Shown here: positions 1-51,068 of the stretch, in pieces | How positions within the stretch are numbered: the stretch's first letter is position 1 | Layout: the number at the start of each line of letters is the position of its first letter | NCBI GenBank assembly: GCA_002782005.1 | Contig: PFGT01000060.1 | Span: 1-51,068 of the forward strand | From: Hydrogenophilales bacterium CG12_big_fil_rev_8_21_14_0_65_61_21 | GTDB lineage: Bacteria > Pseudomonadota > Gammaproteobacteria > Burkholderiales > Thiobacillaceae | Reading direction: 5' to 3' | DNA length: 51,068 nucleotides | Notes under the pieces: model-generated | Told to the model about the DNA's origin: nothing | Database searches by the model: none | The model's input: only the letters and a program-made list of their open reading frames with translations | Made by a program: the position numbers and the translations under genes

Positions 1-108
1 GGCGGCAACGGTAAGCCGGGCATGTCAGCGGGGTTTTGTAGGTCGGGATTCATCGGCGGCAACGGTAAGCCGGGCATGTCAGCGGGGTTTTGTAGGTCGG
101 GATTCATC
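1..108. repeat. Tandem 54-bp direct repeat (two copies)
   Basis: Positions 1-54 and 55-108 are identical, head to tail. The first copy begins at the window edge, so more copies may lie outside. Each copy ends in the GTAGGTCGGGATTCATC word that also forms the inverted repeat described next. I see no coding potential here; the gene-free stretch 1-320 holds only this repeat, the inverted repeat and a palindrome. Confidence 0.9.
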
Positions 109-159
109 CCGACAACCCGGCCCATGGAACCCACGTCGTCGGGATGAATCCCGACCTAC
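92..159. repeat. 22-bp perfect inverted repeat (REP/BIME-like)
   Basis: Positions 92-113 and 138-159 are exact reverse complements separated by 24 bases. Each arm contains a smaller hairpin (gtcggga / tcccgac). Short palindromic words of this kind recur between genes in many proteobacteria as REP-like elements; assigning it to that class is inference. It lies downstream of the minus-strand adaptor gene and could also act as a 3' stabilising or terminating structure for that transcript. Confidence 0.75.
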
Positions 160-205
160 GTCCGATACATTGGCCTTTCCTTGTTCGCATAGGTGCCAAA
201 CAACG

Positions 206-233
206 TGCGACACTACACTAGTGTAGTGTCGCA
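206..233. repeat. 28-bp perfect palindrome centred on TA
   Basis: The 14-base half-site tgcgacactacact is followed directly by its exact reverse complement. The central TA is flanked on both sides by GTGTAGTG reading outward. That is the outermost octamer of the right end of the IS630-type element at 15755-16916, which also sits next to TA. It could be an abutted pair of IS ends, a very short MITE remnant, or an operator. Confidence 0.7.
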
Positions 234-320
234 TGAGGCCGCTCGCCGCCAGTGCCAGCAAGAGTGACACCGGGCCCCGCTAAGCGGCACCACCTTGATG
301 CCCAGTCGGGCGCGTTGCGG

Positions 321-1058
321 CTACCGGGGGGGCAGCCGAATGCTGGCGGCCATGCCGGCCAGCAGGCGGTTGCGGGGGATGGCGACGTCTAGTTGGTAGT
401 GGCCGTCGGCCTTGGCCCGGACGGCGACGATACGGCCGGCGAGGGCCTTGCCGCCGGCGTTGACGTCCAGGCGGCCGCCCGGTTTCAGGCCGCCGGCCTG
501 GTTGGCGGTGAGGCTGGCACGGGCGATGATCTGGTCGGCGCGGGCCACGGCGATCAGGCTGGGCGGTTGGTTTTGGGCCGCGACGGTCATGCCCGGTTCG
601 GCCTGGCGGTCCAGAATCAGGGCGTCGAACGGGGCGCGTATCTCGCTTTCGTCGAGCAGGTGGCGGGCCTTGTCGACGCGCGCCTGGGCGGCGGCGGCCT
701 GGGCGGCGGCACTGGCATGGTGCAGCTTGGCGGCGTCCAGCTCGGTGGTCGAGGTCACGGTGCGGGCATAGAGTTCATTGGCCCGGCTCAAGGCCTTCTG
801 GGCGTCGGCCATCTGTTCGCCGAGCCGGTTGGCGTCGGCCTGCGCCTCAGCCAGATTGGCCTTGAATAGGGTCGGGTTCAGCCGCAGCAGCAGCTCGCCC
901 TGGCGCACGGTCTGGCCGGGCTGGACGTTCACGCTGGCCACTACGCCGGAGACCGGGGTGGATAGCTCCAGCCGTTGATACCAGTCCAGTTGGGCGGCCA
1001 GATCGGCTGCCCCGACGGGCAGGGCGGTGAGCAGCAATGCAGCAGCGAGTAGCCTCAT
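321..1058 (-). CDS. Periplasmic adaptor (HlyD/RND membrane-fusion) protein
   Basis: The 245-residue protein has an N-terminal signal peptide (MRLLAAALLLTALPVGAAD, likely cut after GAA). A lipoyl-like half follows (STPVSGVVASVNVQPGQTV), then an alanine-rich helical hairpin at about residues 65-135 and the second lipoyl half (SEIRAPFDALILDRQAEPG). This is the order of membrane-fusion proteins that bridge an inner-membrane pump to a TolC channel. It is short for the family and lacks a long C-terminal membrane-proximal domain. Its start overlaps the stop of the TolC-type gene by 4 bases, so the two are co-translated. No inner-membrane transporter gene follows, so the pump partner must be encoded elsewhere or to the left of the window. 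Confidence 0.85.
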   Translation of the reverse strand: MRLLAAALLLTALPVGAADLAAQLDWYQRLELSTPVSGVVASVNVQPGQTVRQGELLLRLNPTLFKANLAEAQADANRLGEQMADAQKALSRANELYARTVTSTTELDAAKLHHASAAAQAAAAQARVDKARHLLDESEIRAPFDALILDRQAEPGMTVAAQNQPPSLIAVARADQIIARASLTANQAGGLKPGGRLDVNAGGKALAGRIVAVRAKADGHYQLDVAIPRNRLLAGMAASIRLPPR

Positions 1059-2341
1059 TTCGTTTCCTCTATGGTGTTCGTGGGCTTGACCGTTGCCAAC
1101 GGCCGGCCGAGCAGGCCATTCAGTCTTTCCCAGGCCAGGGCCAGTTGATAGTCCACCGCTTTCCGGCGTAGCCGGGCGGCCTGGATGTCGGCCATGCCGG
1201 TGCCCAGGTTGGTCTTCAGTTCCATCTCGTATTCGGCACGGGCGCGCTCCAAACGCTGGTCGCGGTAGTTGGCGTTGACCTCGGCCGCCGGGCGGGCGGC
1301 GGTGCGCAGATAGTCGATCTCTTCAAAGCTGTCGCGCAAGGCCTGGCCGAGGTCCAGGCGCAACCTTTCATACTGTGCCTGGAGTAGTTGGAAGCGGGCT
1401 TGTTCCTGGGCGACAAGGGCGTCCGTCTGGTGGCCTTGGTAGAGTGGCCAGGTCAGGTTGAGACCGAAATGGATATTGTCGCGGGTCGCGGTAGCACGGC
1501 TGTAGGTGGCGGTGCCGGCCTCTAATTCCAGGTTGGGCCGGTTTGCCGCCCGCTGTGCCTCCAGCCGTTTCTGCGCCGCCGCCAGTAGCCGCTTCTGGGC
1601 CTGGAGCCGGGGATTGTCAGCCTCCAGGGCGGCCTGTAAGTCGTTCAGTGCCGGCAGGGGGCGGTCGTTGTCCTGGAGTGTCGGTTCGACTAGCTCGGAA
1701 GGTAGCTCGCCGGGGCGATTCATCGCGTTGGCCAGCAGGGCGCGTTTGCTCCGTGCCTGGCGCAGGTCATCCTCGCGTTTCACCCGGATGTCTTGATAGC
1801 GCGCCTCCATCTCGGCCAGGGCGACGCTGGAAAGCTCGCCGACCTGAAGCCGGTCCTTGCCGTTGCCGAAGCTGACATAGGCGACGGCGGTGAGTTCGCT
1901 ATCGACGGCGTATTGCATATCGGTCAGTAGCACGTCGAAGAAGCGGTTCATCAGGGCCAGTCGGCGTTGGGCGATGGCGTCCAGATACTGAGTCTGCCGG
2001 CCTTCGGCCTCTAGCGCCGCCGCGTCGCTGGCGAGCTTGTTGCGGCCGCCATCCCAGATGAGTTTGCGGGCACCGAGACTGGCGAAGTTATCGTCGGTGT
2101 AGCCGCCGTCCAGCGGGTTGCGGCCGGTGCGCAGGCTGGCATCCAGGGTGATGCGCAGGTCGTTCTGGCTCTTAGCCAGCAACTGGCTGGCCTGGGCCAG
2201 GTTGGCCTCGGCCTGGGCGGCATCGAGATCGGGATGGGCCTGGTCGGCATAGGCCAGGACGGCGTCCAGGGTGAGCGGCGAGTCGGCCGCCATGGCCGGC
2301 TGGCCCAACATCAAGCCCAGTGTCAGCCACAGTCCGCGCAT
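1055..2341 (-). CDS. TolC-family outer-membrane efflux protein
   Basis: The 428-residue protein has a signal peptide ending near QPAMA and two internally similar halves of long amphipathic, Ala/Gln/Arg-rich helices with short beta segments, typical of outer-membrane efflux proteins. The segment LTLDAVLAYADQAHPDLDAAQ is the usual N-terminal start of the domain and a related GLNLTWPLYQG strand appears in the second half. It would form the trimeric exit duct working with the adaptor encoded just downstream. The gene lies 2 bases after the thioredoxin-like gene, so the whole 321-3338 block reads as one operon. Confidence 0.88.
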   Translation of the reverse strand: MRGLWLTLGLMLGQPAMAADSPLTLDAVLAYADQAHPDLDAAQAEANLAQASQLLAKSQNDLRITLDASLRTGRNPLDGGYTDDNFASLGARKLIWDGGRNKLASDAAALEAEGRQTQYLDAIAQRRLALMNRFFDVLLTDMQYAVDSELTAVAYVSFGNGKDRLQVGELSSVALAEMEARYQDIRVKREDDLRQARSKRALLANAMNRPGELPSELVEPTLQDNDRPLPALNDLQAALEADNPRLQAQKRLLAAAQKRLEAQRAANRPNLELEAGTATYSRATATRDNIHFGLNLTWPLYQGHQTDALVAQEQARFQLLQAQYERLRLDLGQALRDSFEEIDYLRTAARPAAEVNANYRDQRLERARAEYEMELKTNLGTGMADIQAARLRRKAVDYQLALAWERLNGLLGRPLATVKPTNTIEETK

Positions 2342-2343
2342 GT

Positions 2344-2877
2344 TCAGCGGGCGGCCCGAGCTTGTTTTTTGTACACGTTGAAGGGTGCCTTCTGGTACTC
2401 GCCGGTCACGACATAGCGGCCCAGTAGCATGAATTCGTCGGCGGTCTGGGTGATGCCGGTGAAGCGGGTTACCTCATTGCCGGCGGTGTCATAGAAGATG
2501 AAGGTGGGCGTGGCGCGGGCGCGCTGTTCCAGAGCGAATGCCTTTTCAGTGGTGTTCTTGCCCTTGAAGTCGGTCAGCTCGACCGAGCCACGGGTGTCCA
2601 TCGGGTAGATGATGAAGTGCTGGCGGAAATAGTCCTGTACCTGGCGCTGGTTGAGCACGGTGTTTTTCATCCGTTCGCAGAATGGGCAGTCGTCCATTTC
2701 GAACATCAGCAGGATACCGGTCTTGCCGGCCTGGCGGGCATCGGCCAGATCGCCTTTCAGGTCACCCATCTTGGGCTGGAAGAAATATTCGCCAGGGTTG
2801 CGGGTCTCGGCCAGGGCCGGAACGGTCAGAAAGGCCAATAGCAATAGCAGCCAGCGCATCGTTGTGCTCCTCGTCAT
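2344..2877 (-). CDS. Periplasmic thioredoxin-fold protein (SoxW/DUF255-like)
   Basis: The product is 177 residues, or 171 if translation starts at the second Met (MRWLLLLLAF). A signal peptide ends at ALA before ETRNPG. The thioredoxin active site is DDCPFCERM, preceded by GILLMFEM, and the cis-proline is in ARATPTFIFYD. The CPFC centre and the following helix resemble SoxW-like periplasmic thiol-disulfide proteins found in sulfur oxidisers; this subfamily call is inference. It follows the TlpA-like gene with a TAATG overlap and precedes the TolC-type gene, so it may keep exported or envelope thiols reduced. Confidence 0.8.
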   Translation of the reverse strand: MTRSTTMRWLLLLLAFLTVPALAETRNPGEYFFQPKMGDLKGDLADARQAGKTGILLMFEMDDCPFCERMKNTVLNQRQVQDYFRQHFIIYPMDTRGSVELTDFKGKNTTEKAFALEQRARATPTFIFYDTAGNEVTRFTGITQTADEFMLLGRYVVTGEYQKAPFNVYKKQARAAR

Positions 2878-3338
2878 TATTTAGCCGCGCTGCCTTTTGC
2901 CGCCATGTAGCGTTCTACCGCCGCGCGAGTCAGCGCGCCGACATTGTAGGCGACCATCTTGCCTTGCGGGTTGTATAGATAGGTGGTGGGCAGGCCGGTG
3001 ATCTGGCCGATCTGGGCGACCACCTTGTCATCACCCAGGACGATGGGGTAGTTGATGTTTGCGGATTGGGCGAAGGCGACGACCTCTTTGGGGTCCTTGT
3101 AGTCCATGGCGACGCCAATGACCACCAGTTTTTTCGGGTTATTTTTGGTCAGCGCGATCAGGTCCGGAATCTCCTGCCGGCAGGGCGGACACCAGGTGGC
3201 CCAGAAGTTGACCAGTACCCATTTGCCCTGGTAGCCGGCCAGGCTGTGTTTGCGCCCCTTGCTGTCGGTCAGGTTGAAGGCCAGGGCAGCGCCGGTCAAG
3301 GTCAGCAGGCAAAGGCCCAGTAAACTTTTTTTAAACAT
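2877..3338 (-). CDS. TlpA/ResA-like thiol-disulfide oxidoreductase
   Basis: The 153-residue protein has an N-terminal signal sequence (MFKKSLLGLCLLTLTGAALA) and one thioredoxin domain. The active site is ATWCPPCRQEIPDL and the cis-proline loop is TGLPTTYLYNPQG. The insert between them (VVIGVAMDYKDPKEVVAF) is typical of the TlpA/ResA/AhpC-TSA group, which reduces periplasmic disulfides such as apocytochrome c thiols. It is the first gene of the four-gene operon running leftward. It might serve cytochrome c maturation, which the many c-type proteins in this window need, but the operon itself does not show that. Confidence 0.85.
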   Translation of the reverse strand: MFKKSLLGLCLLTLTGAALAFNLTDSKGRKHSLAGYQGKWVLVNFWATWCPPCRQEIPDLIALTKNNPKKLVVIGVAMDYKDPKEVVAFAQSANINYPIVLGDDKVVAQIGQITGLPTTYLYNPQGKMVAYNVGALTRAAVERYMAAKGSAAK

Positions 3339-3402
3339 GGTAATCCCGATAATTAGTAATGATGACAGATTGACCGCGTCGGCCGGTCCGAGTTCTCGAC
3401 GG

Positions 3403-3948
3403 CTATTCTTGCGCCTTGCCGTGGCTGCCGTCGGCGGCGTGGGTGAGATACAACGCCAGACCGATCAGGGCCAGTGCGCCGGCCAGGTAGAGCAGGTCGA
3501 TGGGGCTGCTGACGGTGACCTTCATGGTTAATTCGAAGATGGTGACGATGAGGATCATGATGATGACCTTGGCCAGGCGTTGTTTCAGATCATCCAGGCT
3601 TCCGATCACCAGTATCTTGCTGGAGGTCTTGCTGCCCTTGGCGGCGTCGATTTCGCTGACGAATAATTCGTACAGGCCAAGGGCGAAGATCAGCATCACC
3701 GTGCCCAGCAGATAGCCGTCCACGACCTCGACGACGTGGGTAACGGTGGCGTCATGCAGGGCCTTGCGGGCAAGATCGGTCAGATTCGCGTCGGCGTAAT
3801 GGACGATATGCCGAACCAGGTACACCACATCGGTGGTCGCCATGTAAAAGATGGCGAAGGCCGAGGCCATACTGGCGACGACGGCGAAGATGACGACGTA
3901 GCGGCTGCGCCAGAGCAGCCCTTCGAACAGTTTTTCGATAAAGCCCAT
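3403..3948 (-). CDS. YqhA-family (UPF0114) inner-membrane protein
   Basis: The 181-residue protein has three clear membrane helices (about residues 15-37, 77-97 and 124-165, the last a double span). The spacing and the SEIDAAKGSKTSSKILVIGSLDDLKQRLAKVI loop between helices (quoted only to locate it: about residues 92-122) match the YqhA/UPF0114 family. The function of this family is not established. It diverges from the PilZ-like gene across 41 bases. Confidence 0.8.
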   Translation of the reverse strand: MGFIEKLFEGLLWRSRYVVIFAVVASMASAFAIFYMATTDVVYLVRHIVHYADANLTDLARKALHDATVTHVVEVVDGYLLGTVMLIFALGLYELFVSEIDAAKGSKTSSKILVIGSLDDLKQRLAKVIIMILIVTIFELTMKVTVSSPIDLLYLAGALALIGLALYLTHAADGSHGKAQE

Positions 3949-3989
3949 AAATTCGCCGAAATTTACAATCGTGGAAGGGGGTCATTACA

Positions 3990-5516
3990 ATGCGCCAGTC
4001 CATGAAACCATCATACACATTGGCCGTACCCGACGCGGCGCCCAATATAAACCTGGCCACGAAGGCCAAGCAAGTCGAGACTTGGCTTGCCGGGTTGCCA
4101 AACGACGATGCCCTGGCGAAGTGTGATCTGCTGGCGGCTTATCTGGCCGAGCACGACCGCCCCGACCTGCCGGCGAGCTTCCGCAAGGAGCTACTGGCGC
4201 TGACCGGGCAAGCGGTCGCGGAAGCGCTGTATAGCCTGAAGGCCGAGTTCAAGGCGCTGCCGCTGCCCATGGATGGCCGCCAGCGCGACCGCGTGGACCG
4301 GCTCATTGGACTCCTTTTGACGGTCGCGGCGCTGTACCAGCGGTTGATACTGGACCATGTCGAATACCCGCCGCGCCGGTTTGGCGACCATTTATTGCCG
4401 GGACTTGTGTCCGGCCTGCTGCGGGTTTCCGGACGCATCCTGGATATTTGCTATCTATGCCATCGCCAGCCGCCGGATGGCCTTTGGCGTGACATCCACC
4501 AGACTGGCTACCTGATCTTCAATGCTCACCTGAACGATGTACTTGACCCGGCGGGGTCGGGCGCCACCTTGATCGAAATCTATACCGCCCTGCTTCTGGA
4601 GGCGGCGGCGGACCCTTATCACTGTACCGAGCGAACGCGTCTGTGGATCGAGGATGCTATCGACCGGCAAGGTTGCCTGGCCCAGGTCGAGTATGCTGAT
4701 TCGGCCACCCATAAAGGGATTTACGGCATACGCGTGGATGAGGATAAGCCGCCCTACCCCTTGTCCTGGCGGATGGAAATAACGCCCGCTTGCGAACTGG
4801 TGCTGAATACCGCGCCGCTGGCCCGAAAATTGGCCCTGGTTATCAACCAAATGGAACAGGGTAGGGCCATGGAACAGGCCGTGCCGGCGGCATGGTTTCA
4901 GCCCTATAAGGCACTGTTGCAGCAGCTTAAACTGTTATGGAGCGGCGCCATGGCGCGCTCGGCGCCTCGGCGGACATCTTCGTGGCCAGCCCGGCAGAGG
5001 GCGACGTTGGGCTTTACGGCCATCCACGCGCAACTCGTCGGCGGCTTGAACGGGGGGGCGGAAGCGGGCGCCATCGGCTTCGAGTTGGTCAATGAAAGCC
5101 CAGGCGGCATTGCTATCTCGGTGGACAAGCCGGCGTTCCGGCTTCAGGTCGGCATGTTGATCCTGCTCGGCCAGGGTCAGGGACACCGTCCCCACGGCCT
5201 GGGCCTGGTGCGCTGGTTCAAGACCCGAACGGACGGCGTGTCGATGCTCGGCATCAAGTTGCTGTTTGGTCAGCCCCGGTCGGTGACTGTCTTTCCTAGC
5301 GATGGCCGGCACGTTTATCCGGGCTTGCTCCTGCAACCTGGTAATGGCCTTCCGGAAAACAAGGCCGCGCCCAGCAGACTGATCCTGCCCGCCATTCGCA
5401 TGGAAGTCGATACCCGTGTCGATGTTCGGGAAGATACGGCGCGGGTTCGGCTGCTACTGACCGAAAGGCTGGAAGGGTCGAACGATATCGCGCTATTCCG
5501 TTGCCGCGCGGATTAA
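3990..5516 (+). CDS. PilZ-like domain protein, possible c-di-GMP effector
   Basis: The 508-residue protein has no signal peptide or membrane segment. The N-terminal 320 residues are helical and match no domain I can name. The C-terminal part (about 335-505) looks beta-rich: GFELVNESPGGIAISVDK, then VGMLILLGQGQG and LGLVRWFKTRTDG. This is the layout of PilZ-type barrels, with the NxSxxG-like element NESPGG. The usual RxxxR motif is not obvious, so binding of c-di-GMP is uncertain. Start choice: ATG 3990 with GGAAGGGGG upstream. Its stop overlaps the stop of convergent motD. Neighbouring motility genes make a role in motor or surface regulation plausible. Confidence 0.55.
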   Translation: MRQSMKPSYTLAVPDAAPNINLATKAKQVETWLAGLPNDDALAKCDLLAAYLAEHDRPDLPASFRKELLALTGQAVAEALYSLKAEFKALPLPMDGRQRDRVDRLIGLLLTVAALYQRLILDHVEYPPRRFGDHLLPGLVSGLLRVSGRILDICYLCHRQPPDGLWRDIHQTGYLIFNAHLNDVLDPAGSGATLIEIYTALLLEAAADPYHCTERTRLWIEDAIDRQGCLAQVEYADSATHKGIYGIRVDEDKPPYPLSWRMEITPACELVLNTAPLARKLALVINQMEQGRAMEQAVPAAWFQPYKALLQQLKLLWSGAMARSAPRRTSSWPARQRATLGFTAIHAQLVGGLNGGAEAGAIGFELVNESPGGIAISVDKPAFRLQVGMLILLGQGQGHRPHGLGLVRWFKTRTDGVSMLGIKLLFGQPRSVTVFPSDGRHVYPGLLLQPGNGLPENKAAPSRLILPAIRMEVDTRVDVREDTARVRLLLTERLEGSNDIALFRCRAD

Positions 5517-6295
5517 TTGAATACCTGCAATTCCTTGCTGCCGTCGACCTTGTTGAGGATCAGCACATTGACCCGTCGGTTGCGGGCTCGGCCCTCCGGG
5601 CTGGCATTAGTGTCCAGCGGTTTGTTATCGGCATAGCCGATGGCGACCATACGGCCGGGCGGCACGCCCTGTTCCGATAGCAGGCGGACCACGGCGGCGG
5701 CGCGCGCCGAAGACAGTTCCCAGTTGGAGGGGTAGACCGGGCTTTTGATCGGCAGGTCGTCGGTGTGGCCTTCTACCTGGATCGGGTTGTCGGTCTGGGC
5801 CAGTACCCGGGCGACGGCGGCCAGCGCTTGGGCGGTGGCCGGCTGCAAGGTCGCTTCGCCGCTGGGAAAGAGCGTGCTGGCGTTGATTTCCACGGTGATG
5901 CCGCGGGCGGATTGGGTGACCTTGACCTGGCCTTGCCGCACCAGCGAGGACATCGCGCCGACCACATCCTTGGCGATGGTTTTCATGTGCGCCGTTTCGG
6001 GCGTGTCGTGGGTTGCGGCATCCGGCCTCTGGGGCGCGGCCTTGCCGATGGGCCGGCCGGTACCCGGCAGGATCGAGGCGTTTTTCTGGTTCATGTTGAC
6101 CATCTTGTCGCTGGTCTGCTTCTCTTGAAAGGCATGAACGATGGAGTCCGACAAGACCCGATACTTGCCCTCGTTGACCGACGAAATAGCGTACATCACC
6201 ACGAAAAAGGCGAACAGCAGGGTGATGAAATCGGCGTAGGAAACCAGCCAGCGTTCCAGGTTCTCATGCTCTTCCGGTTTTTTTTTGCGGGCCAT
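5513..6295 (-). CDS. motD: Flagellar motor stator protein MotD (MotB family)
   Basis: The 260-residue protein has a short basic N-terminus, a single membrane helix carrying the ion-binding aspartate (SYADFITLLFAFFVVMYAIS), a periplasmic linker and an OmpA-type peptidoglycan-binding domain (about 130-255). Hallmarks of the latter are EGHTDDLP, NWELSSARA and RARNRRVNVLIL. It anchors the stator to the wall and with MotC conducts ions to drive rotation. MotD rather than MotB is chosen because the pair sits at the end of a fliA-flhGF-flhA block, as motCD do in Pseudomonas. It begins 7 bases after motC. Confidence 0.88.
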   Translation of the reverse strand: MARKKKPEEHENLERWLVSYADFITLLFAFFVVMYAISSVNEGKYRVLSDSIVHAFQEKQTSDKMVNMNQKNASILPGTGRPIGKAAPQRPDAATHDTPETAHMKTIAKDVVGAMSSLVRQGQVKVTQSARGITVEINASTLFPSGEATLQPATAQALAAVARVLAQTDNPIQVEGHTDDLPIKSPVYPSNWELSSARAAAVVRLLSEQGVPPGRMVAIGYADNKPLDTNASPEGRARNRRVNVLILNKVDGSKELQVFN

Positions 6296-6302
6296 GCCGA
6301 GG

Positions 6303-7043
6303 TTAGACCAGATAGCCTTGCAGCTTGGCTTCGATCATCCTGGGATTTTCGCCGTTGGCGATCGCCACGATGCCTTCGATGAACATCTCCTTCATCCGCA
6401 CGCTACGGTTGACGTGGTAGCGCAGCTTGCCGGCAATGGGCAGGAAGATCAGGTTGGCGCCGCCGACGCCATAAATGGTGGCGACGAAGGCGACGGCAAT
6501 GCCGGCGCCCAGTTTCGAGGGGTCGGTCAGGTTCTCCATGACGTGGATCAGACCCAAGACGGCACCCAGGATGCCGATGGTAGGCGAGTAGCCGCCCGCC
6601 GCCTGCCATATCTTGGCGGCTTCGAGCCGATGCGCCTCATGGCTGGAGAGTTCCATTTCCAGGGTGTCGCGTAGTACCTCCGGCTCAGCGCCATCGACCA
6701 GCATTTGCAGGCCGCGGCGTTCGAACAGGTCGTTTTGCTGGTCGATCATGGGTTCCAGTGCGAGCAGCCCGCCGCGCCGGGCTAGGTGGCTCCAGGACAG
6801 GATCAGGTTCAGAGTGTCCTGGGGTAGATAGGGCGGTGGCCTGAAGACCCACTTGGCCATGTTGATGCCATCCAGAAATACCCGCAGCGAACTTTGCAGC
6901 ATCACCGCGCCCATGGTGCCGCCGATTACGATCAGAAAGGCGGTGAATTGCAGCAGCGAGCCGATCTGACCGCCTTCCAGCGCCTGGCCGACGACGATGG
7001 CGGCCAGGCCCAGAAATAGTCCCGCAATACTGATGATATCCAT
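6303..7043 (-). CDS. motC: Flagellar motor stator protein MotC (MotA family)
   Basis: The 246-residue protein has four membrane helices (about 3-20, 30-50, 150-170 and 180-205) and the cytoplasmic loop that contacts FliG (residues 65-145). The conserved PTIGILGAVLGLIHVM and GVGGANLIFLPIAGKL segments are typical of MotA/ExbB-type stator subunits. It forms the ion channel with MotD encoded immediately downstream. It is co-directional with fliA, 29 bases upstream. Confidence 0.9.
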   Translation of the reverse strand: MDIISIAGLFLGLAAIVVGQALEGGQIGSLLQFTAFLIVIGGTMGAVMLQSSLRVFLDGINMAKWVFRPPPYLPQDTLNLILSWSHLARRGGLLALEPMIDQQNDLFERRGLQMLVDGAEPEVLRDTLEMELSSHEAHRLEAAKIWQAAGGYSPTIGILGAVLGLIHVMENLTDPSKLGAGIAVAFVATIYGVGGANLIFLPIAGKLRYHVNRSVRMKEMFIEGIVAIANGENPRMIEAKLQGYLV

Positions 7044-7072
7044 GGTTTCGGTATAGGGTTATGGGACTCGGG

Positions 7073-7789
7073 TCAGGCGATCCAATCCCGAAGCAGGCCG
7101 CGCAGCCGGGCGATGGCCTGGCCGTGCAACTGGCAAACGCGAGACTCGGAAACGCCGAGGATGGAACCGATTTCCTTGAAATTGATTTCCTGCTCATAGT
7201 ACATCCCCATGAGTATTTTTTCCCGTTCAGGGAGTTCCACGATGGCTTGTTTAAGCGCCTGCTTGAATGCCTGACTGGACAGCGTTTCGAACGGGCCGGC
7301 CGTCAGCTCATCGGCAAAGCGTTCCAGGAAGTCCTCGTCGGTGGCGGAATACATATCCTCGTAGTAGACCAGTTGGGCGCCACGGGTCTCGTTGAGCAAC
7401 TCGAAATAGTCCTGGATGTTCATGCCCATCTGGCCGGCGATCTCTTGTTCGGTTGGCGGCCGTTGCAGGCGTTGCTGCAGGGCATTGATGGCATTCTCGA
7501 TCTGCCGGCTGGCCTGGCGCAGGGTCCGGGAGGCCCAGTCGGAGCCGCGCAATTCGTCCAGCATGGCGCCCCGTATCCGCTGCGTGGCGTAGGTCACGAA
7601 CTGTGCTCCCTGGTTGTCTTCATAGCGATTGACGGCGTCGAGCAGACCGATTAGGCCGGCCTGGATCAGGTCGTCGACCTCGACGCTGGCCGGTAGCCGT
7701 CCCATCATGTGATAGGCGATGCGTTTTACCAGCGGCAGATGCGCCTCGATGAGGGCGCTTTTATCCGTAAGCGCGGCTGTGCTGGGCAT
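7073..7789 (-). CDS. fliA: Flagellar sigma factor 28, FliA
   Basis: The 238-residue protein has sigma-70 family regions 2 (LVKRIAYHMMGRLPASVEVDD, residues 19-39, and DLIQAGLIGLLDAVNRYE), 3 (RPPTEQEIAGQMGM) and 4 (LPEREKILMGMYYEQEINFK). Region 1 is absent, as in FliA. It directs transcription of late flagellar and chemotaxis genes and is held by the anti-sigma factor FlgM. Its start lies inside the 3' end of the flhG-like gene (29-base overlap), so the two are translationally linked. Confidence 0.93.
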   Translation of the reverse strand: MPSTAALTDKSALIEAHLPLVKRIAYHMMGRLPASVEVDDLIQAGLIGLLDAVNRYEDNQGAQFVTYATQRIRGAMLDELRGSDWASRTLRQASRQIENAINALQQRLQRPPTEQEIAGQMGMNIQDYFELLNETRGAQLVYYEDMYSATDEDFLERFADELTAGPFETLSSQAFKQALKQAIVELPEREKILMGMYYEQEINFKEIGSILGVSESRVCQLHGQAIARLRGLLRDWIA

Positions 7790-8663
7790 GTTGCTTTGAA
7801 TATTGAGTGGGCTGGTTCAACCGGCTGAATAGACCCATGCGTTGCCAGAATAGCTCAGCATCGATGCCCGTGGCCCAGTCAGTCTCGTCACGCAGGCGTG
7901 CCGTCAGGCGGCGGATGGCCTCAGTCGATGGGCTGGCGGGCGAGCGTTCGAGCAGCGGGCGCAGGGCGCGGGCCGCCGGATCGAGTCGGTCATCTTTCGG
8001 TATGGCGGTCAACGGTTCCAGTTCGATGCCGAGAAATTGCCGAGCGGTTGCGTTGAGTGCGGCCATGAGCTGGCTGACCTTGGCGTCGTCGTTGGCGTTC
8101 ATGAATAGCGCCAACCAACGGCCGTCGGGTTGTTTGCGTTGAGCTGCTTTAAGGATGACGTAGGCCTCGGTCAGGCGAGCCTTGACGGTCGGCAGGATCA
8201 ATAGCCTAAGGGGCGCGGCCAGGGCTAGGCTGGGATGTTCGTCGGCTGGGGCGGCGAGCAGCAGCCAGTCCCAGGCATGGTGGGCGAAATCGCCGCCAAT
8301 CCGGTTCCAGGTCTGCTCGTCCGTTGCCGCGGCGTGCCTGAAGCCGCACTCGGCTTTCAGCAACCAGGGACCGTCGGGCGCGCCGGTCAATGCCTCGTCC
8401 AGGCTCAGAACGCCATGGAGCACGTCACTCAGGTCGTGGTTGGGGCTCAGAGCGCACAGGTTGGTTGCGTTGTACGGCGCGTGGGCTTCGTCGATCAAAC
8501 CGACTCGGTCGCTGTGCTGGCTGAGTGCGAGGCCGAGGTTGGCTGCGGCAATGGCATTCAGGTCGGCGTCGGGGCCGAATATGCCGAGCGGGCGCAGGCT
8601 ATTCCGGTTGCCCAGCAGGCGCCGCAGGCCCGCTGCCTGGTCGTTGGCTTCATGCCGTAGCAC
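7761..8663 (-). CDS. flhG: FlhG/FleN-like protein with degenerate ATP site
   Basis: The 300-residue protein occupies the flhG position between flhF and fliA and keeps the MinD-like strand-helix order at the N-terminus (LGIFGPDADLNAIAAANLGL). The Walker A lysines and glycines are gone: the GKGGVGKT position reads GPDADLNA, and the usual DAD motif reads IDEAHAP. It is therefore predicted not to hydrolyse ATP in the normal way. FlhG proteins restrict flagellar number by acting on FlhF; this copy may act as a pseudo-ATPase scaffold or be specialised otherwise. Identity rests mainly on gene order plus the residual fold pattern. Confidence 0.7.
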   Translation of the reverse strand: MLRHEANDQAAGLRRLLGNRNSLRPLGIFGPDADLNAIAAANLGLALSQHSDRVGLIDEAHAPYNATNLCALSPNHDLSDVLHGVLSLDEALTGAPDGPWLLKAECGFRHAAATDEQTWNRIGGDFAHHAWDWLLLAAPADEHPSLALAAPLRLLILPTVKARLTEAYVILKAAQRKQPDGRWLALFMNANDDAKVSQLMAALNATARQFLGIELEPLTAIPKDDRLDPAARALRPLLERSPASPSTEAIRRLTARLRDETDWATGIDAELFWQRMGLFSRLNQPTQYSKQHAQHSRAYG

Positions 8664-10134
8664 CGTACGCCCCGAGGTCGGTTACGGTTTCATCGCCGCG
8701 TGGTACGCGGGTCGCCGCCATCAGCACGGGATAGTCTTCGTCCTCTGCCCGGAAGGCCGTTTCCGGTGTGCCAAGGCGGAAGGCGCGATCGATCAGGTAG
8801 GCGGCGTTGGCGAGGTGCATGTCCTCGGGCACCCGCTGACCATTGGTGACGTAATGCACCGGTAGCTGGTGCCGGATCGCGACATCCAGGGCCGGGCCGT
8901 AGACCTGGGCCTCGTCGATCTTGGTCAGGATGCAGCCAGTCAGACCCGGCCCGCCGTAGGCGCGCACGACCTCTTCCAGGGTGATGCCCTGGGACGGTGC
9001 GCCCAGCAGCAACAGTCGTTGCACGTGCTGGTCTCGGCCGCTCAGCAGGTGGGTCTGCTCACTGACTCGACGGTCCTTCTGGCTCATGCCGATGGTGTCG
9101 ATGAACACCATGCGCTTGGCGCGCAGATCAAGCAGCGTCAGTTCCAGGTCGTTCTCATCCCGGACCGCGAATACTGGCGCGCCAAGTATCCGGCCGTAGA
9201 TGCGCAACTGATCTTGGGCGCCGATCCGGTAGTTGTCGGCGCTAATCATGGCGACCTGATCGGCGCCGTACTTGAGCACCGCCCGCGCCGCCAGTTTGGC
9301 GACCGTGGTGGTCTTGCCTACGCCGGTCGGTCCCACCAGGGCATAGACGCCGCCCCGGTCGATGAAATATTCGCTTGGATCGACTACTTTGAGGTTGCGA
9401 ATGAGCGCTGCGCGCACCCACTTTTGTGCCCGCTCGGGGTCCGATTCGGCCGGCATCCGGTCCAGTATCTGTTTGCTCAGCGCCGGGCTGAAGCCTGCGG
9501 CCATGAGCCGTTTCATCAGCTCACCCCGTTGCGGATCACGGCGACAGGTCTCGTTCCAGGCCAGGCTGGCCAGTTGGCCTTCCATGAGGGCGCGCAGTTG
9601 GCGCATTTCCCGCGCCAGTTCGGCCATCGCCGGGGCGTTTTCGGCCGGACTTGGCCTGCTCTGAGGCATCGATTCCAGTGTCGTCGGCGCGCTCGGCGGC
9701 GGTTGGCTTGGCGCCGGCGCGAACTCGGTCTGCGGTTCATCCGACCGGGCCGATTGGGGTGCTGCGGCCGGGGCGGTTTTTCGGGCCGGGGTTGGCCGGA
9801 TGACCGAGGCCTCGCGTTGGGCCAGATAATCCGCGAGGGTGGTCAGCGTGGGCTGGCTCGGTTCGCGCCAGGCTGGTTGTCGAGGCGGGTCGCGGTGCGG
9901 CGGCGGGTACTGCAGCGCGGCGTGTTGCGGCCTGGTCGGCAGCGCGCGACGAGGTGCGGCGACAAAGGGTTCGGCCTGTCCGGCCAAGGCGGCGATGTCC
10001 AAATCTGCGACGGCGATGATCTCGACGCCGCCTTCCACCTGCCGATTGGACAGAATGAGGGCATCGGCGCCCAAGGCGTCGCGGACCTGGCGCAGGGCGT
10101 CGCGGGTGGTGGCGGCGTGGAATTTTTTGATCAT
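8650..10134 (-). CDS. flhF: Flagellar biosynthesis GTPase FlhF
   Basis: The 494-residue SRP-type GTPase has a B domain (MIKKFHAATTRDALRQVR), a long Pro/Ala/Gln-rich disordered linker (about 60-185), an N domain and a G domain. The G domain starts at about residue 265 with GPTGVGKTTTVAKLAARA, followed by ISADNYRIGAQDQL, DTIGMSQKD and TKIDEA. It marks the pole for flagellar assembly and pairs with FlhG. It overlaps flhA by 4 bases and the flhG-like gene by 14. FlhF binds GTP, so its intact P-loop contrasts with the lost one in its FlhG neighbour. Confidence 0.93.
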   Translation of the reverse strand: MIKKFHAATTRDALRQVRDALGADALILSNRQVEGGVEIIAVADLDIAALAGQAEPFVAAPRRALPTRPQHAALQYPPPHRDPPRQPAWREPSQPTLTTLADYLAQREASVIRPTPARKTAPAAAPQSARSDEPQTEFAPAPSQPPPSAPTTLESMPQSRPSPAENAPAMAELAREMRQLRALMEGQLASLAWNETCRRDPQRGELMKRLMAAGFSPALSKQILDRMPAESDPERAQKWVRAALIRNLKVVDPSEYFIDRGGVYALVGPTGVGKTTTVAKLAARAVLKYGADQVAMISADNYRIGAQDQLRIYGRILGAPVFAVRDENDLELTLLDLRAKRMVFIDTIGMSQKDRRVSEQTHLLSGRDQHVQRLLLLGAPSQGITLEEVVRAYGGPGLTGCILTKIDEAQVYGPALDVAIRHQLPVHYVTNGQRVPEDMHLANAAYLIDRAFRLGTPETAFRAEDEDYPVLMAATRVPRGDETVTDLGAYGATA

Positions 10135-12203
10135 GCGCTGGCCCCGATGGTCAGCTCGACCTTGATGGTCTTGCCTTCTGGCACTTCGTTATGGGCGATT
10201 ACCCGCAGGCCGGGCGCGGCTCGGCGCAGGAAGCGAGAGAGCAGGGTACGGATAGCGGGCGGGACGAGCAGAACTACCGGCCGACCGGCTTGGCTCTGCC
10301 GGTCCGCCGCTTCGACCGTCTCCCGGACCATGCGTTCGGCGAGTCCCGGCTCCAGTCCGATGCCGCTTTCTCCGCGGTTGGTCAGGGCCTGAACGAGGAT
10401 GTTTTCCAGGCCGGGCGCCAACGCCATCACCTGCAATTCTTGTACTCCTCCGAAGATTTCATGAATGATAGCACGCGCCAGCGCGGTCCTTGTGGCGGCG
10501 GTCAACTCGTCCGGATCCTGGCTACGGCCGGCCTGTTCGGACAGCGCTTCCAGGATGGTGCGCATATCGCGGATATGGACCCGCTCCTCCAGCAGGTTCT
10601 GCAAGACCTTCTGGATCGTCGACAAGGATAGTTGCTTGGGCGTCAGGTCCTCCACCAGTTTTGGGTTGTCCTTGGCGATGTAGTCCAGTAGTTGTTGGGT
10701 CTCTTCCCGGCCGAGCAGCTCAGGGGCGTGGTCGTTGATGAGCTTGGATAGATGGGTGGCAACCACGGTGCCGGCGTCGACCACCGTGTAACCCAGGGTT
10801 TGCGCCTGCTCTCGCAGGTCTGTTTGAATCCAGACCGCCGGCAGGCCATAGGCCGGGTCAGTGGCGACCTGGCCTGGCAGGTTGCCGAACACCCGCCCAG
10901 GGTTGATAGCCAGATACTTGCCGACCTGGACTTCGCCCTCGGCGAGGGTGACGCCCTTCATGGTTATGCGATAGGCGCTCGGTCGCAGTTGCAGGTTGTC
11001 GCGGATATGCACCGGCGGGATCAGAAAGCCGATGTCCTGGGCGATCTTCTTGCGAATGCCGCGGATGCGGCGTAGCAGTTCGCCGTCTTGTCCCTTGTCT
11101 AGAAGCGGCACCAGACGGTAGCCGACTTCGAGGCCCAGCCGGTCGACCTGGGCCACGTCGTTCCAGCCGACCTCCTCCGCTTCGGCCGGGGCTGCGGCGG
11201 GGACCGCTGCGGCGGCCAGGTCGGCAGCCTGTTGCTGTTGCTGACGCAGCCAGTAGGCGCCGCCGCCCAACAGGCTGCCTATGAGCAGGAAGGCGACATG
11301 GGGCATACCTGGCATGATGCCCATCAGGGTCAGGATGCCGGCAGCCAGGTAGAGTGCCTGCGGCTTGCCGAATAGTTGCGAGGTCAGTTGTTCGCTGAGG
11401 TCGGATGAGCTGGATACCCGCGAGACCACCATGCCGGCGGCGGTGGAGATGACCAGGGCCGGGACCTGGGCGACCAGGCCGTCGCCGATGGTCAGCAAGG
11501 TGTAGCGTGAGGCGGCGTCGGCCAGCCCCATGCCGTGTTGGGCCATGCCGACGATGAGACCGCCAATCAGGTTGATGAGCATGATGATGATGCCGGCCAC
11601 AGCATCGCCCCGGACGAACTTCGAGGCGCCGTCCATGGAGCCGTAGAAGTCGGCCTCTTCGGAGATTTCAGCGCGCCGTTTGCGGGCCTCATCCTCACCG
11701 ATCAGGCCGGCATTGAGGTCGGCGTCGATGGCCATCTGCTTGCCGGGCATGGCGTCCAGGGTAAAGCGGGCGGAGACCTCGGCGATCCGCCCGGCGCCCT
11801 TGGTGATGACCACGAAGTTGATGACCACCAGGATGACGAAGACCACGATGCCGACCGCATAATTTCCGCCCACCAGAAAGTGGCCGAAGGCCTCGATCAC
11901 CTTGCCCGCCGCATCGGCGCCAGTGTGGCCTTCCATTAGCACGATGCGTGCCGAGGCCACGTTGAGCGACAGGCGCAGCAGGGTGGTAATCAGCAGCACC
12001 GTGGGGAATACCGAGAACTCCAGCGGCTTCAGGGTGTACAGACTAATCAAGAGGACGATCATCGCCAGGGCGATGTTGAAGGTGAACAAGACATCCAGCA
12101 GAAAGGCTGGCAGCGGCAGGATCATCATCGCCAGGATGGCGATCACCAGGACTGGCGCGGCTAGTTTCTGCCACTGCATACCGGGCAGGGCGGTGGTCGC
12201 CAT
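10131..12203 (-). CDS. flhA: Flagellar export apparatus protein FlhA
   Basis: The 690-residue protein has about eight membrane helices in the first 330 residues, including the FHIPEP signature region (SLNVASARIVLMEGHTG, about residues 80-96). A cytoplasmic domain of about 350 residues follows and docks chaperone-substrate complexes (GYRLVPLLDKGQDGELLRRI, then LQVMALAPGLENIL). It forms the nonameric export gate with FlhB. The segment AVPAAAPAEAEEVG is a low-complexity linker between the halves. It shares one base with flhB upstream, so translation is coupled. Confidence 0.95.
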   Translation of the reverse strand: MATTALPGMQWQKLAAPVLVIAILAMMILPLPAFLLDVLFTFNIALAMIVLLISLYTLKPLEFSVFPTVLLITTLLRLSLNVASARIVLMEGHTGADAAGKVIEAFGHFLVGGNYAVGIVVFVILVVINFVVITKGAGRIAEVSARFTLDAMPGKQMAIDADLNAGLIGEDEARKRRAEISEEADFYGSMDGASKFVRGDAVAGIIIMLINLIGGLIVGMAQHGMGLADAASRYTLLTIGDGLVAQVPALVISTAAGMVVSRVSSSSDLSEQLTSQLFGKPQALYLAAGILTLMGIMPGMPHVAFLLIGSLLGGGAYWLRQQQQQAADLAAAAVPAAAPAEAEEVGWNDVAQVDRLGLEVGYRLVPLLDKGQDGELLRRIRGIRKKIAQDIGFLIPPVHIRDNLQLRPSAYRITMKGVTLAEGEVQVGKYLAINPGRVFGNLPGQVATDPAYGLPAVWIQTDLREQAQTLGYTVVDAGTVVATHLSKLINDHAPELLGREETQQLLDYIAKDNPKLVEDLTPKQLSLSTIQKVLQNLLEERVHIRDMRTILEALSEQAGRSQDPDELTAATRTALARAIIHEIFGGVQELQVMALAPGLENILVQALTNRGESGIGLEPGLAERMVRETVEAADRQSQAGRPVVLLVPPAIRTLLSRFLRRAAPGLRVIAHNEVPEGKTIKVELTIGASA

Positions 12204-13333
12204 CAGGCTGCGCCCCTGTTGGCCGGGTCGAGCTTGGCCGGCACTTGCCAGTCAGCGGGCAGGACCGGGTCCATCTGGTTATTCAATTGGTAGACATAAG
12301 CCAGCACCTGGGCCACGGCGCTGAACAGGGCGCCGGGGATGGCGTCGCCCACTTCCACATGGCGGTGCAGGGCGCGGGCCAGGGGCGGTGCTTCGATCAC
12401 CGGAACATGGTTTTCGCGGGCGATTTCCTTGATCCGTTCGGCGACCAGTTGGGCGCCCTTGGCGACCAGTTGCGGGGCGGCCATGGTCTTGTCGTTGTAG
12501 CGCAGGGCGACGGCGAAGTGCAGCGGGTTGGTGACCACAACGTCCGCCTTGGGCACGGCCTGCATCATGCGCCGGCGGGCCTGTTCGCGCTGCATCGAGC
12601 GGATACGCGCCTTGATCTGTGGGTCGCCTTCGGTTTCCTTGCTTTCTTGCCGGACCTCTTCCTTGGTCATGCGCAGATTGTGGCCGTAATGCCAGAGTTG
12701 GTAGGGTACGTCGATCAGCGCGAGCAGGGCGAAGGCCGCGAGTGCGGCCAGGAAGGTGTATAGGGTGACGCGGCCGAAATGGGGAATGGCCGTGGCGAGC
12801 GGCTCGGCCGACAAGGCCAGGATGGCATCCCACTGCCGCCAGATCATCCAGCCCGAGGCCCCAGCGATGAGACCGCCCTTGAGCGCAGCCTTGACCAGCT
12901 CCACCAGCGATTGCGCGGCGAACATTCGGCCCAGGCCGGCGAGCGGGTCGAGTTTGTCGAAATTGAACTGGAGCGGCTTGGCGGTAAAGTTCCAGCCCGA
13001 GATCAGTAGATTGGCGGCCACGCCGGCGACCACGACCACGGCGAAGATAGGCAACAGGATGATGATCGCGTCGTAGCCTGCCTCGGCCAGGTTGTCGGTC
13101 ATTATGCCGGCGCTGGCGATGTCGGATCGGCCGAAGGTCAGGCTGTTGTGCATCATCCGGCGCAGGGTGTCGATCAGGAAGTTGCTCATGAGCGCGATGG
13201 TGGCGCCGGCTGCGGTCAGGACAGCGAAGGTCGAAAGCTCGGGGGAGCGGGGTACATTGCCCTCATCGCGGGCCTTCTGAATCTTTCGCCCCGACGCCGG
13301 CTCGGTGCGTTCAAGATCGCTGTCTTCGGCCAT
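12203..13333 (-). CDS. flhB: Flagellar export switch protein FlhB, NPLH variant
   Basis: The 376-residue protein has four membrane helices (about 35-55, 90-110, 145-160 and 185-210) and a cytoplasmic autocleavage domain. It begins MAEDSDLERTEPASGRKIQKAR, a typical FlhB N-terminus. The autocleavage loop, normally N-P-T-H, reads VVVTNPLHFAVALRYN, so the threonine is leucine. The asparagine that performs cleavage is kept. FlhB switches export from hook to filament subunits. First gene of the minus-strand flagellar block; a transcription terminator of the neighbouring gene lies 60 bases upstream. Confidence 0.93.
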   Translation of the reverse strand: MAEDSDLERTEPASGRKIQKARDEGNVPRSPELSTFAVLTAAGATIALMSNFLIDTLRRMMHNSLTFGRSDIASAGIMTDNLAEAGYDAIIILLPIFAVVVVAGVAANLLISGWNFTAKPLQFNFDKLDPLAGLGRMFAAQSLVELVKAALKGGLIAGASGWMIWRQWDAILALSAEPLATAIPHFGRVTLYTFLAALAAFALLALIDVPYQLWHYGHNLRMTKEEVRQESKETEGDPQIKARIRSMQREQARRRMMQAVPKADVVVTNPLHFAVALRYNDKTMAAPQLVAKGAQLVAERIKEIARENHVPVIEAPPLARALHRHVEVGDAIPGALFSAVAQVLAYVYQLNNQMDPVLPADWQVPAKLDPANRGAA

Positions 13334-13392
13334 CTGGGCGCCTGGCTATCCATGGGAAATGAACTGGGCCGATCTTATCACGGGGTGGAACT

Positions 13393-13420
13393 AAAAACGG
13401 CCGGAAAGCCGGCCGTTTTT
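13393..13420 (-). terminator. Intrinsic terminator of the helical-repeat gene
   Basis: A perfect 12-bp stem (13393-13404 with 13409-13420, aaaaacggccgg) closes a four-base loop and ends in five T on either strand. On the minus strand it lies 17 bases after the stop of the 13438-15297 gene and isolates flhB from read-through. The symmetrical A and T tracts mean it could work in both directions. Confidence 0.9.
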
Positions 13421-13437
13421 AGGGTGTGCGCGTGACC

Positions 13438-15297
13438 TCAATAGGCCTCGGCGCCAGGTCCGAAGAAGCGATAACCCAAGCGCATCTGCTGACTACGGGC
13501 CAGTCGCTGCTTGCCGGTCTCGTCGCCGAAGGCGCCGGCGATGGCGGCATAGGCCTTGGCGGTCCAGGTGCTGTCCAGCAACAGGTCGGAGACGCCCTCG
13601 GCCCAGCGCAGCTTGTCGTTGGCGGAGGTCAGTTTGCCGACGCAGGCGGACATCAACTCGCCGATCTCGGCCTTGGCGATCCGATAGACGTTCAGTCGGC
13701 TGGCCAACTGCACGCAGCCTTCGCCGCTGGTGCAGGCCGCCACGGCCTTGGTGTACATGGCCTTGGCGGTGGAGGCATCGCCCAGGTCGGCAAACAACTT
13801 GCCGATCTGAGCCAAAGCGAAGTGATCCTTGGCCCGTTTGGCGGCCTCGGCTAGCAAGTTGGAGGCCCAGGCGGCATCACCCAGCGCCGACTGGGCGGTC
13901 TCGGCCAGCTTGGTCCAGTCATAGGGGCTGTCGCCGGACTGGCTGGCGCGACCCTCCAGGTAGGCCCTGGCCTTGGCCTTGCCGAAGGCGGCGTCCTTGA
14001 ATTCGCGGGCGGCGGTCAGCACGATCTCGCGGAACCAGACGAAATCGCTGGAGGCGGCTACGCTCTCGTCCAGCAGCCTGGAGAGCCAGTCCTTGTCGCC
14101 CAGGCGGTCGACCGCCAGGACCAGCGGCTTGAAGCGGCTGAAGTGGAAACCGTCGGCCCGCAGGATTTCCTCGGCACTGGCTAGCAGCTTGCCGGCGTAG
14201 CCCTGGTCGGCCAATTCGGCGATCACCCGATCGGACAGCTCGATGAACTGCTTGGCCGTCTTGGCCTTGCTCTCTTCGTTCTGAAGCTCGATGTACTTAC
14301 CCTGGTTGGCCTCACGTTTGGCCAGCTTTTCAGCCACCCGTGCGACCCGCGCGGTGTCGGCGGACAGGTGCTTGTTGACTGCCTCCACCACCTTGCGCAT
14401 CTCATCCAGATTGGCCACGCCTTCTTCGGCCTTGGTCACCATGTCGGTTACCCCGGCCGAGTCGCCCAGTTCGGCGTAAACATCGGCCAACTGGATCAGG
14501 TCGGTCGAGACGCTGGCAACGGCGCCGGCCTTGGTCAGCACGGCCTTGGCGAATTCGGGGTTGCCTTTAGCGGCGGCCAGCACCTGCATCAGCGCGTTGA
14601 AGTCCTTGGCCGAGGCCAGCGCCTTGTCATATAGCGCGCCAGCGGCGGATGGGTCGATCTCGGCCATGGCGCCGGACAGGGCGATCAAGTCGGCTGGCGC
14701 GCTGAATTTGTCGGCGCCCTCGGCGATGATCTGGGCGGCCTGAGCCTTGTCGCCCAGATCCGTGGCCACGGTCTTGGCCAGGCGGGCGAAGTCGGCGGCA
14801 CGGCCGGCCTTGGTCTTGATCTTGTCGAAAATCTGGCCGGCCAGTGCGGTGTCCTTGATGTCGCAAGCGACGACCTTGGCCAGGCTATACAACTCTTCGG
14901 TAGTGGAGATTTCCTTGAGCGCGCCGGAGAGCGTCTTGGCAGCGCCGGCAGCATCGCCCGAGACCAGCATCTGAGCCATGCCGACAGTGACTTTTTCTTC
15001 GCCGCTCATGGCGTAGTCCTGACCCTGGCCGAGCATCTCGTCGGCCTTGCCGGCGTCGTTTAGGGCCTTGTAGCCCATGGCCAAACAGACAAAATCGTTG
15101 GTGAACATGGCGTTGCCGGCGCCATCGTCCAGACAGGCCTTGGCGCCGGTATCGCCCGTGAAGGCCGCGCTGGACAGGATTTCCTTGGCATAACCCAGAT
15201 CAGCGGGGGCATCAAAGGCCTCGCGGGCCAAGGCGTAAAGGGCATCGGCGCCAGCTGCGCCGGCAAGACGGGGTTCCAGAGTTTCCCGGGTGGCCAT
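13438..15297 (-). CDS. Large helical-repeat (TPR/alpha-solenoid-like) protein, unknown role
   Basis: The 619-residue protein has no signal peptide or membrane helix, so it is probably cytosolic, and it is very alanine-rich. Most of it is built of degenerate units of about 33-35 residues with the pattern [D/F]-x3-LA-x6-LGD-x2-A-x6-A. Examples are DFARLAKTVATDLGDKAQAA, ALAQIGKLFADLGDASTAKA and DLIQLADVYAELGDSAGV. At least ten units can be laid out. Such solenoids are usually protein-binding scaffolds; I do not recognise a named family. The start has a good AGGAGA site, the gene stands alone, and it ends in a strong terminator, so it is an independent and possibly well expressed unit. Confidence 0.75.
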   Translation of the reverse strand: MATRETLEPRLAGAAGADALYALAREAFDAPADLGYAKEILSSAAFTGDTGAKACLDDGAGNAMFTNDFVCLAMGYKALNDAGKADEMLGQGQDYAMSGEEKVTVGMAQMLVSGDAAGAAKTLSGALKEISTTEELYSLAKVVACDIKDTALAGQIFDKIKTKAGRAADFARLAKTVATDLGDKAQAAQIIAEGADKFSAPADLIALSGAMAEIDPSAAGALYDKALASAKDFNALMQVLAAAKGNPEFAKAVLTKAGAVASVSTDLIQLADVYAELGDSAGVTDMVTKAEEGVANLDEMRKVVEAVNKHLSADTARVARVAEKLAKREANQGKYIELQNEESKAKTAKQFIELSDRVIAELADQGYAGKLLASAEEILRADGFHFSRFKPLVLAVDRLGDKDWLSRLLDESVAASSDFVWFREIVLTAAREFKDAAFGKAKARAYLEGRASQSGDSPYDWTKLAETAQSALGDAAWASNLLAEAAKRAKDHFALAQIGKLFADLGDASTAKAMYTKAVAACTSGEGCVQLASRLNVYRIAKAEIGELMSACVGKLTSANDKLRWAEGVSDLLLDSTWTAKAYAAIAGAFGDETGKQRLARSQQMRLGYRFFGPGAEAY

Positions 15298-15489
15298 GGT
15301 CGATCTCCTGAATCCAGTGTAGAAAAGATAAGTGTACCGGGCCGGCGACCGGAATGTTGCTAGGGTTTTTTATCGGGCGATAAATAAAACCTGAAAACCG
15401 GGTGAACCGAGTGACCGAGTAACAGGGTAACCACCCTCCGTAGCCAGTTGAGCTATATTCCGCGATAACCAAAATTTGGAGTCAGCAAC

Positions 15490-15675
15490 ATGTTAGTCAT
15501 GCTCGTCATCCTCATCGTGTTTGTGGCCTCCGTTGGCGGGGTCTATTGGCTTTTGAAAAGCATGGGACAGGACGGCATAGAAGCAGCGGCCCCCGGGAGC
15601 TGCAAAAGTGGAAGATGTGGCGTTCAGCCCATAAAAACGGCTGCGGATTCAAATTCGAAGTGCAACTCTGATTAA
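15490..15675 (+). CDS. Small single-span membrane protein with C-terminal cysteines
   Basis: The 61-residue protein has one N-terminal membrane helix (MLVMLVILIVFVASVGGVYW) and a short tail carrying SCKSGRCGVQP plus a final CNSD. The spaced cysteines could bind metal or form a disulfide. ATG 15490 follows TTGGAG at a suitable distance. I recognise no family. Codon use resembles the neighbours. Transcription from the 190-base gap shared with the divergent repeat-protein gene is likely; that gap (15298-15489) otherwise holds only short accgagt-type tandem words near 15400-15435. Confidence 0.6.
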   Translation: MLVMLVILIVFVASVGGVYWLLKSMGQDGIEAAAPGSCKSGRCGVQPIKTAADSNSKCNSD

Positions 15676-15716
15676 CGTGTTGGGTGGGCGAGATGTGAGA
15701 GCATCCGAGCCCCTAG

Positions 15717-15741
15717 AATAATCGGGGACAGACCACGGTTT
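15717..15741. other. GGGGACAGACCACG motif beside the IS
   Basis: The word atcggggacagaccacggtt, just left of the insertion sequence, resembles a sequence often seen flanking REP-associated (Y1/IS200-like) transposase genes in proteobacteria; that link is from memory. No such transposase gene is present here, so this is at most a remnant or a non-autonomous end. Confidence 0.3.
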
Positions 15742-15751
15742 CCGAAAAGCG

Positions 15752-16490
15752 CTAGTGTACTGCTTCATTCTTTTTGGAACTTAAGCGACTATTTGCGCGA
15801 ATGACCTTTTGCAGGATATCGCGAGCACTCTTGGTCCAGATGAAGGGCTTGGGTTTGGTGTCGTGGTGAGCGACGTACTCATCGATGGCGGCAATCAATT
15901 CCGGCACACTGGTGAACACGCCCCGACGAATCCGTTCCGTGGTGATGTCGCGGGAAAAGCGCTCGACCATGTTCAGCCACGATGCCGAAGTTGGCGTGAA
16001 GTGCATGACAAAGCGCGGATGCTTATCCAACCACGCCTGTACCGACGGGTGCTTGTGGGTGGCGTAGTTGTCGGCGATCAGGTGCAGCATCTTTTCCTTG
16101 GGCGTCTCACGGTCAATCTTGCGCAGGAACTTCAGCCACTCGGCATGGGTGTGCCGTTGCTGGCACTGGCCGATGACCTGACCATCCAGGAGGTTGAGTG
16201 CGGCGAACAGCGTGGTGGTGCCGTTGCGCTTGTAGTCATGCGTCATGGTCGCCGCACGTCCCTTCTTCAGGGGCAGCCCGGGCTGGGTGCGGTCAAGCGC
16301 CTGCACCTGACTCGGATCAAAGCAGCACAACACCAGGGCATGTTCGGGCGGCGACATGTACAGGCCCACGATGTCTTCCAGCTTCTCTACAAAGTCCGGA
16401 TCACGCGAGACCTTGAAGCCGCGCACCAGGTGCGGCTTCAACCCATTGGTTCGCCATACCCGCAACACCGTGGTGTCACTGACCCCCCAT
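15752..16490 (-). CDS. IS630 transposase, second-frame (catalytic) part
   Basis: This frame carries the DDE catalytic domain. The first Asp is in [19 protein letters not shown], the second in [14 protein letters not shown], and the Glu in [14 protein letters not shown]. The usual DEKSQ after the first Asp reads DPSQ, one residue shorter. It has no convincing start of its own and matches the N-terminal frame only after a shift at the G6 run (16483-16488). The reading frame ends EAVH with a TAG whose TA comes from the duplicated target site, so the stop depends on the insertion point. Confidence 0.8.
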
Positions 16491-16916
16491 CTCCTTGGCC
16501 AACGTGCGCGTACTCCAGTGGGTCGCCGCCACGGGCAAGGTCTGGGTCGTGCGCCGCACGATCTCGGCGGCGTCCACCTGGGCCTTGCGGCCACTGCGCT
16601 GAAGGTCGCGTTCAATGGCGGCCAGTCCACCTTCCACATAGCGCTCCCGCCAGCGCCCAACCTGTATCCGGCCAATCTTCAGTTCCACTGCAATCTCCCG
16701 GTTCGAATGCCCTGCCGCCGCCATCAGGACGATCTGCGCCCGCCGACTCAGACGCACACTCGTGGTATTCGAGCGCGTCAGTCGCGTCAGACTCCGTTCT
16801 TCTTCTGGGCTCAGTTTGATCGCAGTGGCTACTCGCATCGCATGGCTCCTGTTGTGGCCGACCCTGTTCAGACAGGCGTTGACCATATTGGTTCCATTAA
16901 TTACGAAGCACTACAC
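15755..16916 (-). mobile_element. IS630-family insertion sequence, 1162 bp
   Basis: Imperfect terminal inverted repeats of about 28 bases are visible: gtgtactgcttc...tggaact from 15755 inward, and gtgtagtgcttc...tggaacc reading inward from 16916. Both ends abut TA (15753-15754 and 16917-16918), the duplicated target of IS630/Tc1-mariner elements. The single transposase gene is on the minus strand and split into two frames. No neighbouring gene is obviously interrupted. Confidence 0.88.
16476..16838 (-). CDS. IS630 transposase, first-frame (DNA-binding) part
   Basis: The 120 residues from ATG 16838 (AGGAGCC five bases upstream) begin [17 protein letters not shown] and contain the helix-turn-helix region [20 protein letters not shown]. 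The frame runs to KEMGGQ and stops. Homologues continue [12 protein letters not shown], which is found in the overlapping frame. The extra base sits in a run of six G (minus strand). This may be programmed frameshifting, as in some IS630 members, a disabling mutation, or a sequencing error in a homopolymer. Confidence 0.78.
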
Positions 16917-16936
16917 TAGGAGCCGGTTGCCGCGAT

Positions 16937-17392
16937 TTATCTCGCGTCTCGCACTTTGTTCAGGATTTTAGCCAAGTCCTTTTCCCAATCCATGAACAGC
17001 GTTTTGAGCTCGGGCGCGGGAAAGAACTCGGCGAGTACGCCAGGGCGGTTGGTGACCAGAATGGTATTGTCCTTTTCGGCGAAAATCGCCACATTGAGCG
17101 GCAGATAAGGGATTAGCTCCGGGTATTTTTCAACCAGTCGCGCCGCTTCTTCCGCTTTACCGTAAAACACTACTTTATAGTTATCGGTTTTGTAGCCGAT
17201 CTTCGACAGGCCTATGTCCACGTTCTGAACCCGCGCAACCTTGTAGCCCGACTCGGAGATGGCGTTTTGCAACGCCAACATCGCCTCGGCGAAGGGTAGG
17301 CTGGAGCGAATCATGAGCAGTTGATCGGCACTGGCGACAGCGGCCAGTCCGAACAGCAGGAGGGCAATCGATAGCCGTAGCGCTTTGTTCAT
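16937..17392 (-). CDS. DUF302 periplasmic protein
   Basis: The 151-residue protein has a signal peptide (cleavage near ASADQLL) and one DUF302 domain filling the mature chain. Features include AEAMLALQNAISESGYKVAR, a YKVVFYGKAEEAARLVEK core and LPLNVAIFAEKDNTILVTN. The molecular role of DUF302 is unknown; it is common in sulfur- and sulfide-metabolising bacteria. The gene overlaps the diheme cytochrome-DUF302 fusion by 4 bases, so the two are co-translated and probably act together in the periplasm. Confidence 0.82.
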   Translation of the reverse strand: MNKALRLSIALLLFGLAAVASADQLLMIRSSLPFAEAMLALQNAISESGYKVARVQNVDIGLSKIGYKTDNYKVVFYGKAEEAARLVEKYPELIPYLPLNVAIFAEKDNTILVTNRPGVLAEFFPAPELKTLFMDWEKDLAKILNKVRDAR

Positions 17393-18456
17393 ATCGTCGC
17401 GTCCTCCATGATCGCCAAGTAGCGCTTGGTCATTTCATCGCACAGTGCATTGAGCTCGGTGTTGTTGAATATTTTGCTCAGGCGCTTGGGGTTGACCGCC
17501 ATCATTTTGACCTTGCCGTTCTGTTCGACCACGGTGATGCGGCACGGCAGGAACAGGCCAACGCGCGGGTCGGTCGCCAGGGCGGAGTTCAGCATATTGA
17601 AATTACAGAAGTAGACAATGTGTTGTCGGGGGTCTTCCTGGCCTTCCGGGACCAGACCGTATGCGAGCCGCTGTTCGCGGATAAAAATGAAATTGTTCGA
17701 GATCGCCGCCAGTTTCACGTTCGCTATGGTGGTTGCGAGGTCATAAGGGGAGTCCTTTATCAGCACGGCCTGTTCCGTTTCCAGCACGGCGGCGGTCAGG
17801 TGTTTGGGAATTTTCTCGAAGCTGCGAATAAAACTGACCAGGTCATTGATATCCTCAAGCGCGGACTCCTTGCCGGTGAAATGACTCATCGGCGTGCCAT
17901 CGCGCCCTTTCACGAGGATTGCCTTAATCATGGCGTCGCTGGCGGCGGCGAGAAAGCCGGGGTTGTTCAATGCTGGGGCCATGATCTGCTGGTCGCGCGG
18001 GCGTGAGAAGGTGACGCCGGTGCCTTTTCCGCCTTCGCCATTGGCGCCGTGGCAGGTGGCGCACTGTGTGGCAAAAAGCCGACTGCCATGTTCGACGTTG
18101 CCCTGAATCGGCGTCGTCGGAAACGACGGCGCACGGGATTGCCGGCCCCAACCGCGAATGAAACCGACAATGGCGTCTATTTCGGTGTCGGACAACGTTG
18201 ATGCTGGCATTACCCGACCGGGACGGCCCAGGCGGATGGTCTTGCGCAAATAGTCATCGCTCGCCGTGGCCTGAAACGAGGGCAGCGTGAGCGGCACTCC
18301 GATCCCGCTTTCGCCCTTTTCCCCATGACATGCGGCGCAGTTGCGGGCATAGAGTTCGCCGCCGTCAGGCGCGGCATGGGCCTGAAACCCAGCCGTCAGG
18401 AAAAGTAATAAGAATATGATTATCCGGTACCGCATGGACTCCACTCTGAATTTCAT
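17389..18456 (-). CDS. Diheme cytochrome c fused to a DUF302 domain
   Basis: The 355-residue protein has a signal peptide ending near QAHAAPDGG and two class I cytochrome c domains. The first heme site is ARNCAACHGEKG with Met ligand candidate GRVMPAS; the second is ATQCATCHGANGEGG with candidate GTPMSHF. The C-terminal 130 residues (from LIKDSPYDLATTIANVK) form a DUF302 domain. Translation may start at residue 8 (MRYRIIIFLLLF), which gives a more normal signal peptide. A covalent link of electron carrier and DUF302, followed by a second free DUF302 protein, suggests a periplasmic redox function. The substrate is unknown. Confidence 0.82.
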   Translation of the reverse strand: MKFRVESMRYRIIIFLLLFLTAGFQAHAAPDGGELYARNCAACHGEKGESGIGVPLTLPSFQATASDDYLRKTIRLGRPGRVMPASTLSDTEIDAIVGFIRGWGRQSRAPSFPTTPIQGNVEHGSRLFATQCATCHGANGEGGKGTGVTFSRPRDQQIMAPALNNPGFLAAASDAMIKAILVKGRDGTPMSHFTGKESALEDINDLVSFIRSFEKIPKHLTAAVLETEQAVLIKDSPYDLATTIANVKLAAISNNFIFIREQRLAYGLVPEGQEDPRQHIVYFCNFNMLNSALATDPRVGLFLPCRITVVEQNGKVKMMAVNPKRLSKIFNNTELNALCDEMTKRYLAIMEDATI

Positions 18457-18524
18457 GAAAAGCGGGTTAGCTTTCTCAGTTTAACGGCGACTTGGCATAG
18501 CGCGCTGTCTGGGCGAAGAATACC

Positions 18525-20489
18525 TCAAATGATCCCGAGTTTTAATTTTGCCCCGGCCAGCGCTTCCTGCGTGCCGCGCAGCACGACGATGTCACCGGCC
18601 TCCAGGCGGGTGTCCGGGGTTGGCTCGGTGGCTCGAATGCCATGCCGGCGCACGGCCAGGATGACGATTCTGAGAGACTCCAGATCAATCTCGCCCAAGG
18701 TTCGGCCAACCCCGCTTAGGCCGGCCTCCATGCGTAGCGAGGCCAGGTGTTCCTGGCTGGCGCTTTCTTCCTCGGCCTCGTCGGTCAGGCCTTTGAAATA
18801 GCCGCGCAAGGTGCTGTAGCGCGCCTCGCGCATGGTGCGGATGCGCTTGAGTACCGAGCCGAGTGAAACCCCGGCCATGAGCAGGGTCTGGGAACCCAGC
18901 ATCAGGGTGCCTTCCAGCACTTCCGGAATCACTTCCATGGCGCCAGCCTCCAGCAGTCGATTGAGGTCGGATTCATCCAGGGTGCGGACGATGACCGGCG
19001 CGCTGGGCCGCAGGCGGTGCGCGGTGGCCAATACTTTGAGGGCAGTGGGGGTATGGGCGAAGCTGACGACGATGGCGCGGGCGCGGTTGATGCCGGCGGC
19101 GATCAGCACCTCGGCCCGGGTGCAGTCGCCGAATACCACGTTGTCGCCGGCGGCGGCGGCCTCGTGGACCCGTTTCGGGTCGTCGTCCAGGGCGATGAAG
19201 GGCACGCCCTCCGCTTCCAGGATGCGGGCCAGGTTCTGGCCGCTGCGGCCGTAGCCGCACAGGATGACGTGTTTGCTGACGTCGAAACTTTTCTGCATGA
19301 TTTCATGCACGCCCTTGGCCTGTTCCAGCCAGGCGCCGCCGGCCAGCCGGCGGGATAGTTTTTCGCCGTGCAGCATCAGGAACGGGGCTAGCAGCATGGA
19401 CAGGATCATGGCGGCCAGGGCGGCTTGCTGGATGCCAGTTGGAAGCAGTTGGTAATCGCCGGCCAAGGCCAGCAGCACCAGGCCGAACTCGCCGGCTTGG
19501 GCCAGACCGAGGCCGGTACGCAGGGCGACTCCCCAGTCGTCGCTGAAGCGGCGGGTCAGGACGGTGACCAAGACTAGTTTGACCAGGATCAGGAGCGCCA
19601 GCATGGTCAGTGTGTCGGGTAGCTGATTGACTACGATGGCGACATCCAGGCGCACGCCGATAGTGACAAAGAACAGCCCCATCAGGATGTCGCGGAAGGG
19701 GCGTATATCGCTTTCCACCTGGTAGCGGTATTCGGTCTCCGAGATCAGCATCCCGGCGACGAAGGCGCCCAGGGCCAGCGACAGGCCGGCCAGGTCGGTG
19801 ATGTAGGCCAGTCCGAGGGTGATGAGCAGCACGTTGAGCATGAATAGCTCGGACGATTTACGCGCCGCCACCAGGTGCAGCCAGGGTCGCAGCAGGCGCT
19901 GGCCCAGCACCAGGATCAAGCCCAGGGCCAGTATCGCCTTGGCGCCGGCGTAGAGCATGGCCTCGGCCATGTCCTCGCCGCTGGCCAGGGCTGGTATATA
20001 GATGAGCAGCGGCACCACAGCCAGATCCTGGAACAGCAATACACCGACGATCCGGCGGCCATGCGGGGCGCTCAGCTCGTTACGCTCGGTTAGTAGCTTG
20101 ACCACGATGGCGGTGGAGGACATCGCCAGCGCGCCGCCCAGGGCCAGGCCGGCGCCGATGTCGAGGCCGACGGCCAAGCCCAGCGCCGTAGCCAGCAACA
20201 TGGTGAGCAGGACTTGCAGACTGCCCAGGCCAAAGACCAGATTGCGCATGGTCTTTAGCTTGGTCAAGGAGAACTCCAGGCCGATGGAGAACATCAGAAA
20301 GACCACGCCGAATTCAGCCAGACTGCGGGTTTGCGTGTCCTGGGGCGCGAGGTTGAAGCCGGATGGCCCGAGCAGCACGCCAACCGCCACATAGCCGAGC
20401 AGCGCCGGCAGTCGCAAGAACCGGAACAGTGTGGTGGCCAGCACGGCGGCGGCCAGCAGGAGCAGGATTAGGGCCAGGGTTGACGGCAT
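18525..20489 (-). CDS. CPA2 cation/proton antiporter with TrkA-N and TrkA-C domains (Kef type)
   Basis: The 654-residue protein has about 12 membrane helices (1-385), a Rossmann TrkA-N domain (HVILCGYGRSGQNLARILE) and a C-terminal TrkA-C domain ending LRGTQEALAGAKLKLGI. The helix signature SSTAIVVKLLTERNELSAPHG is typical of Kef/CPA2 exchangers. The nucleotide-binding domain gates K+ or Na+ efflux in exchange for protons. Divergent linkage to kdsD across 38 bases is common in betaproteobacteria and supports the placement of this genome. Confidence 0.9.
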   Translation of the reverse strand: MPSTLALILLLLAAAVLATTLFRFLRLPALLGYVAVGVLLGPSGFNLAPQDTQTRSLAEFGVVFLMFSIGLEFSLTKLKTMRNLVFGLGSLQVLLTMLLATALGLAVGLDIGAGLALGGALAMSSTAIVVKLLTERNELSAPHGRRIVGVLLFQDLAVVPLLIYIPALASGEDMAEAMLYAGAKAILALGLILVLGQRLLRPWLHLVAARKSSELFMLNVLLITLGLAYITDLAGLSLALGAFVAGMLISETEYRYQVESDIRPFRDILMGLFFVTIGVRLDVAIVVNQLPDTLTMLALLILVKLVLVTVLTRRFSDDWGVALRTGLGLAQAGEFGLVLLALAGDYQLLPTGIQQAALAAMILSMLLAPFLMLHGEKLSRRLAGGAWLEQAKGVHEIMQKSFDVSKHVILCGYGRSGQNLARILEAEGVPFIALDDDPKRVHEAAAAGDNVVFGDCTRAEVLIAAGINRARAIVVSFAHTPTALKVLATAHRLRPSAPVIVRTLDESDLNRLLEAGAMEVIPEVLEGTLMLGSQTLLMAGVSLGSVLKRIRTMREARYSTLRGYFKGLTDEAEEESASQEHLASLRMEAGLSGVGRTLGEIDLESLRIVILAVRRHGIRATEPTPDTRLEAGDIVVLRGTQEALAGAKLKLGII

Positions 20490-20511
20490 GGCTGGATGGC
20501 GGCGGGATCGG

Positions 20512-20517
20512 TATACT
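20512..20517 (+). promoter_or_regulatory. Possible -10 box just upstream of kdsD
   Basis: TATACT preceded by a G-G lies 10 bases before the kdsD start. No -35 at 16-18 bases fits well (TTGACG at 20480 is 26 bases away). If used, transcription would begin about four bases before the ATG, giving an almost leaderless mRNA. No Shine-Dalgarno sequence is present, which agrees with this. Confidence 0.4.
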
Positions 20518-20527
20518 TCGCGCCATT

Positions 20528-21514
20528 ATGACATCCAGCCCCGTAACCGCATCGGACATCTTGGCTCTGGCCCGCCGCACCCTGGAAATCGAAGCGGCGG
20601 CGGTGTCGGCCTTGCAATCGCGCCTGGACGATTCCCTGGTTCGCGCGGTCGACATTCTGCTGGCCTGCAAGGGCCGGGTGGTGGTCACCGGCATGGGCAA
20701 GTCCGGCCATGTCGGCAACAAGATCGCCTCGACCCTGGCCAGCACCGGCACACCGGCCTTCTTTATGCACCCGGCCGAGGCCAGCCACGGCGACCTGGGC
20801 ATGATTACCAGCCAGGATGTGGTGCTCGCCCTGTCCAATTCCGGCGAGAGTCCGGAGATACTTGCCATCGTGCCGCTCATCAAGCGACGCGGCGCTCGGC
20901 TGATCGCCATGACTGGCCGACCTGGATCCACCATGGCGCGGGAGGCAGACATCCATCTTGATGCCGCCGTCGCCCAAGAGGCCTGTCCGCATAACCTGGC
21001 GCCGACCGCCAGCACTACGGCGGCCCTGGCCTTGGGCGACGCGCTGGCGGTGGTCACTTTGTACGCGCGCGGCTTCACCGCCGAGGATTTCGCCCGGACC
21101 CATCCCGGCGGTGCCCTGGGCCGCCGGCTGCTAATCCATGTCCGTGACGTGATGCACAAGGACGAGTCCCTGCCGGTGGTCCAGGAGGACACGCCGTTCA
21201 AGGCTGCGCTCATGGAAATGACCCGCAAGAAACTGGGCATGACCGCCGTGGTCGATGCCGCCGGTAGCCTGGTCGGGGTGTTTACCGACGGCGATCTGCG
21301 CCGCTGTCTGGATCGCGATCTGGACATCAAGACGACCCGCATCGATGCGGTCATGACCCGTGCGCCCAAGACCATCTCCGAGGATGTCCTGGCCGCCGAG
21401 GCGGCGCGCTACATGGAGGATAAGCAGATCAACGGCCTGCTGGCCGTGGACGGCGCTGGCCGGCTGACCGGCGCCTTCAACATGCACGATTTGCTGCGCG
21501 CCGGGGTCGTATGA
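20528..21514 (+). CDS. kdsD: Arabinose-5-phosphate isomerase KdsD
   Basis: The 328-residue enzyme converts ribulose 5-phosphate to arabinose 5-phosphate, the first step to Kdo for lipopolysaccharide. An SIS domain (about 40-175) holds VVTGMGKSGHVGNKIAS, the catalytic-region histidine ASHGDLGM and SNSGESPE. Two CBS domains follow (VRDVMHKDESLP and IDAVMTRAPKTI). ATG 20528 is chosen because the conserved family N-terminus begins here; an upstream extension would run into the antiporter gene. It overlaps kdsC by four bases (ATGA). Confidence 0.94.
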   Translation: MTSSPVTASDILALARRTLEIEAAAVSALQSRLDDSLVRAVDILLACKGRVVVTGMGKSGHVGNKIASTLASTGTPAFFMHPAEASHGDLGMITSQDVVLALSNSGESPEILAIVPLIKRRGARLIAMTGRPGSTMAREADIHLDAAVAQEACPHNLAPTASTTAALALGDALAVVTLYARGFTAEDFARTHPGGALGRRLLIHVRDVMHKDESLPVVQEDTPFKAALMEMTRKKLGMTAVVDAAGSLVGVFTDGDLRRCLDRDLDIKTTRIDAVMTRAPKTISEDVLAAEAARYMEDKQINGLLAVDGAGRLTGAFNMHDLLRAGVV

Positions 21515-22041
21515 TCGACGTGGACATTCTGGCTCGTGCCCGCGCCGTCAAGATGCTGATCTTCGACGTCGACGGCGTGCTGACCGACGGCAGCCTGTTC
21601 TACGGTGACGATGGCCAGGAATACAAGGCATTCAACTCGCGTGACGGCCATGGCATCAAGATGCTGGGCGATGCCGGGGTCGAGTCGGTCATCCTGACCG
21701 GACGGATATCCAAGGTGGTGTTATACCGGGCCCGTAATCTTGGTATCGCCCGCATCATCCAGGGCGCCGAAGATAAACGGGCGGCCTATGAGGCGCTGTT
21801 GGCCGAAACAGGTCTCAAGCCGGAGCAGACCGCCTATATGGGCGACGATCTGGTGGACCTGCCGGTACTGCGTCGCTGTGGCCTGGCCTGCACCGTGGCC
21901 GATGCCCCGGATGCGGTCAAGGCCAGGGCGCACTATGTCGCCAGGGCCGGGGCCGGACGCGGCGCCGCCCGTGAGGTCTGCGAGTTGATTATGCGCGCCC
22001 AGGATAGTTGGGCGATCCAATTGGCGCGTTACGATCAATGA
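21511..22041 (+). CDS. kdsC: Kdo-8-phosphate phosphatase KdsC
   Basis: The 176-residue HAD-superfamily phosphatase has the nucleophile motif MLIFDVDGVLTDGSLFY, the serine/threonine motif VILTGRIS and the metal-binding MGDDLVDLPVL. It releases phosphate from Kdo 8-phosphate to give Kdo. It is the short, cap-less tetrameric type. Both ends overlap neighbours by ATGA, indicating tight translational coupling through kdsD-kdsC-lptC. Confidence 0.95.
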   Translation: MIDVDILARARAVKMLIFDVDGVLTDGSLFYGDDGQEYKAFNSRDGHGIKMLGDAGVESVILTGRISKVVLYRARNLGIARIIQGAEDKRAAYEALLAETGLKPEQTAYMGDDLVDLPVLRRCGLACTVADAPDAVKARAHYVARAGAGRGAAREVCELIMRAQDSWAIQLARYDQ

Positions 22042-22625
22042 CCGGCGACGATTGGCGGCCGATTCAGCATTACTGGCTGCCACTGGCCGTCGTCGGTGGC
22101 CTGGTGCTGCTGACGGCCTGGCTGGGCCAATTGGCCGAACAAGGGCCGACCCCGGTCGGCGCGGCGGCGGGACATCATTTGGACTACTTCGTCGATGACC
22201 TACGGGCCGTCGCTTACGACGTTGCCGGCGTTCCCCGCTATCATCTGTCGGCCGGCAAAATGCGACACTACCCGGATGACGACACCACCACATTGGACGC
22301 GCCGACCTTCCTGCGCGACGGGCCCGGTATCCCTCGCGTGGCGGCGCGTGCCAGCCGTGGTCAGGTCTCGGCCAATGGCGAGGTTGTCTATCTGCTGGGC
22401 GGGGTGTCGATGACCGAGGCTGGTCGGCCTGGCCAGGCACCGCTGGAGTTGACCACCGAGTATCTGAAAATCATGCCCAATGCCGACCGCCTGACGACCG
22501 ATAAACCGGTTATCCTGAAACAAGGCGCCAGCCTATTGACCGGCAACGCCATGGTTGCCGATGGCAAGGAACGAACCCTGCAATTGAGCGGCCGGGTGAA
22601 AGGAATCTATGAGACTCATCGTTGA
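22038..22625 (+). CDS. lptC: LPS export protein LptC
   Basis: The 195-residue bitopic membrane protein has one N-terminal helix (WLPLAVVGGLVLLTAWLG) and a periplasmic beta-jellyroll built of repeated strands such as RVAARASRGQVSANGEVVYLL. It passes lipopolysaccharide from LptB2FG to LptA. ATG 22038, overlapping the kdsC stop, is preferred to an earlier in-frame start at 22008 that would lie inside kdsC. Confidence 0.9.
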   Translation: MTGDDWRPIQHYWLPLAVVGGLVLLTAWLGQLAEQGPTPVGAAAGHHLDYFVDDLRAVAYDVAGVPRYHLSAGKMRHYPDDDTTTLDAPTFLRDGPGIPRVAARASRGQVSANGEVVYLLGGVSMTEAGRPGQAPLELTTEYLKIMPNADRLTTDKPVILKQGASLLTGNAMVADGKERTLQLSGRVKGIYETHR

Positions 22626-23136
22626 ATGGGGCTTGATCGCGCTGTCGTTCAGCTTGTGCGCGGTCGGTTCGGCCTGGGCCGAGAAGGCGGACCGGAATCG
22701 TCCGGTACAGATCGAGGCCGACAGCGTGCGTATGGACGATGCTAGAAAGACCGCGACCTATGATGGTCATGTGATCCTGACCCAGGGCACGATGTCGATG
22801 CGGGCCGCCCGTATCGACGTCAGCCAGGACGCCCAGGGCATGACCTCCGGGGTGGCTGTCGGCAAGCCGGTGGAGTTCAAGCAAAAGATGGAAGGGCGGG
22901 ACGAGTTCATGGAGGCCGAGGCCGATCGTATTGAATACGACGCCCGGACCGAGGTGGTGAAACTGATCGGCGCTGCGCACCTCAAGCAGGGCAGCGACGA
23001 GTTGCGCGGCGCTTCGATTACCTACGATATGCGCAGCGAGCGCTATCAGGCGCTGGGGAGCAGCGACGGCAGCGGCAAGGGCCGCGTCCACGCGGTCATT
23101 CGGCCGCATAACCAGGGCGCCCCGGCGAAGCCATGA
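22609..23136 (+). CDS. lptA: LPS transport periplasmic protein LptA
   Basis: The 175-residue protein has a signal peptide (cut near SAWAEKADRN) and the OstA/LptA jellyroll: RPVQIEADSVRMDDARKTATY, then YDGHVILTQGTMSMRAARID. LptA oligomers bridge the periplasm between LptC and LptD. It overlaps the end of lptC by 17 bases and lptB by 4. Confidence 0.93.
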   Translation: MRLIVEWGLIALSFSLCAVGSAWAEKADRNRPVQIEADSVRMDDARKTATYDGHVILTQGTMSMRAARIDVSQDAQGMTSGVAVGKPVEFKQKMEGRDEFMEAEADRIEYDARTEVVKLIGAAHLKQGSDELRGASITYDMRSERYQALGSSDGSGKGRVHAVIRPHNQGAPAKP

Positions 23137-23855
23137 GCAGCTTAAAGGCGACCGGTCTGAAAAAACGTTACAAGTCGCGTCAGGTGGTCAATGACGTCGC
23201 CATTGAGGTGCATAGCGGCGAGGTGGTCGGCCTGCTGGGCCCGAATGGCGCCGGCAAGACCACATGCTTTTATATGCTGGTCGGCCTGATCGGTGTCGAT
23301 GGCGGTCACATCGAGTTGGACGAGCATGACATCACCCGCCTGCCGGTTTATCAACGGGCTCGGCTGGGTCTTGGCTACCTGCCTCAGGAGGCCTCGATCT
23401 TCCGCAAGCTTACAGTGGCTGAGAACATCGCCGCCGTGCTCGAACTCAAGGGCTTCGATGCCAATGGGGTCGAGGAGCACCTGGGCTATCTGCTCGACGA
23501 CCTGAACATCGGCCACCTGCGCGATGCCCAGGCGATCGGTCTGTCCGGCGGCGAGCGGCGGCGGGTCGAGATCGCCCGGACCCTGGCCATGCAGCCGCGC
23601 TTTGTCCTGCTTGACGAGCCGTTCGCCGGCATCGATCCGATCTCGGTGATCGACATCCAGAAGATCGTCCGGTTCTTGCTGGAGCGCGACATCGGCGTTC
23701 TGATCACTGACCACAACGTGCGCGAGACCCTGGGCATCTGCGACCGCGCTTACATCCTCAACGATGGTCTGGTTCTGGCGTCCGGTACGCCCGACGAGAT
23801 CGTTTATAATGACAGCGTTCGCAAGGTATATCTGGGTGAGCATTTCCGGCTCTAA
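23133..23855 (+). CDS. lptB: LPS export ATPase LptB
   Basis: The 240-residue ABC ATPase has Walker A GPNGAGKTTCFYMLVG, the Q-loop YLPQEASIF, the signature LSGGERRRVEIAR, Walker B FVLLDEPFAGIDP and the switch histidine ITDHNVRE. It powers extraction of lipopolysaccharide from the inner membrane with LptFG. The rpoN gene follows directly. Confidence 0.96.
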   Translation: MSSLKATGLKKRYKSRQVVNDVAIEVHSGEVVGLLGPNGAGKTTCFYMLVGLIGVDGGHIELDEHDITRLPVYQRARLGLGYLPQEASIFRKLTVAENIAAVLELKGFDANGVEEHLGYLLDDLNIGHLRDAQAIGLSGGERRRVEIARTLAMQPRFVLLDEPFAGIDPISVIDIQKIVRFLLERDIGVLITDHNVRETLGICDRAYILNDGLVLASGTPDEIVYNDSVRKVYLGEHFRL

Positions 23856-23891
23856 TTGTCCCGTTTGGCCACGCCCCAACCGGCCTTCACG

Positions 23892-25298
23892 ATGAAGCAA
23901 AACCTACAACTCAAACTTTCCCATCAGCTTACCCTGACGCCCCAGTTGCAGCAGTCCATCCGTCTGCTGCAATTATCGAGCCAGGAGTTGAACCAGGAGA
24001 TCGGCCAGATGCTCCAGGAGAACCCCATGCTGGAGCGGATCGAGGAGGGTGTCGGGCCGGTCGGCGAGGGCGAGACGCCGAGCCGGGAAGCGGAAACCGT
24101 GACCCGCGACGAGTCCGATTCGGTCTATGAAGAAATGGCCTGGGGCGACCGTCATGTCTCTGCGGGTAGCGATGACGATGACGACGACCGCGGCAACCAG
24201 CAGGCGGACGATGAAAGCCTCGGCCTGCGCCAGCACCTGCTCGACCAGGTGGCCATGATGCATTTGAGCGAGCGGGACCGGCAGTTGGTCAGCTTCATGG
24301 TCGAGGCGCTGAATGAAGACGGTTATCTGAGCCTGAGCCTGGAAGAACTGGCTCAGATGCTGCCGGCCGAGGTGGATGTCGGCGTGGACGAGTTGCTGAC
24401 GGCGCTGCGCCTGTTGCAAAGCCTCGACCCGCTTGGCGTAGGCGCCCGCGACCTGGCCGAGAATCTGCGTCTTCAGTTGGGCGATCTGCCCGAGGATACC
24501 CCGTATCTGGCTCAGGCCAGGCGCTTGGTCAGCCAGCATCTCGATCTCCTGGCGGAGCGGGAATATGGCAAGCTGAAAAGGTTGCTGAACATTAGCGACG
24601 ACCGCGATTTCATCGCCATCCGGCAGTTGATTACCTCGCTCAATCCGCGTCCCGCCGCCAGTTTCTCAGCCACCCGGACGCAGTATGTGGCGCCGGACGT
24701 GTTTGTGCGCAAGGTGCAGGGCGAGTGGCTGGCCAGCCTGAACCCGGAAGCGATGCCCAAGCTGCGTATCAACGAGGTTTATGCCAATATCCTGCGCCAG
24801 AACCGGGGGGGCGGCAGCCAGTTGACCGGGCAGATGCAGGAGGCTCGCTGGCTGATCAAGAATATCCAGCAGCGTTTCCAGACTATTCTGCGCGTGGCCC
24901 AGGCCATCATCGACCGGCAGCGGCTGTTTTTCGAACATGGCGACGTGGCCATGCGGCCCTTGGTGTTGCGCGAGATCGCCGAGGTGGTCGGCTTGCACGA
25001 ATCCACCATCTCCCGCGTCACTAGCCAAAAGTATATGATGACGCCGCGTGGCCTCTATGAATTCAAACATTTCTTCGGCAACGCCTTGACCACCGAGACC
25101 GGCGGTGCGGCTTCAAGTACCGCGATCAAGGTTTTGATCCGGCAGTTCTTTGAGAGCGAAAGCCGGACCAGCCCCTTGTCCGACAACGCCATTTCGGAGA
25201 TGCTGGGCAAACAAGGATTCGTCGTGGCCCGCCGGACCGTGGCCAAATATCGGGAGCAGCTCAACATCCCGCCCGCTAACCAACGCAAGTCGTTGTGA
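23892..25298 (+). CDS. rpoN: RNA polymerase sigma-54 factor RpoN
   Basis: The 468-residue protein has region I, rich in Gln and Leu (KLSHQLTLTPQLQQSIRLLQ), an acidic region II (a run of seven Asp near residue 97), a core-binding region and a C-terminal domain. The latter has the helix-turn-helix and the RpoN box ARRTVAKYRE. ATG 23892 is chosen because RpoN proteins start MKQxLQLKLS; an in-frame TTG at 23856 would add 12 atypical residues. It is likely to control nitrogen, flagellar or other genes here, but I did not find a clear -24/-12 promoter in the window. Confidence 0.95.
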   Translation: MKQNLQLKLSHQLTLTPQLQQSIRLLQLSSQELNQEIGQMLQENPMLERIEEGVGPVGEGETPSREAETVTRDESDSVYEEMAWGDRHVSAGSDDDDDDRGNQQADDESLGLRQHLLDQVAMMHLSERDRQLVSFMVEALNEDGYLSLSLEELAQMLPAEVDVGVDELLTALRLLQSLDPLGVGARDLAENLRLQLGDLPEDTPYLAQARRLVSQHLDLLAEREYGKLKRLLNISDDRDFIAIRQLITSLNPRPAASFSATRTQYVAPDVFVRKVQGEWLASLNPEAMPKLRINEVYANILRQNRGGGSQLTGQMQEARWLIKNIQQRFQTILRVAQAIIDRQRLFFEHGDVAMRPLVLREIAEVVGLHESTISRVTSQKYMMTPRGLYEFKHFFGNALTTETGGAASSTAIKVLIRQFFESESRTSPLSDNAISEMLGKQGFVVARRTVAKYREQLNIPPANQRKSL

Positions 25299-25325
25299 CT
25301 TGCCCCTTTCGCAACTGGAGTGCAT

Positions 25326-25664
25326 ATGAACCTCACCATCACCGGCCATCATCTGGAAGTGACCCCCGCTCTGCGTGCCTATGTCGAAGAGAAGCTCAAG
25401 CGGATCACCCGCCACTTCGACCATGTCATCGACGTCGCGGTGATACTGACGGTCGAAAAACTGAAGCACAAGGCCGAGGTGAATGTCCATCTGGCCAGCA
25501 AGGATATATTCGTCGAGACTAGCGCCGACGATATGTACGCCGCAGTCGATACCCTGGCAGACAAGCTCGATCGCCAGGTAGTCAAGCATAAGGAAAAGGC
25601 GGGCGGCCATCATCGCGAAGCCGGCAGCCTGAAACGTCAGGACGTGGAAACGGAAACGGAGTGA
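25326..25664 (+). CDS. hpf: Ribosome hibernation promoting factor (short form)
   Basis: The 112-residue protein has the beta-alpha-beta-beta-beta-alpha fold of the S30AE family: [38 protein letters not shown] and [17 protein letters not shown]. It dimerises and silences 70S ribosomes in stationary phase. The C-terminal dimerisation domain of long Hpf is missing, so this is the short type, normally linked to rpoN in proteobacteria. ATG 25326 follows CTGGAG; an in-frame GTG six bases earlier is less suitable. Confidence 0.93.
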
Positions 25665-25701
25665 ACCGCGCCCCGCAGTGGCGGGTGTTGCGGTGACCAT
25701 C

Positions 25702-26157
25702 ATGAATATCGTATCGACTTTGCTCAGGCCGGAAAACGTCTTCTCCGACCTGGCAGCAACCAGTAAGAAACGCCTGTTCGAACTGGTCGGGCAGGCCCTG
25801 CAAACCAGCGAGGGCGTCCCGGCCAAAGAGGTGTCCGATAGTCTGTCCTCGCGCGAGAAGCTCGGTTGCACCGCCCTCGGTCATGGCATCGCCATCCCGC
25901 ATGGCCGCATCAAGGGCCTGAAAGAAACCGCCTGCGTCTTCGTCCGGATGAAGGAGCCGATCGACTTTGACGCGCCGGATAGCGTCCCGGTTGACCTGTT
26001 GTTCATCCTGTTGGCGCCAGCTGCGGCGTCCGATCTGCATTTGCAGATATTGGCCGAGCTGGCCCAGATGTTCAGCGAGAAAGGAATGCGCGATCAATTG
26101 CGCGCGGCGCCGGACAATGGCGCGCTCTATCGGCTTATCCGGGAATGGACACCGTAG
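25702..26157 (+). CDS. ptsN: PTS-Ntr EIIA component PtsN
   Basis: The protein of about 151 residues has an EIIA fructose/mannitol-type domain. The phosphorylated histidine is in GHGIAIPHGRIKG (about residue 67). Phosphorylation state reports nitrogen and carbon status and controls K+ transport and other targets in relatives. ATG 25702 is the preferred start (MNIVSTLLRPENVF); GTG codons at 25678 and 25693 are in frame but add atypical residues. It overlaps hprK by 13 bases. Confidence 0.9.
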   Translation: MNIVSTLLRPENVFSDLAATSKKRLFELVGQALQTSEGVPAKEVSDSLSSREKLGCTALGHGIAIPHGRIKGLKETACVFVRMKEPIDFDAPDSVPVDLLFILLAPAAASDLHLQILAELAQMFSEKGMRDQLRAAPDNGALYRLIREWTP

Positions 26158-27110
26158 TCAACCACCTCACGGTCGACGAGTTGTTCAGTCGGGCCGGCGA
26201 AAAGCTGCGCATGAACTGGTTGTCTGGGCACGCCGGCGGCAACCGGCGGCTAACCTCGGAAACCATCCAGAAGCCGACCCTGGCCTTGATCGGCCATCTC
26301 AATTTCGTTCATCCCAATCGGGTCCAATTGCTCGGCTGCGCCGAGCTGGATTATCTGCGCAGCCTGGACGACGCGGCCCTGCAAAAGGCCATTGATAATC
26401 TATTTTCCACCGAGCTGGCGGCCGTGGTGGTGGCCAACGGCGAGACGCCGCCACCGGCCATGCTTGAGGCCGCCGAGCGCACTGCCACGCCACTATTTGC
26501 TACCCAGGAACAAAGCCCGTACCTGATGCAGGTGCTGTCGCACATCATTACCTACGCCCTGGCGCCGTCGACTATCTTGCATGGCGTATTCCTGGAGGTG
26601 CAGGGTCTGGGCGTGATGATTAGCGGTGATGCCTCGGTGGGCAAGAGCGAGCTGGCGCTGGAACTGATTTCCCGTGGTCATCGCCTGGTCGCCGACGATG
26701 CCTTGGAGGTCTATGCCGTGTCGTTGGATACCCTGGAAGGCCGCTGCCCCGCCCTGTTGCAGGATTTCATGGAAGTGCGCGGGCTGGGCGTACTCAACAT
26801 CCGTCGTCTGTTTGGCGAAACGGCGGTCAAGCACAAGAAGAACCTCAAGCTCATCATCCATCTGACCCCGGCCGAGAAATGGGAGACGGTGGACCGTCTG
26901 GACATGAAGGCGGAAACCCGCGACATACTCGGTATCCGGATACCTGAAGTGCGCATCCCGGTGGCGGTCGGCCGCAACCTGGCAGTGCTGGTGGAGGTGG
27001 CGGTGCGCAACCATATACTGCGCCTGCGTGGCTTCAATAGCGCGGAGGAGTTCGCTGAGCGGCAGCGCATCCATATGCAGGATCAAGGCGCGGACGACGG
27101 GGACGAGTGA
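26145..27110 (+). CDS. hprK: HPr kinase/phosphorylase HprK
   Basis: The 321-residue protein has an N-terminal domain (about 1-130) and a C-terminal kinase domain with Walker [18 protein letters not shown] (about 158-174), [10 protein letters not shown] and the signature [17 protein letters not shown]. It phosphorylates or dephosphorylates HPr (or an NPr-like protein) on serine. In proteobacteria it occurs with the regulatory PTS rather than sugar uptake. Its position between ptsN and rapZ is the usual one in betaproteobacteria. Confidence 0.95.
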
Positions 27111-27949
27111 GCACCATGCGACTGGTCGTCATCAGCGGTCTGTCCGGCTCTGGCAAGAGCGTCGCACTCAAGGCGCTGGAGGACGGCGGTTATTACTGTA
27201 TCGACAATCTGCCCGCCGACCTGTTGCCGGAGGTGGCGAGTCACCTGGCCGAGACCGGCTGCGCGGACCTGGCGGTGAGCGTCGATGCGCGTAGCGCCAG
27301 CGGCCTGGCCGGGATGCCCGATGCCCTGGATGCCCTGCGTGTCTGGGTGGATTTGAAGGTCATTTTCCTTGATGCCAAGGACGACACCCTGGTCAAACGA
27401 TTCTCGGAGACCCGTCGCCACCATCCGCTGAACACCGGCGCACGTTCCCTCCAGGAATGTATCCGCGAAGAGCGGGTGATACTGGAGTCCTTGTCCAGTC
27501 GCGCTTATCATCTGGACACCAGTGATCTGTCGGCCAATAGCCTGCGTGGTTGGGTCCGGGATTTCTGTCAGATGGAGAATGCGGCCTTCACCCTGGTGTT
27601 CCAGTCCTTCGGCTTCAAACACGGCATCCCGCTCGATGCCGATCTGGTGTTCGACGTGCGCTGTCTGCCCAATCCCCACTACGACGCGAATTTGCGGCCA
27701 CTGACTGGTCGCGATGCCCCAGTCATCAATTTTCTGCGTGGTCATCCGAGCGTACTGACCATGCTCGACGACATTCGAGCCTATGTCGAGAAGTGGCTGC
27801 CGGCCTATATCGCCGATAATCGCAGCTACTTTACCGTGGCCCTGGGGTGCACCGGCGGCCAGCATCGTTCGGTGTTCTTCGCTGAAACCCTGGCGGACTA
27901 TTTCCGGGCCAGCCAGCAAGTCTTGGTCCGGCACCGGGAACTGGCTTGA
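27107..27949 (+). CDS. rapZ: RNase adapter protein RapZ
   Basis: The 280-residue protein has an N-terminal P-loop domain ([20 protein letters not shown]) and a C-terminal domain with [11 protein letters not shown]-like ([20 protein letters not shown]), [15 protein letters not shown] and [13 protein letters not shown] motifs. In enterobacteria RapZ binds small RNAs GlmY/GlmZ and guides RNase E. Whether such RNAs exist here is unknown; the binding surface is conserved. GTG 27107 overlaps the hprK stop; ATG 27116 is an equally possible start. Confidence 0.95.
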
Positions 27950-28311
27950 AGCCGGCTGCTGCCCTGAGTCTGCTCAAACCGGGCGACTGGCTGGTGCTGG
28001 CCGGCGGCGCTGCCCTGGTCGCCGCGCTGTGGGGCCATGGCGGCAGCGGCGACCGGGTGGTCATCAAGCAGGCCGGCCGGGTGTTCCTGGAAACCACGCC
28101 CCGACTGGACCGGGAGATCGCCGTGCCGGGACCGCTGGGCGTTACCCAGGTCGAGATTCGCGGCGGCCGGGTGCGAATCAAGTCCGACCCTGGTACGCAG
28201 CAAATCTGCGTCAAGCAGGGCTGGCTGGGGCCGGGTCAGGTGGCCATCTGCCTGCCCAACCGGGTCAGCGTCGAGCGCGGGGCGAGCATCTATGACTCCC
28301 TCAATTATTAA
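27946..28311 (+). CDS. NusG domain II (NusG_II/DUF1312) protein
   Basis: The 121-residue protein has an N-terminal membrane anchor ([15 protein letters not shown]) and a NusG_II-type beta domain ([19 protein letters not shown], then [20 protein letters not shown]). Such proteins are usually encoded next to Gx-type membrane proteins, as here. The exact role is unknown. It starts with TTG overlapping the rapZ stop (TTGA), an unusual but plausible coupled start. Confidence 0.78.
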
Positions 28312-28807
28312 CCTGGAGATCAGCGCCGAGGATCGCCGCATCGCCGGTCTGGCGGCGGCGGCGGTGGGCCTGACGCTGGCCGAGGCGGCCGTCCCGTTGC
28401 CCCTGCCAGGGGTCAAGCCGGGGCTGGCCAACATCGTCACCCTGGTCGTGTTGTACCAGTTTGGCTGGCGGGCGGCGGTCTGGGTGTCACTGCTACGCAT
28501 CGTCGCTGGCGCGCTGGCCCTGGGCGCCTTTTTGACCCCCACCTTTGTCATGAGCCTGGCCGGCGGCTTGGCCAGCCTGACGATGCTGGGGTTGGCCGTG
28601 CATCTGCCCCGGCGCTGGTTCGGGCCAGTTGGCCTGTCGGCGCTGGCGGCGTTCGCCCACATTGGCGCCCAACTGGGCGTGGTCGGCGTCTGGCTGATGC
28701 CCGGCGTGAATCTGTTGCCCCTGCTGTCGGTGTTCCTCGGCGCGGCCTGGGTCAGCGGCCTGGTCAATGGCCTGGTCGTGGCTGGATTGCTGGAGAAGAA
28801 GACATGA
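28292..28807 (+). CDS. Gx-family membrane protein (heptaprenyl diphosphate synthase component I-like)
   Basis: The 171-residue protein has five or six membrane helices. The segment VPLPLPGVKPGLANIVTLVV, with its Gly-Leu-Ala-Asn pattern, is typical of the Gx/Hpre_diP_synt_I family. Despite the name these are membrane proteins that resemble S-components of vitamin transporters. ATG 28292 lies inside the end of the NusG_II gene, and the stop overlaps ubiX by four bases. The link to ubiX, whose product uses a prenyl phosphate and FMN, suggests handling of an isoprenoid or flavin precursor; that is inference. Confidence 0.75.
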   Translation: MTPSIINLEISAEDRRIAGLAAAAVGLTLAEAAVPLPLPGVKPGLANIVTLVVLYQFGWRAAVWVSLLRIVAGALALGAFLTPTFVMSLAGGLASLTMLGLAVHLPRRWFGPVGLSALAAFAHIGAQLGVVGVWLMPGVNLLPLLSVFLGAAWVSGLVNGLVVAGLLEKKT

Positions 28808-29403
28808 AACGCATCACCCTGGCCTGGACCGGCGCCTCCGGCATTGCTTATGGTCTCCGCCTGCTGGAATGCCTGCTCGGCGCTGGCTGCCGGGTTGACC
28901 TGCTGGTTTCTCAGGCCGCCCGTATCGTCGCCCGGCAAGAGCTGGACCTGACCCTGCCTGGCGATCTGGCCGAACTGGCGGCCATGCTGAATGGCCGTTT
29001 AGCCGGCCACGCTGGCGAGATTCAGGTCTACGGCGAGAAGGAATGGTTTGCCCCGGCCGCATCCGGCTCTAACCCGGCCGCCGCGATGGTGGTTTGCCCA
29101 TGTACCATGGGCAGCCTGGCGGCGATCGCCCACGGCCTGGCAGATAACCTGATCGAACGCGCCGCCGACGTAATGCTGAAGGAAAAACGGCCGCTGATCC
29201 TGGTCCCCCGTGAGACGCCGTTCTCGCTGATTCACCTGAGAAACATGACCCAGCTCGCCGAGGCCGGCGCCACCATCCTGCCGGCCAATCCAGGTTTTTA
29301 TGAGCGGCCCAAGAGTGTGGCGCAGGTGGTCGATTTCATCGTCGCCCGCGTTCTCGACCAGTTAGATATCGCCAACGATTTGTTGCCGCGCTGGGGAAAG
29401 TAG
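28804..29403 (+). CDS. ubiX: Flavin prenyltransferase UbiX
   Basis: The 199-residue flavoprotein has the hallmark LAWTGASGIAYGLRLLECLL start, MVVCPCTMGSLAAIAHGLADNL and the C-terminal LVPRETPFSLIHLRNM motif. It joins dimethylallyl phosphate to FMN to make prenyl-FMN, the cofactor for UbiD in ubiquinone synthesis. It converges on cysG with 69 bases between stops, in which I see no terminator. Confidence 0.94.
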   Translation: MKRITLAWTGASGIAYGLRLLECLLGAGCRVDLLVSQAARIVARQELDLTLPGDLAELAAMLNGRLAGHAGEIQVYGEKEWFAPAASGSNPAAAMVVCPCTMGSLAAIAHGLADNLIERAADVMLKEKRPLILVPRETPFSLIHLRNMTQLAEAGATILPANPGFYERPKSVAQVVDFIVARVLDQLDIANDLLPRWGK

Positions 29404-29472
29404 ACGCGGGGGATGTCGGACGACGCCATGCCAGGTGCGCCGCGCGTATAGCCAACGACTACAAAATCGGCC

Positions 29473-30912
29473 TCACATGCTCGCTGGCTGGTCCAGCGGC
29501 GTGTGCCAGTGGTCGTCTTCGGCTGGTTCTGGGTGAAACCAGTTGAGCTTGGCATGCAGGCTGACCACGCTGCCGACGATGATCAGGGTTGGCGGCTTCA
29601 GTTCGGCGTCTGCCGCCAGTGCCGGCAGGGTATCCAGGGTGCCGGTGACGGTCTTCTGGTTGAGGGTGGTGCCCTGCTGGATGATGGCGGCGGGGGTGTC
29701 GCCGGGCATACCGTGTTTCTTCATCTGCGCGCACAGCGTCACCAGGCCTTTCAGCCCCATGTAGATGACGATGGTCTGGCGCGGTCGGCAGAGCATGTCC
29801 CAGTCGAGGTCCATGCTGCCGTCCTTGAGATGGCCGGTGACCAGGATCAGCGCCTGGGCGTGGTCGCGGTGGGTGAGCGGGATGCCGGCGTAGGACGCCA
29901 CGCCCGCCGCAGCCGTCACCGCCGGCACCACCTGAAACGGCACGCCGTGTTCGCGCAGGGTCTCGATCTCCTCGCCGCCACGGCCGAAGATGAACGGGTC
30001 GCCGCCCTTCAGGCGCAGCACCCGTTTACCTTCCTTGGCTAGACGCACCAGCACCATGTTGATCTCGTCCTGCGGCACAGCGTGGTTGTCACGTTCCTTG
30101 CCGACATAAAGCCGGTCGGCGTCGCGTCGGCACATGTCGAGGATGGGCGGCGAGACCAAGCGGTCATAGACCACGACGTCGGCCTGCTGCATCAGGCGCA
30201 AGGCGCGAAAGGTGAGCAGGTCCGGGTTGCCGGGGCCGGCGCCGACCAGATAGACCTCGCCGACGCCGATGGCCGTGTCGCTTGCTTCCAGCATCTTGGT
30301 CAGGCTGTGCTCGGCTTCCTGTTCGCGGCCGGCGAAGACCATCTCGGCTATCGGCGAGAGCAGCGCCTTTTCCCAGAACTTGCGCCGGCCTTCGGTGGTC
30401 GGGAAGTGTTTGCGGACCGGTGTTTTGAAGCGGCCGGCAAGGGCGGCAAGCCGGCCATAGGCGGCCGGGATCAGGGTTTCCAGTCGGGCTCGCAACAGCC
30501 GCGACAGCACCGGCGCCTCGCCGCCGCTGGAGACGGCCACCACGACCGGCGAACGGTCGATGATGCTGGGCATGATGAAGGAGCAGGACTGGGGCCGGTC
30601 GGCTACGTTGACCGGCAGGTGGCGGGCGTGGGCGGCCTCGTACACCTGTTTGTCCAGCGCGTCGTCGCCGCTGGCGGCAAAGACCACTTCGACGTCATCC
30701 AGGTGCTCAGGCCGGAAGGCCTCCTGGCGATGGATGAGGCGATCGGTCTTGCTCAGGTTGTCATACCCGGCGGCCAGTGGCCCCGGGGCGACGACATTGA
30801 CCCAGGCGCCGGCATTGATGAGCAGCGTGGCCTTGCGAGCGGCAACATCGCTGCCGCCGACGACCAGTCCGGTCTTACCCTTGAGATCGAGGAAAATTGG
30901 TAAGTAGTCCAT
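29473..30912 (-). CDS. cysG: Siroheme synthase CysG (trifunctional)
   Basis: The 479-residue fusion has an N-terminal precorrin-2 dehydrogenase/ferrochelatase (MDYLPIFLDLKGKTGLVVGG; the NAD loop is GGSDVAARKA) and a C-terminal uroporphyrinogen III methyltransferase. The latter shows VYLVGAGPGNPDLLTFRALR, VVYDRLVS, RLKGGDPFIFGRGGEE and VPAVTAAAGVASYAGIPLTH. It makes siroheme, the cofactor of DsrAB. It lies 110 bases after dsrR on the same strand and so may be the last gene of the dsr operon, though a stem-loop in the gap could limit read-through. Confidence 0.95.
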   Translation of the reverse strand: MDYLPIFLDLKGKTGLVVGGSDVAARKATLLINAGAWVNVVAPGPLAAGYDNLSKTDRLIHRQEAFRPEHLDDVEVVFAASGDDALDKQVYEAAHARHLPVNVADRPQSCSFIMPSIIDRSPVVVAVSSGGEAPVLSRLLRARLETLIPAAYGRLAALAGRFKTPVRKHFPTTEGRRKFWEKALLSPIAEMVFAGREQEAEHSLTKMLEASDTAIGVGEVYLVGAGPGNPDLLTFRALRLMQQADVVVYDRLVSPPILDMCRRDADRLYVGKERDNHAVPQDEINMVLVRLAKEGKRVLRLKGGDPFIFGRGGEEIETLREHGVPFQVVPAVTAAAGVASYAGIPLTHRDHAQALILVTGHLKDGSMDLDWDMLCRPRQTIVIYMGLKGLVTLCAQMKKHGMPGDTPAAIIQQGTTLNQKTVTGTLDTLPALAADAELKPPTLIIVGSVVSLHAKLNWFHPEPAEDDHWHTPLDQPASM

Positions 30913-30951
30913 GGGTTACCTGAAAAGTGTGACAAGTGAAGCGTGACCAGT

Positions 30952-31004
30952 GAGGCGTGACTCTTGGGTGGTTTTTGCGTCTTTATCGTTACTCGTCACG
31001 CCTC
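30952..31004. repeat. Inverted repeat between dsrR and cysG
   Basis: Ten-base arms gaggcgtgac (30952-30961) and gtcacgcctc (30995-31004) flank a 33-base loop. The surrounding bases 30926-31025 are made of drifting gtga-type words (gtgacaagtgaagcgtgaccagt...). There is no T tract on the minus strand, so it is not a standard terminator. It resembles the hairpins near 39672 and 45364. Confidence 0.6.
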
Positions 31005-31021
31005 TGTGTCACGATTTTTGG

Positions 31022-31384
31022 TCACGCATTTCCAGATGAACCGCAGCCGCCCGAACCGCAACCGCCAGAGCCGCAACCACCTGAACCGCAGCCGCCGCCT
31101 TGATCGGGCATCATAAAGATGAAGTGGGCCTCGCCGGGCGCAGATTCAACATAGTCGATCGTCACGCCCTGCAAATACTCAGCGCTGGATGGGTGAACCA
31201 ACAGTGTGACACCATAGGATTCAAGCCGGCTGTCATTATCGCGTTCTTCATCGAAGCCCAGGCCGAATTCCAACATACCGGCTTCATTTAACCGAGCAGC
31301 GATACGCAGGGCCATTTTGTCGGCGCCGGATTCGCGAGCGGCTTGGGCGATCTGTTCGGCGGCGGTTTTGGTTAAATTTATCAT
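31022..31384 (-). CDS. dsrR: DsrR, IscA-like protein with a Gly/Cys repeat tail
   Basis: The 120-residue protein has an A-type carrier fold (MINLTKTAAEQIAQAARESG, then GVTLLVHPSSAEYLQGVTID). The first conserved cysteine of true IscA is replaced (HPSS), as expected for DsrR, which in Allochromatium has no Fe-S cluster and acts post-transcriptionally on dsr expression. Unusually, the C-terminus runs into four GGCGSG-type repeats ending GSSGNA, adding four cysteines spaced by four. ATG 31384 follows GGAGAA; an upstream in-frame extension overlaps dsrN and is rejected. Confidence 0.87.
   Translation of the reverse strand: MINLTKTAAEQIAQAARESGADKMALRIAARLNEAGMLEFGLGFDEERDNDSRLESYGVTLLVHPSSAEYLQGVTIDYVESAPGEAHFIFMMPDQGGGCGSGGCGSGGCGSGGCGSSGNA
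31036..31101. repeat. Tandem 12-15 base repeat inside dsrR
   Basis: About four copies of a gaaccgcarccgcc-like unit encode the Gly-Cys-Gly-Ser tail on the minus strand. Copies differ at several positions, so it is an aged repeat rather than a recent slip. Confidence 0.8.
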
Positions 31385-31398
31385 GCGATTTTCTCCAA

Positions 31399-32811
31399 TT
31401 AAGCGGCGATACGGGCCGCGTTGCAATCTTGGGCATAGGCGCGGGCCTTGGCCAGAAAAGGGGCGATCCAGCCCTGGTCGCCGGACCCGCGCCGGTGGCA
31501 ATAGGCGGCGAGCAGGTTTTTGTGGACAAATCCGTCGTTCCGACCGTCGATCCCATGGCCCCGCGTGATCCGGTAACCGTAGATCAGGCCATCGGCGAGA
31601 TTTTCCAGATGGGAATGGTGAAATTCATGGGCAGGGATTTCCTGTCCCGGTCGGGTAACCAGCGGCGAGTCGGCGGTCTCCAGAAAACTGGCATAGCCTC
31701 GGCCGACCGGCCGGGCGCCCATCACGGCATCGCCCGGGATCAGCCCCACCATCTCGCCTCGCTGGCCGTTCCAGAGGATCGAACGCGACAAGTACATTAG
31801 GCCGCCGCATTCGGCATAGACCGGCAGGTTCGCTTCCACTGCCTGGCGTATGTCCTGGCGCAGACTGTGGTTGGCGGATAGTTCGGATATAAAAGACTCA
31901 GGAAAGCCACCGCCCAGTATCAGTCCAGCCACGTCTGGTAGCGCGCTGGTCTTTAAGGTGTCGAGCGGGATGAGCTCCACCCCACTCTCGCGCAAGGTAT
32001 CAAGGTCTTCGCTGTAGTAAAAACCAAAGGCGCGGTCCTGGGCGATAGCGATGCGGATAGGGCCTTGGCTATTCTCTCGTAGGCGGAAACCCGGATCGAA
32101 GGGGCTGGGCTGCACCCCGCGCGGGATCGGCGCAGCGTTCGTCAGCGCGAGCAGGGCATCGAGATCGACCTGACTGGCGACGACTTCGGCGATGGCCTGG
32201 ATGCGTTGTTCGGCCGCGGTATCTTCGTTGCCGGGCACCAGCCCGAGGTGGCGTTCCTCGATGGCCAGACGGGCGTCCCGATGGATGGCGCCGAGCACGG
32301 GAATATCCGTGTAGCGTTCGATGACCTGGCGGAGTTTGCCTTCATGACGGGGGCCGCCGACCTTGTTCAGGATCACCCCGGCGATTTTGACCTCGGGATC
32401 GAATGCCCGATAGCCGAGCAGTAGCGGCGCCACGCCACGGGTGATGCCGATAGCGTCGATGACCAGGACCACGGGCAGGGCCAGTTCTTTGGCCAGTGCG
32501 GCATTGCTGTCGGAGCCTTCGATATCCATGCCGTCATACAAACCCTTGTTGCCTTCGACGATGACGATGTCGGCGGTCGCGGCGTGGCGGTCGTATAGGC
32601 CGTGGATCTCGGCGTGCGTCATAAAGCGGAAATCCAGGTTGTATGAAGGTCGTCCGCTGGCTTGCGCGTGCCAGATAGGGTCGATGTAATCGGGCCCTTT
32701 TTTATATGCCTGTACCTTTAGCCCGCGATTCTTCAGCGCGCGACACAACCCCAGGGTGACCATGGTCTTGCCGGAAGATTTATGGGCGGCGGAGATGTAC
32801 AAGTTAGCCAT
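31399..32811 (-). CDS. dsrN: DsrN, siroheme amidase (CobB/CbiA-like)
   Basis: The 470-residue protein resembles cobyrinic acid a,c-diamide synthase. The N-terminal P-loop is ISAAHKSSGKTMVTLGLCRA, followed by VIVEGNKGLYDGMD. The C-terminal class I glutamine amidotransferase domain has the catalytic cysteine in VYAECGGLMYLSRS. In dsr loci it amidates siroheme to siroamide for DsrAB. A strong stem-loop separates it from dsrP upstream; dsrR follows after 14 bases. Confidence 0.92.
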   Translation of the reverse strand: MANLYISAAHKSSGKTMVTLGLCRALKNRGLKVQAYKKGPDYIDPIWHAQASGRPSYNLDFRFMTHAEIHGLYDRHAATADIVIVEGNKGLYDGMDIEGSDSNAALAKELALPVVLVIDAIGITRGVAPLLLGYRAFDPEVKIAGVILNKVGGPRHEGKLRQVIERYTDIPVLGAIHRDARLAIEERHLGLVPGNEDTAAEQRIQAIAEVVASQVDLDALLALTNAAPIPRGVQPSPFDPGFRLRENSQGPIRIAIAQDRAFGFYYSEDLDTLRESGVELIPLDTLKTSALPDVAGLILGGGFPESFISELSANHSLRQDIRQAVEANLPVYAECGGLMYLSRSILWNGQRGEMVGLIPGDAVMGARPVGRGYASFLETADSPLVTRPGQEIPAHEFHHSHLENLADGLIYGYRITRGHGIDGRNDGFVHKNLLAAYCHRRGSGDQGWIAPFLAKARAYAQDCNAARIAA

Positions 32812-32833
32812 GGCGATATTCTATCAGCCGAAA

Positions 32834-32868
32834 ATCGAAAGGCCGACAATTTTAGTCGGCCTTTCGAT
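32834..32868 (-). terminator. Stem-loop between dsrP and dsrN
   Basis: A perfect 14-bp stem (32834-32847 with 32855-32868, arm atcgaaaggccgac) closes a seven-base loop. Read on the minus strand, TTT follows the stem (the last stem base is also T). This could be a partial terminator or an mRNA processing and stability site separating dsrABEFHCMKLJOP from dsrNR. Confidence 0.7.
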
Positions 32869-32900
32869 CCGCGACCCGCTTAATAGTCTGGACGGGGGGC

Positions 32901-34094
32901 TCAGTGTTTCTGGTCGAGCTTGTCGATGGGCAGGAACTTGAGTATCCGTACGGCGACCGTGGTGAGCAGAAAGGTCGTGGCCATGCCGCCCAGGGCGAGC
33001 ATCACTTCCAGGGTGGACGGCGAGTAAGGATGCACCACGCCGTCGAAGAAACTGCTGGTCTCGGCATAGCCGGGGAAGATGGCCAGCGGGAAGGCCTGGA
33101 CGCCGACTATGGTGACATACATCTGGGCGTGTCCGCCGACGATGACCAGCAAGGCGGCAATGAGTATCCGGGCGGGGCTCTTGGCGGCGCCAGGGCTGAA
33201 GATCATGAGCAGCGGGATGATGCCGCCGACGATGACTTGGCCAAGCCAGAAAATCATCGGATAGGTATCGCCTTCCACCAGGATGAAACGCTCGAAATCC
33301 CATTGCTTGGCGAAGTACATGTTGGTCAGATGCAGCACCGCCGTGAAGTACAGGCTGGCAGCGACGAACACGGCCAGCAGGTTCTTGATTCGGCCGAGGA
33401 CGTATTCGTCGATCTGGATGTTGTTCCATTTGTACATCGCCGTCTGTACGACCAGGAAGCAGGCGAGGCCATAGGCGAAGGAATAGATGATGAACATCGG
33501 GGCGTAAAGAGCCGAGTTATAACCGGCGCGCGCCACCAGAAAGCCAAAGATGGAGCCGGTGGCGGTAGTCAGCGCCAGACGCCACAAAAAGGCCAGGAAC
33601 CCGACCGGATGCGACCATGGTTTCAGCTTGCGATCCATCAGGGTCAACAGATACAGGCCGACAATGGCAAAAAAGCCAGTGTAGAAGATCATGTTGAGGG
33701 CGAAGATGGACTTGAAGTTGTAGTGGGTCATGGCCACGATGATGCGGTCCGATCGGCCCAGGTCCAGCACCAGCACGGCGAGACCGCCCGCCAGTATGGT
33801 CAGTGCCAACAGACCGGACAGCGGCGACCGGGTCTTGTATATCTTCTTGCCGAACACCGAGCCGATGGAGGCTACGTTGAGCACGCCGGAGGCGGCAACG
33901 ATCAGAAAGACCGCAAAGACATGGGGTAGGCCCCAGACGATCTGATTATTCATGCCAGTCACGATGTGACCGTGATGCTCGATATAGAAGTAGGCGCTGA
34001 GGGTACTCAGCATGACCAAACCGCCCAGGGCCAACAGGCCCCAGAACAATTTGCTTTTATTGCAGTCGGCGGAGAAGCAGGTTACGTCAGTCAT
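32901..34094 (-). CDS. dsrP: DsrP, NrfD-type quinone-interacting membrane subunit
   Basis: The 397-residue protein has about ten membrane helices and belongs to the NrfD/PsrC family. Features include LGLLVMLSTLSAYFYIEHHG-like N-terminal spans and the central MTHYNFKSIFALNMIFY segment. It exchanges electrons with the quinone pool within DsrMKJOP. It follows dsrO by 3 bases. A stem-loop lies beyond its stop. Confidence 0.93.
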   Translation of the reverse strand: MTDVTCFSADCNKSKLFWGLLALGGLVMLSTLSAYFYIEHHGHIVTGMNNQIVWGLPHVFAVFLIVAASGVLNVASIGSVFGKKIYKTRSPLSGLLALTILAGGLAVLVLDLGRSDRIIVAMTHYNFKSIFALNMIFYTGFFAIVGLYLLTLMDRKLKPWSHPVGFLAFLWRLALTTATGSIFGFLVARAGYNSALYAPMFIIYSFAYGLACFLVVQTAMYKWNNIQIDEYVLGRIKNLLAVFVAASLYFTAVLHLTNMYFAKQWDFERFILVEGDTYPMIFWLGQVIVGGIIPLLMIFSPGAAKSPARILIAALLVIVGGHAQMYVTIVGVQAFPLAIFPGYAETSSFFDGVVHPYSPSTLEVMLALGGMATTFLLTTVAVRILKFLPIDKLDQKH

Positions 34095-34097
34095 GGC

Positions 34098-34832
34098 TCA
34101 AATCCCTTGGTAACGGACACCGGTGTTCAGGCCAAGATCGCCGCGTACTTCAACGCTGGCATAGGCCAGCATGGCCTTGGCGATAGCGCTTTCCGGATTG
34201 CGAAGATCGCCGAACAACATGGCCTGATGGCCATCGGCATTGCAGGCTTCGACGCAGGCGGGCTGTTGATCCTTGTCCACCCGCTGGACGCAGAAGGTGC
34301 AGGCCTCGACGCAGCCCTTGCCGCGGGGAACATCGGGGTTCTGGTCGGCCAGTGGCTCATGCACGAACGAGCGTGCCTTGTAGGGACAAGCCATCATGCA
34401 GTAGCGGCAGCCGATACAGATATGACGGTCGACCAGGACGATTCCGTCGGCGCGTTTCATCGACGCGCCGGTGGGACAAACATCCACGCAAGGTGGATTG
34501 GCGCAATGCTGGCACAGCATAGGCAGATTGTGTTCGATGCCCGTTTGCAGGTGCTTGATGTTCAGCTTGCGTATCCATTGTGAATCTTGCGGTCCGGTTT
34601 TACCGGATAGGCCATTTTCGGTGTTGCAGGCGTTGACGCACGCCGTGCAGCCGTTGGCGCACTTGCCAGTATCAATGAGCATGCCCCAGCGTACCAGGCT
34701 GGAGGCGCCTTCCTCCGGCGCCCGGCCTTGGGCAATGCCATAGAACAGGACGCCCGGAGCGATGGCGGCGCCAGCGACAACAGCGCCGGTCTTGAGAAAA
34801 TCGCGGCGTTCGGGTTTATGTGACGCGGTCAT
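34098..34832 (-). CDS. dsrO: DsrO, periplasmic four-cluster iron-sulfur subunit
   Basis: The 244-residue protein has a twin-arginine signal (ERRDFLKTGAVVAGAAIAPG) and cysteine sets for four [4Fe-4S] clusters: CANGCTACVNACN, CQHCANPPCVDVCPTGA, CIGCRYCMMACPYKAR and CTFCVQRVDKDQQPACVEAC. It passes electrons between DsrJ and DsrP on the periplasmic face. Its start overlaps the dsrJ stop by four bases. Confidence 0.95.
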   Translation of the reverse strand: MTASHKPERRDFLKTGAVVAGAAIAPGVLFYGIAQGRAPEEGASSLVRWGMLIDTGKCANGCTACVNACNTENGLSGKTGPQDSQWIRKLNIKHLQTGIEHNLPMLCQHCANPPCVDVCPTGASMKRADGIVLVDRHICIGCRYCMMACPYKARSFVHEPLADQNPDVPRGKGCVEACTFCVQRVDKDQQPACVEACNADGHQAMLFGDLRNPESAIAKAMLAYASVEVRGDLGLNTGVRYQGI

Positions 34833-35278
34833 CGGTTAACTCCCCCGGTTTGGACAGGGTTCATCGTGGGCGAAGCTTGCTGATCGGCGGCTGGCGCCGA
34901 TTTTGCCTTCGGTTTGCTGGCATGACAGCCCCAGCAATCAAGATGGACCCCGGCATAGGCATGACAGGTGACGCAGAAATCGTCTTTGGTCGATGCTACG
35001 CTACCCGTCTTGGCGCTGGCATGACACTCGACGCACCCTTTGAGGCTGTACTTGGTGGTGCGTATACCCTGGCGCAGTGTCTCGATACGGTGATGCTTGA
35101 GCAGGTCGGGGTGGTTGCGGCGAATGATATCCACATCCTCCACGCACTTATCACCCTTGCGGTTCTCCAGTCCAGGTAACTTAACGTCCGCCGTCGCCTG
35201 CCGCAGTGGGATGGCGGCGAAGGCCACCGCCACGCCCAGGAGGGCGGCCAACTTCAGCCATTGGGCAAATCTAGCCAT
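34829..35278 (-). CDS. dsrJ: DsrJ, triheme cytochrome c
   Basis: The 149-residue protein has an N-terminal signal anchor (MARFAQWLKLAALLGVAVAF) and three c-type heme sites, GCVECHAS, CVTCHAYAG and CWGCHASKP. In Allochromatium one heme has an unusual His/Cys ligand and the protein is thought to oxidise a sulfur substrate. The start at 35278 is chosen over a longer frame that runs back into dsrL. The C-terminal tail is Pro/Ala/Gln-rich and low in complexity. Confidence 0.92.
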   Translation of the reverse strand: MARFAQWLKLAALLGVAVAFAAIPLRQATADVKLPGLENRKGDKCVEDVDIIRRNHPDLLKHHRIETLRQGIRTTKYSLKGCVECHASAKTGSVASTKDDFCVTCHAYAGVHLDCWGCHASKPKAKSAPAADQQASPTMNPVQTGGVNR

Positions 35279-35294
35279 GCCAGTTCCTTCCTTA

Positions 35295-37271
35295 TCAGTC
35301 GCCCATGCCCATCTGGATGTAGCCGGTCGGGCAGACATCGGCGCAGATGTGACAGCCGATGCACCTGGAGTAGTCGGTATCCACATAACGGCCAGTGGTC
35401 GGATTATCCTTCTTGCGGACCTTGAACACGGCGGTCTGCGGGCAATAGATGACGCAGTTGTCGCATTCGAAGCACAGGCCGCAGGACATGCAACGCTTGG
35501 CCTCGGCCACGGTTTCCTGTTCGGACAAGGCATGGAGGCGGTCCTGGAAGTTGCCCAGGGCGGAATTCTTGTCCAGCACCGTTACCTGACGCTTGTTGCG
35601 CGCCGTGCTGGCGAAGTGGCCCAGAAACAGCTCGGTGGAGGCAATCACATAGCGGCCGGAGCGATCGTCGAAGTTGTGCAGGGTGTCTTTCCATTCGGAA
35701 GTGCCCATCTCCTGACCGTGGTGCTCGTTGTAATCGTGACCCGCTTCCAGCCACTTGCGGATCATGTCCCAACGATGAACGTCGACCTTGGGCCGTTTGT
35801 CCGGTTCTTCGCCGGACAGGAACTCGTCGATGCCTTCGGCGCAGATGCGAGCATGGCCGATGGCGGTGGTCAACAAGTGGGGCCGAATCACATCGCCGGC
35901 GACAAACACATTGGTCTTGCCGGGGAAGCGATAGTTCTTGTCGGTCTTGATCAGGCCGTTGTTGTTGTTGAAGGTTTCCAGACCGGTGAAGTCGACCGCC
36001 TGACCGATGGCGGAGACGATCAGGTCACCGGTGATGTCCTGCTCGGTACCCGGGATGATCTTGGTTTCCTTGCCGGCCATCTCGAACTTGGCGACCCTCA
36101 AGGCAGTAGCGCGGCCATCCGGGCCCTTGACAATGCCGACTGGCGTAACGCCGCCAACGATCTGAATGCCTTCGGCCTGGGCCTGCTCGACTTCGTGCTT
36201 GTTGGCGGCCATCTTGTCGATGGTGGCGCGGGAGATCAGCACCACCTCGACGCCTTGGCGCGCGGCGATGGCAGCGACGTCATGGGCGGTCTGCCCCGCC
36301 AGCACATTCTCCGGCAGATCGGCGCTCGATGCGTTGGTGATCTTGCCGAGCCGACGCGCGACAGTAGCGACGTCGATGGAGGTGTCGCCACCGCCGATGA
36401 CCACGACCTTGTTGCCGACGTGTTGCAGGCGACCTTCGTTGAAGGCGCGCAGGAAGGCCATGGCGGTTACGCAGTTGGGTGCGTCGGCGCCGTCGACCGG
36501 CAGGGCGCGACCGGCCTGGGCACCCAGCCCCATGATGATGGCGTCATAGTCCTTTTCGATCTGCGCCATGGGCAGGTCGGTGCCGACACGGCAGTTCAGC
36601 TTGGTCGCAACGCCCAGGTCCAGGATGCGTTGGATTTCGGCGTCAAGTACCTCACGCGGGGTGCGGAAGCCAGGGATGCCGTAGCGCATCATGCCGCCAA
36701 GTTCGGCATGGTCATCGAAGATGGTGCAGCTATGACCCTTGAGGGCCAGTTGGTAGGCCGCGGCCAGGCCGGCGGGGCCGCCACCGAGGATGGCGACCTT
36801 CTTGCCGGTCTTCTTGGCGGGTTTGTTGAATGCCAGCTTGTTTTCGATCGCCCAGTTGCCTAGGAAATGCTCGACCGAGTTGATGCCGACATTCTCTTCC
36901 ACCTGGTTACGGTTGCAACCGGACTCGCAGGGGGCTGGGCAGACACGGCCCATGACGGCGGGGAAGGGGTTGGCTTCGGTTAGACGACGCCAGGCGTATT
37001 CCTGCCAGCTCATGCTGGGCTTGCCATCGGCGCCGACCGGTGGTTTTTCTATGCCGCGCACGATGTTCAGGTAGGAACGAATGTCCTCACCGGCCGGGCA
37101 GGAGCCCTGGCAGGGCGGGGTCGAGAGCACATATTCCGGGCACTTGTGACTCCAACTGGCCTGGAAAATTATCTCCTGTTCGGAACGGTAGTCAGCCTCG
37201 GTTTGGCCGTCCTTGTAACGGCGCCAGTTCATGCCCTCAGTCTTCTTTACGTCTTTTGATGTGACCGACAT
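35295..37271 (-). CDS. dsrL: DsrL, NAD(P)H-linked iron-sulfur flavoprotein
   Basis: The 658-residue protein resembles the small subunit of glutamate synthase. It has N-terminal cluster cysteines (CQGSCPAGEDIRSYL), FAD motif AILGGGPAGLAAAYQLALK, NAD(P) motif VVIGGGDTSIDVATVARR and a C-terminal ferredoxin domain (CMSCGLCFECDNCVIYCP and CIGCHICADVCPTGYI). In sulfur oxidisers DsrL takes electrons from DsrAB and reduces NAD+. ATG 37271 has AGGAG seven to eight bases upstream; an earlier in-frame start at 37295 lacks a site. It sits between dsrK and dsrJ, the order typical of oxidative loci. Confidence 0.94.
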   Translation of the reverse strand: MSVTSKDVKKTEGMNWRRYKDGQTEADYRSEQEIIFQASWSHKCPEYVLSTPPCQGSCPAGEDIRSYLNIVRGIEKPPVGADGKPSMSWQEYAWRRLTEANPFPAVMGRVCPAPCESGCNRNQVEENVGINSVEHFLGNWAIENKLAFNKPAKKTGKKVAILGGGPAGLAAAYQLALKGHSCTIFDDHAELGGMMRYGIPGFRTPREVLDAEIQRILDLGVATKLNCRVGTDLPMAQIEKDYDAIIMGLGAQAGRALPVDGADAPNCVTAMAFLRAFNEGRLQHVGNKVVVIGGGDTSIDVATVARRLGKITNASSADLPENVLAGQTAHDVAAIAARQGVEVVLISRATIDKMAANKHEVEQAQAEGIQIVGGVTPVGIVKGPDGRATALRVAKFEMAGKETKIIPGTEQDITGDLIVSAIGQAVDFTGLETFNNNNGLIKTDKNYRFPGKTNVFVAGDVIRPHLLTTAIGHARICAEGIDEFLSGEEPDKRPKVDVHRWDMIRKWLEAGHDYNEHHGQEMGTSEWKDTLHNFDDRSGRYVIASTELFLGHFASTARNKRQVTVLDKNSALGNFQDRLHALSEQETVAEAKRCMSCGLCFECDNCVIYCPQTAVFKVRKKDNPTTGRYVDTDYSRCIGCHICADVCPTGYIQMGMGD

Positions 37272-37346
37272 CTTCGCTCTCCTATCGTAAATCACGCGGC
37301 AGGGCCGCCTGTGTCTGTACGCGGTTGCCCGCGGCTATTCAAACAA

Positions 37347-38876
37347 TCAATCCTGTTCCAGCTTGATGGCCGTGCTGACCAACTGGTGCACGCCGCCGAT
37401 CTGGCTCATGTCGAAACCGTAATAAGGCACTACCTTGGTGAACTGGGCCTTGCAGATGGCGCAGATCAGGGCCATGAAGTTGACGCCCTTTTCCTGCGCC
37501 ACGGCGTTGTAGGCATTCATGCGCGGTAGGGCGCCCTTGACCCGGACTTCCATCAAGTCGTCGGTCAATATGCCGGCGCCGCCGCCGCAGCAGAAAGTCG
37601 CTTCGCCGATGGTTTCCGGGGCCATGTCGTGGAAGTTGTTGGCCACCGCGCGGATGATGTTGCGCGGGATCGTGAACTGGCCGCCCGGCTCGTCGCCCAT
37701 GCGCGAACCGCGCGCCACGTTACAGGAATCGTGGAAGGTAATGACCCGATCGTCATTGAGTGACTTGTCGAATTTCAGCACGCCTCGCTGGATCAGGTCC
37801 CAGGTGTATTCGCAGATATGGCTGGGCTGTTTGTAGCGGGGGTCGAGTTGCTTTTGCAGTTCGATCGAGAAGGGATCGTTGCCGCCATAACCAAGCCCGG
37901 TCAGGGTGTTCCAGAAAGCATAGGCGATGCGCCAGGCATGGCCACACTCGCCGACGATGATGCGTTTGACGCCCAGTTCCAGAGCGGCGTCGCGTATCCG
38001 CATGGCGACCTTGCGCATGGTTTCGTAGTTGCCGTTGAACAGGCCAAAGTTGCCGGCCTCCGAGGCATAGCTGGAAAAGGTCCAGGATGCGCCGGCGGCG
38101 TGCAATACCTTGGCATAGCCGATCAGCGACTCGACGTGCGGCTCGGAGAAAAAGTCGGCCGAAGGCGTGACCAGGAGTATTTCGGCGCCCTTGACATCCA
38201 ACGGCAGCTTCACTGCCACGCCAGTATCCGCTTCGATATCTTCTTCCAGACCAAGCAGGGTGTCTTCCAGCGCCGGACCGGGCAGACCGAGGTTGTTACC
38301 GATCTTGAAAACCTTGGCGATGATCTCGCTGGTATATTTCTGGCCCATGCCAACGGTGTTGAGTATCTCGCGGCCCGCCATGGTGATTTCGGCGGTGTCG
38401 ATGCCGTAGGGGCAATATACCGAGCAACGGCGACACTCCGAGCACTGGTGATAGTAGCTGTACCAGTCGTCGAGCGTTTCCTTGGTGAGGTCTTCCGCAC
38501 CCACCAGCCAAGGGACGATCTTGCCCGGCAGGGTGAAATAGCGGCGATAGACCTTGCGCATTAAATCCTGGCGCGCAACCGGCATGTTCTTGGGGTCGGC
38601 TGTGCCAAGGAAGTAATGGCATTTATCGGTGCAGGCGCCGCAATGGACGCAGGCGTCCATGAATACCCGCAGGCCACGGTACTTGACGAGCAACTCGCCC
38701 ATGCGGTTGATCGCGCGATCATGCCAGTCGTCAGTCAGTTTCCAGGGGAAACCCAGGCTGGTTTGGCTGGCCTCGGCGGCAGGGAAGGACTTGGCATGCG
38801 CCATCGCCCCTTCCTTGATCTTGGGGACCTCGGTGTATTCCGACATCTTGGGTACTTCGAACTCGGGACCAGCCAC
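37347..38876 (-). CDS. dsrK: DsrK, cytoplasmic heterodisulfide reductase-like subunit
   Basis: The 509-residue protein has two [4Fe-4S] motifs (CVHCGACTDKCHYF and CSECRRCSVYCPYG) and CCG-type cysteine sets for the catalytic non-cubane cluster (FHDSCNVARGSR, TFCCGGGAG and ICAICKAQF). It is HdrD-like and is thought to handle the DsrC trisulfide at the membrane together with DsrM. It precedes dsrL by 75 bases. Confidence 0.95.
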   Translation of the reverse strand: MAGPEFEVPKMSEYTEVPKIKEGAMAHAKSFPAAEASQTSLGFPWKLTDDWHDRAINRMGELLVKYRGLRVFMDACVHCGACTDKCHYFLGTADPKNMPVARQDLMRKVYRRYFTLPGKIVPWLVGAEDLTKETLDDWYSYYHQCSECRRCSVYCPYGIDTAEITMAGREILNTVGMGQKYTSEIIAKVFKIGNNLGLPGPALEDTLLGLEEDIEADTGVAVKLPLDVKGAEILLVTPSADFFSEPHVESLIGYAKVLHAAGASWTFSSYASEAGNFGLFNGNYETMRKVAMRIRDAALELGVKRIIVGECGHAWRIAYAFWNTLTGLGYGGNDPFSIELQKQLDPRYKQPSHICEYTWDLIQRGVLKFDKSLNDDRVITFHDSCNVARGSRMGDEPGGQFTIPRNIIRAVANNFHDMAPETIGEATFCCGGGAGILTDDLMEVRVKGALPRMNAYNAVAQEKGVNFMALICAICKAQFTKVVPYYGFDMSQIGGVHQLVSTAIKLEQD

Positions 38877-38912
38877 GTTTGCTCCTTGAATGCTTACAAA
38901 CAGTCCGATGAA

Positions 38913-39650
38913 TCAGCTGTTATCCCGTTCGAGAGCAGCAGCCCATGGGGCTATATGCCGTTTCTCGCGGGGGTTGTCCACCTGATTGCGGGTGGGGCTG
39001 AAGAACACGCCAGGCGCGTGCAGAAGTTTGCTGACCGGGAAAATGATCATCAACAGGGCCACCAGGAATAGATGCACCAGCAGATTGGCATCGGTTGGCA
39101 ACGGCTGGAAATCGAGCGTCATCATGCCGCGTACAAAGCCTTTGAGATTGACGATGTCGGTATGAGCGACGAAGGTCATGGACATGCCAGAGATGCCGAT
39201 GGCGATCAATAGGGCCAGAATCAAATGATCGGATGGGGTGGAGATGTAGCGCACCCGGTCGACCAGAAAGCGCCGCGCCCAAAGCCCAGCCAGGCCAGCG
39301 ACCATGACAAAACTGGCGTATTCGCCGAATGGCTGAATGAAGACCAGGAAGGAGTAGAGCGGCTCCGAGAAGTAGCGCACATGACGCAGCAGCACCAGTG
39401 CCAGACCGATATGGAACAGATAGCCGAAGACCCATATCCATTTGTTGGACTTGAACAGGCTTTCGAACAGCGCGACTTCGCGAGCGACGCGGAAGACGGC
39501 GCCAGTACGTGTCGTCGGTGCCGGCGTGGTCGGGATGCTCAAGGGCGCCGGGGTCTTCCAGTATTCGTAAATACGGTAGGTTAGACCAGCGACCAGGACG
39601 AACGTGGCAAAGTAGAACAAGCCAATATAGAAAACGGTCAACGATGACAT
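38913..39650 (-). CDS. dsrM: DsrM, membrane cytochrome b subunit
   Basis: The 245-residue protein has five or six membrane helices and resembles NarI. Histidines for two b hemes lie in YLFHIGLALVLLRHVRYF and in the last helices (NLLVHLFLVALLMIIFP). It links quinone to DsrK. It is followed after 36 bases by dsrK. The intergenic region upstream (39651-39792), between dsrC and dsrM, is dense in hairpins. Confidence 0.93.
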   Translation of the reverse strand: MSSLTVFYIGLFYFATFVLVAGLTYRIYEYWKTPAPLSIPTTPAPTTRTGAVFRVAREVALFESLFKSNKWIWVFGYLFHIGLALVLLRHVRYFSEPLYSFLVFIQPFGEYASFVMVAGLAGLWARRFLVDRVRYISTPSDHLILALLIAIGISGMSMTFVAHTDIVNLKGFVRGMMTLDFQPLPTDANLLVHLFLVALLMIIFPVSKLLHAPGVFFSPTRNQVDNPREKRHIAPWAAALERDNS

Positions 39651-39671
39651 GCGTTCCTCTTTACATACAGT

Positions 39672-39750
39672 CGAGAGTGGAGAGTGGAGAATGAAGACCT
39701 TAATGTCCTTCGATTCACCACTCTCGACTCTCGGCTATTGAGACAATAGC
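39672..39750. repeat. Hairpin-rich dsrC-dsrM spacer, tandem-word type
   Basis: Arms cgagagtggagagtgg (39672-39687) and ccactctcgactctcg (39718-39733) pair with one mismatch; each arm is itself a near-tandem repeat of a seven- or eight-base word. A second small hairpin follows (gctattg / caatagc, 39734-39750). It resembles the structures at 30952 and 45364. The position suggests an effect on mRNA ends or stability in the dsr transcript. Confidence 0.7.
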
Positions 39751-39760
39751 CGGAAGTCGA

Positions 39761-39783
39761 GACCGCAGCGCAATGCTGCGGTC
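39761..39783 (-). terminator. Stem-loop after dsrC
   Basis: Nine-base arms gaccgcagc and gctgcggtc close a five-base loop 10 bases after the dsrC stop. No T tract follows on the minus strand, so it is better read as a 3' protecting or pausing structure than as a terminator. DsrC is needed in larger amounts than the membrane complex, which fits a stabilised dsrC end. Confidence 0.6.
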
Positions 39784-39792
39784 AGAACAGCA

Positions 39793-40128
39793 TCAGATAC
39801 AGCCAGTCGGCTTGGGCAGGCCGGCGATCTTGCAGGCCTGCTTGGCGGGGCCGTAGGGGAACAACTCGTACAGGTACTTGTTGCTACCCTTATCCGGACC
39901 CAACTTCTTGCCGATGGCCTTGGTCAGAACACGAATCGCCGGGGCGATCTGGTACTCGGAATAGTATTCGCGCAGGAAGTTGATTACTTCCCAGTGGTTC
40001 GGAGTCAATTCGACCTTTTCTTCCTTGGCCAGATAAGCGGCGATGCCCTCATCCCAGTCGGCCAGATTAATCAGGTAACCTTCTTCGTCCACTTCAAAGG
40101 ACTTGCCAGCAACTTCAACCATGGGCAT
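39793..40128 (-). CDS. dsrC: DsrC, sulfur carrier with both redox cysteines
   Basis: The 111-residue protein has the DsrC/TusE fold and the flexible C-terminal arm KQACKIAGLPKPTGCI. The two conserved cysteines (about Cys99 and Cys110, ten residues apart) are both present, so this is the bona fide DsrC that forms the trisulfide substrate of the Dsr system. It accepts sulfur from DsrEFH and delivers it to DsrAB. It follows dsrH by 25 bases. Confidence 0.97.
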   Translation of the reverse strand: MPMVEVAGKSFEVDEEGYLINLADWDEGIAAYLAKEEKVELTPNHWEVINFLREYYSEYQIAPAIRVLTKAIGKKLGPDKGSNKYLYELFPYGPAKQACKIAGLPKPTGCI

Positions 40129-40153
40129 GTTAATTCTCCTAAGTATTCAAAAA

Positions 40154-40453
40154 TTACAACCAGGACTGACAGTTGCTGTGCTCTGCTACCAGATCCACAA
40201 AACCGCCGTAATCCACAACATTAACCCCATCCAGAACGCGATCGGCCATGCCGCGCGCGGAAAGATCGGGACCTAGGGCATAAATCTTTAGGCCGGGTAA
40301 CGCGGCCTGGACCTTGCCCTCAAAGCTGCCGCCCTTGACGGCAGCGTAAACGCCGTCCTCGATCAGCAGTACAGCGGAACCATTCGTCGCAATACGCAGG
40401 CAGCTATCAAGAGCGTTGCGTTCATAGGGCGATTTGTTGACGATGTGCAGCAT
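40154..40453 (-). CDS. dsrH: DsrH, sulfur transfer subunit (TusB-like)
   Basis: The 99-residue protein starts MLHIVNKSPYERNALDSCLR and matches DsrH/TusB, with a cysteine at position 18. It forms the DsrE2F2H2 hexamer that passes persulfide sulfur to DsrC. ATG 40453 is preferred because GGAGAC lies five bases before it; an ATG at 40465 overlapping the dsrF stop adds four residues and lacks a site. Confidence 0.93.
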   Translation of the reverse strand: MLHIVNKSPYERNALDSCLRIATNGSAVLLIEDGVYAAVKGGSFEGKVQAALPGLKIYALGPDLSARGMADRVLDGVNVVDYGGFVDLVAEHSNCQSWL

Positions 40454-40464
40454 CTTGGTCTCCA

Positions 40465-40857
40465 TTAGAAACTGATCAGGACGTCTTGCTCGGCCATTTT
40501 GGCCGCCATTTCGGCGTGGTCGAGCACGGTCACATCCACTGCAAAGTCTTCTACGGTCAAACCGCGGACTGCCATGGATTCCTTTTCAACATACAGTTTC
40601 TCGATGTCGTAACCTTCCAGTGCACGGTAGGTGGGGGAGAAATTTTTCTGCCCCAATGCCTTGGTGTCCTGGCCTTTCTTCAGCTCATACACACCGTCAT
40701 CAATGAAGGCCATGCTCACGTCCTGTTCGAAGGCCGCGGAGATCAGTACGACCTCCAGTCCCTCCAGGGCGTAGATGGTGCCATAGGGCGCCTTGCGGTT
40801 CACAAACATGAACTGCTTGACGACGCCGCCTTCTTGCATATCCATTTCGTCGCTCAT
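40465..40857 (-). CDS. dsrF: DsrF, sulfur transfer subunit (TusC-like)
   Basis: The 130-residue protein contains the DsrF/TusC core (KQFMFVNRKAPYGTIYALEG, then VSMAFIDDGVYELKKGQDT). No catalytic cysteine is expected in this subunit and I see none at the usual position. It joins DsrE and DsrH. Twelve bases separate it from dsrE. Confidence 0.93.
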   Translation of the reverse strand: MSDEMDMQEGGVVKQFMFVNRKAPYGTIYALEGLEVVLISAAFEQDVSMAFIDDGVYELKKGQDTKALGQKNFSPTYRALEGYDIEKLYVEKESMAVRGLTVEDFAVDVTVLDHAEMAAKMAEQDVLISF

Positions 40858-40869
40858 ATCTCGTATTCC

Positions 40870-41262
40870 TCAGTCGCCGAAGGTTACTAGGCGATCGCTC
40901 TGGATGCCCGCTTCAACCAATTGGCCGAGTCCGGAGATACGGAAACCCTCGGCGAGGTTATGGGCGTCCTTGCCTTGACGTTTGGCCTCGTTCTCGTCCA
41001 TGACGCCACGGCGCTGGGCGGCGGCGATGCAGACCACTAGGTCCAAGTTGTGCTGCTTGCCCAATTCACTCCAGCGGTTGACGATGTTGCGGTCGTCGCG
41101 CGGCGGCTCGGTCAGCCGGGTCGCGTTGTTGACGCCATCGTGGTAGAAGAACACGCGGTAAATCTCATGCCCTTTTTCCAGCGCCGCCTTGGTGAAGTTG
41201 TAGGCGCTATCGGAGGCCTCGTGGGTATAAGGCCCCTCGTTAACTAGAACACCGATCTTCAT
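40870..41262 (-). CDS. dsrE: DsrE, catalytic sulfur transfer subunit (TusD-like)
   Basis: The 130-residue protein begins MKIGVLVNEGPYTHEASDSA and carries the conserved sulfur-binding Cys78 in LDLVVCIAAAQRRGV, the residue persulfidated in Allochromatium DsrE. It receives sulfur from upstream carriers and passes it to DsrC. A stem-loop lies between it and dsrB. Confidence 0.95.
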   Translation of the reverse strand: MKIGVLVNEGPYTHEASDSAYNFTKAALEKGHEIYRVFFYHDGVNNATRLTEPPRDDRNIVNRWSELGKQHNLDLVVCIAAAQRRGVMDENEAKRQGKDAHNLAEGFRISGLGQLVEAGIQSDRLVTFGD

Positions 41263-41300
41263 TTAACTATTCCTAAATCCAAAAAAGCGATTCGCTGACC

Positions 41301-41328
41301 CGTGCCGGGAGATTGCGCTCCCGGCACG
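41301..41328 (-). terminator. Stem-loop between dsrB and dsrE
   Basis: A perfect 11-bp stem (cgtgccgggag, 41301-41311, with 41318-41328) closes a six-base loop. Reading on the minus strand, a small AGCGA/TCGCT repeat and a run of six T follow about 15 bases later. It may be a partial terminator or processing site that sets the ratio of dsrAB to downstream mRNA. Confidence 0.65.
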
Positions 41329-41339
41329 ACTACATCGGA

Positions 41340-42413
41340 TCAGAAGCGAATCTGAGCCGAGGCGTTGAGGCTGTGACGGCCACCGCGCCAGTTGTCGATG
41401 TGATACTTGGTAAACGGCAGGCCGGTCTTTTCGAAGAACGCGGGCCAGCCGATACGGTCGATCCAGTCGTTCATCCGTTCCCACGGGCGGCCATCGGCCT
41501 TGTAGGTCGCCAAAATCTTCTTGACGATGGTGGATACCTCGGGCCAACGCGGCGGGTTGTTCGGGATGCCAGATGCGACCAACTTGTGGAAGGTTGGCTT
41601 GGAGCGGGCATTGGAGTTCTTGCCACCCACCCAGATCGCGAACTTGGAATTGACCGGGTCGTTGATCTGCATCGGCGGGCACGGGGGGAAGCAGGCGCCG
41701 CAGCAGATGCACTTCTTCTCATCCACTTCCAGGGATGGCTTGCCGTTCACCAGGGCCGGGCGGATGGCCGCAACCGGGCAACGGGCAACGACGGTTGGGC
41801 GCTCGCAGACGTTGGCGACCATATCGTGGTTGATCTTGGGCGGCTTGGTGTGCTGGATGACGATGGCGATGTCGGCCTGGCCGCCGCAGTTGATCTCGCA
41901 GCAGGAGGTGGACAGCTTGACCCGGTTGGGCATCTCGCATTTGATGAACTCGCCATAGAGTTCATCCATCAGGGCCTTCACGGCGCCGGAGGCGTCAGTA
42001 CCCGGAATGTCGCAGTGCATCCAGCCCTGGGTGTGGGCAATCATGGATACTGAGTTGGCGGTGCCGCCGACCGGGAAGCCGCCGTCGGTCAGTGCCTTGA
42101 TCAGACCATCGACCTTGCCGCTATCGGTAACCATGTACTCGATGTTGGACCGGGTGGTGAAACGCACATAGCCGTCGGCGAACTGGTCGGCGATGTCGGC
42201 CAGCTTGCGGATGGTGTAGTGGTCCATCTGGCGCTGGGTGCCGGCCTTGACGGTCCAGATTTCGTCGCCGTTCTCGGCGCGGTGGTACAGCACACCGGGC
42301 TTCGGATGGGAGTGGAACACCCACTTGCCATAATTTTTGGCCATGACAGGGTGCATGTACGGCATCGGATCCGGTGCGCCGGATTCGATAGTCTCATGAG
42401 TACGTTCGCTCAT
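41340..42413 (-). CDS. dsrB: DsrB, dissimilatory sulfite reductase beta subunit
   Basis: The 357-residue protein has siroheme/[4Fe-4S] cysteines in STSCCEINCGGQ and an inserted ferredoxin domain (CICCGACFPPCPPMQI; a further Cys in VARCPVAA). With DsrA it forms the alpha2beta2 enzyme that oxidises DsrC-bound sulfur to sulfite in this type of organism. ATG 42413 with GGAGACAAGA before it is chosen; a TTG 12 bases earlier is in frame but not needed. Oxidative direction is inferred from dsrL, dsrEFH and dsrN/R in the locus. Confidence 0.97.
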   Translation of the reverse strand: MSERTHETIESGAPDPMPYMHPVMAKNYGKWVFHSHPKPGVLYHRAENGDEIWTVKAGTQRQMDHYTIRKLADIADQFADGYVRFTTRSNIEYMVTDSGKVDGLIKALTDGGFPVGGTANSVSMIAHTQGWMHCDIPGTDASGAVKALMDELYGEFIKCEMPNRVKLSTSCCEINCGGQADIAIVIQHTKPPKINHDMVANVCERPTVVARCPVAAIRPALVNGKPSLEVDEKKCICCGACFPPCPPMQINDPVNSKFAIWVGGKNSNARSKPTFHKLVASGIPNNPPRWPEVSTIVKKILATYKADGRPWERMNDWIDRIGWPAFFEKTGLPFTKYHIDNWRGGRHSLNASAQIRF

Positions 42414-42468
42414 TCTTGTCTCCAACTAGGTGAGATCAGAAAACTTTAAGATGCTGGTATCCGTTATC

Positions 42469-42508
42469 TACTCCTGTTTTGCGGGCTAATATCCGCAAAA
42501 CAGGAGTA
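42469..42508 (-). other. Perfect 16-bp stem-loop between dsrA and dsrB
   Basis: The arms tactcctgttttgcgg (42469-42484) and its exact complement (42493-42508) flank an eight-base loop. The structure lies 6 bases beyond the dsrA stop. There is no T tract, so it is not a standard terminator. It is the strongest inverted repeat in the dsr transcript and separates two genes whose products are needed in equal amounts. Confidence 0.85.
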
Positions 42509-42514
42509 ATCGGA

Positions 42515-43816
42515 TTACGCGGCGGCGTTCTTTCGCTCGTTCCACTTGGCCGCTTCCTCGTCCCAGCCATCCATACGGATGTAGGGGTTGGTACGCGGGT
42601 GGGTAATCATGCTTGGATCGACCGGGATATCGAGACCTTCCAGGAAGTTGACCAAGCCGATACGCTCGATCATCTCGCCGGTACGCTCATGCTCCAGTGC
42701 ATTCTCGGCAAAGAAGTCCATGATGTTGCGTACCAGATCGTTCAGCTTTTCGAAGTCCTCGTCGGATTCCATCTTCATGAACGGGATCACCACGGTGCCC
42801 AGCGAGGTGCCGATCTTCAGCACGCTCTTGCCGCCAACCAGGATGGTGACGCCCTTGTCCTTGCCAGGCAGCAAGGCGCCAGGCATGACATTCAGACAGT
42901 GCATACAGCGCACGCAGTTGTGGTTGTCGATCTCGATGCAGTTGCTGTCGGAGACCGCAACCTTGGTCATGCCTGCGGCGGCCGCTTTGCCGTCATTCTT
43001 GACCAACTGAATGGCGCGGGTCGGACACATGCCGATGACCATGTTGGTCAGGTCTTCCATGCTGTGAGCGGTCAGCCAGGCGCGGGCCTGCTTCTCGTCA
43101 GCGCGGATGCTGTCGCGCCAGGTGCCGATGGTGGCCATGTCGGAACGCTGGATGGCGTTCATGCAATCGTTCGGGCAGCCGGAGAACTTGAACTTGAATT
43201 TGTACGGCATGGACGGGCGATGCATATCGTCCAGGTTGTTGTTGATGACGGTGCGCAGGGCGCGGGCCTCGTCATAACAGGACATTTCGCAGCGAGCAGC
43301 GCCGACGCAGGACATGGAGGTACGCAGCGCGGGGCCGGCGCCGCCCATGTCGAAGCCCATCTCATTGAAGCGGTCGAAGGAGCGCTGTACGTCTGCGGTC
43401 CTGATGCCCTGGAACATGATGTCGCCGGATTGGCCATGCAGGGCGATCAGGCCTGATCCGCCGGTTTCGCTCCAGGCGTCGCATAATTGACGCAACAGGT
43501 CGGAGGTGTAATGCATGCCGGCGGGCGGCATGATGCGCAGGGTGTGGAACTCGGCGGCTTCCGGGAACTTCGGGGTGCCGTCGGCGTTCTTGAGTTCGGT
43601 GAAGCGGGGAATCACGCCGCCGCCATAGCCGATCACGCCCACGGTACCGCCCTTCCAGTAGCCGAAGCGAGTCTTGTAGGAGGTTTCCAGTTGGCCGAGC
43701 AGGTCGACCATCATGTCGTTATCCTTTGCTAGCCGTTTGATGCCGGTTACGAAGCTGGGCCACGGGCCTTTTTCCAGCTCGTCCAGATTCGGCGTGTCAT
43801 GCATTTTCTTAGCCAT
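42515..43816 (-). CDS. dsrA: DsrA, dissimilatory sulfite reductase alpha subunit
   Basis: The 433-residue protein has cysteines for the siroheme-coupled [4Fe-4S] cluster in SCVGAARCEMSCYDEAR and GCPNDCMNAIQR and a ferredoxin insert (NCVRCMHCLNVMPGAL). It is the first gene of the operon, with AGGAGA seven bases before ATG 43816. Together with DsrB it carries the catalytic siroheme (or siroamide). Confidence 0.97.
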   Translation of the reverse strand: MAKKMHDTPNLDELEKGPWPSFVTGIKRLAKDNDMMVDLLGQLETSYKTRFGYWKGGTVGVIGYGGGVIPRFTELKNADGTPKFPEAAEFHTLRIMPPAGMHYTSDLLRQLCDAWSETGGSGLIALHGQSGDIMFQGIRTADVQRSFDRFNEMGFDMGGAGPALRTSMSCVGAARCEMSCYDEARALRTVINNNLDDMHRPSMPYKFKFKFSGCPNDCMNAIQRSDMATIGTWRDSIRADEKQARAWLTAHSMEDLTNMVIGMCPTRAIQLVKNDGKAAAAGMTKVAVSDSNCIEIDNHNCVRCMHCLNVMPGALLPGKDKGVTILVGGKSVLKIGTSLGTVVIPFMKMESDEDFEKLNDLVRNIMDFFAENALEHERTGEMIERIGLVNFLEGLDIPVDPSMITHPRTNPYIRMDGWDEEAAKWNERKNAAA

Positions 43817-44088
43817 CTGTTTCTCCTTTAGGTCTTGCGAAGCGGTATGCGGTATATCGTCACTACCTATACAACACTGCTCGTGGGCATCCTGCCGGCA
43901 CGAGACGAGTCCGACAATATTAGTGAGCCTGTTTGCCTGAGGCCATCATTCCGATGGGGTAAATTGGTTTTTCGTGGGAGTAGTTTGTACCTACCCGATC
44001 AGGTAGGTTCGTTTACCCCATGGCATGATGCTTTTACTCGATAAAATCAGGCTCAATACAGCCTTGATTCATAGACCGTACCGAAATC
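43817..44088. promoter_or_regulatory. Divergent control region of the dsr operon and accessory genes
   Basis: This 272-base gap contains the starts of both transcripts. The minus-strand side reads TATAGGTAGTGACGATATAC about 50 bases before dsrA, offering weak -10-like boxes (GATATA) but no good -35. The plus-strand side has GATAAA about 50 bases before the 84-residue gene. A 20-bp dyad lies inside (next entry). I see no gene in it. Confidence 0.5.
43989..44008. promoter_or_regulatory. 20-bp dyad, candidate operator
   Basis: Seven-base arms acctacc and ggtaggt flank cGATCa, so 9 of 10 base pairs are symmetric. It lies about 81-100 bases before the 84-residue gene and 173-192 before dsrA. Symmetry and position suit a regulator dimer serving both directions. 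The regulator is not identifiable in the window. Confidence 0.45.
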
Positions 44089-44343
44089 ATGGACGAGATC
44101 AAGTCGCTGACCAAATTCCGCAATCCATACGGCAACCAGGAGATCGAACTCCAGGAGGCGCGCTATGCGTCTGGCGGGATGCCCATGATGCGCCTGCGTA
44201 TCCGCGAACGCGGCGCGCGCTTTACGATCTTCGATGTAGATTCGGTGACGGCCAAGCATTGGGCTGAGGAAATGTTGAAATGGGTCGCTAGCCAAGAACC
44301 CGGCCCCGTCGCTTCGACAGGAGACTCGTATGCGGATGTATAA
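44089..44343 (+). CDS. Small conserved-looking protein at the dsr locus, unknown role
   Basis: The 84-residue soluble protein reads MDEIKSLTKFRNPYGNQEIE, then MPMMRLRIRERGARFTIFDV. It is predicted to be beta-rich then helical (TAKHWAEEMLKWV). I do not recognise a characterised family, though it resembles small hypothetical proteins of thiobacilli in my memory. It overlaps the Cas6-like gene by 14 bases, so the two are co-translated and probably function together. No strong Shine-Dalgarno sequence precedes ATG 44089. Confidence 0.65.
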   Translation: MDEIKSLTKFRNPYGNQEIELQEARYASGGMPMMRLRIRERGARFTIFDVDSVTAKHWAEEMLKWVASQEPGPVASTGDSYADV

Positions 44344-44983
44344 CCCGGACTGGCAGGCCATCAAGGACTTCCAGTACACCCCGCGTTTCAAGGATTTGCA
44401 TTTCGATTTGGTTGGCGCCGAGATTCCGGTCGACCACGGTCAAGCCCTGTTCGATGCCTTGGCAGCCCATCTACCCTGGTTGAAAGACGAACCCGCGGTG
44501 GGCATCCATCCTATCCATGGCGAGCCGACTGGGCGCAACGACAACCTAATCATCAGCCGCCGCATCAAACTGGTGTTGCGCCTCCCCGTGACTCGCATGG
44601 AAGATGCCCTCGCCCTGAGCGGCAAGCGCCTCGATACCGGCGCTGGCGAGCTTGTGGTCGGCCAGGCGAAGGAGAGATTACTGACGCCCTTCGCCACCTT
44701 GTACGCGCCGATTGTTGATTTCGGGACCGACGATGAGGCGGTCTTTTTGGCGGCGGCGCGCGTCGAATTGGAGGCCATGGAGATTCGCTGCCAACTCCTG
44801 CCGGGCAGGAAGCGTAAAATTCACCTCTCCGAAGGGGAGGTATTGGGTTATAGCCTCATGTTGCATGATGTCGACCCACAGCAATCGTTGCGGGTTCAGG
44901 AACAAGGCTTGGGACGCCATCGCCACTTTGGCTGCGGTATATTCGTCCCCCATAAATCGATTAAGGCAGTTGTGATCGACTGA
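44330..44983 (+). CDS. Cas6/Cmx6-like RAMP protein (no CRISPR array)
   Basis: The 217-residue protein matches the pattern of the type I-MYXAN Cas6/Cmx6 family. The N-terminal strand-helix reads GAEIPVDHGQALFDALAAHL; then GIHPIHG, with a histidine where such nucleases carry one, IKLVLRLPVTRMEDALALSG and the glycine-rich C-terminal loop SLRVQEQGLGRHRHFGCGIF. Cas6 proteins cut CRISPR repeat RNA at a hairpin. There is no CRISPR array or other cas gene in the window, and the gene is divergent from dsrA. It starts at ATG 44330 with AGGAG seven bases upstream. A cellular RNA, such as dsr mRNA, may be its target; that is inference. Confidence 0.72.
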   Translation: MRMYNPDWQAIKDFQYTPRFKDLHFDLVGAEIPVDHGQALFDALAAHLPWLKDEPAVGIHPIHGEPTGRNDNLIISRRIKLVLRLPVTRMEDALALSGKRLDTGAGELVVGQAKERLLTPFATLYAPIVDFGTDDEAVFLAAARVELEAMEIRCQLLPGRKRKIHLSEGEVLGYSLMLHDVDPQQSLRVQEQGLGRHRHFGCGIFVPHKSIKAVVID

Positions 44984-45001
44984 GTCGGTCGCAGTTTTTT
45001 T
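44974..45001 (+). terminator. Terminator/attenuator overlapping the Cas6-like gene's stop
   Basis: The arms gatcgac (44974-44980) and gtcggtc (44984-44990) pair with one G-U. The three-base loop is the TGA stop codon itself. Four bases later comes a run of seven T. A terminating ribosome would cover this hairpin, so termination could depend on translation of the upstream gene. Confidence 0.6.
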
Positions 45002-45026
45002 GTAACCTGTGTATAGGAGAAAAATC

Positions 45027-45359
45027 GTGGGATATGTACTAAACGGCGAAGAACTGGAAGTCGATGACGAGGATTTCCTGACCGAAGCCAATTTCAGCGA
45101 TGAAATCGTACCGATTATCGCCGAAGCCGAAGGTCTGAAACTGACCGAAGATCATTGGAAGGTCGTCCGCTTCATGCGCCAGAAATACCAGGAAGATGGC
45201 CATACCCCCAACTTCCGCAACATGTTCATGGGCATGGATGAAGAATATCCTGGTACCGATTGGAAAAAGACCTTGTATGAGCTGTTTCCCAAGCAGCCGA
45301 ATCGCCAGGCTTCCAAGGTGGCCGGCCTACCCAAGCCGTACGGTAAGGGCGGTTACTGA
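45027..45359 (+). CDS. DsrC-like protein lacking both redox cysteines (RspA type)
   Basis: The 110-residue protein follows the DsrC fold throughout (EELEVDDEDFLTEANFSDEI, then LTEDHWKVVRFMRQKYQEDG and TLYELFPKQPNRQASKVAGL). In the C-terminal arm the first cysteine is serine (QASK) and the second is missing (PKPYGKGGY). It cannot carry sulfur as DsrC does. Cysteine-less DsrC homologues have been called RspA and proposed to be regulators. GTG 45027 is chosen since AGGAGA lies 6 bases upstream. Confidence 0.88.
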   Translation: MGYVLNGEELEVDDEDFLTEANFSDEIVPIIAEAEGLKLTEDHWKVVRFMRQKYQEDGHTPNFRNMFMGMDEEYPGTDWKKTLYELFPKQPNRQASKVAGLPKPYGKGGY

Positions 45360-45365
45360 GTGAGT

Positions 45366-45436
45366 AGCTTGTAGCTTGTAGCCGGTAGTGAACTGCCGGC
45401 TACGGGCTACCAGCTACCAGCTACCAGCTACCAGCT
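45366..45436. repeat. Heptamer-repeat hairpin before the sulfurtransferase gene
   Basis: Stem arms gtagccggtag (45378-45388) and ctgccggctac (45393-45403) enclose tgaa with one G-U. The right side continues as four copies of gctacca ending at 45436, and the left side as agcttgt repeats. The repeat ends one base before the ATG at 45438, where a ribosome-binding site would normally be. Confidence 0.8.
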
Positions 45437-45437
45437 T

Positions 45438-46289
45438 ATGTACTACACCACACTCGTTTCCACCGACGATCTGGCGCGTCATCTGGATGATCCGCACTGG
45501 ATCGTCATCGATTGCCGGTTCAGCCTGACCGACCCCGAAGGCGGCCGTTCGGCTTACAGTAAAGGTCACATACCGGGCGCCCGGTACGCTCATCTGGACG
45601 CCGATCTGGCGGGTCCGATCGGCCCCGATACGGGGCGCCATCCGTTGCCCGATGTCGAGACCCTGGCCTTGAAGTTGTGTCGCTGGGGTGTAGGCGTCAA
45701 TAAGCAGGTGGTGGTCTACGACGATAGCTTCGGTTCCATGGCGGTTCGCTTGTGGTGGCTGTTGCGTTGGCTGGGCCACCCAGGCGTCGCGCTGCTTGAC
45801 GGCGGTTACCCGAAATGGCTGCGCGAGCGGCGCCCGACCACGCAAGAGGTGCCCGAACCGATTGGCAAAGGCATTTGCGCCAGATTGCCGGAGTCGAGCC
45901 TGTACGTGAATGCCGATCAGGTGATGCAGGCCGTGGTGACGGGCGACAAACTGATCCTTGATGCCCGTCCGGAACGGCGCTTCAGCGGTGAATATGAGCC
46001 GCTGGATACCGTGGCCGGTCATGTCCCCGGCGCGGTCAACTGGAACTTCGAGGAAAACCTCGATATTGATGGCACCTACTCGCCGCCCGAGGCCCTGCGC
46101 GAAAATTACCAGGCCCTGCTGAAGGGCCGGGCGCCGTCCGATGTCATCCACATGTGTGGCTCAGGCGTCACCGCTTGCCACAACATCCTGGCCATGGAGA
46201 TCGCCGGCCTATCCGGCTCCCGGCTCTATGTCGGTTCCTGGAGCGAGTGGGTCACCGACCCGTCGCGTCCGATTGCGCTTGGAGAGTAA
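45438..46289 (+). CDS. Tandem-rhodanese sulfurtransferase (TST/3-mercaptopyruvate type)
   Basis: The 283-residue protein has two rhodanese domains. The catalytic loop of the C-terminal domain is MCGSGVTACHNIL (Cys240), the CGSGVT motif of 3-mercaptopyruvate sulfurtransferases; the N-terminal domain is inactive. YDDSFGSMAVRLWWLLRWLG and the DARPERRFSGEYEP segment are typical. It could supply persulfide sulfur to DsrEFH. There is no Shine-Dalgarno sequence: the heptamer repeat abuts the start codon. Confidence 0.9.
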   Translation: MYYTTLVSTDDLARHLDDPHWIVIDCRFSLTDPEGGRSAYSKGHIPGARYAHLDADLAGPIGPDTGRHPLPDVETLALKLCRWGVGVNKQVVVYDDSFGSMAVRLWWLLRWLGHPGVALLDGGYPKWLRERRPTTQEVPEPIGKGICARLPESSLYVNADQVMQAVVTGDKLILDARPERRFSGEYEPLDTVAGHVPGAVNWNFEENLDIDGTYSPPEALRENYQALLKGRAPSDVIHMCGSGVTACHNILAMEIAGLSGSRLYVGSWSEWVTDPSRPIALGE

Positions 46290-46292
46290 TGA

Positions 46293-46889
46293 ATGGCTGC
46301 CCCCACCCGCGTAAAAACAACCTGGTTCAAGAAGGACGCCGAGCACGCAGTTGAGGAGACCGCCAGCGCCCTGGCCACCACTATCTGGCGCATGGCCGAC
46401 CGCGCCATGGATAATTTATCCCGCGCCGATTTCGACATCATTACGCCGCAGCGCGGCTTCAAGATCATTGGCGAGTTGACCGCCTTCGCCGTCCATTATG
46501 TCGATCGCCTGGTATTTCCCCGGCTGAGCGACGTTGACCGGGGCGAGTTGGTCAGCGCCCTGGGCGGCCGACTGGCCGAGGTCATGGAAGAAAATATCCT
46601 CGATTTCACCGAAGGCGAGAAGGACGCGGACTACGATTACCAGCAAGGCTACATCGACCTGCTCAATGCCCGCATGACCGAGTACGCACACTATGATTTC
46701 CCGGACGACCGGCCCAGCTTTCAGTCCCTGCGCTTCCTTAGCCTGCAAATCCGCGAGGACATGGAAAAGTCCGACCAGACCTGGATCCAGGACCAGATCA
46801 TGGACATCGAAATGCCCGAGATACTGGGCACAGTGAAGAAGCAGGTCGATGGCTTCTACCCGCTAACGAACGCGGCAATGGAACAATAG
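46293..46889 (+). CDS. Unknown soluble helical protein
   Basis: The 198-residue protein is predicted almost all helical, acidic, with no signal or membrane segment. Distinct stretches are TIWRMADRAMDNLSRADFDI and YDYQQGYIDLLNARMTEYAH. I do not recognise it. It lies 3 bases after the sulfurtransferase gene and 2 before the dioxygenase gene, so the three form one translational unit, which hints at a joint role in organosulfur or sulfur-transfer chemistry. Confidence 0.65.
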   Translation: MAAPTRVKTTWFKKDAEHAVEETASALATTIWRMADRAMDNLSRADFDIITPQRGFKIIGELTAFAVHYVDRLVFPRLSDVDRGELVSALGGRLAEVMEENILDFTEGEKDADYDYQQGYIDLLNARMTEYAHYDFPDDRPSFQSLRFLSLQIREDMEKSDQTWIQDQIMDIEMPEILGTVKKQVDGFYPLTNAAMEQ

Positions 46890-46891
46890 AA

Positions 46892-47827
46892 ATGATCCCC
46901 ACAAATTCCCCTTTTCATCCCGACAACAGCGCCGGCTACCAGCGTTGGCGTGAGGCCAAGTTGGCCGGCTATCCGACCCGGGGCGAGGACCTCATCGTCG
47001 AGGTGCGTAACCCCCATGCCCTGAGCGATGCCGAATATCGCGCGTTACGGGACCGCGTCGCCAAGTGCAACATGGCCATCTACGCCACCGCGCTGGGCGA
47101 GGCCGAGGACAAGGCCGCAGTGCGTGCGCTGTCGGCCCAGTTTGGCCTCAGTCATCTCGACGCCAACTGGCTGGCCGACGAAGACGGCATCTCCAGCCTG
47201 ACGCCGCGTGACGAGGACGGCCAGGCCGAGCCCAATGCGGCGGACGGCCATAAGGCCGCCCGCCGTGGTGACTACATCCCTTATACCCATCACCGCATCC
47301 GCTGGCACACTGACGGCTATTACAACCCGGAACCCCGGCGCATCCTGGCCATGACCCTGCATTGCGTGCGGAATGCCCATGAAGGCGGCGACAATGAGTT
47401 GTACGACCAGGACCTGGCCTACATTCAGTTGCGCGACAGCAACCCGGACTTCATCCGCGCCCTGATGGCGCCGGATGCCATGACCATCCCGGCCCGTGTC
47501 GACGAGGTCGACGGCGAGCGCCCGGCAGAGTCTGGCCCAGTATTTCTGGTCGACCCGGCCAGCGGCGGCCTGCACCTGCGCTACACCGCCCGCACCAAGA
47601 GCATCGTCTGGAAGGACGACCCGATCACGCAGGCCGCTGTGCAGGCTATCGATGAGTTGCTGGCCAGCCAGGCGTTTGGCTGGTTCCGCCTGAAAATGCA
47701 ACCGGGCATGGGCCTCATCTGCAACAACGTCCTGCATACCCGCGACGGCTTTAATGACAATCCGGAACATCGGCGGTTGCTCTACCGCGCCCGTTATCAC
47801 GACCGTATCCGCGATCTGCGTCGCTGA
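46892..47827 (+). CDS. TauD/TfdA-family Fe(II)/2-oxoglutarate dioxygenase
   Basis: The 311-residue protein contains the iron-binding facial triad: RWHTDGYYNP (His139, Asp141) and the distal VLHTRDGFN (His282), followed by the 2-oxoglutarate arginine region RRLLYRARYHDRI. TauD-like enzymes hydroxylate taurine, sulfonates, sulfate esters or related compounds. The substrate here is unknown. The position behind the sulfurtransferase in a dsr-linked operon suggests a sulfur compound, but that is context only. Confidence 0.85.
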   Translation: MIPTNSPFHPDNSAGYQRWREAKLAGYPTRGEDLIVEVRNPHALSDAEYRALRDRVAKCNMAIYATALGEAEDKAAVRALSAQFGLSHLDANWLADEDGISSLTPRDEDGQAEPNAADGHKAARRGDYIPYTHHRIRWHTDGYYNPEPRRILAMTLHCVRNAHEGGDNELYDQDLAYIQLRDSNPDFIRALMAPDAMTIPARVDEVDGERPAESGPVFLVDPASGGLHLRYTARTKSIVWKDDPITQAAVQAIDELLASQAFGWFRLKMQPGMGLICNNVLHTRDGFNDNPEHRRLLYRARYHDRIRDLRR

Positions 47828-47845
47828 TTTGAATTTGCCGCGCCA

Positions 47846-47872
47846 ATAAAAAGGCCCGCCTTGCGGCGGGCC
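47846..47872 (-). terminator. Terminator of the norCB operon
   Basis: The stem ggcccgcc (47853-47860) with ggcgggcc (47865-47872) closes a four-base loop. On the minus strand it is followed by TTTTTATT. It lies 36 bases beyond the norB stop and is a good intrinsic terminator for that strand. For the converging dioxygenase gene it lacks a T tract. Confidence 0.88.
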
Positions 47873-47907
47873 AAGTGCGTTCTAAAGGCTGAACGACAGG
47901 AATCGAT

Positions 47908-49362
47908 TTATGCGCTGGCCGTGGCCTGCTCATGAATCTGGGCGGCTGGGCGGGTTTCCCGTTTGCCGATGGTCAACAGGTCCCAAGCCAGCAGCACGAA
48001 ACCTGCGGAGAATACCCAGCCGGAGATTAGCCGCCAGTTCATGCCCTGGACAAACCATGGGTGGGCTTGGGCAGTGAAATAAGCCATCCAGGTTGAGCCT
48101 TCGACGGCCCGCTCGATTTGCGACTGCTCATAGCCGGCGATCAGCAAGGACATGGTCATGCCGACCATGCCGACCCAGAGGAACGTCATCGCCCATTTCC
48201 ACCGCCAGGCGCCAACCATACCGCTGCTCATCCATACATTACCGCGTGACTTCTGGGCGGCGATGTAGAAGAAGCTGATGACCGCGCAGGCGTAGGCGCC
48301 GAAGAAGGCCAGATGGCCGTGCGAGGCCGTCCACTGGGTGCCGTGGGTATACATGTTGATCTGCGGCAGGGTGTGCATGAAGCCCCAGACGCCGGCGCCG
48401 AAGAAGTTGCCCGCCGCTTGGGCGATGGTCCAGGCCAGGGCCGGATGGTTGCTGTTCTTTAGTTTGTGGACCCCGGAGTCATATACCGCGTGGACCACCA
48501 TGGCGACCAGCGGCACCGGCTCCAGGGCGGAGAAGAAGCCGCCTATGGTCAGCCAATACTGCGGCGTGCCGATCCAGAAGTAGTGGTGACCCAGACCCAG
48601 GATGCCGGAACCGAACATCAGCGCGACCTCGATGTACAGCCAGGTCTCGACGATCTTGCGGGAAACGCCCAGGGTGGTCATCAACATATAGGCCATGATG
48701 CCGCCGACCAGTACTTCCCAGGTGGCCTCGACCCACAGGTGAATCACCCACCACCACCAGAACTGATCGATGGAGACGTTGGGGGTATAGAACATGCCAG
48801 CCAGATAGAGACCGAACAGGGCCAGCAGGTCTATGACCAGGACGCCGCCGATGCCGGTGTACTTGCCCTTGGCGAAGGTGGCTGCGACGTTGAAGAAGAA
48901 TGACAGCACCGAGACCACGATGCCGATGTCCGCCCAGCGTGGCGCTTCCAGATATTCGCGGCCTTCGTTGATGAACCAGATGCTCTTCATCTCGGCGGGG
49001 CCGACCTGGACCAGCAGAAAGACCAGCACCACCGCGACCACGGCCAGGGTGAATATCCAGAAGATCAGGTTACCCAGCCAGAGCGCGACCACCGGGTGTT
49101 TGGCCTCATCCTCCAGTATCCAGTAGACGCCGCCCATGAAGCCAAACAGCAGCCAGACCACCATGGCGTTGAGGTGCAAGGTGCGGTTGACCGAGAAATC
49201 CAGAATGCCATAGAGGAAGTCCGGGTGCAGATACTGAATGCCGGCCAGCATCCCGAACAGCACCTGAGCGCCGAACAAGGCCAGGGAAACGGTGAAGTAT
49301 TTGACGGCCAGTTTCTGGCCGCCATTCAAGTTTGCGGTATCGAACATACCAAGAGCTGCCAT
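47908..49362 (-). CDS. norB: Nitric oxide reductase catalytic subunit NorB
   Basis: The 484-residue protein has 12 membrane helices of the heme-copper oxidase superfamily. Heme and FeB histidines lie in RTLHLNAMVVWLLFGF, VIHLWVEATWEVLVG (with the catalytic glutamates nearby), LGLGHHYFWIGTP and TASHGHLAFFGAY. Length and the presence of norC indicate the cytochrome c-dependent type. It reduces NO to N2O. It follows norC by 11 bases. Confidence 0.95.
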   Translation of the reverse strand: MAALGMFDTANLNGGQKLAVKYFTVSLALFGAQVLFGMLAGIQYLHPDFLYGILDFSVNRTLHLNAMVVWLLFGFMGGVYWILEDEAKHPVVALWLGNLIFWIFTLAVVAVVLVFLLVQVGPAEMKSIWFINEGREYLEAPRWADIGIVVSVLSFFFNVAATFAKGKYTGIGGVLVIDLLALFGLYLAGMFYTPNVSIDQFWWWWVIHLWVEATWEVLVGGIMAYMLMTTLGVSRKIVETWLYIEVALMFGSGILGLGHHYFWIGTPQYWLTIGGFFSALEPVPLVAMVVHAVYDSGVHKLKNSNHPALAWTIAQAAGNFFGAGVWGFMHTLPQINMYTHGTQWTASHGHLAFFGAYACAVISFFYIAAQKSRGNVWMSSGMVGAWRWKWAMTFLWVGMVGMTMSLLIAGYEQSQIERAVEGSTWMAYFTAQAHPWFVQGMNWRLISGWVFSAGFVLLAWDLLTIGKRETRPAAQIHEQATASA

Positions 49363-49373
49363 TTCATGCCTCC

Positions 49374-50048
49374 TTACTGTTGAACCGGGGCGCCGGTTGC
49401 AGGGGTCGCCGCAGCGGCATCGGGCACCGCTACGGGCGCCGCAATCGGGGCCGGGGCGTCGGACTGATCCATCGCCTTGAAGTTATTGGGGAAGCCCAAG
49501 GTGTTGATGGCGCTCATCCACTTTAAAAAGGCGACCGTCGCCCGGGCTTCGTCCTCGGTGATGCCCAGGTTGGGCATCCGTCGGCCGATGCCGTTGTGCA
49601 GCTTGTTGCTCGGATCCATCAGGAAATCGACCATGGTTTGCTCGCGGCTCTCCTTGGAGCCCCAATACGGGTCGAGCCAGGACTTGGTCAGGTCGGGTGC
49701 GAAATAGGCGCCGTTACCGAGCAGGGTGTGGCAGTCCATGCAGTTTTTGGACTGCACGTTCAGCTTGCCCTTGGAGACCATCGCCATCGCCTCGTCTTCG
49801 GTCAGTTTCTTGCCGAACAGCGGTTCCTCGGGACCAATCACCGGCAGGTAACGGTTTTGCGCCTCGTTGAACTGGTAATCGACCCGTTGGTTGATGACCG
49901 CGTAGTTCGGTACTTGTTTGCCGCCGGCCTTGATGTAGGACATCGAGTCGAAGGTCAGAAAAATCAGAATAATGAATGAAAGGCCCGTGATCCAGATGGC
50001 GCTTTTGCGCCAAAAGGACCCCGATGCCCACCAGGCTTCCTGTGACAT
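49374..50048 (-). CDS. norC: Nitric oxide reductase cytochrome c subunit NorC, extended tail
   Basis: The 224-residue protein has one N-terminal membrane helix (AIWITGLSFIILIFLTF) and a cytochrome c domain with CMDCHTLLGNGAYFAPDL and Met ligand candidate RRMPNLGI. It passes electrons from periplasmic carriers to NorB. It is longer than usual NorC (about 150 residues) by a C-terminal tail of about 30 residues, rich in Ala and Pro (SDAPAPIAAPVAVPDAAAAT). Confidence 0.93.
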   Translation of the reverse strand: MSQEAWWASGSFWRKSAIWITGLSFIILIFLTFDSMSYIKAGGKQVPNYAVINQRVDYQFNEAQNRYLPVIGPEEPLFGKKLTEDEAMAMVSKGKLNVQSKNCMDCHTLLGNGAYFAPDLTKSWLDPYWGSKESREQTMVDFLMDPSNKLHNGIGRRMPNLGITEDEARATVAFLKWMSAINTLGFPNNFKAMDQSDAPAPIAAPVAVPDAAAATPATGAPVQQ

Positions 50049-50067
50049 GGTTGCTTCCTCCTTACAG

Positions 50068-50421
50068 TTACGGCTGTTGAAAAACGTTGGGACTTATGGG
50101 ACTTGCTGAGGTCTCGCGTTCGGCGGCGTGAGTGCCGACACAGAGTTTCCAGATGGCATGTGGCGCGAGCAGATAACCGAGCAACATCAGGCCAACGATG
50201 CCGATCCAGAATGGGTGGTGCAACAGGTTGGCGACCTTCGCTAGGGTGAATACGGAGATCGTCAGACCCAGGTAAGCCAGGTAGGCGAACGGCAACAGAC
50301 GGGGCGCGTGCTTGAGCCTGGAATAGGCGAACAACAACGCATACAGCGCACCGGTCATGATGACCATGGCGGCCGAAAGAAAGACCGTGAAGAAGTCGGC
50401 TAATTGGACGGGCTCAATCAT
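50068..50421 (-). CDS. Small membrane protein upstream of norCB
   Basis: The 117-residue protein has three membrane helices (about 8-31, 44-62 and 70-90), with histidines at LLHHPFWIGIVG and APHAIWKLC. I do not recognise a named family. It starts the nor transcript, 19 bases before norC, and lies under the Fnr-type boxes, so it is probably a nor accessory protein, perhaps for assembly. Confidence 0.7.
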   Translation of the reverse strand: MIEPVQLADFFTVFLSAAMVIMTGALYALLFAYSRLKHAPRLLPFAYLAYLGLTISVFTLAKVANLLHHPFWIGIVGLMLLGYLLAPHAIWKLCVGTHAAERETSASPISPNVFQQP

Positions 50422-50495
50422 GTGTCGCCACCCCTTTCCTTTTGCATGAAAAATTGCAGTGGGGCGATCTTGACTGCAGTCGCATCTAAATGCCT

Positions 50496-50509
50496 TTGAT
50501 TAATGTCAA
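50496..50509. promoter_or_regulatory. Crp/Fnr-family (DNR/NNR-like) box 1
   Basis: TTGATTAATGTCAA fits the TTGAT-N4-[A/G]TCAA consensus with one transition and is symmetric. It is centred about 81 bases before the start of the minus-strand nor transcription unit and is therefore the better candidate for nor. Control by an oxygen- or NO-sensing Fnr/Dnr protein is inference from the consensus and gene content. Confidence 0.8.
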
Positions 50510-50525
50510 GGTATTAGTCAGTCAT

Positions 50526-50539
50526 CTGACAAAAGTCAA
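50526..50539 (+). promoter_or_regulatory. Crp/Fnr-family box 2, upstream of nirS
   Basis: CTGACAAAAGTCAA differs from TTGAC-N4-GTCAA at one base. A -10-like TATTGC lies at 50564-50569, about 24 bases after the end of the box, the spacing of class II Fnr promoters. A start near 50574 is predicted. A third, weaker half-matched site (ttgactgcagtcgc) lies at 50470-50483. Confidence 0.75.
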
Positions 50540-50572
50540 GGCGGCGTAGCCATCACTAGGGAATATTGCTTT

Positions 50573-50596
50573 ACCTCATCGGGAGTGAGGTTTTTT
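50573..50596 (+). other. Weak terminator-like hairpin in the nirS leader
   Basis: Arms acctca (50573-50578) and tgaggt (50586-50591) with a seven-base loop are followed by a T run to 50596. The stem has six pairs only. It lies 17 bases before the AAGGAG site of nirS and could be an attenuator or a leader-stabilising structure. Confidence 0.45.
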
Positions 50597-50626
50597 CCGG
50601 TGAACTTAACTAAGGAGACCCCTGAG

Positions 50627-51068
50627 ATGAAGACGAAGCGTTTTGTAGCAAGAACGGCTCTACTGGCGGTACTGCCGCTGGCGGTGGCCACGGCCTGGGC
50701 TGTAGACAGTAAAACCAACACGCCGACCACCACCTACCTGCAGGGCGGCGGTTCCACCCTGGCCGGCGTGGAGATGTACCAGTCCACCGACCCCAATGCC
50801 CCGGCCATGACCAAGGCGGAATTCGATACCGGCCGGCAGATCTACTTCGACCGTTGCGCCGGCTGCCATGGCGTGCTGCGCAAGGGCGCCACCGGTAAGC
50901 CGCTGTTGCCGGCCGCCATGCAGAAGCTGGGCACCGATAACCTGAAGACCTTCATTTCCTACGGTACTCCGGGCGGAATGCCTGGTTTTGGCGCCGCCAA
51001 CGAACTGTCCGAGAATGAAGTCGGGTTGATGGCGCGTTACATCCAGCAAACGCCGCCGACGCCGCCGG
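50627..51068 (+). CDS. nirS: Nitrite reductase (cytochrome cd1) NirS, 5' part
   Basis: The first 147 residues are present before the window ends. A signal peptide (MKTKRFVARTALLAVLPLAV, cut near AWAVDS) precedes the cytochrome c domain with FDRCAGCHGVLRKGATGKPL and Met ligand candidate GGMPGFGAANEL, as in NirS. This enzyme reduces nitrite to NO in the periplasm; the d1-heme propeller domain lies beyond the window. AAGGAG precedes ATG 50627 by nine to ten bases. It diverges from the nor operon. Confidence 0.9.
   Translation, partial: MKTKRFVARTALLAVLPLAVATAWAVDSKTNTPTTTYLQGGGSTLAGVEMYQSTDPNAPAMTKAEFDTGRQIYFDRCAGCHGVLRKGATGKPLLPAAMQKLGTDNLKTFISYGTPGGMPGFGAANELSENEVGLMARYIQQTPPTPP

Follow-up and report, generated by a model that had tools for sequence, protein, structure and literature searches.

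A Cas6/Cmx6-family protein encoded divergently from dsrA at the dsr locus of beta- and gammaproteobacteria

Introduction

The reverse Dsr pathway is a main route of biological sulfur oxidation. The locus described here raises the question of what a protein of the Cas6 family, the members of which trim CRISPR guide RNAs, is doing beside the genes of this pathway. We analysed a stretch of 51,068 nucleotides (the window; contig PFGT01000060.1, assembly GCA_002782005.1) from a Hydrogenophilales bacterium of the Thiobacillaceae. A first-pass annotation, made from the letters of the window, had described a full-length Cas6/Cmx6-like RAMP protein encoded next to dsrA, divergent from the dsr operon and without CRISPR, and had suggested that it acts on hairpins at the dsr gene junctions. 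It named profile searches, structure prediction and a survey of dsr loci as checks, and the lack of a RAMP-type fold or of co-occurrence with dsr genes as grounds for giving up the reading. The results below indicate that a conserved gene block diverges from dsrA and that its key member has an RNA-processing fold known from CRISPR.

Comparisons were made in 250 genomes of the window's order (order sample), in 274 genomes of its class (class sample) and in genomes from outside the class (phylum control). The labels beta and gamma were assigned by sample and tree. The features of the window are collected in Table 1.

Table 1. Features of the window at the dsrA–cas6 region and their basis.
Feature	Position	Strand	Basis
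dsrB/dsrE hairpin, candidate substrate of the first-pass annotation	41301..41328	-	fold z -2.8
dsrA/dsrB hairpin, candidate substrate of the first-pass annotation	42469..42508	-	fold z -6.0
dsrA, divergent from the Cas6 block	42515..43816	-	TIGR02064, 496.1 bits
Near-perfect palindrome ACCTACCCGATCAGGTAGGT, operator-like, between the divergent genes	43989..44008		sequence
DUF6967 (PF22295), 84 aa, shares 14 b with the cas6 ORF	44089..44343	+	profile, predicted fold
Cas6/Cmx6-family protein, 217 aa	44330..44983	+	ORF, profile matches, predicted model
DsrC/TusE-family paralog (PF04358), ends GKGGY, C-terminal arm without cysteine	45027..45359	+	profiles
Rhodanese-domain sulfurtransferase	45438..46289	+	profiles, block survey
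198-aa protein, no Pfam match, block member	46293..46889	+	block survey
TauD/TfdA-family dioxygenase, block member	46892..47827	+	profile, block survey

Results

The protein is a Cas6 of the Cmx6 type

The ORF was identified as a genuine Cas6 with profiles from three libraries: Pfam PF09559 Cas6 (E 1.4e-59; 201.7 bits, cut-off 26.7), NCBIfam TIGR02807 Cas6/Cmx6 (175.1 bits, cut-off 98.85) and the PADLOC Cas6 model (E 9.9e-61). These matches bear out the family membership that had been proposed from sequence patterns, and the motifs quoted at the time, GIHPIHG among them, are present in the ORF. The sole match in a sequence search of the PDB was the Cas6 of a type I-B CAST (E 1e-16). An AlphaFold model (pLDDT 92.1, pTM 0.86) had the Cas6/RAMP fold when compared by VIA-align, and its best structural match was again a CAST Cas6 (8fcj_B; Foldseek E 2.8e-19; VIA-align Z 26.1, rmsd 2.0 A over 197 residues), the next matches including Pyrococcus Cas6 (3qjj_B, Z 16.8) and Cse3 (Z 12.8).

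The window protein carries a putative catalytic H36, H60, the dsr-type signature residues R78 and E136, a C-terminal PHK and a C-terminal G-rich loop (G193–G203), in which G193, G195 and G201-C202-G203 were invariant in 30 of 30 Cas6 sequences. H36 stands just before helix 1 (residues 37–47) of the model, a place that, by comparison with other Cas6 enzymes, makes it the putative catalytic residue.

Presence of Cas6 does not follow cas1

A scan for direct repeats of at least 22 nt within 120 b returned no CRISPR-like array in the window, and none of 10 further window ORFs had a PADLOC match. The only repeat in that scan was a perfect 54-nt tandem duplication at the window start (positions 1–108). 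Elsewhere in the genome, cas1 was found on two small contigs only: C48, which encodes a Cas4-Cas1 fusion and Cas2 and has a 37-nt repeat in two copies, and C70, with a type III-like set of a RAMP protein, Card1, Cas2 and Cas1 that includes a Cas6 from a different family (PF10040, E 1.2e-15). The earlier statement that the gene stands without CRISPR is thus correct for its surroundings but not for the genome.

In the order sample, with cas1 as a proxy for CRISPR, 16 of 46 genomes with Cas6 were positive, as were 80 of the 204 without it (p 0.76; 250 genomes). In the class sample, cas1 was missing from 40 of the 80 Cas6 genomes tested (out of 91) and from 7 of 10 Cas6 genomes assembled as a single contig. 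The presence of Cas6 does not follow that of cas1. Both Cas6 and dsrA were also found in small genomes (G288, G390 and G502, 1.0–1.1 Mb; G357, 1.4 Mb; G473, 1.6 Mb), which from their size of 1.0–1.6 Mb we guess to be those of symbionts, and the first four of these have no cas1. None of 11 pattern matches on viral contigs encodes a relative, and a PHROGs search gave no match.

Cas6 is linked to dsrA within the class

PF09559 Cas6 was present in 46 of 250 genomes of the order sample, in one copy each. All 46 carried dsrA, and 46 of the 51 dsrA genomes carried Cas6 (Fisher 5e-45), a dsrA count that takes in two genomes with dsrA in fragments or under cut-off (G014 and G161). The two genes were divergent in 46 of 46 pairs, with a median gap of 616 b (range 416–4969); the tie to dsr noticed in the window is real and extends well beyond it. 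In the class sample, dsrA was found in 87 of 91 Cas6 genomes and Cas6 in 87 of 94 dsrA genomes (Fisher 2e-57), seven genomes with dsrA in fragments or under cut-off being included in the dsrA count. Pairs within 4.6 kb on one contig were divergent in 65 of 65 cases, one pair (G357) was 41 kb apart and not divergent, and for 25 of the 91 Cas6 genes dsrA was on another contig or not found. Thus, a Cas6 without CRISPR beside it adjoins the dsr operon in most of the dsr-bearing beta- and gammaproteobacteria sampled. With a RAMP fold in the model and co-occurrence with dsrA in the survey, both grounds named in advance for giving up the reading on fold and linkage fall away.

In the phylum control, Cas6 was found in none of 45 dsrA genomes (44 over cut-off and a fragment in G655) and none of 35 others; the Cas6 model that was silent throughout this control did give matches in the order and class samples. 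Dsr chemistry as such therefore does not depend on Cas6.

Exceptions within the class were few. Cas6 without dsrA found was limited to four class genomes (G316, G342, G375 and G434), in each of which tauD adjoins cas6 and the contig stops at most 0.4 kb past tauD, at the expected place of dsrA; an assembly or binning gap is therefore the likely reason. Seven class genomes had dsrA without Cas6: in three (G319, G358 and G455) a contig end lay within 0.66 kb upstream of dsrA, and in two (G328 and G485) only fragments were present; the other two are G371 and G459. Of the five dsrA genomes of the order sample in which Cas6 was not found, three (G083, G132 and G217) appear to lack it genuinely; the remaining two are G122 and G145. 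Second dsrA copies were observed in loci L171 (G182), L172 (G243) and L175 (G167). In the 16–17 kb examined at each, neither dsrB nor any other gene of the dsr operon nor the Cas6 block was detected; in L172 one DsrC-family gene lies ~7.7 kb from the second dsrA.

Cas6 belongs to a conserved block with a DsrC paralog

Among the nearest 80 of 505 relatives (loci L031–L110, some of which stop at contig borders), DUF6967 was present in 80, dsrA in 78, the 198-aa gene in 78, the rhodanese gene in 75 and tauD in 70. Genes of the block mostly follow one another as DUF6967, cas6, dsrC paralog, rhodanese, 198-aa gene and tauD, and the titles of these loci include Thiobacillus, Hydrogenophilus, Tepidiphilus, Gallionellaceae, Sulfuricella and Rhodocyclaceae. 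DUF6967 was found in 44 of the 250 order genomes, all 44 with dsrA, and where both were present it lay 24–169 b upstream of the Cas6 match. Its predicted fold has four strands and one helix, and the top structural neighbours of the model were PUR-alpha and PC4 proteins, at a weak level (Z of at most 7.3 against a caution level of 8; Foldseek E 0.06).

In gamma loci, a conserved protein of ~60–70 aa is encoded directly upstream of cas6 (17 aligned examples), for which hhalign gave a probability of 5.6% of relation to DUF6967. In the gamma dsr loci L152–L159, tauD was found in seven of eight and a KGGY paralog after cas6 in eight of eight, and the window's rhodanese query found a rhodanese in one of eight.

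The DsrC paralog of the window was taken to start at GTG 45027, which is preceded by AGGAG (the ORF list starts at 45009). Of 93 Cas6 loci, 88 had a DsrC paralog on the same strand at a distance of at most 2 kb; of the five without one, L083, L089 and L106 are not explained by a contig end. Such paralogs beside Cas6 ended in KGGY in 87 of 89 cases, and in the same set 66 DsrC-family ORFs ended TGC(I/V), as DsrC proper does. The DsrC terminal cysteine was absent from 88 KGGY paralogs. A single cysteine in the last 32 residues, at position -15, was present in 22 of 87 KGGY paralogs beside Cas6, in 22 of 36 loci with a Cas6 lacking H36 and in 0 of 51 with H36, a pattern that belongs to one clade and may be one event. 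The three dsr genomes that look like true absences of Cas6 (G083, G132 and G217) have DUF6967 and the 198-aa gene; the KGGY paralog is absent from the stretches examined in G083 and G217, and G132 has a non-KGGY paralog there. The interval between the DsrC paralog and the rhodanese gene in the window (45360–45437) holds a repeat-rich palindrome of TAGCTACCAGC units (fold z -6.6).

Signature residues and descent of the dsr-type Cas6

An alignment of 160 Cas6 rows included 149 of the dsr type (110 beta and 39 gamma) and six from CRISPR operons. These counts include copies, as at least four genes appear twice among the 39 gamma rows and the 110 beta rows were drawn from two sources; the gamma-type gene of L021 (G241) is counted among the beta rows. 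R78 and E136 were present in 149 of 149 dsr-type rows, compared to one of six and zero of six CRISPR-operon rows, respectively, and the G-rich loop, R78 and R84 were invariant in those dsr-type rows that reach that far. H36 was found in six of six CRISPR rows, 39 of 39 gamma rows and 67 of 110 beta rows, and H60 in zero of six, 38 of 39 and 65 of 110. The two histidines were mostly lost together (HH in 103 rows, NQ in 31, others in 19; n = 153). With 43 of the 110 beta rows lacking H36, cleavage cannot be a universal requirement. Cas6 of the dsr type is under purifying selection (dN/dS 0.03–0.19 in 13 of 13 close pairs).

In the Cas6 tree, the bootstrap of which is not fully settled, 95 dsr-type rows were split from the CRISPR and Gloeobacter rows with support of 100/99. 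The trees are unrooted, and the direction from CRISPR to dsr is therefore not given by them. In G241 (L170), a genome of the window's order, a gamma-type Cas6 is placed next to G331 (90/96, not a starred branch) and a gamma-type dsrA likewise next to G331 (98/91). Because both genes are of gamma type and stand beside G331, the whole dsr and cas6 locus of G241 was probably transferred as a unit.

Junction hairpins track lineage

All three hairpins named by the first-pass annotation exist, two with the z values of Table 1 and the third, in the 32834 region (32834–32868), with a fold z of -5.5. To follow the first two across loci, a hairpin was counted as present at -15 kcal/mol or lower. The dsrA-dsrB hairpin was present in 60 of 67 beta loci with Cas6 (33 of 39 with H36 and 27 of 28 without it) and in two of three beta loci without Cas6. 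In gamma loci it was found in four of eight with Cas6, all with H36, being weak or absent in L158 and L159, and in none of three listed without Cas6, one of which, L161, belongs to G357, where Cas6 lies 41 kb off. The dsrB-dsrE hairpin was present in 34 of 36 beta loci with H36, 25 of 25 without H36 and neither of two without Cas6, and in two of eight gamma loci with an H36 Cas6 and none of the three listed without Cas6. Junction hairpins were commoner in Cas6 loci than in the few loci without Cas6, in small numbers. Stem sequences differed widely between relatives and were alike within Thiobacillus. The pattern of junction hairpins tracks lineage and not the histidines of Cas6.

A constant hairpin directly downstream of cas6 was considered as another candidate target, and none was seen in 25 loci (-5.9 to -22.0 kcal/mol). 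Rfam gave no match in the window at gathering score.

Palindromes upstream of dsrA

Within the 330 b preceding dsrA, 43 of 94 loci, both beta and gamma, have palindromes of the form TAYCC-N4-6-GGRTA, mostly ~180 b before dsrA; in a shuffled control the mean was 0.5 and the most 2 loci (20 rounds). The window's own copy is a one-mismatch form and is not counted among the 43. A TAATAT box, chosen by eye, follows downstream of this copy, an arrangement more suggestive of an operator in the DNA than of a hairpin in the RNA. A further element, CCATC-N5-GATGG, was observed upstream of dsrA in many beta loci. Both kinds of element, seen in the survey of window positions 43943–44008 and the dsrA-upstream regions of L031–L161, are possibly binding sites of a dsr regulator.

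Discussion

The reading that we favour, and consider somewhat likelier to be right than wrong, is that the dsr-linked protein is an exapted Cas6, active outside CRISPR and a permanent member of the reverse (oxidative) Dsr locus of beta- and gammaproteobacteria, where it binds, and in most species probably cuts, RNA. Specific RNA would be bound through the G-rich loop and the conserved arginines. In most species it would then be cut by H36, perhaps with H60, while in Thiobacillus-type species that have neither histidine Cas6 would only bind. The protein may work with the small protein encoded upstream (DUF6967 in betas) and with the DsrC paralog, which could couple RNA binding to the status of the sulfur-carrier pathway; the dsr regulon would in this way come under post-transcriptional control. 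The target RNA need not be the junction hairpins. The conserved G-rich loop and the weak PUR/PC4-like prediction for DUF6967 are consistent with a role in RNA, though fold and genomic position do not by themselves establish function. A wider reading, which we put forward tentatively and with some doubt, is that a Cas6 from CRISPR, joined by a DsrC paralog and a small protein that binds nucleic acid, became established as a dedicated RNA-processing regulator of reverse Dsr in beta- and gammaproteobacteria, very small genomes included. It would form a riboregulatory arm, assembled from CRISPR components, of a core energy pathway, in which one clade gave up cutting with the loss of H36 and H60 and has a paralog with a cysteine that is absent from the cutting type.

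Other explanations were weighed against the exapted RNA-acting Cas6. The protein could be a moonlighting or scaffold protein, its RAMP fold reused without RNA for contact with another protein such as the DsrC paralog. The joint loss of H36 and H60 in one group and the constancy of the DsrC paralog as a neighbour fit this, but the invariance of the G-rich loop, R78 and R84 in the dsr-type rows that reach that far speaks against it, and we judge it unlikely. Unlikely, too, is that the block is an RNA sulfur-modification machine in which Cas6 presents RNA, such as the stem-loop of a tRNA, to the TusE/DsrC-like carrier, the rhodanese and the dioxygenase. TusE takes part in tRNA thiolation, and here a TusE/DsrC-like protein, a rhodanese and dioxygenases share a block with an RNA-binding fold; however, the KGGY paralogs are without the DsrC terminal cysteine, any cysteine in their last 32 residues being limited to 22 of 87, and the window's rhodanese query found its target in just one of the eight gamma loci L152–L159.

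The form first proposed for the window, that Cas6 cuts the dsr junction hairpins and so sets the stoichiometry of the Dsr proteins, has in its favour the strong hairpins in the window and at the same junctions of most beta loci (dsrA-dsrB, 60 of 67). Against it, the dsrA-dsrB hairpin is kept where H36 is gone (27 of 28 beta loci) or Cas6 itself is absent (two of three beta loci), is weak or absent in four of the eight gamma loci, including L158 and L159, although their Cas6 has H36, and has stems that differ widely in sequence between relatives. The hairpins exist, but cutting by Cas6 at these sites now seems improbable. That the protein matures crRNA in trans, serving CRISPR systems on other contigs, is hardly credible: the window's genome does contain two cas1 genes and a repeat pair, but we reject this explanation because Cas6 shows no association with cas1 (p 0.76), our proxy for CRISPR, and is kept in single-contig and small genomes that lack it, and because a PF10040 Cas6 already belongs to the type III-like locus.

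The Cas6 of the dsr locus can be set beside several known systems. Type I-MYXAN Cas6 (Cmx6) of cyanobacterial plasmids shares with it the PF09559/TIGR02807 family, the G-rich loop and H36 (six of six), but sits in cas6-cas3-cas8/cmx8 operons whereas the window gene sits in a dsr block, and E136, R78 and the PHK tail set the dsr type apart. The type I-B CAST Cas6 (8fcj/8fcu), the closest solved structure to the model, is part of the transposon's CRISPR-type complex and has an Asn at the place of H36. Pyrococcus Cas6 (3qjj) and a Cas6-related RAMP protein (3ufc) have the same fold (Z 16.8 and 16.4) at 10–12% identity. PUR-alpha/PC4-type nucleic-acid-binding proteins resemble DUF6967 weakly at the level of predicted fold (Z 7.3 at best). 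DsrC-family proteins without C-terminal cysteines, which we take to be those called RspA in the literature, have PF04358 and the missing cysteine arm in common with the window paralog. Among the matches listed from the open-access literature, we did not meet a Cas6 pairing or a KGGY tail for such proteins. These matches likewise include no report of a link between Cas6 and dsr, nor is one reported in passages of PMC5944118, PMC5728499, PMC10952691, PMC8889020 and PMC3575380.

An RNA tool of an immune system may thus have become part of sulfur energy metabolism. Should Cas6 act on RNA, then sulfur oxidation is subject to a form of RNA-level control so far unrecognised, and parts of CRISPR have been recruited for core metabolism and not for defence. 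In a sulfur oxidizer, the automatic label 'type I-MYXAN CRISPR-associated protein Cas6/Cmx6' does not necessarily imply CRISPR. One further Cas6/Cmx6 gene, on plasmid pGMOR1 of Gloeobacter morelensis (L164, 3968–4759), has no annotated cas neighbours within 4 kb and lies near genes for PAPS-reductase-family and cupin proteins.
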